Source: a virus
DNA length: 39,802 bases
Strand: one strand, 5' to 3'
Virus record (IMG/VR): IMGVR_UViG_3300008219_000030
Span: 1-39,802 of that record
Under the pieces are notes generated by a model. The model ran no database searches. It was not told where the DNA came from and saw only the letters and a list, made by a program, of their open reading frames with translations. The position numbers were made by a program, and so were the translations under genes. Below are positions 1 to 39,802 of the stretch, piece after piece. Position 1 is the stretch's first letter. The number at the start of each line of letters is the position of its first letter.

Positions 1-423
1 ACCACCTGTAAGCTGCTGGCCTACAACGTTGCCGCCATAGATAGAATCTCCAGCCTCATTCCCAAGTCTCCTAGTAGTAAGATCATCGGTATAAGTGAAG
101 TCCATGAAGAAAATGAGTCCCGACGGAAGGCTCATGGGTTGAACCGACACGAGGTCATTTGCGATAAGGCCACCGAAAACGCGGCGAACGATCGGGAACG
201 CTACAGCAGCGAAGCCCTCAACATCGCCAGCCGACATTGCGGATGACTCTCTCAGTAATTGGGCCGCCTGATTCTCCAGCAGGCGGGCCATGTTGTTACG
301 GGCAATATCGTTGCCGATTCCCTCTAGAAGTCCGGTGTTTGACCACTTATCAAGTAGTGCAGCACCCTCTTTCTGGACGTCACGATCAACAATGCCCTCA
401 GTTAATTTATCTAAAACAGACAT
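1..423 (-). CDS. 23: Major capsid protein, T4 gp23-like (N-terminal 141 residues; runs off the window)
   Basis: This is the main shell protein of the head. Only the first 141 codons are inside the window; the frame stays open to base 1. The start at 423 follows GGAGGATTTTACAA, an ideal SD. Residues 22-51 (LLDKWSNTGLLEG and LLENQ) parallel the N-terminal propeptide of T4 gp23 (KWKPLLEG, FENQ). Residues 76-110 (FPIVRRVFGG, then VSVQPMSLPSG) match the conserved gp23 core around VRRAIPNL and GVQPM. Residues 57-59 (LRE) fit the (L/I)xE consensus of the gp21 prohead protease, so maturation after Glu59 is a reasonable inference; other LxE sites exist at 32-34 and 48-50. It follows the scaffold gene after an 18-base gap, the T4 order 22-23. 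Confidence 0.93.
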   Translation of the reverse strand, partial: MSVLDKLTEGIVDRDVQKEGAALLDKWSNTGLLEGIGNDIARNNMARLLENQAAQLLRESSAMSAGDVEGFAAVAFPIVRRVFGGLIANDLVSVQPMSLPSGLIFFMDFTYTDDLTTRRLGNEAGDSIYGGNVVGQQLTGG

Positions 424-441
424 TTGTAAAATCCTCCAATA

Positions 442-1560
442 TTATTTTTGTTTTAGTCCGGCTAATAGTTGCCAGCGTGTTACCGCCGGTTCTACTTTGC
501 TCTCATATCTTGTTGCATTTCTGCTAGACATGATGTGCGTAGAAGATCTATCAACGGCTTCGCTCAGTGATTTTGGCTGTCTCTTCTCAGTGCTGCCCAC
601 TGCGCTCTGAAGTGTGTCAAAGATTACCTTTGCTTCTTCTACAGAATCCGCGTTTGAAATGGCTTCGACAATTTTATTTCTTTGCCGCTCATTCAAGGAG
701 TCGCTAGTTAAAACGCGGTTGGTGTAAAGGAGTTTAGCATTCGTGGCATTAACCCCCTCTACATGTTCTTTTAATGCTGCTACTGCTGTAGCCAGCTTGG
801 TGTTTTGTTGTGTCAAGTTTAAAACTTGCTCTTCTAACTGGGTCTTCGCTTCCATAAGCTCATCGACCTCTTTTGTTGCATCTTTAGAAAGCTCTGCCTC
901 TTCCTTTACTTCAGTATCTTGCATACGAGCAAGAATTTTTTCGGCTGCCAACTTCTGGTCCGACTGCGGGCGTCCTGCCCATCCGGTAAGTGCATCATCA
1001 ACATCAACAGTTAATTTCTCTTCTAAAGTGCTGATGATCTCGTCTAAGTATTCTTCAGACATATCAACTTCTTCTTCTAGATCATCCCCATCGTCGTCGT
1101 ACTCATCTTCCTGGAGTTCTGCCATCTGCATCAGATTTTCTTGGAGATATTCGTCTTCAAGATCAATTTCGTCATCATCCAACATTTCATCGGCAACATC
1201 TTCAGAATCAAGCATCTCATCGGGAAGACCCCCTTCATCAGACATTTGTCTTGCTAGATCATCAAAATCCAATACTATGACTTGCTCTTCATCCGGACAC
1301 GGACACAAATCCTCTCCGTCTGTAGCGGCAAGGGGTACATTATCAACAACAGAATCTTCTTCTGCTCCAAGGTCATCACCCATGGTTAAACCAGTATTCA
1401 TGTCATCCAAATCCATATCATCATCTTGTTCTAACAGAGACTTCATGGCCTCTTTTACTTCAGTTGAGTATTTTTCTACAACAGTGGCTTCGGCATTTTT
1501 TAGCGCTACCTCCTTCAAAGCAGCGGCGTCAATAACCGCTTGTTCTAACATAGATGACAT
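442..1560 (-). CDS. 22: Prohead core scaffolding protein, gp22-like
   Basis: This probably forms the internal scaffold around which the capsid protein assembles and which the prohead protease then degrades. The 372-residue product begins with helical sequence (MSSMLEQAVIDAAALKEVAL, then VKEAMKSLLEQ). A long, extremely Asp/Glu-rich central part (roughly residues 45-175) and a predicted coiled-coil half with many LxE and Q/N/T residues follow. A conserved-looking basic end follows (RYESKVEPAVTRWQLLAG). Composition and position directly upstream of the capsid gene, with the protease four genes earlier, match gp22. I chose ATG at 1560, which lies 8 bases after AGGAG; a GTG at 1569 overlaps that SD and is less likely. 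At 372 residues it is longer than T4 gp22 (about 270). Sequence identity to gp22 is not obvious by eye; the call rests on context and composition. Confidence 0.8.
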   Translation of the reverse strand: MSSMLEQAVIDAAALKEVALKNAEATVVEKYSTEVKEAMKSLLEQDDDMDLDDMNTGLTMGDDLGAEEDSVVDNVPLAATDGEDLCPCPDEEQVIVLDFDDLARQMSDEGGLPDEMLDSEDVADEMLDDDEIDLEDEYLQENLMQMAELQEDEYDDDGDDLEEEVDMSEEYLDEIISTLEEKLTVDVDDALTGWAGRPQSDQKLAAEKILARMQDTEVKEEAELSKDATKEVDELMEAKTQLEEQVLNLTQQNTKLATAVAALKEHVEGVNATNAKLLYTNRVLTSDSLNERQRNKIVEAISNADSVEEAKVIFDTLQSAVGSTEKRQPKSLSEAVDRSSTHIMSSRNATRYESKVEPAVTRWQLLAGLKQK

Positions 1561-1572
1561 AGTAGACACTCC

Positions 1573-1584
1573 TAAAATATTTTA
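1573..1584. other. 12-base perfect palindrome next to the scaffold SD
   Basis: TAAAATATTTTA is a perfect palindrome in the 79-base gap before the scaffold gene and directly abuts its AGGAG SD. It could be an operator or affect ribosome access, but an AT-only palindrome of this size may occur by chance in AT-rich DNA. Confidence 0.2.
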
Positions 1585-1639
1585 AGTCACAAATAAATAG
1601 TGCTTTTTTATCTAAAGTGACGTTTTTAATAGTTTTCTA

Positions 1640-2170
1640 TTAATCACTGCCCGTTAGCTCACTAATACCAGAACCCGTTAGTTCATACATTTCGCCCGGA
1701 TCAATAAGCGTCAATTCCGCTATTATTTGATAACTTGAGCTATTGGCGAAAGCACCGTTGGAAATATGGATTGTATCAGTTTTAATATCTAAAGTAATAG
1801 AATCATTAGTATTCGGCAACGTTATATAGTGATTTTGAGCTATCGCGCTGAGCTGGTTAACCGAGGAAGAGTGTACTTCGACACCACCCCCAAAATAAAC
1901 ATTGATAACTCCGTCTCCGAGGAGCGCATTGTCCTGGGAGCCCGTGTAATAGTTAGTATTAATAACTGTTATTGTTTTTGTAACTTTAGGAAATGTAATA
2001 GTTTCATAGGTACCCACGGCCTCAAGGCCTACCTTCCCAGAGCCTCGAATGCTGCCGTGCGTCAGCGGGAGGAAAATCCCTCCTGTAAGATACGGATGCC
2101 CACTTACCTGGAAGGATCCGACATTTTGAATTCCAGCCTTATACCGCTGGAACATCTTCTCATAAGCCAT
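1640..2170 (-). CDS. Unknown structural-type protein in the head operon
   Basis: I do not recognise the family. The 176-residue product has no signal peptide, membrane segment or enzymatic motif. It is rich in Gly, Ser, Thr, Asn and beta-branched residues, as beta-sandwich virion proteins are. An N-terminal stretch (GSFQVSGHPYLTGG) is followed by beta-rich sequence with HYITLPNTNDSITLDIK at about 117-133. The tail carries a short internal repeat, ELTGSG then ELTGSD. The start at 2170 follows AGGAG at good spacing. Its place between bS21 and the scaffold suggests a minor capsid, decoration or head-fibre protein, but this is inference from neighbours only. Confidence 0.6.
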   Translation of the reverse strand: MAYEKMFQRYKAGIQNVGSFQVSGHPYLTGGIFLPLTHGSIRGSGKVGLEAVGTYETITFPKVTKTITVINTNYYTGSQDNALLGDGVINVYFGGGVEVHSSSVNQLSAIAQNHYITLPNTNDSITLDIKTDTIHISNGAFANSSSYQIIAELTLIDPGEMYELTGSGISELTGSD

Positions 2171-2192
2171 TTTTCGCTCCTATCATTAGTAT

Positions 2193-2408
2193 TTAGTTCT
2201 TTCGTTTAGTTTCTGCTTTCCTAGCATTATCTTTTTTACGCTTCTTTGCAAGTCTTCGTTTTTTTGAAGGTTTTATGAAATACATTCTTTCTCTATATTC
2301 TTCGAGAACTCTAGACTTTTTAACCTTTTTCATAAATCTTTTGATCATTCTCGTTACATTACCCCTGACTTCATCTAAGGTAACTTCTACATGTATAGGG
2401 CGCCCCAT
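2193..2408 (-). CDS. rpsU: Ribosomal protein bS21 homologue
   Basis: bS21 is a small basic protein of the bacterial 30S subunit that sits near the 3' end of 16S rRNA, beside the anti-Shine-Dalgarno, and takes part in initiation. The 71-residue product has the full bS21 layout: an N-terminal beta-like segment (PIHVEVT), the first helix with its basic face (NVTRMIKRFMKKVKKSRVLEEYRERMYF), the KPS/KPT turn at 46-48 and a strongly basic second helix (KKRRLAKKRKKDNARK). E. coli bS21 (also 71 residues) has the matching order of [28 protein letters not shown]. The start follows TAGGAGTTAATA. It lies inside the head operon between two virion-type genes. Phage-borne bS21 is known from aquatic phage genomes; here it may replace host bS21 on ribosomes and bias initiation towards phage messages, which is inference. 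Confidence 0.92.
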   Translation of the reverse strand: MGRPIHVEVTLDEVRGNVTRMIKRFMKKVKKSRVLEEYRERMYFIKPSKKRRLAKKRKKDNARKAETKRKN

Positions 2409-2417
2409 TATTAACTC

Positions 2418-2819
2418 CTAGATTAGGTTCTTCCACTTGTTCCCAGCGAGACCTAGAATACCATCAATATCTACTCCTTTATCCCCAGGGTTTACACCAG
2501 ATAGTGAACCTTGGCCAGATGTTTCCGGGGCGGCGGGTTTAGTGCCAGCAAAAATATCGACTCCAAACTGTTGCGTCGCTGATTCATTCAATCTCTTGAT
2601 TCTTTCCTGCCTCTGTCTTTCATATTCCTCTTCCATCTGGTTTTGTTTTATATCGCTATCGGATATGGGTTGTGACTTAGCTTCTACAACAATATTAGTG
2701 GAGATTCCTTGGACGACTTCCTTGATTATTCCGGATAATATACCATCTTCAAAAATACACTCTTTAATACATTCTTTGATTATCGGCTTAAGTACTTTTT
2801 TTAACTCGTTTTTCTTCAT
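2418..2819 (-). CDS. Small head-region protein with N-terminal IIKE helix
   Basis: The 133-residue product of unknown function begins MKKNELKKVLKPIIKECI and continues with hydrophobic, amphipathic sequence (GILSGIIKEVVQGI). A charged Gln/Glu/Arg helix (residues 60-80) and a Pro/Gly-rich linker follow. A short conserved-looking end follows (VDIDGILGLAGNKWKNLI). The start ATG overlaps the stop of the protease gene as TAATG, so the two are probably translationally coupled. Coupling to the protease and the IIKE tripeptide context, which fits the (L/I)xE cleavage consensus, suggest a prohead core component, perhaps an equivalent of the small T4 core proteins gp67 or gp68. That is inference. Confidence 0.62.
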   Translation of the reverse strand: MKKNELKKVLKPIIKECIKECIFEDGILSGIIKEVVQGISTNIVVEAKSQPISDSDIKQNQMEEEYERQRQERIKRLNESATQQFGVDIFAGTKPAAPETSGQGSLSGVNPGDKGVDIDGILGLAGNKWKNLI

Positions 2820-3466
2820 TATAGTATATCTCTTAAAATATCATCTAAAGTTTCATTGATTTTATCTTGCTTTGACATTTCTTTATTCTCATTAATATAG
2901 ACGCCAAGCTCTTCTGTTTTCTTATCGCTCATAGTCGGATTTAAATAAGCACCGGGGGTAGAAGGCTCAGAAACAATATCAAAACAGATAAGCTGAAAAT
3001 CATCCTCCACCATCGTTACTCCATTGGATTCACTTACGGAGCCGAGGCCTCTCGAAGAGATGCCTAGCTTCACGCCAGAATTCAGCAATGCTTTTAATAC
3101 ATTGCCAGATGGAGTATCGAGAACTTCAATCTTTCCCATAACGCTATCGCCATCCCACCACATCTTATTTACCAAATGTGAAGCATTCTTCAAATTGATG
3201 ACACTATCGTCAGGGTGATCAAGCTCCCCTAATGCTCGTTTCTCATGAATGGATTTTTGATAAGCATCTACTTCTCTTTGCAGAGTTTGCTTGTTGTAGA
3301 TCCTTCCGTTACCATTCTTTGTGCCTGCCTTCTGGCAAACGCCAACAAGATAGACTGAGCCATTGCTCATGTTTTTTACTTCCGACTCGGTTAACGTATC
3401 TATTGCACAGATACCATCGGGGCATAATTGAAAATATTCTTGTAAAAGTTGTTTAGCCACAGTCAT
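2819..3466 (-). CDS. 21: Prohead core maturation protease, gp21-like
   Basis: This serine protease assembles inside the prohead and cleaves scaffold, capsid and internal proteins after (L/I)xE. The 215-residue product carries the family blocks in order: GNGRIY at 52-57, the catalytic-His block ALGELDHP with His84, the catalytic-Ser block LGISSRGLGS with Ser137/Ser138, then DDFQLICFDIVSEPSTPGA at 155-173. T4 gp21 is of similar size (212 residues). The C-terminal 35 residues are polar and contain IxE/LxE-like sites (TEELG, INETL), consistent with self-processing. It overlaps the next gene by one base (TAATG). The start at 3466 has only a modest SD (AAGGG). Confidence 0.93.
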   Translation of the reverse strand: MTVAKQLLQEYFQLCPDGICAIDTLTESEVKNMSNGSVYLVGVCQKAGTKNGNGRIYNKQTLQREVDAYQKSIHEKRALGELDHPDDSVINLKNASHLVNKMWWDGDSVMGKIEVLDTPSGNVLKALLNSGVKLGISSRGLGSVSESNGVTMVEDDFQLICFDIVSEPSTPGAYLNPTMSDKKTEELGVYINENKEMSKQDKINETLDDILRDIL

Positions 3467-3515
3467 GAACCCTTACAACAACGTCTCACGTCGGGTATAT
3501 TTCTCTTTCTCATGA

Positions 3516-3821
3516 TTAACCTCTAAGTTTACTCTCGGATTTTATTCCATAGTCTCCAAAGACCATGTTTAAAATATATGATGTTCCAGAACTTAAGCAT
3601 CCAAGCAGGAACGGATTTACCAAATTGTATTCAAAGTTAAATAGTTCCGTGTACTTGTTAATACCGAAAAGAAAAACACCCACCCAGAAGCCCATGCACA
3701 TTGGACACTTGAACAATTCTCCCAACTTTCCATGCATCGGTCTTATTAAATTAAAAAGACTTCCATAAACAAGGATCTGCGTCATCCCATAGGCACAAAG
3801 AATAAAAACTAAAATTTCCAC
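3516..3821 (-). CDS. Small membrane protein with CPMC motif (DUF1360-like)
   Basis: The 101-residue product has an N-terminal hydrophobic helix (about 2-22), a short loop with GELFKCPMCMGFWVGV (Cys39 and Cys42) that runs into a second helix, and a third hydrophobic stretch at about 68-88. The CPxCxGFW arrangement is the hallmark of the DUF1360 family of small membrane proteins that recur in phage genomes; their function is unknown. The start is GTG at 3821, placed only 4 bases after a strong GGAGG; the next in-frame ATG is 12 codons downstream and would remove the first helix. It sits in the head operon between an unknown gene and the protease. A role at the membrane during head assembly is possible but not shown. 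Confidence 0.72.
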   Translation of the reverse strand: MEILVFILCAYGMTQILVYGSLFNLIRPMHGKLGELFKCPMCMGFWVGVFLFGINKYTELFNFEYNLVNPFLLGCLSSGTSYILNMVFGDYGIKSESKLRG

Positions 3822-3832
3822 GATGCCTCCGG

Positions 3833-4402
3833 CTAGTAAGTATAACTAGTATATAGTCCATGAGGACGTAATTCAGGTCGTAAGGAACCCTTCTTGGCGG
3901 TGTGTCTCCTAGGATCGAACTCGCTAGATTCTTCCTCCGAGGGATTTGTCATCCTCTCTTCGTATTCTTCTTCTACGTGATCTTCAAATTCAAGGTATGG
4001 TCTTTCTTCATCTATAAAGTTAGCAATAGTGAACAATGCAAGTTGCACAGCGTTGTATTTATCGGTTTCAGGCATAGTTCCCTCCAACGAAGAATATATA
4101 TTTCCTCCTTGAACACTATCCCTTTCCACGATACCCTTATCTACGAGAAATCTAAACAAACGATCAGCAGAATGATAAGATTCATCAGTGTAAGCCTCTT
4201 TCGAAAAAGAAACAATTTTATTTTTCTCACTCATGACCACTATATCGATGTCCCTATGATCGAAAATGATGAGATCACCACCTAAAGTTTTTCTTATTTT
4301 TAGTTTCCTGGTGGCTACTACTGGCTTCTTTTTTTCCGGCAGCCCCATATCAGGGGAAGTAAGAAGCCCAGGTTCTCTATTTATAGTAATATTAATCGCC
4401 AT
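3833..4402 (-). CDS. Unknown acidic protein in the head operon
   Basis: I do not recognise this 189-residue protein. The first 30 residues are disordered-looking. Residues 30-115 alternate beta and helix and include KIRKTLGGDLIIFDHRDIDI, suggesting a compact fold. The part after about residue 135 is very acidic (DHVEEEYEERM, EESSEF) and ends in a basic, Pro/Tyr-containing tail. The start ATG at 4402 overlaps the end of the upstream gene by 11 bases, so translation is probably coupled. Between portal and protease T4 carries the small core genes 67 and 68; this gene occupies that interval, but no homology to them is visible. Confidence 0.6.
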   Translation of the reverse strand: MAINITINREPGLLTSPDMGLPEKKKPVVATRKLKIRKTLGGDLIIFDHRDIDIVVMSEKNKIVSFSKEAYTDESYHSADRLFRFLVDKGIVERDSVQGGNIYSSLEGTMPETDKYNAVQLALFTIANFIDEERPYLEFEDHVEEEYEERMTNPSEEESSEFDPRRHTAKKGSLRPELRPHGLYTSYTY

Positions 4403-5222
4403 TTATTTGTAGCTCTCTTACTAATTTTTGAACTTTAAGAATTTTTTCAATAGACTTTTCATCAATTTGCTTTTGTTTAAATGATTCAACAAGTTCAAAA
4501 ACCTTTTCTGTTTTTTGTAACATATCGGGGCTTATTTCGATTTCATTTAATTTTTTAGCTTGTAAAATTTGTTCCTTTAATCTTCCAAGTTCCTCATTAA
4601 GAAAGATCTTGAAGTCAACTCCGTTGTCAACAAAAGAAGTAATGTAATTACTTAAAAGCGCTCTTTGTTCCTCAAAGAGTTTCCCGGAGTATTCCGAATT
4701 GAACTTCTTAACAAAATTTTTGAAGACAAAGGTATCAGATGGAAGCTTACAAGTTATGTTTTTCGCGTTGTGGACAATACTCTCCACTAAAGTGCTTTCA
4801 AGCATAACTCTACTTTTTGGAGGCATCTGCTGGTTAAAGATCTGGTAGACCGTTGCCAAACTTTTATAATTTGGCACGAAATTCGAAAACACTTCCTTCG
4901 ATAAAATCTTGTTAATTTTATTAATTAAATGGCTCTGCTCTTCAAAAATCTGTTGTTTATCAAGTTTATCATACTGTCTTTTAGTTTCTTGTAATACTTT
5001 ATCGGCAGAACCATTTGATTCAAACATGTTTTCTTCTACCACTGCCTGATACAGTCTTAACTCCTGCCCCAGAATAGAGTCATTTTTAAAATGTTCTTTT
5101 ATAATCCCAGCAATTTGTCTTTTCTTGGTATCATTTTTCTTTATCACACTTTTAGTCAGTTCTTTTACGAGTGCTTCGAAAATAAATGCCGTGTTTCTTT
5201 TTTTATTATGCTTCAATTTCAT
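4392..5222 (-). CDS. Unknown helical protein downstream of the portal
   Basis: The 276-residue, Lys/Glu-rich, almost wholly alpha-helical product begins MKLKHNKKRNTAFIFEALVK. The first 20 residues look like a conserved block, and the rest has heptad-like Leu/Ile spacing but no catalytic motif. It overlaps the portal stop as ATGA. In T4 the interval between gene 20 and gene 21 carries head-core genes 67 and 68, so a prohead-core or portal-associated role is plausible by position. I see no sequence similarity that would prove this. Confidence 0.62.
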   Translation of the reverse strand: MKLKHNKKRNTAFIFEALVKELTKSVIKKNDTKKRQIAGIIKEHFKNDSILGQELRLYQAVVEENMFESNGSADKVLQETKRQYDKLDKQQIFEEQSHLINKINKILSKEVFSNFVPNYKSLATVYQIFNQQMPPKSRVMLESTLVESIVHNAKNITCKLPSDTFVFKNFVKKFNSEYSGKLFEEQRALLSNYITSFVDNGVDFKIFLNEELGRLKEQILQAKKLNEIEISPDMLQKTEKVFELVESFKQKQIDEKSIEKILKVQKLVRELQINGD

Positions 5223-7165
5223 AATACTTCTGGTTCCTTCTTGGACGCGAGTCTATCTAAAAGGTGTTTAAGCTCCACAGTGGTTGCAAGAATTTTATCT
5301 TCTTCTTTCCTATAAGTAGATTCTAAACCTTCCGAAAGCCTAGCGACGCCTAATATCTCTCTATGTCCCTTGTTGAGGTTTGTGTCGCTAGCTCTAGCCA
5401 ATCTGTGGCCTACCGAAGCCTTCCAAGAATTTGCGCGACCACCCATACTTCTCTGGTTAATCCCCGGCTCGTATACTTTGCCCTTAGATGCTAGGGTAGG
5501 TCTGCCGCGATGATGCGTGTCTCTTTTGGCTGGGGCTTCCGGGCTGGGTGGTTCTGCCAGGAGTGTTTGTTCTTCCCCTTCGAGATCTTCGTCTCCTCCT
5601 TCGAGATCTTCAAGCCCTTCGAGATCTTCGCCTCCCATACCGCCAAAGGCGCCACCTAATTCTCCGCCTTCGCCGCCGAGGCCTTCCAAGCCTCCACCCT
5701 GCTCGGCAACCTCTTGTGCAGCTACCTCTAGGGACGCATCAAACTTCTTATCAAAGAACATTTCTCGTTGCATTCTAATAAATTCTTCTTCCGATAGACC
5801 AAAGAGATGTTCTCCTATCCACCTTTTACTGAAGTACCCGTCCGTGGCTCCGTTGGCAACATCAAATTTAGTGCGCCATTGTTCGAGTTCCTGTAGCTCC
5901 GCTATTTTAGATGGATTGTTCAATTGAAGTTCAAAAGAAATCAAATCCACACCCCTGTACCCAAGGGTATACAAATGAATGATTCCTATTTTTTCTAACT
6001 CAGACACTACTGATCTCTGCAGTCTCTGGATCGTTCTAGCAAAGCGAACATCCTTTTGCGCTAAGGTAGTCTTATCCTCTGAGGCTCCATTCTCCGAATT
6101 CGAGAGATAAGAAGCAGGAATCTTTAAAGCAGAAAACAACTTATCTCTAAGATATTTAACATCATCGATATCGCCAGTGTAGGTACCTCCCGGAAGAGTT
6201 TCAATTTTTGAAGAAGTGTCACCGCGAACCGGAATGAAATAGTCTTCCTCTGTACTAAGAGGGTTGTATCGAAGATCGACTCTCCCGCTGGTTGAGTCCA
6301 CCATTTGGTTTCTCTTCATTTGAGTCATAACTTTTTGCATATATTGCTCAATATCTTGTGGAGCTATGCTGCCTACGTCTATATAGAAGACCCTTCGCTC
6401 GGGAGATCTAACAATTCTATATGCCATCATGGCGTCTTCCAGGAGAGTCAGTTGCCTCCAGATCCTTCTAGCAGGGTCCAAAACACTTGTGCCATAAGGT
6501 GTAAATTTATCGTTTCCAAGGATTCTGAAATGTGAAATTTGCCAATTTTCGAACGTCATCCCTCCGGAATTCCATTGATATTGGAGGTAATTTGGATTAG
6601 TCTTGTCCTCCCCTTCGAGTCTTTCTATTTCTCCTACCGGCAATGCGATGGTATTCTTAATACCGGATTTTTCATCTAGATCAAGATATAAGAAAAAATC
6701 TCCGTACTTGCACATTGTTCGACACCATCCAAAGAGACTAAATTCTATGTTCAAAACATCGTTGTACAGGGTGCTGAGAACTCCCTTAATTTCTTCATTA
6801 TGGGTTTTGATCCTAAGCATAGGATGAAATGTATTTGAAGTCGTCATTTCATCCGCATATATATCAAGCGCAGAGGCAATCTCAGGCGTATACTCCATCT
6901 GATCGAAATCGATATATCGATCTAAGCGAGTTTGTGTCGCCATGAATTCTAGTTGGAGGGCTTCATACGGGTTATAATTAGACTTTTTAAATTGTTGCCC
7001 GGATGCAGAAGTAAACTTATATTTATCAAGGTGTCTTCTTTTGTTCTTCCTCGGAGCTTCGCGGCGCCGGTCTACAATCGGACCAGATAAAAGTCTAGTT
7101 AGCCTCTTAAAAAGCTCACTCGTCGCGTTTCTGGGATTGTTCTTTTTGATATGCTTGTTGTTCAT
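5219..7165 (-). CDS. 20: Portal vertex protein, gp20-like, with C-terminal extension
   Basis: This is the dodecameric portal through which DNA is packaged and ejected and onto which the neck attaches. The core matches gp20 in order: RLDRYIDFDQMEYTPEIASA (80-99) leading into LDIYADEMTTS, the YGDFFLYL block (154-161), the stem-region block AYRIVRSPERRVFYIDVGSI (248-267), GDIDDVKYLRDKLFSALKIP (331-350) and the C-terminal core to about 480. At 648 residues it is clearly longer than T4 gp20 (524). Residues 490-532 are a Gly/Glu/Asp/Leu low-complexity stretch and residues 550-648 form an extra basic then helical tail. It starts 3 bases after the terminase stop, with AAAGGG as SD, and overlaps the next gene as ATGA. 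Confidence 0.93.
   Translation of the reverse strand: MNNKHIKKNNPRNATSELFKRLTRLLSGPIVDRRREAPRKNKRRHLDKYKFTSASGQQFKKSNYNPYEALQLEFMATQTRLDRYIDFDQMEYTPEIASALDIYADEMTTSNTFHPMLRIKTHNEEIKGVLSTLYNDVLNIEFSLFGWCRTMCKYGDFFLYLDLDEKSGIKNTIALPVGEIERLEGEDKTNPNYLQYQWNSGGMTFENWQISHFRILGNDKFTPYGTSVLDPARRIWRQLTLLEDAMMAYRIVRSPERRVFYIDVGSIAPQDIEQYMQKVMTQMKRNQMVDSTSGRVDLRYNPLSTEEDYFIPVRGDTSSKIETLPGGTYTGDIDDVKYLRDKLFSALKIPASYLSNSENGASEDKTTLAQKDVRFARTIQRLQRSVVSELEKIGIIHLYTLGYRGVDLISFELQLNNPSKIAELQELEQWRTKFDVANGATDGYFSKRWIGEHLFGLSEEEFIRMQREMFFDKKFDASLEVAAQEVAEQGGGLEGLGGEGGELGGAFGGMGGEDLEGLEDLEGGDEDLEGEEQTLLAEPPSPEAPAKRDTHHRGRPTLASKGKVYEPGINQRSMGGRANSWKASVGHRLARASDTNLNKGHREILGVARLSEGLESTYRKEEDKILATTVELKHLLDRLASKKEPEVL
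5570..5698 (-). repeat. Low-complexity Gly/Glu repeat in the portal gene
   Basis: The stretch encodes residues 490-532 of the portal protein, built from short GGE, GLE and EDLEG units. At DNA level the core CTTCGAGATCTT recurs three times within about 50 bases (near 5579, 5600 and 5616). It separates the conserved portal core from the extra C-terminal region and probably forms a flexible acidic linker. Confidence 0.7.
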
Positions 7166-7168
7166 TTA

Positions 7169-8743
7169 TTATCCCTTTAAAATCCAGCCAAATTCTTGGT
7201 TCTGCTGTTTGGCATCCTCATCTTTAATCGGCCTATAACCTGTCATACCAGGAATCGTCGTATTCATCTTTGTATCGGTTCTTGACATTGAACTTAAAAA
7301 TGCCTTTTGGTAATCGCTCTCTCTCACATTTGTAACAAAAACAGAATCTCTAATCCAACACCCTATTGCACAGGCTATGATTAAATCATCATTGAATCCT
7401 TTCATCGCCTGCGCTCTTCCATTTTGCCAAACAAATGTTTTCATTTCATTATACAACCTACTGGAGTTTATTTTAATTAGTTTATTCCTTATGAATTCCT
7501 CGAACTTAGCTATAACAAGAGGCCTCGTCACTCTAGACATCGTAAATCCACCAATAGTGTTTTTTGAGGACTCCGCTATAGAGGCATCTACATATTCGTG
7601 ACTCGTTTTGCGAGCATAATAAAGATTCGGATATTGCATCTCTTCAAGCTTTGTTATAACCGTCCAACCAACAGAGTTGTTCTCTACTACTAGAAGGCAG
7701 TTTCCGTATTCTTTTCCAATGTTAAACAGAACATTCGCAAAAATATCGGGTGCCGACTTGCCCCTATACTCAGCAACCAGTTCCATCGTTTCCGTGTTAA
7801 ATATATGAAAAGTGGAATAGTCTTTACCGTCACCTCTAGCCACGTCTGCTGCAATCATATATGTTTCTTGTGGTTGGTACTCTTCCCATATCCAAATATT
7901 CCTGTCAAAGCCGGTCCTGTACTTTGGTTCAGAAACAGCACCGCTAATTAATTGTAAATCTTCCGGATTAAATACAGTTTCTCCGGACATATTAAAGTTG
8001 CACAACAATTCTTGTGCAATTTGTCTTGCGGACATGTTTTTTGTTTCTTCTTCAAACCAATTTTGATCCCGGTCGGGATGTACGTCCCAGGACAAAGTTG
8101 TCGGATGAAACTTATTTGTTTTTTCAGCAGCCCCCATAAATGCTTGATGAAACCAGTTGCCTACACCATTTGGAGTAGACAGTGCAATACACCGACCGCC
8201 AGTTGAAAGCGTAGGGTACAAGCCCGTCCATAACTCTTCTAGCCCTTCTACATGAGCAGCCTCATCAATAACCAGAAGAGAGAGAGCTTCAGAACGACCA
8301 GCATCCCCGCTTGTGGAAGAGGCCTTAATTTGCGATCCATTCGATAATTCAAAGGATGTTCGGTTATCAACGGAGATATCAGTGATCATGATCCATGACG
8401 GCAGGTTCCTAATCATGTGCTTTACTTTTTTAACTAAATTCGCTGCTGTCCCAAACTTGGTTGCAATAACAAGGATATTTTTGTCCTTGTGGAACATCAT
8501 CAACCATGCAATGTATGCCGCCGTAATGGTTGAAATCCCCAATTGGCGTGCTTTTAAAATTACATTAAATCGATAATCATTAAAATCCCTGAGTAGATCT
8601 TCCTGGTAGTCGAACACCTTAAAGGGGATAAGCCCCTTCATAGGATGGGAAATCTTCGCATAATTATTAATAAAATAAGCCGGATCTTTACCGGCTTTTA
8701 TAATTTCAGCAACTACTTCCTTCCTTGTTAGTTCGTGTGACAT
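7169..8743 (-). CDS. 17: Large terminase subunit, gp17-like
   Basis: This ATPase-nuclease motor cuts concatemeric DNA and pumps it into the prohead. The 524-residue product has both domains. The ATPase half carries the adenine/Q-type block FKVFDYQEDLL (41-51), Walker A KARQLGIST (64-72), Walker B LLVIDEAAH (156-164, Asp160 and catalytic Glu161) and the coupling motif ALSTPNG (187-193). The RNase H-like nuclease half carries AADVARGDGKDYS (Asp300), LVVENNSVGW (Glu354) and NDDLIIACAIG (Asp452/Asp453), which supply the acidic metal ligands. It is shorter than T4 gp17 (610) mainly at the termini. It sits directly before the portal gene; in T4 genes 18 and 19 intervene. Confidence 0.96.
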   Translation of the reverse strand: MSHELTRKEVVAEIIKAGKDPAYFINNYAKISHPMKGLIPFKVFDYQEDLLRDFNDYRFNVILKARQLGISTITAAYIAWLMMFHKDKNILVIATKFGTAANLVKKVKHMIRNLPSWIMITDISVDNRTSFELSNGSQIKASSTSGDAGRSEALSLLVIDEAAHVEGLEELWTGLYPTLSTGGRCIALSTPNGVGNWFHQAFMGAAEKTNKFHPTTLSWDVHPDRDQNWFEEETKNMSARQIAQELLCNFNMSGETVFNPEDLQLISGAVSEPKYRTGFDRNIWIWEEYQPQETYMIAADVARGDGKDYSTFHIFNTETMELVAEYRGKSAPDIFANVLFNIGKEYGNCLLVVENNSVGWTVITKLEEMQYPNLYYARKTSHEYVDASIAESSKNTIGGFTMSRVTRPLVIAKFEEFIRNKLIKINSSRLYNEMKTFVWQNGRAQAMKGFNDDLIIACAIGCWIRDSVFVTNVRESDYQKAFLSSMSRTDTKMNTTIPGMTGYRPIKDEDAKQQNQEFGWILKG

Positions 8744-8752
8744 GGTGGACTC

Positions 8753-9283
8753 TCAGTTTGTAACGTTTTTAGCGTCTCTTGAGCCCAACCCACCTTGATC
8801 TAAAAAGTCTTTGAAGTTCTTTTGAACAGTGTCTTCGCTTGGCTGTAATTTGTCCTCGACTCCTTCGAGGCCCCCAATCTTAAACGTCTTTGTAGCGTTA
8901 ACGAAAACTCTAACCTTCGAAGTGCTCTGCACAATCGCGTTGACGTCCCCTTCCGGAGTTAAGGAAAGAGCGTTGCCAGTTATTTTTTTGTATTCTTTCT
9001 TAAGCCAGCTTGCAATATCTGCAATTGTTTGTTCAAGTTCGTCTTCGAACTTTGTGTTATGAACATCGCGAAGCTTAATTTCCGCCTGGTAGTTAATGTC
9101 CATGTAATTACAGCTAACCTTGACTTTGAATCCATCCATGTTCCTAGAGCTTAATACAGGATGGCCCTCTTCTCTCTTTAGACCTATCTTAATCGGATCT
9201 CCATTACTATCAAAAGCTCCATCATAAGCATTAGCTGCTGCCTGTGCGATTCCTCTAATCACGTCTAGTGTTTCCTGTGACAT
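8753..9283 (-). CDS. Unknown protein in the small-terminase position
   Basis: This 176-residue protein has no motif I can name. Its N-terminal part is helical (DVIRGIAQAAANAYDGA), followed by a charged loop (LKREEGHP), then beta strands alternating with an amphipathic helix (EDELEQTIADIASWLKKEYKKI, 79-100) and a polar tail containing Gln/Asp-rich sequence. The start follows AAGGAG at 7-8 bases. It lies immediately before the large terminase gene, where T4 encodes the small terminase gp16 (164 residues). Size and position fit, but I see no clear helix-turn-helix or gp16 signature, so the terminase role is only a hypothesis. Confidence 0.6.
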   Translation of the reverse strand: MSQETLDVIRGIAQAAANAYDGAFDSNGDPIKIGLKREEGHPVLSSRNMDGFKVKVSCNYMDINYQAEIKLRDVHNTKFEDELEQTIADIASWLKKEYKKITGNALSLTPEGDVNAIVQSTSKVRVFVNATKTFKIGGLEGVEDKLQPSEDTVQKNFKDFLDQGGLGSRDAKNVTN

Positions 9284-9286
9284 TTA

Positions 9287-9676
9287 TTATTCTCCTTGAA
9301 TTTTTTCGGGACGCCAGCCTGTTTCCCATCTTTCTTCTCTTTCTTCTACGTACTGAATAAAACAACCATGGCAGCAATCATATTTTGCCATATAAACGTC
9401 GTCTTTTATTTTAAATGAGTATTTCTCACAGACTGGACAATTTCTTTGTGCATCTCTAATAAGTAGTTTTTTGGAAACAAAAAAGCCGTCAACCTCAACC
9501 TTATCTTTCTTTTCTTGTATTTTGTTTTCTCTATGTGTAAAAGCTTTAAGTTGTTGTAAATACTCTTTCTCTTTCTCTTGTCCCCAGTCCGATCTCGGAT
9601 TTTTGATTGCACTCTCACCATATTTTGTCTTTATGGCTTTTTCTAACCTAACAATATAATCTAGATCATCGCTCAT
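9287..9676 (-). CDS. Small zinc-ribbon protein
   Basis: The 129-residue product begins MSDDLDYIVRLEKAIKTKYG. Its N-terminal half is helical and charged. The C-terminal half has a likely treble-clef or ribbon zinc site made by CPVC (Cys80, Cys83) and CCHGC (Cys101/Cys102, Cys105). The very end is rich in Glu, Arg and Trp. I chose ATG at 9676 because it overlaps the upstream stop as ATGA; the frame stays open 25 codons further upstream, but that extension lies inside the preceding gene and looks like chance. Substrate and partner are unknown; a nucleic-acid or protein-binding role is typical for such sites. Confidence 0.7.
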   Translation of the reverse strand: MSDDLDYIVRLEKAIKTKYGESAIKNPRSDWGQEKEKEYLQQLKAFTHRENKIQEKKDKVEVDGFFVSKKLLIRDAQRNCPVCEKYSFKIKDDVYMAKYDCCHGCFIQYVEEREERWETGWRPEKIQGE

Positions 9677-10134
9677 TTTTGTATCTCTACGGCTGCATAG
9701 AAAATTACTATAGACGTGATAATTCCTATAACTACGCCTCCTCCAAACCACCAGTTAGCGTTATCGTTAGGATTTTTTAAAGCAAGCTCTTGTAGCCTTT
9801 TTATCTCCGAGTCTTTAATCGTAACAAGCGAGCTATGCTGCGTCCTAAGTACGTCAAGCGTAGCTTGAACATTTGCCATTTCCAAAGCATGCTTTGCTTC
9901 CATTTTTTCAAGTTCAAAATTAATTTTAAGATTACATTCAAGTTGTTTGTGTTCCTCTTCTGCTATCAGTCTAGCAGCGAACGTCTCATCGAATAGTACG
10001 CCAGTAAATGGGGCGACCTGTCCTTCGCTCAGGCTGGCTACTCGGCCTTGATTCGACTTCGCTATATTTGGCAGTAGTATTATAATGGTACATAAGAATA
10101 AAGAAATTATTTTTGTTATTATTTCATGGTACAT
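9673..10134 (-). CDS. Membrane protein with signal-like N-terminus and C-terminal anchor; possible lysis role
   Basis: The 153-residue product has a hydrophobic N-terminal segment (residues 7-25) that could be a signal peptide ending near Ala25-Lys-Ser. A short conserved-looking stretch (GQVAPFTGVLFDE, 38-50), a long charged helix or coiled coil (54-118) and a C-terminal membrane helix (128-149, beginning WWFGGGVVIGII) follow. This topology puts the coiled coil in the periplasm and tethers the C-terminus. It follows a holin-like gene and an anchored coiled-coil gene, so a spanin-like or endolysin-helper role is plausible. There is no lipobox, so it is not a classical o-spanin. The start follows GGAG and overlaps the upstream gene by 11 bases. 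Confidence 0.66.
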   Translation of the reverse strand: MYHEIITKIISLFLCTIIILLPNIAKSNQGRVASLSEGQVAPFTGVLFDETFAARLIAEEEHKQLECNLKINFELEKMEAKHALEMANVQATLDVLRTQHSSLVTIKDSEIKRLQELALKNPNDNANWWFGGGVVIGIITSIVIFYAAVEIQK

Positions 10135-10528
10135 AGGTCACTCCAAACTTTTCACTTATCTCTTTGGCTAGTCCATCAGTGTCATTATGATACTTTTCAA
10201 CTATTTTTTTAAGAGCTTTCTTTTTCGATTCGGAAAGTTCCTTTTCTTCTTCAGCATATTTATTCTCTAAATCCGATAACACCTTTTGATAATGTGCAAG
10301 AGCTTCGTCTCTTTTTTTGATTTCATCGTCATGGCTTTTTTCTATCACCGATAATTGTTTCTCATAGCTTTCAATTGTTGTTTCTAATATCTTTACAGCA
10401 GCATCGCTGTTTTTTCTAAAAACAAAAAACATTATAAGAGTGTAGGCCAATACTGCCGGGATATACCAATAGGTTTTTGTCCACAACCATGCTTTTCGTA
10501 TACAAAGCTTGAAAGCCATCCATGTCAT
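10124..10528 (-). CDS. Membrane-anchored coiled-coil protein, i-spanin-like
   Basis: The product is 134 residues from ATG at 10528. That start overlaps the holin-like stop as ATGA and lies 9 bases after GGAG. An in-frame ATG at 10543 is possible but lies deeper in the upstream gene. One membrane helix near the N-terminus (about WYIPAVLAYTLIMFFVF) is followed by about 85 residues of highly charged coiled coil full of Glu, Lys and Gln. That is the layout of Rz-type inner-membrane spanins, which link inner and outer membranes at the end of lysis. No outer-membrane lipoprotein partner is nested in another frame that I could find. The lysis call is from topology and neighbours, not homology. Confidence 0.65.
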   Translation of the reverse strand: MTWMAFKLCIRKAWLWTKTYWYIPAVLAYTLIMFFVFRKNSDAAVKILETTIESYEKQLSVIEKSHDDEIKKRDEALAHYQKVLSDLENKYAEEEKELSESKKKALKKIVEKYHNDTDGLAKEISEKFGVTYVP

Positions 10529-10722
10529 TTTCCGTGTCTCCATACCGTCGCAAGGTCCACCGCCGCCTGTGACCCTATATAAACTAATGACACAGCCACC
10601 CAGTCCTCCGACGTGACACTGCCAATAACGGCGAGGGCAGTTGCGGTTCCCCATACCATCAGTTTTCTACTAGTAAACTTTCCCAACAAACGATCTAAAA
10701 ATTCTTTTGCTTGCTCACTCAT
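10525..10722 (-). CDS. Small holin-like membrane protein
   Basis: The 65-residue product has a charged N-terminus (MSEQAKEFLDRLLGKFTSRK), two short hydrophobic stretches (LMVWGTATALAVIGSV and WVAVSLVYIGSQAAVDL) and a basic end (WRHGK). Size, two-helix topology and the FTSRKLMVWG start of the first helix resemble small phage holins, which open the inner membrane to trigger lysis. A very good SD (GGGAGGAG) precedes the ATG at 10722. It is coupled by ATGA to the next gene. Family membership cannot be proved by eye. Confidence 0.62.
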   Translation of the reverse strand: MSEQAKEFLDRLLGKFTSRKLMVWGTATALAVIGSVTSEDWVAVSLVYIGSQAAVDLATVWRHGK

Positions 10723-10743
10723 TTAATCATCTCCTCCCTATAA

Positions 10744-11394
10744 TTAGTTAATACTTCCGCTTGGTAACTCTTTGCCCATCTTTAAAACCTTAAGATTTTT
10801 ATCTAAAATCGCCCATCCAATGGCTTCTCTCGCTTTTGTTCTATCGATTATATCGATAGATACTTCTCTTAAATCCTTCGCAGGGCCAGAAGTTCCCCAA
10901 TTTCCTATATGGAATATTCTTCCATCTTGTTGTCTACATAGACACATCACATGGCTTACTATCTCACCATGTTCAGAAAGCCACGAAAAAATAAAAAGAC
11001 GTGGATAGAAGTTTCTATCTATTGCATGCGCAGCCCAAATAGCGAATTCATCGCAGTCTAGTGGTAAGTCAGGTTGACCGCCTCTAATCCGTATTCGAGA
11101 ACCGTGTTTATAAACATTCTCTCGGCTTACGTTGACAATGTGCTGGACGTAATTCGGGGTGCCACACATATCAAAAAGTTCTCGCAGGCCGTCCGGTTTC
11201 CATTCTAACATGTCCAAAGCACCTTGAACTTCCGTCAACGAGAGATCTTGGTCTACTTCAACCCCCTTGTATTTAGAAAGCCACGCAACTCTATAGATTT
11301 TGCTCCACACAACCCAATGATAAATTGCAAGTTTATATAATAATTTCGCAAATCTTTTTTTTATTTGATGCCAAAAAGCAGTAAAAAATTTCAT
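10744..11394 (-). CDS. Transglutaminase-like/papain-fold cysteine enzyme (putative)
   Basis: The 216-residue product has a basic amphipathic N-terminus (residues 1-40) that could bind membrane or nucleic acid, and a domain with the layout of bacterial transglutaminase-like cysteine proteases. The nucleophile block is LPLDCDEFAIWAAHAI (Cys114 at the start of a helix), followed by a strand with SHVMCLC (His148), then an acidic or amide residue in DGRIFHIGNWG (Asp157 or Asn165). In known families such a Cys-His-Asp/Asn triad performs peptide hydrolysis or amide exchange. It lies directly before the holin-like gene, so a peptidoglycan peptide or cell-wall target is one option. A protein-modifying or host-takeover role is the other. 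The start follows TAGGAGAAATAA. Confidence 0.55.
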   Translation of the reverse strand: MKFFTAFWHQIKKRFAKLLYKLAIYHWVVWSKIYRVAWLSKYKGVEVDQDLSLTEVQGALDMLEWKPDGLRELFDMCGTPNYVQHIVNVSRENVYKHGSRIRIRGGQPDLPLDCDEFAIWAAHAIDRNFYPRLFIFSWLSEHGEIVSHVMCLCRQQDGRIFHIGNWGTSGPAKDLREVSIDIIDRTKAREAIGWAILDKNLKVLKMGKELPSGSIN

Positions 11395-11403
11395 TTATTT
11401 CTC

Positions 11404-14400
11404 CTAGAAATTTGCATGAGCGTATCCATGTGAGTCTTTCTCAATAATGATCTGTTTATCAACCACATCCTTTAGTGTATCGAGATGTGAGATTAAAAGA
11501 ACTGTCTTAAACTCCGTCTTTATCATTTCAAGTAACCTAACAAATCCTTCCATATGTTCCTCGTCTAGTGACGTCGCGGGCTCGTCGAGAATAAATACAT
11601 CCCCAACCGGTAAAGTGCTAATTTTAATCAATGCCAATCGAATAGCCATTGAAGCGATCGTCTTCTCTGCTCCCGAGCCCATCTCAATCGGACGAGGTTC
11701 AAACTTTGGATGTTTAATCATAATATCAAGTTTTCTACCATCCTCTTCGAAGAAGACTTCAAAATTAACAATATTAGCTAAAATTTTTGAAACCTCTTCG
11801 TTAATGATGGGCAACCTCTTTTTAATAATATCGTAAGAAATGCCGTTGCTGTGCATGCATTTCAAATAAAGCTCGTAGCAAGTATATTCTTTTTGAAGAT
11901 TTTCTAGGTTCTGTTGTCTTTCCTCTAGTGATTTAACCTCTTGTTCGAGGGATCCCTTGGCTTTGAATAGAACAAGAAGATCTTCCTGCGCCGTCGTATA
12001 ATCCCTTTCAAGACCATATATGTCGTTCTCTAAAGAAACCTTCTTCTTTAGAGTTTTTTCTAAATGTTTTATAGACTCTTCATTCTCCTCATATTGCTTC
12101 CTGCTTTCTTGCAACTCGTTATGGCTGTGCATAAGCTGTAGTAGCTCGGACTTATTTTTTTCTACGTCAACCTTACTAATGTTAACCCTATCGGTGACAT
12201 TCCTCCTCTTATTAACTAAATCATCGTATTGCTTGAGGTAGGATTTAACTGCATCGGGTTCTAATTCCTCGACTTCTTCATCCACCTTGTTCTTAGAAAT
12301 GGAGAGGCCCGATATATCTACCGTAACAATTCCTAAATCATCTTTTGCTTTATAAGCATCTTTAATGAATTTGCAATGAGAATATTCAGAACCGCAGGGA
12401 ACTTCGGAAAGAAGCCTTACCTTACTTTCCGCCACGCCCTGTTTCTGCTCCAACAACTCTATCTCTTTTTCAAGAGATGAAAGCTCCTTAAACTTTTTAT
12501 CTATATTCTCAAGCTTTTCTTCATAGGTAGTAATATCAATCTTCGATAAATGCTTTTCCATTTTTACTAAGATTTTTTCGTCGGCAACAATGCTTTCATC
12601 TAGTCCCAGATTTCTATTTTTTAAAGCATCAATTTGATTTTCTACTTTCTTAAAATCATCGTTGATTTTTTTAATGTTAAGTATTTCTTGAGGAGAGGCG
12701 TTCAATTTTTTATTGGTTTCGTCGAGGGCTTCCTTTAAATTGCCTATACGCTCTTTCAATGCTTCTATTTGTCCCTTCTTTCTGTCTGCTTCTATCTCAC
12801 TATAAGTCAAATTAGACCTAGATTCTGTTATTTCGTTAACAAAGTCATGATCCTTAAGTTTGTTCAAGGCGCCCTTCGTATCCGCAGAATCCTCCTTAGC
12901 CAATTTGAACTTTTGATCGAAGATATCTAGATCTAAAAACTTGGCTAAAATCTCTTTTCTCTTAGTCGAGCCTTCACCAATAAAGGATAGAGATCCTAGC
13001 TGCGACGACAGGGAGGTAAGCAGGAAATCATCGATATTACCAAAAACGCGTCTAATATTTTTATCTGTCTCATTTCTATCGATTCCACTCATCTCCGTAA
13101 TTTCACGGGTTGTCTTATTCTTACGCGCAAAGCTAACATCTGTTTTTGCCTCAACAGTTTCCTTTCCCTTCAAGTTCTTTTTATATTTATCAGAATCCCT
13201 CGTAATTGTATACGTGTCTTTCCCGATATCTATCTCAATTTTACCATAACAAGATTCTTCATTTTGGTTAATGATATTGAGATTCTTCCTGTTGTTTTTC
13301 GAGGTGGTGTTGAACATGGTATAAAGGAGGCCATCCACAATACTAGATTTGCCAGAATAGTTTTTTCCAAAAATTCCCACTAGGCCTCGGAGTCTAGAAA
13401 AATTAATCTCATTCTTTGTACCGTAATTAAACAGGTTATCCCATTTGAACTTCTTCAACTTCCACTTTACGTTCCGCACAACCTCCTCAGTTTGTTCAGC
13501 CGCAACATTATATTTTTTATTTAAAGAAAATATTTCACTCAAAGTTTCCGGTTCCATCTGGTAGTCCTTCAAGAACTCCTCTATGATTTCCTCTTGTACA
13601 GATATGTCGCGCAGATCCTCATGCACAATATTGCCCGTAACTTCTTCTGCCGACGGGTCCATGTCCCCGCGATTAACAAATACTACCGATTCCGGTTTGA
13701 ACCGGGTCTTACAAACGTCAATCGCTCGTCGCATTCTTTCTAGCGTGAGGCTGTAATTGGCAATCAGCCTAATCCGGGCCTCTTGAGGTATATCCAAATT
13801 ATTAGGTATTTTTCCTTTACTATCCAATTCAATCGTAATAAACGGCTTCGGGTTTTTAAAGCTATAATGTTTGACTTTAAAATCCTCTTTATTGTCAATA
13901 TCCCAAATCAAAAATCCTTTATCATTAGATTCGGAAAAATTTTGCTGCACCGTAGAGCCGCAGTAACGGACGCGGCCATTGTTGTCGATTACCTGATTTG
14001 ATCGGTGGATATCACCAAGGAGTGCATAATCGAAGTCTTCGAAGATGTCTATAGGATGATCGCCATGGTCAAGCATAAAATCAACATCCGTCATCGAACC
14101 TTTAATACATCCATGATATAGAGCTATGTTCACCCTATCTAGGTCACTAGGTTCGTTCCAATTATCTTCATCAAAAATCGATAAGGCATTTAATGCAAAC
14201 CTATCATTAAGTAAAACCTCTTGTGAATCCTTTAAAAGATGTAGGTTAGGATGATCTAGGGATTTTACAATGGGGCTGATCGAGTCTAGCCTGCTACTAT
14301 TTTTAAGATTGCCATCATGGTTACCTAATATAATATACGTAGGTGCGATGTCCGCAAGATTTCTAAAGAAGTCCGAACACATTTGAACGAACTCCGGAGA

Positions 14401-14556
14401 GATTTGTGTTTTTGTATGTGCTATATCCCCGCAATGAATAATCACATCGGGCTTTAGCTTACGAAGTTTCTTGTAGACCTGGCCGAAAACCCCCCTGTAC
14501 TCTTTATGGTACTTAAGGTTGCGAATGTGGGTATCCCCAAAATGAGCGAATCTCAT
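11404..14556 (-). CDS. Mre11-Rad50 (SbcD-SbcC, gp47-gp46) single-chain fusion nuclease
   Basis: The complex processes DNA ends for recombination-dependent replication; in T4 gp47 and gp46 are separate. Here both are in one 1050-residue chain. Residues 1-240 are a calcineurin-like phosphodiesterase with all five blocks: FGDTHI (Asp8, His10), HCGDIAHT (Asp44), LGNHDG (Asn79, His80), YHGC (His148) and LGDIH (Asp182, His184). A cap region follows to about 340. The Rad50-type ATPase has Walker A GKNYSGKSS (397-405), a Q-loop near SSQLG, coiled coils at about 560-715 and 745-900 around the hook VPCGSEYSHC (Cys721, Cys728), the signature GSGAEKT (960-966) and Walker B VFILDEPATSLD. The frame is continuous with no stop or shift. 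The start follows GGAGG, and a promoter-like sequence lies upstream. Confidence 0.93.
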   Translation of the reverse strand: MRFAHFGDTHIRNLKYHKEYRGVFGQVYKKLRKLKPDVIIHCGDIAHTKTQISPEFVQMCSDFFRNLADIAPTYIILGNHDGNLKNSSRLDSISPIVKSLDHPNLHLLKDSQEVLLNDRFALNALSIFDEDNWNEPSDLDRVNIALYHGCIKGSMTDVDFMLDHGDHPIDIFEDFDYALLGDIHRSNQVIDNNGRVRYCGSTVQQNFSESNDKGFLIWDIDNKEDFKVKHYSFKNPKPFITIELDSKGKIPNNLDIPQEARIRLIANYSLTLERMRRAIDVCKTRFKPESVVFVNRGDMDPSAEEVTGNIVHEDLRDISVQEEIIEEFLKDYQMEPETLSEIFSLNKKYNVAAEQTEEVVRNVKWKLKKFKWDNLFNYGTKNEINFSRLRGLVGIFGKNYSGKSSIVDGLLYTMFNTTSKNNRKNLNIINQNEESCYGKIEIDIGKDTYTITRDSDKYKKNLKGKETVEAKTDVSFARKNKTTREITEMSGIDRNETDKNIRRVFGNIDDFLLTSLSSQLGSLSFIGEGSTKRKEILAKFLDLDIFDQKFKLAKEDSADTKGALNKLKDHDFVNEITESRSNLTYSEIEADRKKGQIEALKERIGNLKEALDETNKKLNASPQEILNIKKINDDFKKVENQIDALKNRNLGLDESIVADEKILVKMEKHLSKIDITTYEEKLENIDKKFKELSSLEKEIELLEQKQGVAESKVRLLSEVPCGSEYSHCKFIKDAYKAKDDLGIVTVDISGLSISKNKVDEEVEELEPDAVKSYLKQYDDLVNKRRNVTDRVNISKVDVEKNKSELLQLMHSHNELQESRKQYEENEESIKHLEKTLKKKVSLENDIYGLERDYTTAQEDLLVLFKAKGSLEQEVKSLEERQQNLENLQKEYTCYELYLKCMHSNGISYDIIKKRLPIINEEVSKILANIVNFEVFFEEDGRKLDIMIKHPKFEPRPIEMGSGAEKTIASMAIRLALIKISTLPVGDVFILDEPATSLDEEHMEGFVRLLEMIKTEFKTVLLISHLDTLKDVVDKQIIIEKDSHGYAHANF

Positions 14557-14582
14557 GTAGCCTCCATAATTGTGCTAGCTAG

Positions 14583-14611
14583 AGAATACAGCACCAAACG
14601 AAGGATGTCAA
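14583..14611 (-). promoter_or_regulatory. Candidate sigma70-type promoter for the Mre11-Rad50 fusion
   Basis: On the minus strand a perfect TTGACA (14606-14611) is followed by a 17-base spacer and TATTCT (14583-14588, four of six matches to TATAAT). It lies in the 56-base gap before the fusion gene, about 27 bases upstream of its ATG. Consensus -35, ideal spacing and location in one of the few real intergenic gaps make it the best host-type promoter seen here. No activity data exist. Confidence 0.5.
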
Positions 14612-14612
14612 G

Positions 14613-14918
14613 CTAAAGACTAGAGAGATCGCCTTGATCTTCAGACTGTTTCTGCCTATAAACAGACACTGCCGTCTTCTCACTAGAAACCCTCGCAAGC
14701 ATTCTAAGCCAAGATTTATCCCCCAAAGGAATGTCCGGGTCTGCTAACAGCGCGTCAAATTCAGATACTCCAGGGAATGTTCCCGCTTTATCCGTGTCAA
14801 AGGATGCCGCAGAAGCGGGGGCAGGAAATGTTCCTCTTTTATCAAAATCATTATTCTCCTGCATGGCTTGTACCTCTTCTTTGATTATTTGTTTTAATCT
14901 TGACTTTACAATTTTCAT
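14613..14918 (-). CDS. Small protein with N-terminal IIKEE peptide (first of pair)
   Basis: The 101-residue product has unknown function. Residues 1-19 (MKIVKSRLKQIIKEEVQAM) nearly repeat the start of the upstream gene product. The remainder is mostly disordered and contains an internal repeat, KRGTFPAPASA then KAGTFPGVSE, and a short helical part (DKSWLRMLARVSSEKTAVSV). The start ATG overlaps the upstream stop as ATGA, with AGAGGA as SD. The N-terminal peptide ends in I-K-E-E, which fits the gp21-type cleavage consensus (I/L)xE. A packaged internal protein is therefore one hypothesis. Confidence 0.68.
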   Translation of the reverse strand: MKIVKSRLKQIIKEEVQAMQENNDFDKRGTFPAPASAASFDTDKAGTFPGVSEFDALLADPDIPLGDKSWLRMLARVSSEKTAVSVYRQKQSEDQGDLSSL

Positions 14919-15316
14919 TGTTTTATTCCTCTCGATTTTTGCAACGCTGCGCGGCGCATATTCATAAATTGTAGTTCACCCTGCTCTTGATGTCCTAAAA
15001 CTCTCTGGAGTAAGTCTGCTGCTGTTCCAGCGTCTTTTAAAGCTCTGCTAGTAGCGGGGCTCGATTCTCCCGCCAGCATCTTTTCTATGTTGCCAAGAAG
15101 ATACAAGACGTCATTAAGATGCTCAATCTCTTCCGGCATCGCCGTCCCGGCGTATACCCCTTCATTGACCTCTTCTTCGCCCTCTTCTTTTGCGAAGATT
15201 GGACTATCTGTCAGTGGGCGCGGTGCTTTAAAGGCAAATCCTATTTTACTTCCAAATATCACTTCTTTTATCTCCTCTTTAATGATCTGATTAAGTTTTG
15301 ATTTTGTAATCTTCAT
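14915..15316 (-). CDS. Small protein with N-terminal IIKEE peptide (second of pair)
   Basis: The 133-residue product begins MKITKSKLNQIIKEEIKEVI, matching the downstream neighbour at most of the first 16 positions although the rest of the two proteins differs. A linker with Phe/Pro and an acidic stretch (KEEGEEEVNEG) leads into a helical domain (about residues 60-115; MPEEIEHLNDVLYLLGNIEKM, with the preceding Ala-rich start). The tail is basic (FMNMRRAALQKSRG). The start follows TAGGAG. It is coupled to the next gene by ATGA. Function is unknown. The shared leader on otherwise unrelated bodies argues for a targeting signal rather than common ancestry of the whole proteins. Confidence 0.68.
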   Translation of the reverse strand: MKITKSKLNQIIKEEIKEVIFGSKIGFAFKAPRPLTDSPIFAKEEGEEEVNEGVYAGTAMPEEIEHLNDVLYLLGNIEKMLAGESSPATSRALKDAGTAADLLQRVLGHQEQGELQFMNMRRAALQKSRGIKQ

Positions 15317-15327
15317 TGAGAAAACTC

Positions 15328-16266
15328 CTAGATACTTTGGATTCTTCTCAATAAATAGTTGGAAGAGTTTATAAACGTAGCGTTTTTCTTGCGTTTTTCG
15401 AACTCCTCCTTTGGCATTTCCCCGATGTCATTATACGGAGCCACGTCCAATTTCCTAACCTCTATTCCATATTCAAGCAAATCCTTGATTAATCTCATGG
15501 CCTTCTTCTCCGCGTCCGGGTCGAGCGCCACCAGAACTGGTGTGTCGTTCTCTACAATTTTAGTGAAGAGACGAGATTCCTGTCTGAGCGTTGACCCCAG
15601 GATGGGAACAGAATTCTTTCCTGCTTTTATTGCATCGAAGGCGCCTTCAACAATTATAAGCTCCTCATCCCATTCAAGATAAAGCTCATTAAAAATGATA
15701 TCTTTACTTACAGGTGGGTTCTTATATTTCATATAATCATTCGTGTACGTCCTGGCAATAAAATAATTACAATACCCCTCTGCATCAAACGAGGGCAGAA
15801 TAATCCGATTCTTATATTCGCCTTCTTGGCAATAGCCAATCTTCCAATGTAGAATTTGCTTTCGTCCTATACCGCGAACATTTAAATAGGAACGCGCGGG
15901 TGTAGACGAATAGGTTTTAGAAGAGGTCAACGTTGCGAACTCTTCCGGCAAGTTGATGCGTTGCCGTATCTCCTGAACCTCCGGTTCTCCGAAAAGGTCC
16001 TTGGAAAAATCGCTCACGTCTACAGTGTCCTCGAACGATTTCCATTCATTCTTTTGTGGGAAAGTCCCGTACCTTCTTACAATCCTATATAAGCTCAGAC
16101 CAGACCAGTCACATATCCAGCACTTGAACGCGTTTTTATTAATGTTGACAGAAAGCTTTCGCTTATGGTGGTCGCAAGAAGGACAACTGAACAAATACTC
16201 GGAGCCGGATCGGTAGAACGAACCAAGAATGTCGGCTAGTATTTTTAGCTTTTTTCTCTCTGACAT
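15328..16266 (-). CDS. DNA primase, DnaG/TOPRIM type
   Basis: It makes RNA primers for lagging-strand synthesis. The 312-residue product has an N-terminal zinc-binding domain (CPSC at 28-31, then CWIC at 49-52, with His33/His34 available) and a central RNA-polymerase-like region including RGIGRKQILHWKIGY (131-145). The TOPRIM core carries the catalytic Glu in ELIIVEGAFDA (Glu207) and the metal-binding DxD in VALDPDAEKKA (Asp249, Asp251). It is close in length to T4 gp61 (342) and lacks a helicase domain; no helicase gene is in the window. The start overlaps the RuvC-like gene by 22 bases. Confidence 0.92.
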   Translation of the reverse strand: MSERKKLKILADILGSFYRSGSEYLFSCPSCDHHKRKLSVNINKNAFKCWICDWSGLSLYRIVRRYGTFPQKNEWKSFEDTVDVSDFSKDLFGEPEVQEIRQRINLPEEFATLTSSKTYSSTPARSYLNVRGIGRKQILHWKIGYCQEGEYKNRIILPSFDAEGYCNYFIARTYTNDYMKYKNPPVSKDIIFNELYLEWDEELIIVEGAFDAIKAGKNSVPILGSTLRQESRLFTKIVENDTPVLVALDPDAEKKAMRLIKDLLEYGIEVRKLDVAPYNDIGEMPKEEFEKRKKNATFINSSNYLLRRIQSI

Positions 16267-16778
16267 GAAGTGTACCCAGCCTTGGCGATTATCAAGGCGT
16301 CCGCGCGATCAAATGCCTCCGGCCTTGGATTGCCGTGACGGGTATACTCTACTGGGAACTTAGGTTCGTTGTCAAGGAGAAACCTCATCACACAATCCTT
16401 ACCTTTTTGTCCTCTAGGTACCTTGATTCCACATTCTTTTCGAGCAGAGGTGACGCCTACATACTCCGGTGTTACCTCAAATACCCGGTAAATAAGCCAG
16501 GAAACCATCCCATTAAACTTGGCTAGCTTCGTGATTGTTCCCGCAGACGACATCCCCGAGCTTAGATACATTAAAGATTGTTCGATAAAAATCTTTTTTA
16601 TTTTTCTCTCTTCAAGCTCTATCTTCAATTCCGTAGCAAACTTATGGATAAGCTTCGCTTTCTCGAATAGATCTTTTGGTTTTTTTGTGTTCCAAGAGAT
16701 TGTGGTGAAATACGATCCATCATCATTAAGCAGAGCTACCCCTGTAACACTAGTCGATATGTCTAGGCCCAAAATCAT
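16245..16778 (-). CDS. RuvC-like Holliday-junction resolvase
   Basis: This is a RNase H-fold nuclease that should resolve branched DNA before packaging. The 177-residue product has the RuvC acidic set in order: ILGLDISTSVTGVALL (Asp6), KKIFIEQSL (Glu66) and FDRADALIIA (Asp157, Asp160). Its length matches E. coli RuvC (173). In T4 this job belongs to the unrelated gp49, so this is a functional replacement if the call is right. It overlaps the primase gene by 22 bases and has no obvious SD in the 18-base gap upstream, so expression may depend on read-through coupling. Confidence in the fold is high and in the substrate moderate. Confidence 0.87.
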   Translation of the reverse strand: MILGLDISTSVTGVALLNDDGSYFTTISWNTKKPKDLFEKAKLIHKFATELKIELEERKIKKIFIEQSLMYLSSGMSSAGTITKLAKFNGMVSWLIYRVFEVTPEYVGVTSARKECGIKVPRGQKGKDCVMRFLLDNEPKFPVEYTRHGNPRPEAFDRADALIIAKAGYTSCQREKS

Positions 16779-16796
16779 CTAACGAGTGTAACACGG

Positions 16797-18143
16797 TTAA
16801 ATGTCCAGCTTAAGCCTGAACGTGAGGTCATCCTTCTCGCGCTTTCGTATTGGAGTCGCCAATTTAGCGACTCCAATGAGGTTATCAAAGTCATCATAGA
16901 CCCCAATCTTAGAAATATATGTTGTACTCTCATAAGAAGCAGAATAATTTGAGAAAGAGCTACTATTAATCGCTACCGACTCTATATTTGGATTTTGTAT
17001 AAAAGCAACGCTACCGGTAGTGACTCCCGATCCGCTATTAAAACTCCCCGATGTGAAATTGTATTTGGCAAATGTCGGATTATTTGAATGGTTCAGTTCC
17101 CCTCTAGGCGCTAGAGCGTGCATGGTCATTGTGGAAACGTAATTGACCCCTTCAAACTCCATATGGTAGCTCGCAGTCCCTACAGAAGACCCGGTTGCTC
17201 CAAGCAGTGCAAAATACTTCCACGCTGGTGCTCTATCATCCGCATCGGGACCGAGAAAGGAGCTAGTAACAGAACCGTTAGAAGGGTCCCAGCTACCAGT
17301 TAAAGTAATAAATCCTTCGTTATATAGTACAACGCCAGCAACACTACCAGAACCACCACTTCCGTAAGGACCAACTTGAACAAGTTCTCCATTTTGTTTT
17401 TCATCTTTTAGCTCTCCAAGTAAAGTACCAGTGATATAAAATTTTAAGCTAACGCTTCCTTTGTTGATAGATGATCCATAAAAAATAGAAGGTATGTTTA
17501 TAAAACACATAGCCTGTTTATCTTTTTCCCACCCTGTTCCTCCACCATTGCTGCTGGAGAACTGGTAATGTTGGCTAAGGACAGTATAATTGTTAAATGT
17601 ATTTCTTAGTGCTTCTACATATCTCGTTGTGCTTGATGCGGCTAGCTGCTTGTATCCGCGCGTTTCATAACCAGACTCGGCACTGCCAGTCGGAGATATA
17701 GCGTTGATGTCTGCCACAGCAAAGCCATCGCTTGCAGAAACAAAATCAATTGAAATGCTCGCGCTCAGGGGATATTGTGTTGAGAAAATAGTGCCATAAT
17801 CGGATTCGTTAAAGGAGCTAGTCGTAACTGTTTTGAAAGATTCTAACTCTCCAGTCTTGATTAAAGACGCGGTTACCGTGCTGAGAAACGGCCTGTCGAC
17901 ATTTATTTCATATAAGCTGATAGAGCCGCTGCTAAGGTCCGCAGAGTTGCCAAGGTGGAGTATAATCCCACCGCTTCCGGTCGACAACCCGCCATAATCT
18001 TCCGCACCCGGATATAACTTTCCCTTAAACCTTTGTTCATTGTTTAAGAAAATATTACTGCCAGTTATCCAAAACTCATTTTTAGGAAAAGTTTTTAGCC
18101 TTGAATAAAACAGATCATCTTTGCCGAACCTATAATAAGACAC
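16797..18143 (-). CDS. Virion protein, probable fibre/tail component A
   Basis: The 448-residue product has typical phage fibre composition: very rich in Ser, Gly, Thr, Tyr and Asn, no Cys-based sites beyond one Cys, no signal. The first 60 residues (SYYRFGKDDLFYSRLKTFPK) may be an attachment segment. The last 45 residues end with a block (IGVYDDFDNLIGVAKLATPI, then R and K residues, FRLKLDI) also present at the end of the neighbouring 372-residue protein. The start is GTG at 18143, 7 bases after AAGGA; an out-of-frame ATG lies two bases upstream of the GTG (ATGTG). A tail fibre or baseplate-attached role is inferred from composition and neighbours. Confidence 0.7.
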   Translation of the reverse strand: MSYYRFGKDDLFYSRLKTFPKNEFWITGSNIFLNNEQRFKGKLYPGAEDYGGLSTGSGGIILHLGNSADLSSGSISLYEINVDRPFLSTVTASLIKTGELESFKTVTTSSFNESDYGTIFSTQYPLSASISIDFVSASDGFAVADINAISPTGSAESGYETRGYKQLAASSTTRYVEALRNTFNNYTVLSQHYQFSSSNGGGTGWEKDKQAMCFINIPSIFYGSSINKGSVSLKFYITGTLLGELKDEKQNGELVQVGPYGSGGSGSVAGVVLYNEGFITLTGSWDPSNGSVTSSFLGPDADDRAPAWKYFALLGATGSSVGTASYHMEFEGVNYVSTMTMHALAPRGELNHSNNPTFAKYNFTSGSFNSGSGVTTGSVAFIQNPNIESVAINSSSFSNYSASYESTTYISKIGVYDDFDNLIGVAKLATPIRKREKDDLTFRLKLDI

Positions 18144-18182
18144 ATTTAAATCCTTTTAATATAAATAGTATTTGTGTCTAGT

Positions 18183-19301
18183 TTAGTAATCTAAGCGAAC
18201 TTTTAGAGTTATCTCATTGTTCGGAGTCTTTTTTAAAGGCTCGGATAGCTTAGCAACAGCCAGCAATTCACTGTCAGCAGAGTACATCCCCACTGTGGTT
18301 GTATAACTAACAGGAACGTCTAAATTGTTCTCTTTGACAAATACCTTACTTGCGCTTAGATAGGTGGGATTGGAACTGTAGTTGAACTCATTGTGATTCG
18401 CCCTACAGAAATAGATTGTAGAGTTTAGTTCCGTAGTGTTGTTGAATGATATATTGTGCGTTCTGTGGCGAATCTGATCGGCCACCTGGCGTATTGTGGA
18501 CCCAGTAAAAGACGATGTTGCACTAATCAATATAGAGTTACCCAGGTCTGAGTTTATTGGAGCCGTGTCCATCATCAAAGCATTATATAATGTAGGATTC
18601 TCAGCAGAAGCTGTTAAATTATCAAAAACAGACGAGGTGAGCACTGCAATGCCCGCTTGATAGTAAATTAGCCCATATGGTGTTGTACTATACTGTTTAT
18701 AAAGTATGCCATACTCGCCTGCGGGTGAATTAATTCTATAATCTGTGCTGCCGCTTGCATCTACCAATGTAAGTAAGTTGTCCGCGCTTAGAGAACCAGT
18801 TACAAGATGACCGCCAGTCAAAAATGCTAAACTAGTTTCACCTTTTTTGATTTCATCTTTTGTAAGAAGTCTAGAAAAATTCAAGAAAATACAGCTTGTG
18901 AGCTTCGTCCCTCCGCTGGTGATGTCGCCGTCTTCGTCGAATAGTTGAATTGCCCCGGTCACATCATTGCCCATAAGGACTTGCGCCATCTGGCTGTAGA
19001 TATTCCGTTTCTTTTCGTGCTGCGTGTTCGTTGATGCCGCGATTGCGGACCCGGACGAGTATCCAATTGTGATATCAAAAATATGATTCGCAGAAGAGCT
19101 TAGAAATGGATAATCGTATACCGATTGAAACATACCGTGCGAAAAGTTTTTAATATTTTGTTCATTTGGGAACGCCGTCGATGATGCGTCCACGCCATAT
19201 GTGCCAGATATTAGCGTACCCGTAAGTGGTATGTTCTCATGTAGCAACGTTCTCGTCGTAGTTACGTCGTCTGCCGTAATATTTTTAAAGGATGTTCCCA
19301 T
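18183..19301 (-). CDS. Virion protein, probable fibre/tail component B
   Basis: The 372-residue Ser/Thr/Asn/Gly-rich product is predicted to be beta-rich. It starts MGTSFKNITADDVTTTRTLL, reminiscent of fibre attachment segments. The interior has a helical patch (HEKKRNIYSQMAQVLMG, about 93-109) followed by LTSCIFLNFSRLLTKDEIKKG. The C-terminal block (VGMYSADSELLAVAKLSEPL, then KKTPNNEITLKVRLDY) parallels the end of the 448-residue neighbour. The two genes look like distant paralogues or two proteins with a common terminal domain. The start at 19301 follows AGGA. Confidence 0.7.
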   Translation of the reverse strand: MGTSFKNITADDVTTTRTLLHENIPLTGTLISGTYGVDASSTAFPNEQNIKNFSHGMFQSVYDYPFLSSSANHIFDITIGYSSGSAIAASTNTQHEKKRNIYSQMAQVLMGNDVTGAIQLFDEDGDITSGGTKLTSCIFLNFSRLLTKDEIKKGETSLAFLTGGHLVTGSLSADNLLTLVDASGSTDYRINSPAGEYGILYKQYSTTPYGLIYYQAGIAVLTSSVFDNLTASAENPTLYNALMMDTAPINSDLGNSILISATSSFTGSTIRQVADQIRHRTHNISFNNTTELNSTIYFCRANHNEFNYSSNPTYLSASKVFVKENNLDVPVSYTTTVGMYSADSELLAVAKLSEPLKKTPNNEITLKVRLDY

Positions 19302-19323
19302 AGTTTTTTCCTACTCTATATGT

Positions 19324-20265
19324 TTATGCTTTCTTTAAAAGCTTAATCGGAATATCGATTCTATAGCCTGTCGAGACCCCGATGATCCTAATGGTGGTGT
19401 CAATAACTCTGTATTCCTGACCGCCAACTGTAAGGTTAGTAGCGTTCCCAACTAAATCGTATAAGTATGTTGATGTGTTAAGATTAATTGAAGCCTTCAA
19501 AGAAAACCTCAGAATAGAGCCACGAGGCCCAGAAATACCATAATCATTCACTGTGCCCGAATCAGTAGCCTTCGGGCTAGCAATTGTGACATATGAAGTG
19601 TCAGTCCCAGAAGATAAATAGTAATTCGCTATGCTATCATCATCAATGAAGGAAGGTGTAGCAACAAGGCTCCCATCCGGACTAATAAGCTGCATTAAGC
19701 GACCATCTAGTTGAATCTGGTACTGGTCTTCTCTCAAATCCATATCAAGTGCCGTTGTGGCTGGTAACTCGGTTGTATCTAAACCTTGGTCTAATCTAAT
19801 AAATTTAGCTCCGTCCGGGGTTGCCCCTTTGAGAACGCCTTCTAAACTACTAAATTTAGCTACTATAGAATCTTGCGTATCTGTGTCCACCCCCACAATA
19901 AATCCCTGTGAATTCATGTGGGCGGAATTGGGGATGTTCGGCTGTACTATCGTATTAAGCCTCATCACCGGCAAGTAAAACAGATCATTGGATTGATATG
20001 ATACAAGCTTGGAATGCATAAGAGATGTATTGTTGGTAAATGATTCCAGAACTGGTGTTTGCATGATCTGCAAATCATAATAGGCGCTACCGCTTGGGTG
20101 GGCTCCATCAGGGTGATTCGAGTTCCTGAAAAGTTGATAGTTGATTTCATCATCGCCTAAAGCAAATTTAGTAATTTTAAATCCGCCTCTTGCTATCCTA
20201 AATCTTCCGGTATCAGTTAAAACGGCGTCAAGAATAATGTCGCCAGAGTTGTCTAGGAATCCCAT
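19324..20265 (-). CDS. Virion protein with 'LTDTGR-GDDE' N-terminal domain (short form)
   Basis: The 313-residue protein begins MGFLDNSGDIILDAVLTDTG and then RFRIARGGFKITKFALGDDE. The same domain pattern, with LTQYGKLLLAKGMF and FFDDDVIYD, opens the 612-residue protein upstream in the operon. The rest is beta-rich with LPATTALDMDLREDQYQIQL (about 166-185) and ends in IDIPIKLLKKA. Proteins of this start are familiar from large phage structural blocks, but I cannot assign a precise virion location. It is preceded by the largest gap in the window (113 bases), with a late-promoter-like octamer and a strong AAGGAG SD. Confidence 0.7.
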   Translation of the reverse strand: MGFLDNSGDIILDAVLTDTGRFRIARGGFKITKFALGDDEINYQLFRNSNHPDGAHPSGSAYYDLQIMQTPVLESFTNNTSLMHSKLVSYQSNDLFYLPVMRLNTIVQPNIPNSAHMNSQGFIVGVDTDTQDSIVAKFSSLEGVLKGATPDGAKFIRLDQGLDTTELPATTALDMDLREDQYQIQLDGRLMQLISPDGSLVATPSFIDDDSIANYYLSSGTDTSYVTIASPKATDSGTVNDYGISGPRGSILRFSLKASINLNTSTYLYDLVGNATNLTVGGQEYRVIDTTIRIIGVSTGYRIDIPIKLLKKA

Positions 20266-20378
20266 CTATTGTCTCCTTGCATAATAATTAGCATTTAAAT
20301 TGAATTTATACCTTATGTATGTGAAAATAAACTTGTTATCGGTTAAATAAGGATCGACGTACTCTACTATATCATCCG
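20266..20378 (-). promoter_or_regulatory. Longest intergenic gap; T4-late-like octamer TATAAATT
   Basis: This 113-base non-coding stretch lies between the 1175-residue and 313-residue genes. On the minus strand it contains TATAAATT (20303-20310), one mismatch from the T4 late-promoter element TATAAATA, about 38 bases upstream of the next ATG, and an AAGGAG SD just before it. No terminator-like hairpin followed by a T-run is evident. The octamer is suggestive only in AT-rich DNA. Confidence 0.3.
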
Positions 20379-23300
20379 TTAAAACAAAAACTTCTTGTTC
20401 CCCAAAACCTTCGCGTCGACGTCCCCCTCTGCTTTAGCGTCGGGCCCATCGTCGGTCTCCAGGACGATGGGGACGAGGGCGCCGTCTTCGGGTACGACGT
20501 CGGTCTCATCGATTCCGAGACTAATGGCCAGCGCCAAGTCAAAATCAGGACCATCTAATATCCAACCATACTCTTCCGGATTGTTAACCGCATAACGCGG
20601 TAAAGTATCTTTTATTAAGCAATTTTCCTTATCAAGCATTTTCTTGTTTTCATTGATTTGGCTAAATCTAAGATTAAAATCTATCATTTTGTTTGTTTTT
20701 TCAGATGTTAATCTCACTTTGAATCTTTTACTAAAAACAGAACTGTCCCGCATACCTAGCTCGGGGTTTTCTGGGTCCACGTTGCTCTTTATTTTTATCT
20801 GCTCTAGGCTTGGAGCTATATAGATTGCTTTTCTACCGCTCTTCTTTCTAGTCTTTTTATCTTTTACTTTTATTTCATATTCCTCTATTACAGGGTATAT
20901 CAACCCTTTCTCGTCCACTATTTCTACCGAAAGGACTGGGGTGGGGTTAGAGAATTGGTCGTGGGAATCCATCGCCTTTGCAGTATAGTAATATCTAGTA
21001 TTCGGGAGTATTGTGTTTTTAAGACTTGAACCTACGCTGGTGTCTATTTCAAAGGAGACTGCGTCCCTAAAATCTCCATACGATTGCGGAGCAGTATCAA
21101 GCCTATAGATTCTATACTTCTTTATTCTGTCGTCTGCCGAAAACCTAACCATGCCCGAAGGAGCATTGCCAAAATAAATATCGGAAGGGTCTGTTTCATA
21201 AGAAGAGTTTTCATCTTCTCTTATTGAGATGGGGAACTGGTAGACGTCTCCGCTGCTTGGTTGCATATTAATCAATATTTGATTATTTACATTCCTATAT
21301 CCTACGATATTCATATACGGAGCGGTTGGAGGGTTATTTTTGATATGCGTTGGGAAGAATACTCCCCCCTTGTCTTCCCAATCGGTTCCATAATATCGAA
21401 TCTTAAAGATCCTATACGATGGTTTTGATTCATATGTCAAATCAAATGCAGGTACGGGGAGGCCCAGGGAATTAAGAAGGGCGTCAGTAATCCAATTACC
21501 AGTTTCCCAATCTCCGGCAGCTACCGTCGTCTGTTGGATTCTATTACATCGATATTGTGTACCGTAAACTAACACATATGCAAATGTTTGGTATGTGTAT
21601 TTCTTCCCATATTTAACTTGGGTGTCCACGTACCTCACATACTCATCTGTGCTGCCGTTGCCAGTGAGAGGAGGAGGTGTTACGAAAAACCTTTGCACAG
21701 AACTGCCACGATTTATAGGGTCATGTTTGCCTCGATGGTTCCTTGTAAGTTCATATTTTTCAATTCCAAAAAATAAAGTTTCAACAAAGCACTTCTTTCC
21801 CTCTAGAATATTTTTAAAGTCTCTGCGCGTATTCTTTTTATTTGCGGTGTCCTCGTAGATTTTTTTATGGTCTCTAACGGTCAACCTTAATTGGCCAACA
21901 TCCGTGAACATATCCATGGGTAAGAAAAAATCTTCCGCCCGATCCGAGAAAAAAGTCTTTGACCTTCGGTGCATGGCATCGGTAACAAGGATTGATGCAT
22001 CAGAATCCGAGGTCGAGATGTCGAGGTACATCTTTTCTATAGCATCATCTAACAAAACAGAAGGTAAGTTAACATTGTTCGTCCTATAACCAAATGCTTC
22101 TTTGCCAAGAATATTTGCCTGTCTTACAAAATTGGGATTCGGGTCCTGCGACCCCAAGAACCCCCACATCATCGTCGGATCCGAGGATTCTTCATTAATG
22201 GGTGTCGGGCCACCACTTGGGAGGTCGATTGCACTAACCACATTCCTCATGAATGGATCTGCAAGATTCATAGCCATAATTTTTTGCATTAATCCGCCAT
22301 GCTTTTCGAGCGTAAGCGCACCTCCAAACGCAGCATTGTTCGTAACTTTATCGGGTAGCCACTCCTTTGTCCTCTGCGCCAACGGGTGAAACAAGCTAAG
22401 TATGGGGTACTTGAATTTTATCTCTACGCTCATCGGGAACGCTGCTCCCCCTTGTGATAATTTTGTATTTTTTTGTCCGATATCAAGCGAATTTCTTAAA
22501 GTGAAGTCTAAATCGCCAAAATATTTCTCAATATCCGGATGATTAAAATTAAAGTAATCAAATGTAGCATTATTCAGAAGTGAGTTTAATGAGTCCGGGG
22601 CCACGGGCGCCGTGGGCGTCTGAAGTGTCCCGTCGGCCTCTATATGAGCGCTTTCTGCTAGAAATCTATTTCTATTTTTACGAACTTGACTTGGCTTATT
22701 GGACGTCTCATCTTCGAACCCTAAAGTTTGATATCCCTTCACGCATTTCGACCAAGCTCTCAAATAATCAACGACGGTTGCATTTTTAATTAGAGAGAAT
22801 GAGATCGTACCAGCGAGGCTTGTAAAATCTACATAATCGGCCCCGTATAAAGCTTCGAATACTTGAATCGAATTTATGACATTTTTTGTAGTATCAGTAA
22901 AAGCATTCAATTTTTCGTCGCCGCCTCCGGCCGTAACTTTTGAATAGTAGGGATTGTCTAAAACAAAATTTGCATATTCATAATCATAAGGATTAGGTAA
23001 TATAAACTCCACTCTATCGCCCGTATCTTTAAATACGATCTCCAGGCCCTTATACTTGCCGAACTTGATCGCCGCTATGCTTGTGTTTATATCAGGCAGG
23101 GCGTTAACTGCATCTTCGTAATCTTTCAGATAGTAGTGATACCGAAACTTAACATCAGCATCCATCGCGGCGCCATCAATATTTGCCTTTGTTAAAGCAT
23201 CCTTGGAGTAAGGAGTGGGATATTCAAACGAATAATCTTCTATAAATGACGCATTTTCTTTAGATGTAGCAAGAAAACCAGCGGCCCCTTCGGGATCGTC

Positions 23301-23906
23301 AGCTATAGCCTTCAGTACGTCCTCCATTGAAAGAGGAGCTTGATCTCCTTCTACAGAGCTTTGAGTTGTTCCTATGTTCATGCCGTAACCAAATGGCTCC
23401 GGGGACGCCATAACAAATGGGAATGCATATACTGCTGCAGGATCCATTGAGGTATCAAACGCTATTCCGTCATCTGTTATATTATAACTCCAAAAATCCT
23501 GTTTTAAGGCTACGGTGAAAGTTTCTTCGTTGTTCTCTATAGTCCCAGCCTTAAAGTTAAAGTCGTCTCCTGGGAAGGTGCTTGTGTTTTCTGTATAATC
23601 AGAGAAATTCCATAAAACTGTCGTTAAATTGAATAAAGTTGGGACTTCATAGGTAGTATTAGAATTTGCATCTTCTACATATTCCCCATTTTTTTGTACA
23701 AACTTCTCCGTATAAGCACCTATAATATCCGAAGGTTCGTTATTGCCATCAAGTGGCGGCAGATCAATTTCTTGAATTTCTCCGATACCGATTCCGGGAC
23801 TAGTATAGTAAGAAGAGAACTCTCTCCTCATCGGATCCCGGCTAACGATGCCTATAGATTGTATATTATAATAACAAGTATTCTTAGATATATTTGGTAA
23901 TATCAT
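20379..23906 (-). CDS. Large virion protein with Fn3-like region, probable baseplate/tail
   Basis: The 1175-residue protein has no enzyme motif I can see. The first 850 residues are mixed, Tyr/Asn/Asp-rich and include FKYPILSLFHPLAQRTKEWL at roughly 500-520. A fibronectin-III-like stretch at about 855-995 starts with NNPPTAPYMNIV and ends with the Fn3-like strand pattern NTRYYYTAKAMDSHDQFSNP. A basic linker (VKDKKTRKKSGRK) leads to a region shaped like another beta domain. The last about 60 codons (20379-20560) are strikingly GC-rich and encode an acidic tail (VLETDDGPDAKAEGDVDA). Position in a run of very large structural genes suggests a baseplate or tail-surface protein. Confidence 0.68.
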   Translation of the reverse strand: MILPNISKNTCYYNIQSIGIVSRDPMRREFSSYYTSPGIGIGEIQEIDLPPLDGNNEPSDIIGAYTEKFVQKNGEYVEDANSNTTYEVPTLFNLTTVLWNFSDYTENTSTFPGDDFNFKAGTIENNEETFTVALKQDFWSYNITDDGIAFDTSMDPAAVYAFPFVMASPEPFGYGMNIGTTQSSVEGDQAPLSMEDVLKAIADDPEGAAGFLATSKENASFIEDYSFEYPTPYSKDALTKANIDGAAMDADVKFRYHYYLKDYEDAVNALPDINTSIAAIKFGKYKGLEIVFKDTGDRVEFILPNPYDYEYANFVLDNPYYSKVTAGGGDEKLNAFTDTTKNVINSIQVFEALYGADYVDFTSLAGTISFSLIKNATVVDYLRAWSKCVKGYQTLGFEDETSNKPSQVRKNRNRFLAESAHIEADGTLQTPTAPVAPDSLNSLLNNATFDYFNFNHPDIEKYFGDLDFTLRNSLDIGQKNTKLSQGGAAFPMSVEIKFKYPILSLFHPLAQRTKEWLPDKVTNNAAFGGALTLEKHGGLMQKIMAMNLADPFMRNVVSAIDLPSGGPTPINEESSDPTMMWGFLGSQDPNPNFVRQANILGKEAFGYRTNNVNLPSVLLDDAIEKMYLDISTSDSDASILVTDAMHRRSKTFFSDRAEDFFLPMDMFTDVGQLRLTVRDHKKIYEDTANKKNTRRDFKNILEGKKCFVETLFFGIEKYELTRNHRGKHDPINRGSSVQRFFVTPPPLTGNGSTDEYVRYVDTQVKYGKKYTYQTFAYVLVYGTQYRCNRIQQTTVAAGDWETGNWITDALLNSLGLPVPAFDLTYESKPSYRIFKIRYYGTDWEDKGGVFFPTHIKNNPPTAPYMNIVGYRNVNNQILINMQPSSGDVYQFPISIREDENSSYETDPSDIYFGNAPSGMVRFSADDRIKKYRIYRLDTAPQSYGDFRDAVSFEIDTSVGSSLKNTILPNTRYYYTAKAMDSHDQFSNPTPVLSVEIVDEKGLIYPVIEEYEIKVKDKKTRKKSGRKAIYIAPSLEQIKIKSNVDPENPELGMRDSSVFSKRFKVRLTSEKTNKMIDFNLRFSQINENKKMLDKENCLIKDTLPRYAVNNPEEYGWILDGPDFDLALAISLGIDETDVVPEDGALVPIVLETDDGPDAKAEGDVDAKVLGNKKFLF

Positions 23907-23916
23907 TCATGTAATC

Positions 23917-26900
23917 CTATAATGTGGAGGTGTCCTCTGGCATTATCTTAACATTTCCACCAAGTAAATCACCACTATTTGGGTTTAATGCTTTTTCAAT
24001 ATTATTCATTATCTCTTCCTGTTGGGGTGATACTGTCTGTAACCCCTTAAGCTGCTGTGTTTGGCTAAAGTTTTCATTAACAATTTTAAAGTACTTATCA
24101 TAAATAGGAAGCTCTAATAGATTAGTTTTTTTGATATTAAAATTCTTCAACTCATATCTATTCATCCTGCATAGTGTGTTTTGGATTTTTCCATTTGACA
24201 TCCTAGCCAGGTCAAGCGCTTTCCATATCCCTTTTTTAGGATTCGGATTGCCGGTGTTATCTAGTTCATAGCCAGATAGATATTCAATTATAACTAAATT
24301 TTTGTAATTCATATAATAAGCACCAAAATTCTTAGCACTATTCAAAGAACTATCAATGTTCCCTAGATTAGTTTTTTTCACCAAACCAGAGTTCATCATA
24401 TTAAACATTAGAGATTTCGTCTGGTTGGGTAGTATTTTGATGGCTTTCGTAACCTGCTCCTTTGAGGGATCCGGTGCAAATTTAGGCTTGGAAATGGCAG
24501 AAGCGGGACTATTGATATCATATAATGACATATTGTCTTTGTTATAATCTAAATAAGAATTCGCAGCTATAGAAAACATAAATAAAGAATTTTTGATTTT
24601 GGGTTTCTTCAAAAGATTTTTCTTTATAAGTCCAACGCCCTTCTCTTTTTTAGACTCCGACTTGGTTATAGCAAAATTCTTTTTTTCGCTTTTTTGAGAA
24701 GCTGTTATCGTGACCCCTTCGTCACCAAAGAATTCTTTTATAGATGCATCTATACATTGTTTTTGATTTGATCCCTTCTCAGAAAGGATCTTTTTTATTT
24801 TATTGTATTTTACAATTTTTGAAATCACGTCGTTATAGGCGTCAGTGTCAATTTTTGAAATATCAATATTTAGATTATCAAAGATCGGTTTGTCGTCATA
24901 AGAATTAAAAATAAGAGCTAACTGTTTCTTTTCTCCACCGGGGGTCTCTTTCTGTTTTACTTTTATTTGTGCCATCTTGATGACTGCGGGTGTTAGAAAC
25001 GCATACTTCGTGCCCTCCACGGAGTCATTCGGATTAAGCGACCCTCCACCGGCAATCGGGACTAATGCGTTAGAAAAATCGTTAGCATTGTTGGCGGTAT
25101 CCGAAATAAAGTATTTCTCTGTCTCTAGATTAACTCTATTTAAAAACTCGTTTCTCTTAACAAGTCTACTTGGTAAATAATTTATTGGGGCGACACCTGT
25201 TTCCCCTACAACATTAGACAACTTTTTTCCAGAAGATAGATATTCATATCCATAATAAGTTGAATCCGATGCAACCACATCTTTAAAGTAATGCATAAAT
25301 TTAATTTCTTTTATATTCTTCGGAGCTTTCTTGTTAGACTTTTGAGGAAATCCTGCGGATACCCCCGGTTTTTTAGATTTGTATTGTTTTGTGAAATTTT
25401 GAAGTTTAGAGGAGATCTGCATCAGGATGTTGATTAATTTCTCGATACCATCCGGACTTCCGGAAACGGAAGAACATGTATTATAAAAAAATCTAGCAGT
25501 TCTCTTGATATCCAACGGACCGGTCCCAAGCGTAAGAGTCACGAGAAGATCTTTTACCGCAGCAGAAAGAACTTTATTAGAAGAGTTCAAATTAATGTAT
25601 TTAAAGTTATAACATTTAGAATTGTAATTGTAATTTTTTTGAGCATCTATCTTTAGTTTTTTCAATTCTTGTATGCGTTTTGATAGCTTCTTTATCATTC
25701 CCCCTATTTTATTGGAAGTCAAATCTATAATAGATCCTTCTATCCCATATTGATAGAAGCTTCCTTCTGCCTGCTCAAACTCATCGTGAAAATCAAAAGT
25801 CTTTATAAGTTTATTAGATTTCATATCATCAAAAATATTATTAATAGTCGAGAATTTATTGTCGGAGTTTCCTCCTGCCATCGCCTGGTCTGGGTTTTTA
25901 AACTCCCTTACAACTATGTGCTTCCCAACAGGAGTTACTTCACCATTTGCTATTTCAACTTTTCTTCTCATTAACCTCAAAGTTTTGAAAAGAGCAAAAT
26001 CTTTTAAATCTATTCCATTATCATTAAAGTGATTCGAGAAGGATATATATTTTTTAAGCAAATTATTTATATTAACTGAAAAGCACCCAGTCGTAGTATC
26101 GTAATATGTTCTTGAAAGATAAATTTCCGAAAATATCGAAGGTTTAAATTCCGCACTAGCAAGGATTGGTTTTGAAAAAGATATATTACTCATTTGTTTA
26201 AGCACCCTATAATCTTTTATCTTTAAATTAGTAACAGTCCCCACACTTAAATATTGACTACTTTTTGTATGAGACACACCAGCCATGACGCCCGCTTCAC
26301 TATTCATAAAGTGAACTGCTCCTGTCCATACCGAATTTGTGCCTCCGTTTGTTAATAGATATGCTTTAGAGGTGGCCGGGATCTTTCCCTCCTCTAAAAC
26401 AACCTCTCTCTTTATAAGAGGATTAATTTTTTTAGACATGGCAAGTATACCGGGTTCGCTATTTTGGTAAAGAGAACCCACTATTTTAGGAATGAAAAAA
26501 TATTGTAAATTTGAAGGATTAAGCCCGTCCACCATAAACTCAAATTCTAATGGTATCTCGTATAATTTACCGCCGATATCTTGTCTAACAAAGAACTTCT
26601 GCAGTTGCGCCGTATTGAACTTTAATCCCATTTCAGACAAAGCGGCCTGTATGTTGATTATCTTTTCTTTCTTCGTCTTCGTGTCCTGAGTCTTTAGCTC
26701 TTTCGTGCTGACTATTGTTTTCTCTGTTAGTACAGTGGAGGCCGCGTCAACATCTGTTGTTTGTATAATCTTCAAGTACAGATTTTTTTTAGAAGATTTT
26801 GTAAACCATTTTACATATTTATCTCCCCTTTCTTTTAAGACCACTGTTAATTTTACTTTCAACTGTTGTCCGATAGAAAATAGTTCTATACTTTTAGCTC

Positions 26901-26946
26901 CAAACTCTGGGAAAGGCCCGGTGCCCATTGAACTCATTATAGCCAT
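23917..26946 (-). CDS. Large Lys/Asn-rich virion protein of unknown fold
   Basis: The product is 1009 residues from ATG at 26946, which overlaps the upstream stop as TAATG and lies 8 bases after GGAGAG; a TTG two codons upstream is a less likely start. It is rich in Lys, Asn, Ser and Ile with no membrane segment. Notable pieces are a Gly/Ala-rich block with VWTGAVHFMNSEAGVMAGVS (roughly residue 205-225), a Lys-rich helix at about 410-440 and an end rich in Gln/Asn. The VWTGAVH and MAGVSHT spacing recalls blocks in other phage structural proteins, but I cannot name a family. It is translationally linked to the 612-residue gene. Confidence 0.62.
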   Translation of the reverse strand: MAIMSSMGTGPFPEFGAKSIELFSIGQQLKVKLTVVLKERGDKYVKWFTKSSKKNLYLKIIQTTDVDAASTVLTEKTIVSTKELKTQDTKTKKEKIINIQAALSEMGLKFNTAQLQKFFVRQDIGGKLYEIPLEFEFMVDGLNPSNLQYFFIPKIVGSLYQNSEPGILAMSKKINPLIKREVVLEEGKIPATSKAYLLTNGGTNSVWTGAVHFMNSEAGVMAGVSHTKSSQYLSVGTVTNLKIKDYRVLKQMSNISFSKPILASAEFKPSIFSEIYLSRTYYDTTTGCFSVNINNLLKKYISFSNHFNDNGIDLKDFALFKTLRLMRRKVEIANGEVTPVGKHIVVREFKNPDQAMAGGNSDNKFSTINNIFDDMKSNKLIKTFDFHDEFEQAEGSFYQYGIEGSIIDLTSNKIGGMIKKLSKRIQELKKLKIDAQKNYNYNSKCYNFKYINLNSSNKVLSAAVKDLLVTLTLGTGPLDIKRTARFFYNTCSSVSGSPDGIEKLINILMQISSKLQNFTKQYKSKKPGVSAGFPQKSNKKAPKNIKEIKFMHYFKDVVASDSTYYGYEYLSSGKKLSNVVGETGVAPINYLPSRLVKRNEFLNRVNLETEKYFISDTANNANDFSNALVPIAGGGSLNPNDSVEGTKYAFLTPAVIKMAQIKVKQKETPGGEKKQLALIFNSYDDKPIFDNLNIDISKIDTDAYNDVISKIVKYNKIKKILSEKGSNQKQCIDASIKEFFGDEGVTITASQKSEKKNFAITKSESKKEKGVGLIKKNLLKKPKIKNSLFMFSIAANSYLDYNKDNMSLYDINSPASAISKPKFAPDPSKEQVTKAIKILPNQTKSLMFNMMNSGLVKKTNLGNIDSSLNSAKNFGAYYMNYKNLVIIEYLSGYELDNTGNPNPKKGIWKALDLARMSNGKIQNTLCRMNRYELKNFNIKKTNLLELPIYDKYFKIVNENFSQTQQLKGLQTVSPQQEEIMNNIEKALNPNSGDLLGGNVKIMPEDTSTL

Positions 26947-28784
26947 TAGCAAATCTCTCCTACATCTTCCGCGTCATCCCCATAAATATCAATGATATTT
27001 GATTTTGTAGAGCCTTTCGGTGTTAAAAGTTTATCGTTACGGAGATTCTTCAGCCGATCTTGGTATTTACGGAAAAGTTCACTATCAATTTCCTCATCAA
27101 CGAAGACGTTCATATAATATCCAACATGTGTTTCGCTTACGGGGATAGAAGAAATTTCTTGTGCTTCTTTCGGGCTATACAATATTGAGGATCCCTTGGT
27201 GCTTGGATCCTCAGTAAAATAAAGTCTCTTCAACGTTTTAGAAGTTTGACCTTCCTCCCAGTTAACCAAAGACGTAAGAACATTCGCCGTGAACAAAGTC
27301 CCTTGTACTGCCGTGTCCTTTGTTACTACTTCAATAAATACAGCCTGATCTATTATAAATTGTTCATTGCTAGTGGATGGTATAGCATTAAAATTTGTTG
27401 TTACCCCAGCGACCGCGTTGACGAGGCTAAGATTAAAACTCTTTATGCTGTTACTAATGGCCTCCGCCAAATGTGTATTGGTCGAAACATCACTTGTGCC
27501 TATGATAGTTTTAGTGGAATCCGCTTTGGCAACAGAACTATCAGTTAAGGCGTTGTATATCGACCCGTCCCAGGTAGTAAATTTAATAGTTTGTCCATTC
27601 GACAAACTCCCTACTCCGCTTACTATAAAAGTGGCACTAGCTAGCTTTGTATTATTTTCCATTTCAAAAACTTCAATAGAGAAATTTTCATTTTCAAAGT
27701 ACGTATTTTTTTCATCGATCACCAATAGAAGATAATCGTTTTTAACTCTCAATGTGAGACCATCCATAATGGCTTGACTTTCCACAATATCTTCCTCAAG
27801 ATCATTGATGGTCTTTGAATCATCTAGTAAAGTTCTAATTTTTATATCCGAGCTAATTTGTGGGATTGGCAAATTGCCATATGTATAATATTTTGTATTG
27901 AAGTCGTCCAATTCCTTGTTGCCTGGGGGTGCCGCCATTAAATCTAAGGTCAGCGATCTAAGGCCTAGCTCTTTTTGGTTAAGAGACAGAATATTCCATG
28001 CAGGTAGTTTTTGATTTTTTAACTCTGCCGAGCCAAGTGGCATACCTTCATAATATATATCATGATCGAATTCTCTTCTGCCTTTCCCAAATTCCGTAGA
28101 CTCAAAGTTTGTTTCGTAAACAGGGAAAGATTTGACTCCCGACACCATAGAATAATACTTTATAACAGTAATTATGGGGTCCGTTCCCACCCATTTTTGT
28201 AGTTCATTGCTCCATTTGGGCTCTCCTTTTACCTCTACTTTAAATTCAGTTGAATTAGGTACGACGGCGCCGACGTCGGTGTTGTTGCCACCTCCGAGTT
28301 CTGAATAGAAGGACTTCCCCCCTTTTATTTTTGACCCTATTTCCGCGAGCATCCAAGGTATCCAGTCTTTTATATTTGGAAAGTTCTGCTTATAGTTAAT
28401 GTATTTATATTCAACGGTGGCTGCCTGGAGGACTTCGATCGTTTCAAATGTTTCGAATCCTACGTGATTCTTTACCGATACACTCATTAGAACACTTTGT
28501 TCCCCCTCCTCGATTTCTGCGAGGCTGTAAGTGTCCCCATAATCATACTGTGCTCTGCTCCGAACTGATTCCTTGATCCTTGTAGACGCATCGTTCTGGT
28601 TCTCCGCAATCGGGTTGGAAACGCTTGTAGCGTCAGTTGGAGTCATATATTGAGCGTCATAAATAACGTCATCATCAAAGAAGGCGTATTTTTTTGGTTT
28701 GAACATTCCTTTTGCCAAAAGCAGTTTGCCATATTGAGTTAGCTCAATATCTATAACTTCTTCTTTTCTGTTGAAGAATGTCAT
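26946..28784 (-). CDS. Virion protein with 'LTQYGK-DDD' N-terminal domain (long form)
   Basis: The 612-residue protein has an N-terminal 45-residue domain (EEVIDIELTQYGKLLLAKGM and then FDDDVIYD) that parallels the start of the 313-residue protein downstream. Residues 350-480 form a beta module (ATFIVSGVGSLSNGQTIKF, then AEAISNSIKSFNLSLVNAV) whose strand-helix pattern resembles the duplicated module of the 3189-residue giant. The remainder is acidic and ends YGDDAEDVGEIC with a terminal Cys. It overlaps the giant gene as ATGA and the next gene as TAATG, so this is a translationally coupled trio. A baseplate or tail-fibre connector role is inferred. Confidence 0.7.
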   Translation of the reverse strand: MTFFNRKEEVIDIELTQYGKLLLAKGMFKPKKYAFFDDDVIYDAQYMTPTDATSVSNPIAENQNDASTRIKESVRSRAQYDYGDTYSLAEIEEGEQSVLMSVSVKNHVGFETFETIEVLQAATVEYKYINYKQNFPNIKDWIPWMLAEIGSKIKGGKSFYSELGGGNNTDVGAVVPNSTEFKVEVKGEPKWSNELQKWVGTDPIITVIKYYSMVSGVKSFPVYETNFESTEFGKGRREFDHDIYYEGMPLGSAELKNQKLPAWNILSLNQKELGLRSLTLDLMAAPPGNKELDDFNTKYYTYGNLPIPQISSDIKIRTLLDDSKTINDLEEDIVESQAIMDGLTLRVKNDYLLLVIDEKNTYFENENFSIEVFEMENNTKLASATFIVSGVGSLSNGQTIKFTTWDGSIYNALTDSSVAKADSTKTIIGTSDVSTNTHLAEAISNSIKSFNLSLVNAVAGVTTNFNAIPSTSNEQFIIDQAVFIEVVTKDTAVQGTLFTANVLTSLVNWEEGQTSKTLKRLYFTEDPSTKGSSILYSPKEAQEISSIPVSETHVGYYMNVFVDEEIDSELFRKYQDRLKNLRNDKLLTPKGSTKSNIIDIYGDDAEDVGEIC

Positions 28785-31700
28785 TCTTTCTCGGCTCCTT
28801 CAATTTCCACGCCTGCTTCTATTCGCCCCAACTCGACCAATGAGAAGAAATCGTATGGCCAATTATAACTATGCTTGAAATCTTTTTCCGACGACTTAAA
28901 GAGGAACTGGAATCGATCGTCATCCTTAGAGTCGGCGGTAATCTTGAAATAATTATTTTCTGCCCTTCTCTTAACCTTGAAAACCATCCATCTCGTTTCG
29001 GGGGGCAGTGAGTTACCACCGAAGAATTCATGCTTGTCCATTACATGTTCAATCGTTACATCCTGTTTTTCCGCCGTTACAGATATCTTAGGCATGACTC
29101 CTTGCCAAATATCTGACAGGTCCTGCTGGTCCAGGTTGTGGTCAAATTCAAAGATATACATAACAAATGGATCCGTATTTAAATCCCCGTCAGTGAAATC
29201 CAATTGCGGAGGAATTACATATTTTTGCATCTTTTCATACATGTCCGTGATGCTAGTCTGCTGTAGATTGTCTGCTCCGTCCCCTGTGTTTGCCTTTTCT
29301 ACAGCAATGCCGCTTTTGTTCTTAAGTTTAATTTGGTAGTCATATGTTTTTTTATCAATTTTGAAAAAAGATTTTCCGATGTATTGAGTCGTTTCCAAAG
29401 AAACTAATTTTTTATTGTCTACAAAAGGAATAGCAACGATAGCTTCGGAGATATTTTTACTTTCGGCTATTTCACTAATTTTCTTCGTAGTGCTCGTAAA
29501 TCCGACCACATCTAATAAAGCATTGTTGCTACCATTTGACACTCCTATTTTTATACCGGATCCGGCTCCGGGTATTTGTCCATAGCCGGCCCACACGCTA
29601 CAAGGATATTTAGAATGATCCACCGTTCCACTTAGATTAAAAGCCGGGCATTCCCATTTTGTACCTATTGACCATACATCAAAAGCCGAATCAGCAGAGT
29701 CTTCAAAAGAAATTGGCAAGAAATCACCAGATGGACCGAGACCAGTTGAATAATTTACTTTTTTCACTCTTGTCCTTCCAAAAATATTCATTGAAGAGCT
29801 TAGTTGCATTGCAGCTTTTGATGCAGCATCCGAATAAGTGGTTTGGCTAAGCCCCGGTGACGTGTTGTCATATGAAGCCGTTAGGCCCGCAAATATCTCC
29901 GCTAACGTATATTTTTTAGTCTCCAATGCATTAAAAGTTAATGTCGCTTGAGATAGGCCATAAAAATAAGGAGGTGTGTACGGCGCGTAGGCTGGGTCGT
30001 CGAACTGTCGTAAATTCGTAGTGACACTATCGGCGTATGTGCTAGAGATGGGAGGTCCATATATACTTCCTCTGTTCCTAAATCTGCCCGAGCCGCCGGT
30101 ACCATGAGCACCCTCCGACATAATAAAATCATTAGTTTTATACATGTTCACTTTCATATCGTAAACTTCGCCCGCCTTCATTGTTTTGAATTTGCTTTCG
30201 GGAGCAGAAAAGAAATTTGTTAAAGATTCATCTTTTATAAAGAATTTAACCGACTCCGCAAAGAAGTTATGCATTGCTAATTCAAAATTTGGCTTCTTTT
30301 GAAGGTCCATCCAATTAAAATATGCATAAGATGATGTTGCAGTTGGCTCGGCAAGATAAACATCTGTTTGTGTGATAATTGTATCCTCGAAATTATCTTT
30401 AAAAGTAATCGTAGGCGGTACGTGTTTGGTAACATCAATTAGCGATTCAAATGGCATCCTGTATGATGGGTGGGTATTATAGCCAATTTTATAAACACTA
30501 TCATGTGAACCTGTCGGACGGTCGGTAAAACAAGGGAAATCCACAGCTATGCCAGATTTAATACTATTGAACATAATACCAGGAGCAAAAGACCATCTAA
30601 GCATAGAATTCAATCTTTCCGAACTTGGGTCATTGGTGTTCTCATTGGACCCGCTCAAATAGGGTCCAATGGACTGGGACATAAGCGACGCAAGCTGCGC
30701 CGTCCTAGTGGCAGGGTAGAACCCATTATATGGCAATAATTTTTTTACGCCCCTGCATGTCATTTTAATTCTTGAATCTTTCCCTATCTTTTCCCCAACA
30801 TGATTGTCTTGAATGACATCGAAATACTTCATAAACTCAGAGTGAGAGTAAGTGTTAAAAAAGTTTTCATTAAAGTCCGCAAACTCTCCTTCCGCACTAG
30901 ATGTGAATGCTGCTCCATCTAAACTAAAAAGCTTATTATTTTTACCGATAAACGATGCGTCCTGATTGTTTAGATAAAAATCCATGTGGTCGGAAATTCT
31001 AAACTCCGGTATGATCGTGTATTCTTTTGCAATTCTCCTAATATCCTCCGAGTAATCCTCATAAGAATCAAACCAAGGGCTTTTACTTGCGGAGAAAGCG
31101 GTTGTATAGTAGGGAAGGGCAAAGACGAGATTCTCCGGAGTGGGGTTTGTAGAAAAGTGTTGGTTATAGGGTCTCCTATAAAAGCACGCAGACGCGGAAT
31201 AGTGATATCCATAAGACCCAGTTCCGCTTGTAAATCCAGACGGCCCATCCAAAGGTGTTGTATATGGGTATTGTACTAGTTCACCAACCGCTCCCGGCAC
31301 CAGAGTCAAATCTAGGACGGGACCGTATTGTGTCAGCCCGGATGAATAGTCTGCCAGACCGGCGTCCAGAGGCCATACACTTAAAGCGCTATTCTTGTTA
31401 TTATAAATTGTATAGTTCTGCGAATTTACGGCGGCCCCGGCTGTCCTATCTCTAGCGTGAAGACTGTCTCTCCAAAATGTACGGTGGTCTCTACGATCAA
31501 ATCCATTATCACCAGTCCCTGACTGTTCCGTATAATTTTGACGCATACGGGATTTTGCCAAATATGCATTATTAGATTTTGGATAAATATTTTCACTATA
31601 ATTCAAAGAGACGAGCCCCGAAATAGGGTTTTCATCTCCAAGATCTTTATTTGTATAAACTTCATACAGTTTATCGTATACTTGCTTAGCCGCATTTTGT

Positions 31701-34700
31701 TCTGTGGCTAAAGCGTTGTTCAAATCTGTAGAAGCAAACTTGGATAGATTATTTCCATATGTATGTTTGATATCAAACTGCGCCTCTTCACCATCATAAT
31801 CTTTTGTAGTTACCCTATGGATTACTGGTCTGAATCTGCTAATTACCGGAGGCTCCGTAAAAGAACTAAGCCCTCTAACATTTGTCGAACTATTATGCTT
31901 AACTTTTTCTTTTCCAGAAGCGCCCGACCATTTGTATTGTGACTTGGCAAAGAAATCATTTTCTGCCGTGAAAGTAGAAATACGATTATTTTTAACCATG
32001 TCCCTCACTAGCGGACTCTTTGAATTTCCAATTTGTTGCCAACTAACGAATCCATAAGGTCCGTTTTGATGAAGCAACAATGCATTCAGGAGGTTCGTAG
32101 AACTCAATGAAGCAATAGATGTATTTAGAGATGCAGCACTTACAGTGTTGCTTCCCGTTAGAAGAGGAGCGTTGATCAAAGTATTAAGACCAACGAAGTC
32201 TACAACATGACTACTAATAGAAATTTCACTTGCACTCAAGAAAGTAAAATCAGAAACCTCTCCTAAAGAGCTAGAAACATAGCCCCTAGAACTGGCAAAT
32301 CCATAAGGAGCGCCATTAATATCTAACATCGAGGATGTAATCCAGTTGTAGTTTCTATCGCTTTGCGGTATTTGGTGTGTTACGTTATCATTATCATTAA
32401 TTGATCCAGACCCTACGCTAAGATTTATAGGTGGTAAACCATAATTAGCACCAGTAACAAATATTGTTCTTCTTGAGTTTCTGTTTGTCTTGTGGGAAGA
32501 AGCAAGCAAAAAGTTGGATTGTGAATAGGCATCTCCGGAGACTGTACTTCCTGTCGTTATCCCGTATGCAAGGGAATGGGCGCTGCCGCTGGCCCCAAGC
32601 CTCGTTCTAACAAACGAATTCCTATAGTTTAATTGATTGTATACAGAATACGTCTCTGACGCGGGGTCTAGAAATCCTTTACTAAGCACTTCTTTTCCGC
32701 CGGGGGCAGAGAATCTTTCTGCTATGACTGTTTTATTTGATCCCGTGGATCTATCGGGAAGTGCAAAATCTAAGTCGCCTGTTAAATTAAAGTTCTCCGC
32801 ATATTGACTGTTGGCCCCCCCTCCTCCAGTAGAGCCAGAAATAAACCACATATTATTTATGTCTCGGCCAGTTGTCATAACAACTTCATAATTTCTTTCG
32901 AAATTGCCCATGGTCGTTGTGGGATTTGTGAAGTTTAAATTACCACTTATGGCGGAGCCACTATGTTGGTAAAACGAAATATTTCTAATATTAACGGCTC
33001 TTTTCGCTCCTGGCAGTCTGGTCCTTGTTCCTCTCGCAAAGTGGATATTGACACTATCCACCGGAACTATCGTAATTTGCCCCGCAGTCGTTACTAAATT
33101 GTACCCTTCGGCTCTTGAATAGGCATCATCTAAATTATTAGATTGATCAGGCTTGTTTAAACCAACATTTTTATATTGGCGCCCCCCGACAAATCTCTCT
33201 GTAAACACGCTCTGTAGCGGAGACTCCAGTTCGTTGTTGGAAATATCATTGCCAAAACTAATTTGAGTTCCCGGTAATGCAGTATTAAATAAAGATAGGT
33301 AACCGCCTAGGGGCTTTCCGCTATCATGTTCAGAACTTGCACTATAGAGCATAAATGGCAACAACATTTCGCTGCCACTAGCGATATAGGAATCGGGGGT
33401 ATTCTCAATATTAACTTCTATTATCTTTTTCTTTTTTAATAATTCGGTAGGAATGATCTCTTCTATGTATACTTTTCTCATATCAGAGATATTTGTACTC
33501 TTTACTATAATTTGCTTGTTTGAACCAAAATGTAATAGGCTTGGTACGGCAAGCATCCCTTTCTTGCCTGCGGGCATTTTAACGCCGCCGCCAATTTGTT
33601 TTGTTGTCATGCTCGTACTAAACACAAACGGCTTGCTCTGAAGGTCTTGATTACTACTTTGGTAAACTTTAAATAATTTTTGTCTAGCAACATCAACAAT
33701 AGGATTGCCCGTCTTAGCATACTTCGTTTTATCAACTTTATTTTTCCACCAAAGAATATGATAATCTTGATCTGTGCTAGGAGGGGAGAGCACCAGAGGG
33801 CCTGCCAAAAACGGATTTGGTTTTGGATGGAACCCTTCGTATGGCTCCATCCGCGTATCCAAAATTGTAATACCACCATCGTTCTGAGTAAAATCTATAT
33901 TCGGCTGAAGTTGTCCTGACGACTCCGGCTCTGTAAATTTGGAGTCGATGGTAGGAAATTTATTCCTATATTTATTTCTTTCAAGGGCGTGACTCTCAAT
34001 AACAGTTTTGATTCCCTTATTAATATTTGCGGAAGCAGGAACCAGATTCATAATCATAGTACCCAACGACTGGTCTACCCATTTATAGTAATCAATAAAT
34101 TTTTCTATGTCAGGAGTGTTGCCTAATCTCTCAAAGAAGATTTGCTTTAAAAATGAAAGTCTCTTGTAATCTTGCCTATATCTCTCTTCATACCGACCTA
34201 TTAAAGCACCGTAGTCCCTAATTGAGGAAAAGAAGTTCAATATCTGTTCTGTTAAACCTTGATACATGTTCTTTTCTATGGAAGTAAAAAACGTTATTGG
34301 CTTTTGATCTCTATAGAAATTGTCATCGTCAAAATTTAAAATTGATATCATATCTTCCGAATACAGTACTTCCGGGAGTTGTTTCCTTGAGTCTTCTAGG
34401 TATTCTACTGAAACAAACGAAGACGTCGTGGCCGGGAATCCATACCCAGCGGCACCGTTCGTGACATTAATTACATTTCCAAGCCATCCATAATCCTTTT
34501 TGTTATCGATAGATCCAGAAGTGATATCGTATACTTCTATCTCACCCGAAGAATTAGAACCAGTGATAAGCTCGAAATCCCAATCAAGAGCAAGGGTTTT
34601 AATTTTCGGGATGAAGACGTTTGTTGAGCCACTAGGAGATGCAGAGCCTGTTTGGAAAACAAACGCATTGTTCGCAGGCTGACTTACTCCGTAATTATTG

Positions 34701-37700
34701 CTATCCAAAGCATGAGCTTTGATCTCCTCATTGTTAAGATGAGACATCCAAGCCTTTACGGAGGCGATCTTTACATCCGAGGGAACACTAACAGTACCTG
34801 TAAAATTAGTTCTACTCGCCCCAGCAAAAAGTCGTTTTGCAGCGGACATAAATCCTCTGCCGTGCGCGTTACTAACCGACTCCGAAACGTGGAATTCATT
34901 CTTTACTATGTCTTGTATGTTGTTGATTCCATAGAACTCAACCATGTATGTATCGGCGGTGACAACAGTTCTATTGTCGAGAGTAGCTTGTGGATATTTT
35001 GTTGGGGCAATCTTGACTGCAAAAGTCCAATTAGAATTATCGTAGACGTCATAAAAAACATCAGTCTCTAGTTTTCCGCTAGCCAGCAAAGAACTGGATA
35101 GCTGAAAATGTGCGTGTCTCCCGTCTTTTACACTCTTTACTGAACGTACTCCAAACGCCCAATCGTCCCCAGCAGCGTTATGTGCCCAAGTGGTATCAGT
35201 TGGAGAATCTGGTCTAGCCGAATGCGCTCCGAAAATAGAAGACGTCAACGGATAATTACCCTTAAATTGCACTGTATCCGGTTCTGGAATGTACGGGAAA
35301 AGAACGTTACTTTCGAACGTAGAGCCAAGCCCGTTCGCCTCTTGCTGCATCGTAGGGATATTGGAGGCTGACAGGAACGGGAGCATTGGATGTGATTCTA
35401 GTTTTAAACTATAAAATCTATAGGGTCCGAGTGTAACCCCATCGTATGCAGTGAGATTGGGGACCCCCGAGCCTGAGTATGCCTGCGCGTTGGCCCCGAA
35501 TTTAATTTGGGTCGGTGTGGCATCGAAGGGGCCACCGTTAATGACCTCCGCCATCACGTCACTAAATTCGTCGTCGGTGGCTTGTTCTTTAATCCATATC
35601 TCGTTAGTAGTTGGATCTGACGCAGCCCACGGGCCGGCCTCCTTTTCAACAATAGTGAAGTTTATATTATAGGGTTGTGGGACGGTTAGTGTGAAACCTC
35701 CATCTGGTGTTTGCCCGACCGCTCTCAGCATATATGCCGATCCCGTATCGGTTGTAAGAGTTTTAATAGAATTAAAGTAATCTCCCGTTCCAGCAACGAA
35801 AGAAGCGGCTACCGTCCCGGTCTGTTGATAAACAGTGGCAGCGCCCGCATCTACAGAGCTAAAATCAAGGAAAGTCTTCTTTACTGTTGAATCATAGTAT
35901 TCATCGTCAATGGCAAATGTAATATTATTGGCAAATGTATTAATTTTTATCAGGTCTTGGTCAACACCAAAACAATGCATAAGATTTCTAAGAGACTTTA
36001 TAGTCCCTTTCGATTTCATTATTGTAAGAAGATTATTATAAATGTTCTTATAAATTAGATTTTTAATATCATCTAAACTTTGAGAATGCGTCTTGTCATT
36101 ACTCATCTGTAAGAATTTTTCAACTATCTCGGCATCTACAAATATCTCCGAAATGTCGAATCCGACTCCTTCTAATAGATCTTTTGCAATTGGCATTTCT
36201 TTATTCGAATCCGATAGGGACCCCGAGGTGTACCTGACATCTTTAATCTTGTTGACTTCACTAATCATGATATGTAATTCATCAAAGTAGCTAGCCATAA
36301 TTTGTGTTAGATGTTTAAGAGCAGGGGTTTCTTCTGCTTCCTCTGTAATCCAAGCTGGTAGCGAATGGTAGATAGAGGCATTATTGCTATGGTCGTGGTT
36401 GATCCCTTCTTTTATTTTGGTCTCTATCAGTGCTTGTACGTCTGGATGTCGTTCATAGATTATTGGGTCTTTGAATTCTGCGCTGGACGCGCTCGACTCT
36501 ACAATCGCAGAACTAGTGGACCTCATGTCAATCGGTAACGCGCTCCCGGTGGAATCTGTATTAACGTACCCTGTCCATGTGCCATTAGTTATTCTACCCG
36601 AATAATCAAGGACCATTGAATCTACGCTGGCGGTTTGTGTTATTCCTTCGTTGAATTTGTAATAGACACCCAGGTCTACTGCATTCCCATCCGCAGTTGA
36701 CCCACTATAATAGTATTTGATATCATCAGTGTTTGTACCACCCCCGATCTGCCGTTTCCAATATCTACCAATTTGCTCCGATGTTCTCTCTTTTCTCCAA
36801 AAGCGGAACTCATCGAGCGCACCACTTAAGGCTCCGTATCCACGATAATCGGGGCTCAATGGCACATCCGGTGACCCCGATGGTGACGTAATTAAAGAAC
36901 CTATTTGCGCTATCATCGTCCCTGTTATGGAAGACACGGAAGATCCAGTTATTACCTCTTCGTTTAGGGCTCCGTCAACATAAAGCCTAGCGCGAGTGTT
37001 ACTCCCCGTGTTAGCGAAGCTAAACGCGTAGTGGTGCCACGCTGAACTGGTGATTGGCACGTCAGAGCCAAGTGCAATTGTGGTTTCGCCTCCCAATTGT
37101 GATGGTTGGGGGTCAAAAGCACCAGAAGTGTTCAAACCAGAACCCGACATCAGAGTAACGTAAAAAGATGAGCCCGAGGTGATTGGAGAAACACAAGTGG
37201 CGATTCTAAGGCGCCCATACCCTGGGTTGTCAGTGGCCAATCTTAAACTATAATATCTATAAGATCCGACAGTATTTCCGTCGTATGCAATGAGATTGGG
37301 GACCCCCGAACCCGAGTAAGCCTGTGCGTTGGTTCCGAATTTAATTTGGTTGTTCGATTCTGTAGATGGACCCCCGTTAATGACCTCCGCCATTACGTTA
37401 CTAAAATCATCGTCGGTGGATTGTGTTTTAATCCATATTTCGTTACTCCCAGGGCTTCCACCGCTCCAACCGAACGAGGATTTTTCAACAATAGTAAAGT
37501 TTATATCAAAGGGCTCCGGGGCTGTTAATGTGAAGCTACCGTTTATGGTTTGTCCGACCGCCCTTAATATATCTACCGAGCCCGTATCAGTTGTAAGGGT
37601 TTTACTAGAATCGAAGTAATCTCCCGTCCCGGCAGTCAAGGTGGCGGCTATGGTTGATCCTGTCAGCTTTGTCCACGAACCGCTATTCCACAGATCAAAC

Positions 37701-38350
37701 ACTACTTGAGTAGGAGACTCCGCTCCTGTCACATAAGAATCTTTTCTAAGCCAGAACTCAACCGTAACACCGTCCGTTCCGTTAAATTCAAGATTTGATG
37801 TTCGATTGGTATTAGAATCATAATAGTTTGGGAGCGTATTTGCGGATCCGGTGCTCTTTAGGTCTCCACTTAATGTCTCTTCTCCTCGAATTTTGCTCGG
37901 ATGCGGGCCGCCTTTTAGGAAAATATATTGTGCATAATCGTTGTAAGCATATGGATGTGTAAATTTTTCAAAGCTCCCCGCTCGCCCTCCTAGTGAACCA
38001 GTCCCTAGAAAGTTAATATATCCATTTGTTCTAGGATAATGATTTTCAAAAATATACTTATCGATTAAAAGGGACGTTTGGTCCCACTCCATTTTTTCTC
38101 TCAAGGAGCCATCATATGGGTATTCCCTGTAGATCCTCTCGATAGAATCTTGGTAATAACGAGCAGCCGATCCATAACGAGCAAAGTTTTTAGGATCAGA
38201 GTAGTCTATTTGAGGCAATATCTTTTTAGCCTTATTTAGATAAGTTGGTATATAAGCAGCGGATTCAACTTCTTGTTCTAAATCTTTACTACTTTTTTTA
38301 GTCAAGATTTGACTAAACTTATCTTTTTTAAACAGATCTTTTAAGCTCAT
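28781..38350 (-). CDS. Giant 3189-residue tail/baseplate protein with LamG-like domain and duplicated module
   Basis: One uninterrupted frame of 9.57 kb. Residues about 190-530 form a LamG/concanavalin-like jelly roll: VTVEFWLRKDS at the start, SSAWHHYAFSFANTGSNTR then LYVDGALNEE, and GALDEFRFWRKERTSEQIGR at the end. This fold commonly binds carbohydrate or surface ligands. A module of about 138 residues (about 232-368) interrupts it and recurs at about 843-984. Residues about 640-800 are helical and end with MKSKGTIKSLRNLMHCFG, which resembles the KGT block of P2 gpI-type baseplate proteins. The remaining 2200 residues are Ser/Tyr/Asn-rich beta sequence without recognisable motifs. ATGA overlap links it to the 612-residue gene. 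A baseplate-anchored, host-contacting protein is the best inference. Confidence 0.8.
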   Translation of the reverse strand: MSLKDLFKKDKFSQILTKKSSKDLEQEVESAAYIPTYLNKAKKILPQIDYSDPKNFARYGSAARYYQDSIERIYREYPYDGSLREKMEWDQTSLLIDKYIFENHYPRTNGYINFLGTGSLGGRAGSFEKFTHPYAYNDYAQYIFLKGGPHPSKIRGEETLSGDLKSTGSANTLPNYYDSNTNRTSNLEFNGTDGVTVEFWLRKDSYVTGAESPTQVVFDLWNSGSWTKLTGSTIAATLTAGTGDYFDSSKTLTTDTGSVDILRAVGQTINGSFTLTAPEPFDINFTIVEKSSFGWSGGSPGSNEIWIKTQSTDDDFSNVMAEVINGGPSTESNNQIKFGTNAQAYSGSGVPNLIAYDGNTVGSYRYYSLRLATDNPGYGRLRIATCVSPITSGSSFYVTLMSGSGLNTSGAFDPQPSQLGGETTIALGSDVPITSSAWHHYAFSFANTGSNTRARLYVDGALNEEVITGSSVSSITGTMIAQIGSLITSPSGSPDVPLSPDYRGYGALSGALDEFRFWRKERTSEQIGRYWKRQIGGGTNTDDIKYYYSGSTADGNAVDLGVYYKFNEGITQTASVDSMVLDYSGRITNGTWTGYVNTDSTGSALPIDMRSTSSAIVESSASSAEFKDPIIYERHPDVQALIETKIKEGINHDHSNNASIYHSLPAWITEEAEETPALKHLTQIMASYFDELHIMISEVNKIKDVRYTSGSLSDSNKEMPIAKDLLEGVGFDISEIFVDAEIVEKFLQMSNDKTHSQSLDDIKNLIYKNIYNNLLTIMKSKGTIKSLRNLMHCFGVDQDLIKINTFANNITFAIDDEYYDSTVKKTFLDFSSVDAGAATVYQQTGTVAASFVAGTGDYFNSIKTLTTDTGSAYMLRAVGQTPDGGFTLTVPQPYNINFTIVEKEAGPWAASDPTTNEIWIKEQATDDEFSDVMAEVINGGPFDATPTQIKFGANAQAYSGSGVPNLTAYDGVTLGPYRFYSLKLESHPMLPFLSASNIPTMQQEANGLGSTFESNVLFPYIPEPDTVQFKGNYPLTSSIFGAHSARPDSPTDTTWAHNAAGDDWAFGVRSVKSVKDGRHAHFQLSSSLLASGKLETDVFYDVYDNSNWTFAVKIAPTKYPQATLDNRTVVTADTYMVEFYGINNIQDIVKNEFHVSESVSNAHGRGFMSAAKRLFAGASRTNFTGTVSVPSDVKIASVKAWMSHLNNEEIKAHALDSNNYGVSQPANNAFVFQTGSASPSGSTNVFIPKIKTLALDWDFELITGSNSSGEIEVYDITSGSIDNKKDYGWLGNVINVTNGAAGYGFPATTSSFVSVEYLEDSRKQLPEVLYSEDMISILNFDDDNFYRDQKPITFFTSIEKNMYQGLTEQILNFFSSIRDYGALIGRYEERYRQDYKRLSFLKQIFFERLGNTPDIEKFIDYYKWVDQSLGTMIMNLVPASANINKGIKTVIESHALERNKYRNKFPTIDSKFTEPESSGQLQPNIDFTQNDGGITILDTRMEPYEGFHPKPNPFLAGPLVLSPPSTDQDYHILWWKNKVDKTKYAKTGNPIVDVARQKLFKVYQSSNQDLQSKPFVFSTSMTTKQIGGGVKMPAGKKGMLAVPSLLHFGSNKQIIVKSTNISDMRKVYIEEIIPTELLKKKKIIEVNIENTPDSYIASGSEMLLPFMLYSASSEHDSGKPLGGYLSLFNTALPGTQISFGNDISNNELESPLQSVFTERFVGGRQYKNVGLNKPDQSNNLDDAYSRAEGYNLVTTAGQITIVPVDSVNIHFARGTRTRLPGAKRAVNIRNISFYQHSGSAISGNLNFTNPTTTMGNFERNYEVVMTTGRDINNMWFISGSTGGGGANSQYAENFNLTGDLDFALPDRSTGSNKTVIAERFSAPGGKEVLSKGFLDPASETYSVYNQLNYRNSFVRTRLGASGSAHSLAYGITTGSTVSGDAYSQSNFLLASSHKTNRNSRRTIFVTGANYGLPPINLSVGSGSINDNDNVTHQIPQSDRNYNWITSSMLDINGAPYGFASSRGYVSSSLGEVSDFTFLSASEISISSHVVDFVGLNTLINAPLLTGSNTVSAASLNTSIASLSSTNLLNALLLHQNGPYGFVSWQQIGNSKSPLVRDMVKNNRISTFTAENDFFAKSQYKWSGASGKEKVKHNSSTNVRGLSSFTEPPVISRFRPVIHRVTTKDYDGEEAQFDIKHTYGNNLSKFASTDLNNALATEQNAAKQVYDKLYEVYTNKDLGDENPISGLVSLNYSENIYPKSNNAYLAKSRMRQNYTEQSGTGDNGFDRRDHRTFWRDSLHARDRTAGAAVNSQNYTIYNNKNSALSVWPLDAGLADYSSGLTQYGPVLDLTLVPGAVGELVQYPYTTPLDGPSGFTSGTGSYGYHYSASACFYRRPYNQHFSTNPTPENLVFALPYYTTAFSASKSPWFDSYEDYSEDIRRIAKEYTIIPEFRISDHMDFYLNNQDASFIGKNNKLFSLDGAAFTSSAEGEFADFNENFFNTYSHSEFMKYFDVIQDNHVGEKIGKDSRIKMTCRGVKKLLPYNGFYPATRTAQLASLMSQSIGPYLSGSNENTNDPSSERLNSMLRWSFAPGIMFNSIKSGIAVDFPCFTDRPTGSHDSVYKIGYNTHPSYRMPFESLIDVTKHVPPTITFKDNFEDTIITQTDVYLAEPTATSSYAYFNWMDLQKKPNFELAMHNFFAESVKFFIKDESLTNFFSAPESKFKTMKAGEVYDMKVNMYKTNDFIMSEGAHGTGGSGRFRNRGSIYGPPISSTYADSVTTNLRQFDDPAYAPYTPPYFYGLSQATLTFNALETKKYTLAEIFAGLTASYDNTSPGLSQTTYSDAASKAAMQLSSSMNIFGRTRVKKVNYSTGLGPSGDFLPISFEDSADSAFDVWSIGTKWECPAFNLSGTVDHSKYPCSVWAGYGQIPGAGSGIKIGVSNGSNNALLDVVGFTSTTKKISEIAESKNISEAIVAIPFVDNKKLVSLETTQYIGKSFFKIDKKTYDYQIKLKNKSGIAVEKANTGDGADNLQQTSITDMYEKMQKYVIPPQLDFTDGDLNTDPFVMYIFEFDHNLDQQDLSDIWQGVMPKISVTAEKQDVTIEHVMDKHEFFGGNSLPPETRWMVFKVKRRAENNYFKITADSKDDDRFQFLFKSSEKDFKHSYNWPYDFFSLVELGRIEAGVEIEGAEKE
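35398..35823 (-). repeat. Intragenic module copy 2
   Basis: This stretch encodes about residues 843-984 of the giant protein, starting near GTVAASFVAGTGDYFNS and ending at YRFYSLKLE. It aligns with the copy at 37243-37655 over its full length. Long nearly identical DNA blocks include GAGATTGGGGACCCCCGA and CCGAATTTAATTTGG. Conservation at DNA level in both arms points to a fairly recent duplication or ongoing gene conversion. Confidence 0.9.
37243..37655 (-). repeat. Intragenic module copy 1, inside the LamG-like domain
   Basis: This stretch encodes about residues 232-369 (STIAATLTAGTGDYFDS to YRYYSLRLA). Shared landmarks with copy 2 are KTLTTDTGS, LRAVGQT, NFTIVEK, NEIWIK, MAEVINGGP and NAQAYSGSGVPNL. 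It lies between the first LamG strands and YGRLRIATCV/WHHYAF, so it seems to be inserted into a loop of that domain. Confidence 0.9.
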
Positions 38351-39802
38351 TTCTCTTCGACTCTAAATCTAAAAATTTCCGGCTGCTCTTGATAATCGCC
38401 ATTTATGTTATACGCAACTCGAAGATTATACATGTAATCGGTATCGAGCATGCTCATATCGAGGTCAAAATAATTTCCATCAGAATCATAAGATAGTTTT
38501 GTTGCCATCGTGCTCGCCGTATTGTAAGGGACGACTTCTAGTCCATCGACGGCTCTTATAACTTTATAATGTGCCTCTTCGATTACTTCCGTATTCGGCA
38601 TTGTAGAAGCCTTGGTATAGATATTTGGATTCCAATCGCTTTCTCTAACAAACAATCTAAGTCGTGGATTCTCTTTATTAGTATAAGCTGCTTTTAAATT
38701 TGTTATATTTGTTATGTATTCCCTAATTGGATAGTTTGTTGATCCAGTCAAGCCCACCGGGGTTATAGTGCCCGTAAAGAATTGTGTTATTTCATGGTTA
38801 TCCCAGGTGCCAGTAGCCCAAACATCATAAATTGTTTCCAAGGTTGAGGATCCCGTGAAAGCCAAGGAGGCCGTATAGATGCCAGTGTCATGGTAGCCGC
38901 CTGTCGCATACAAAAGGCTAGCCCCGACGTTTCCTCCCGCGCTGAGTATCATTTTAGAACCTGATGGCTCGGTGTCGGTCGCCGAACCAGAGTATAGAGC
39001 AACCATAATTGACCCTGTCTCGCCAACTTCAGGAATATTTTTTAACTGTCCTTTGACATAGTTATATAAGAATAAAGTATTAAGGTTGTCCGTCGCCGTT
39101 GCTAGCGAGCTACTCATGTAAAAGGATCCTCGGTCGTCTTGGTCCGAGGAGTCCCATCTCGCTTCGAGGACTGGCCTTTTAAAGAAAAAGTCGCTTGTCT
39201 TAGAAAAGAATTTCTTTGTGTAGTATGAATCGCTTGATCCGCTTAAATTCCTTGGGACATTTGTTCCATCTCCCACCGAGTATGCTTCTTGCGAGGCCGT
39301 AAGATAAACACCAAATCCATAATTTAAATAGGTTCCTGCCACCCACTCTTCAACAGCGGCAGTCACATCCACCTCTAAGTCCTCATCCCCCGTAGTAAAG
39401 GTCTCCGTATACATGGGCATTCCGTCGCTACCAGCGCTATATGCGGCCGTATGGTACGTTCCACCCGGCACATACCCCGTGGTTTGATCCATGCTAGAAG
39501 TCCCCCAGGCTCCATCCCATCCGCCTAACCCGGAGGCCGGGGCGCCAACAGAGCCCGAGAGGTTCCCTGAGACCCAGTTCGCTACCCCTATATCGGTATA
39601 ATTCTCCATGTCAAGGCCCGTGCCCTGCGCCCAAGACTGGGAGACTGCCTGAACGTTTAATGTCATATCTCTTGGTAAGGTTAGCCCATGTTTTGCATTA
39701 AACATTTTAAGATAAAATCTTACACTGCCGCTTGCGGGGATTGTACCAGCCGTTCTATCAGCTTTTATTTCTCCCGTTGTGGTACCAGAAACCGGGAATT
39801 GG
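38347..39802 (-). CDS. DNRLRE-like virion protein, 5' end beyond the window
   Basis: The frame ends at 38347 and stays open through base 39802, so the N-terminus lies outside. An internal ATG at 39705 is not a convincing start: sequence upstream of it (SGSVRFYLKMFNAKHGLTLP) reads on as coherent protein, and no SD precedes it. The visible N-terminal part has the DNRLRE pattern: RFYLKMFNA strand, TLNVQAVSQSWAQGTG, the Gly/Trp-rich loop GGWDGAWG and DLEVDVTAAVEEWVAG followed by NYGFGVYL. DNRLRE is a beta-sandwich found in cell-surface and phage adhesin-type proteins. The C-terminal half has beta domains ending in IFRFRVEEK. It overlaps the giant gene as ATGA and probably belongs to the same tail or fibre assembly. 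Confidence 0.72.
   Translation of the reverse strand, partial: QFPVSGTTTGEIKADRTAGTIPASGSVRFYLKMFNAKHGLTLPRDMTLNVQAVSQSWAQGTGLDMENYTDIGVANWVSGNLSGSVGAPASGLGGWDGAWGTSSMDQTTGYVPGGTYHTAAYSAGSDGMPMYTETFTTGDEDLEVDVTAAVEEWVAGTYLNYGFGVYLTASQEAYSVGDGTNVPRNLSGSSDSYYTKKFFSKTSDFFFKRPVLEARWDSSDQDDRGSFYMSSSLATATDNLNTLFLYNYVKGQLKNIPEVGETGSIMVALYSGSATDTEPSGSKMILSAGGNVGASLLYATGGYHDTGIYTASLAFTGSSTLETIYDVWATGTWDNHEITQFFTGTITPVGLTGSTNYPIREYITNITNLKAAYTNKENPRLRLFVRESDWNPNIYTKASTMPNTEVIEEAHYKVIRAVDGLEVVPYNTASTMATKLSYDSDGNYFDLDMSMLDTDYMYNLRVAYNINGDYQEQPEIFRFRVEEK

Follow-up and report, generated by a model that had tools for sequence, protein, structure and literature searches.

The window analysed here is the whole of the virus record IMGVR_UViG_3300008219_000030 (39,802 nucleotides), and it encodes a single 1050-residue chain in which an Mre11-type (SbcD) nuclease runs directly into a Rad50-type (SbcC) ATPase. 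This fusion is genuine and very common in ocean phages. We consider it likely, with a probability of roughly 0.8, that the protein is a phage-borne representative of the Mimivirus R555 type of fusion and forms a two-chain counterpart of the M2R2 complex that acts as the equivalent of T4 gp46/gp47. The source is a marine T4-like phage, and the 39.8-kb contig carries T4-type portal, terminase, prohead protease and capsid genes by Pfam and PHROGs.

The fusion gene occupies positions 11404..14556 on the minus strand, a strand assignment absent from the initial annotation; all coordinates given below are on this strand. Its ATG is preceded, 4 nt upstream, by a Shine-Dalgarno-like GGAGG (14561..14565), and such a sequence is found at the gene's own start in 68 of 93 members. 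Both domains lie in one frame, which bears out the initial annotation's central claim of Mre11 and Rad50 fused in one chain. Pfam places Metallophos at residues 1-119 (2e-12) and SMC_N at 367-1040 (7e-14), while PHROG 100 (SbcD-like) covers residues 1-356 (3e-35) and PHROG 77 (SbcC-like) residues 210-1042 (4e-57). In the PDB, phmmer matched the first half to SbcD or Mre11 chains and the second to Rad50 of archaea and Thermotoga as well as to E. coli SbcC. The phosphodiesterase and its capping region (residues 1-300; 13657..14556; PF00149) are followed by an N-terminal ATPase lobe with Walker A at residue 397 (residues 364-545; 12922..13467) and a C-terminal lobe with the signature at 960 and Walker B at 988 (residues 902-1050; 11407..11853), as delimited by Pfam, phmmer and alignment. 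Between the lobes, the AlphaFold2 model places an ascending coil (residues 546-718; 12403..12921) and a descending one (residues 729-901; 11854..12372). All three ATPase motifs, for which our positions agree with those first annotated, and the antiparallel coiled coil of canonical Rad50/SbcC are thus present in the window protein.

Many phages have split gp47 and gp46 genes in this order, so that loss of a stop could conceivably merge the two, and the join might then be a sequencing or assembly frame error uniting neighbouring genes. This we regard as practically ruled out. Among the loci fetched, 97 others, from different samples and with identities as low as 30%, share the full-length single frame, and nearly all of the partial relatives end at contig ends. 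Furthermore, residues 315-420, which include the joint, are free of insertions and deletions across 57 aligned members. The fusion therefore survives the frame-error test proposed in the initial annotation. The rarity implied there does not hold: such fusions were described in 2011 (PMC3175470), and although a scan of IMG/VR proteins gave 28 relatives, an alignment-based scan found at least 594 IMG/VR loci encoding them. Identity of the relatives to the window protein ranges from 30 to 79% (n = 92 compared). No close fused relatives were found on plasmids by tblastn with the window protein.

A second way in which the single chain might mislead is that the gene could yield two products, with a separate Rad50, initiated internally, made in addition to the full-length chain. 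The window sequence itself offers a candidate, ATG334, with a well-spaced AAGGA 7 nt upstream. However, a start codon occurs in this column in just 5 of the 57 members, and L001 (79% identical) has Thr there; nor is a conserved start with an SD-like sequence found elsewhere in the linker among the 57 members. We therefore judge internal initiation very unlikely, and the single fused product again stands against a challenge that the initial annotation had raised. Searches for a second, separate gp46/gp47 copy in large related contigs, using PHROG 100 and PHROG 77, did not reveal one. PHROG 100 gave exactly one match, in a fusion-length frame, in 14 of 17 large related records; two others had no match, and in the remaining one, the 735-kb LR756501, the match sits elsewhere. 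Searched with PHROG 77, each of six IMG/VR contigs had a single match, and there were additional weaker matches in Microcystis phage Mel-JY01 and additional matches in LR756501.

One of the two records lacking a PHROG 100 match is LR756508 (L030:2944-7169), a 484-kb uncultured phage in which the fusion gene is split inside the Mre11 domain by a 305-residue ORF. This ORF is tightly packed between the pieces, matches an HNH endonuclease (PHROG 1271) and a TnsA-like N-terminal domain, and looks like a mobile homing-type insertion. In two further loci the oddity lies at the other end of the gene: directly after the fusion stop, L005 has a 59-residue open stretch (L005:7588-7764) that resembles the fusion's own C-terminal end, and L025 likewise, as if the tail end had been duplicated. 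Matches in MAGs are probable binning or assembly errors. The chromosome of a WOR-3 bacterium MAG (L122; CP070664.1) contains a T4-like stretch with RuvC, primase and a fusion gene running into N, probably a misassembly.

The initial annotation had put the join near residues 340-375. The place was right, and the model narrows it to a tight connector of about seven residues. In the AlphaFold2 prediction (monomer, 57 sequences, mean pLDDT 81.7, pTM 0.47), the phosphodiesterase and capping region are followed by helices at 318-332 and 336-356, the connector, and the first Rad50 strand at 364. The helix pair (residues 318-356; 13489..13605; block pLDDT ~77-93) is a predicted Rad50-binding helix-loop-helix and lies at the site of the Rad50-binding domain of separate Mre11 proteins. 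The joint itself (residues 357-363; 13468..13488) contains the invariant pair R361-N362, and W365 just beyond it is also invariant in the 57 members. Mean column identity in the same alignment is 0.74 for residues 357-366 against 0.41-0.43 for the coils. A bridge of 9-12 residues was estimated to be needed between the Thermotoga Mre11 and Rad50 ends (PMC3175470), and the connector in the window is of that order or shorter. Such conservation of a short joint suggests that the usual Mre11-Rad50 contact may be kept, and argues against its having been swapped for a floppy tether. Since the model is a monomer with a low pTM of 0.47, the packing of the halves and their dimerisation are to be taken as putative. 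Structure searches with the model matched MRN and SbcCD in the PDB as well as giant-virus fusions. Within a viral library, the best matches were the fusions of Tupanvirus, Harvfovirus and other giant viruses, followed by that of Tenacibaculum phage pT24; the giant-virus matches span about 1250-1360 columns.

The Mre11 half and the Rad50 heads were placed on separate trees, from which R555 itself is absent, and these agree in their main branches. Both place 17 phage-type fusions on one side and the split pairs on the other, the latter comprising T4-like, SPO1-like, Campylobacter phage and E. coli pairs together with a fusion from a Deferribacter plasmid; pT24, the Deferribacter fusion and several split rows sit on long branches, and their placement is less sure. 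The fused or split state requires at least two changes in each tree. This pattern is consistent with a single old fusion in the phage group plus one or more independent events elsewhere, a history that would agree with the 2011 proposal of recurrent fusions (PMC3175470).

The nuclease half has kept most, though not all, of its canonical active site. The initial annotation described a complete phosphodiesterase, and the residues that it named (Asp8, His10, Asp44, Asn79, His80, His148 and His184) are at the positions given and invariant in the 57 members. An eighth residue, Asp182, is equally invariant and does depart from the canonical set: the metal-ligand position two before His184 reads GDIH rather than GHxH (codon at 14011..14013), so that one canonical metal ligand is Asp, not His. 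The same Asp occurs in 17 of 17 phage-type fusions tested, including those of Mel-JY01, pT24, LR756501 and LR756508, while each of the 12 split references, like the Deferribacter plasmid fusion, has His. At residues 43-47, the window has GDIAH, in which His replaces the third Asp of GDxxD; this His is absent from pT24 and LR756501. Both changes have been reported from Mimivirus R555, which has Asp242 at the position of P. furiosus His206 and the same His in its GDxxD motif (PMC3175470). Asp182 might alter or reduce nuclease activity. Its presence in every phage-type fusion tested is what would be expected if the nuclease half were inactive or re-tasked through the changed ligand, leaving the protein mainly an ATP-driven DNA tether. 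We think this improbable: Asp is itself a good metal ligand, and the invariance of the other catalytic residues, including the proton-donor His80, across the 57 members argues for kept catalysis. Our preferred reading remains an active end-processing enzyme. In a very common group of ocean phages, this enzyme is one chain with a changed metal ligand.

The hook at the coil apex is the part that may be new, both in having CX6C for CX2C and in its repeated switching within the phage group. The canonical Rad50 hook is CXXC (PMC6969161). In the window protein, Cys721 and Cys728 are separated by six residues in an apex loop (residues 719-728; 12373..12402) that the model places between the two long coil helices. 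The initial annotation had located the hook correctly at 721-728, though its C-X6-C spacing differs from the canonical C-X2-C. Pfam Rad50_zn_hook does not match the window protein, though the match of T4 gp46 to that model is itself weak. Among 99 aligned fusions we found 69 with CX6C, nine with CX7C, one with CX3C and 20 with CX2C, two of the last (L118 and L120) being doubtful scores in a stretch that lacks the usual flanks. Mapped onto a tree from which the coil was left out, hook type requires 11 changes, with at least nine for CX6C on well-supported branches. Some sister pairs, such as L006/L007 and L055/L058, have different hooks, and in them the surrounding coil is much less alike than the heads. 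Local replacement of the hook is nevertheless not established by these pairs, because L058 and L060, which share a hook type, diverge around it as well.

A wide hook as a trait of fusions alone was considered and rejected, since it also occurs in split Rad50-like proteins. In Moorella phage MTATph1 (L143), whose Rad50 is split, the hook is CX7C, and plasmid-borne SMC-family ATPases of Paraburkholderia and Polaromonas (L152 and L153) carry CX8C; relatives of the MTATph1 Rad50 could not be confirmed in IMG/VR. Our small literature search found no paper on wide Rad50 hooks, and one may still exist. As a speculative idea, to which we give little weight, the Rad50 hook could be a rapidly switching dimerisation module that has changed between CX6C/CX7C and CX2C at least nine times and whose type sets which chains pair. 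If so, hook type could, for example, keep the Mre11-Rad50 of co-infecting phages apart, and the wide hook would close the Rad50 ring in a distinct and uncharacterised manner. The switching of hooks provides a natural experiment on the purpose of the zinc hook.

The genes around the fusion suggest what it does. Upstream lie two conserved neighbours, a DnaG-like primase (15328..16266; PHROG 47; found in 84 of 97 related loci) and a RuvC-like Holliday junction resolvase (16245..16778; PHROG 159; 70 of 97), and a RecA-family protein is present in all six fusion-bearing phage genomes tested. Terminase and portal genes lie downstream, in a gene order that was compared by tblastn only. T4 gp46/gp47 generates recombinogenic 3' ends and holds DNA ends for recombination-dependent replication. 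Primase, RuvC and RecA are the gene set expected for such a role, and by analogy the fusion most likely resects and tethers DNA ends for recombination-dependent replication. In the mechanism that we propose, the fusion would dimerise through its Mre11 halves, ATP-engaged Rad50 heads and coiled-coil hook, giving a two-chain counterpart of M2R2. ATP-driven opening and closing of the heads would gate the nuclease, which would resect DNA ends and cut hairpins. The resulting 3' ends may then be fed to the phage RecA-type recombinase, leading to recombination-dependent replication as with gp46/gp47 in T4. The main effect of fusing would be 1:1 expression and assembly, and it is reasonable to suppose that the covalent link would fix this stoichiometry and may alter ATP gating. 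As an Mre11-Rad50 whose stoichiometry is naturally fixed, the protein is of interest for structural studies and single-molecule experiments.

Other nearby genes are less easily placed. Just downstream, a 216-residue ORF (10744-11394) has no Pfam or PHROG match and is found in 4 of 97 related loci. Two small neighbours (14613-14918 and 14915-15316) share an N-terminal tag, MKI-x-KS-x-L-x-QIIKEE, that also occurs in the related phages L001, L002 and L004 and is perhaps a common targeting signal. Farther away, a 3189-residue ORF (28781-38350) is possibly a large structural or adhesion protein; its sole Pfam match is to a concanavalin A-like lectin domain (Laminin_G_3) at residues 421-527.

Compared with known systems, the window protein belongs to a viral fusion kind first described in 2011 and is mostly ordinary apart from its hook. 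The split pairs of T4 (gp47/gp46), S-PM2, HTVC008M and KVP40 are its two-chain equivalents and comprise the same two enzymes, encoded by adjacent genes in a T4-like structural gene setting. These pairs differ in being two chains, with GHxH and a CX2C hook, and form a separate branch in both trees. E. coli SbcD/SbcC has the same fold and motifs, and its head complex is among the PDB matches to the model, but it too consists of two chains, with a 1048-residue SbcC, a long coil and a CX2C hook, and is distant in both trees. Closer to the window protein are the full-length fusions of two cultured phages, Microcystis phage Mel-JY01 (WWT39521.1) and Tenacibaculum phage pT24 (BAV39141.1), which fall in the same group in both trees and share GDIH. 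Unlike the window protein, to which they are 30% and ~20% identical, respectively, both have CX2C hooks; their annotations read simply 'AAA domain containing protein' and 'DNA repair'.

Yoshida, Claverie and Ogata (2011; PMC3175470) reported thirteen Mre11/Rad50 fusions from Mimivirus (R555), a Bacillus phage, plasmids, bacteria and eukaryotes. The window protein resembles R555 in its single chain, its domain order and both of the active-site changes given for R555 in that paper, and it resembles the R555 type in its short joint after the Rad50-binding helices and its marine viral setting beside a phage primase. At 1050 residues it is shorter than R555 (1351 residues) and has a shorter coil, and the hook of R555 is not discussed in that study. 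The same authors noted a great abundance of R555 homologues in marine viral fractions and proposed that phages carry some of them, often beside primase genes, with the environmental fusion confirmed in only a few long sequences (PMC3175470). Our data go beyond these in providing many complete phage-borne genes with genome context, and complete genes in a T4-like setting confirm the 2011 proposal that the marine R555 homologues are largely phage-borne.
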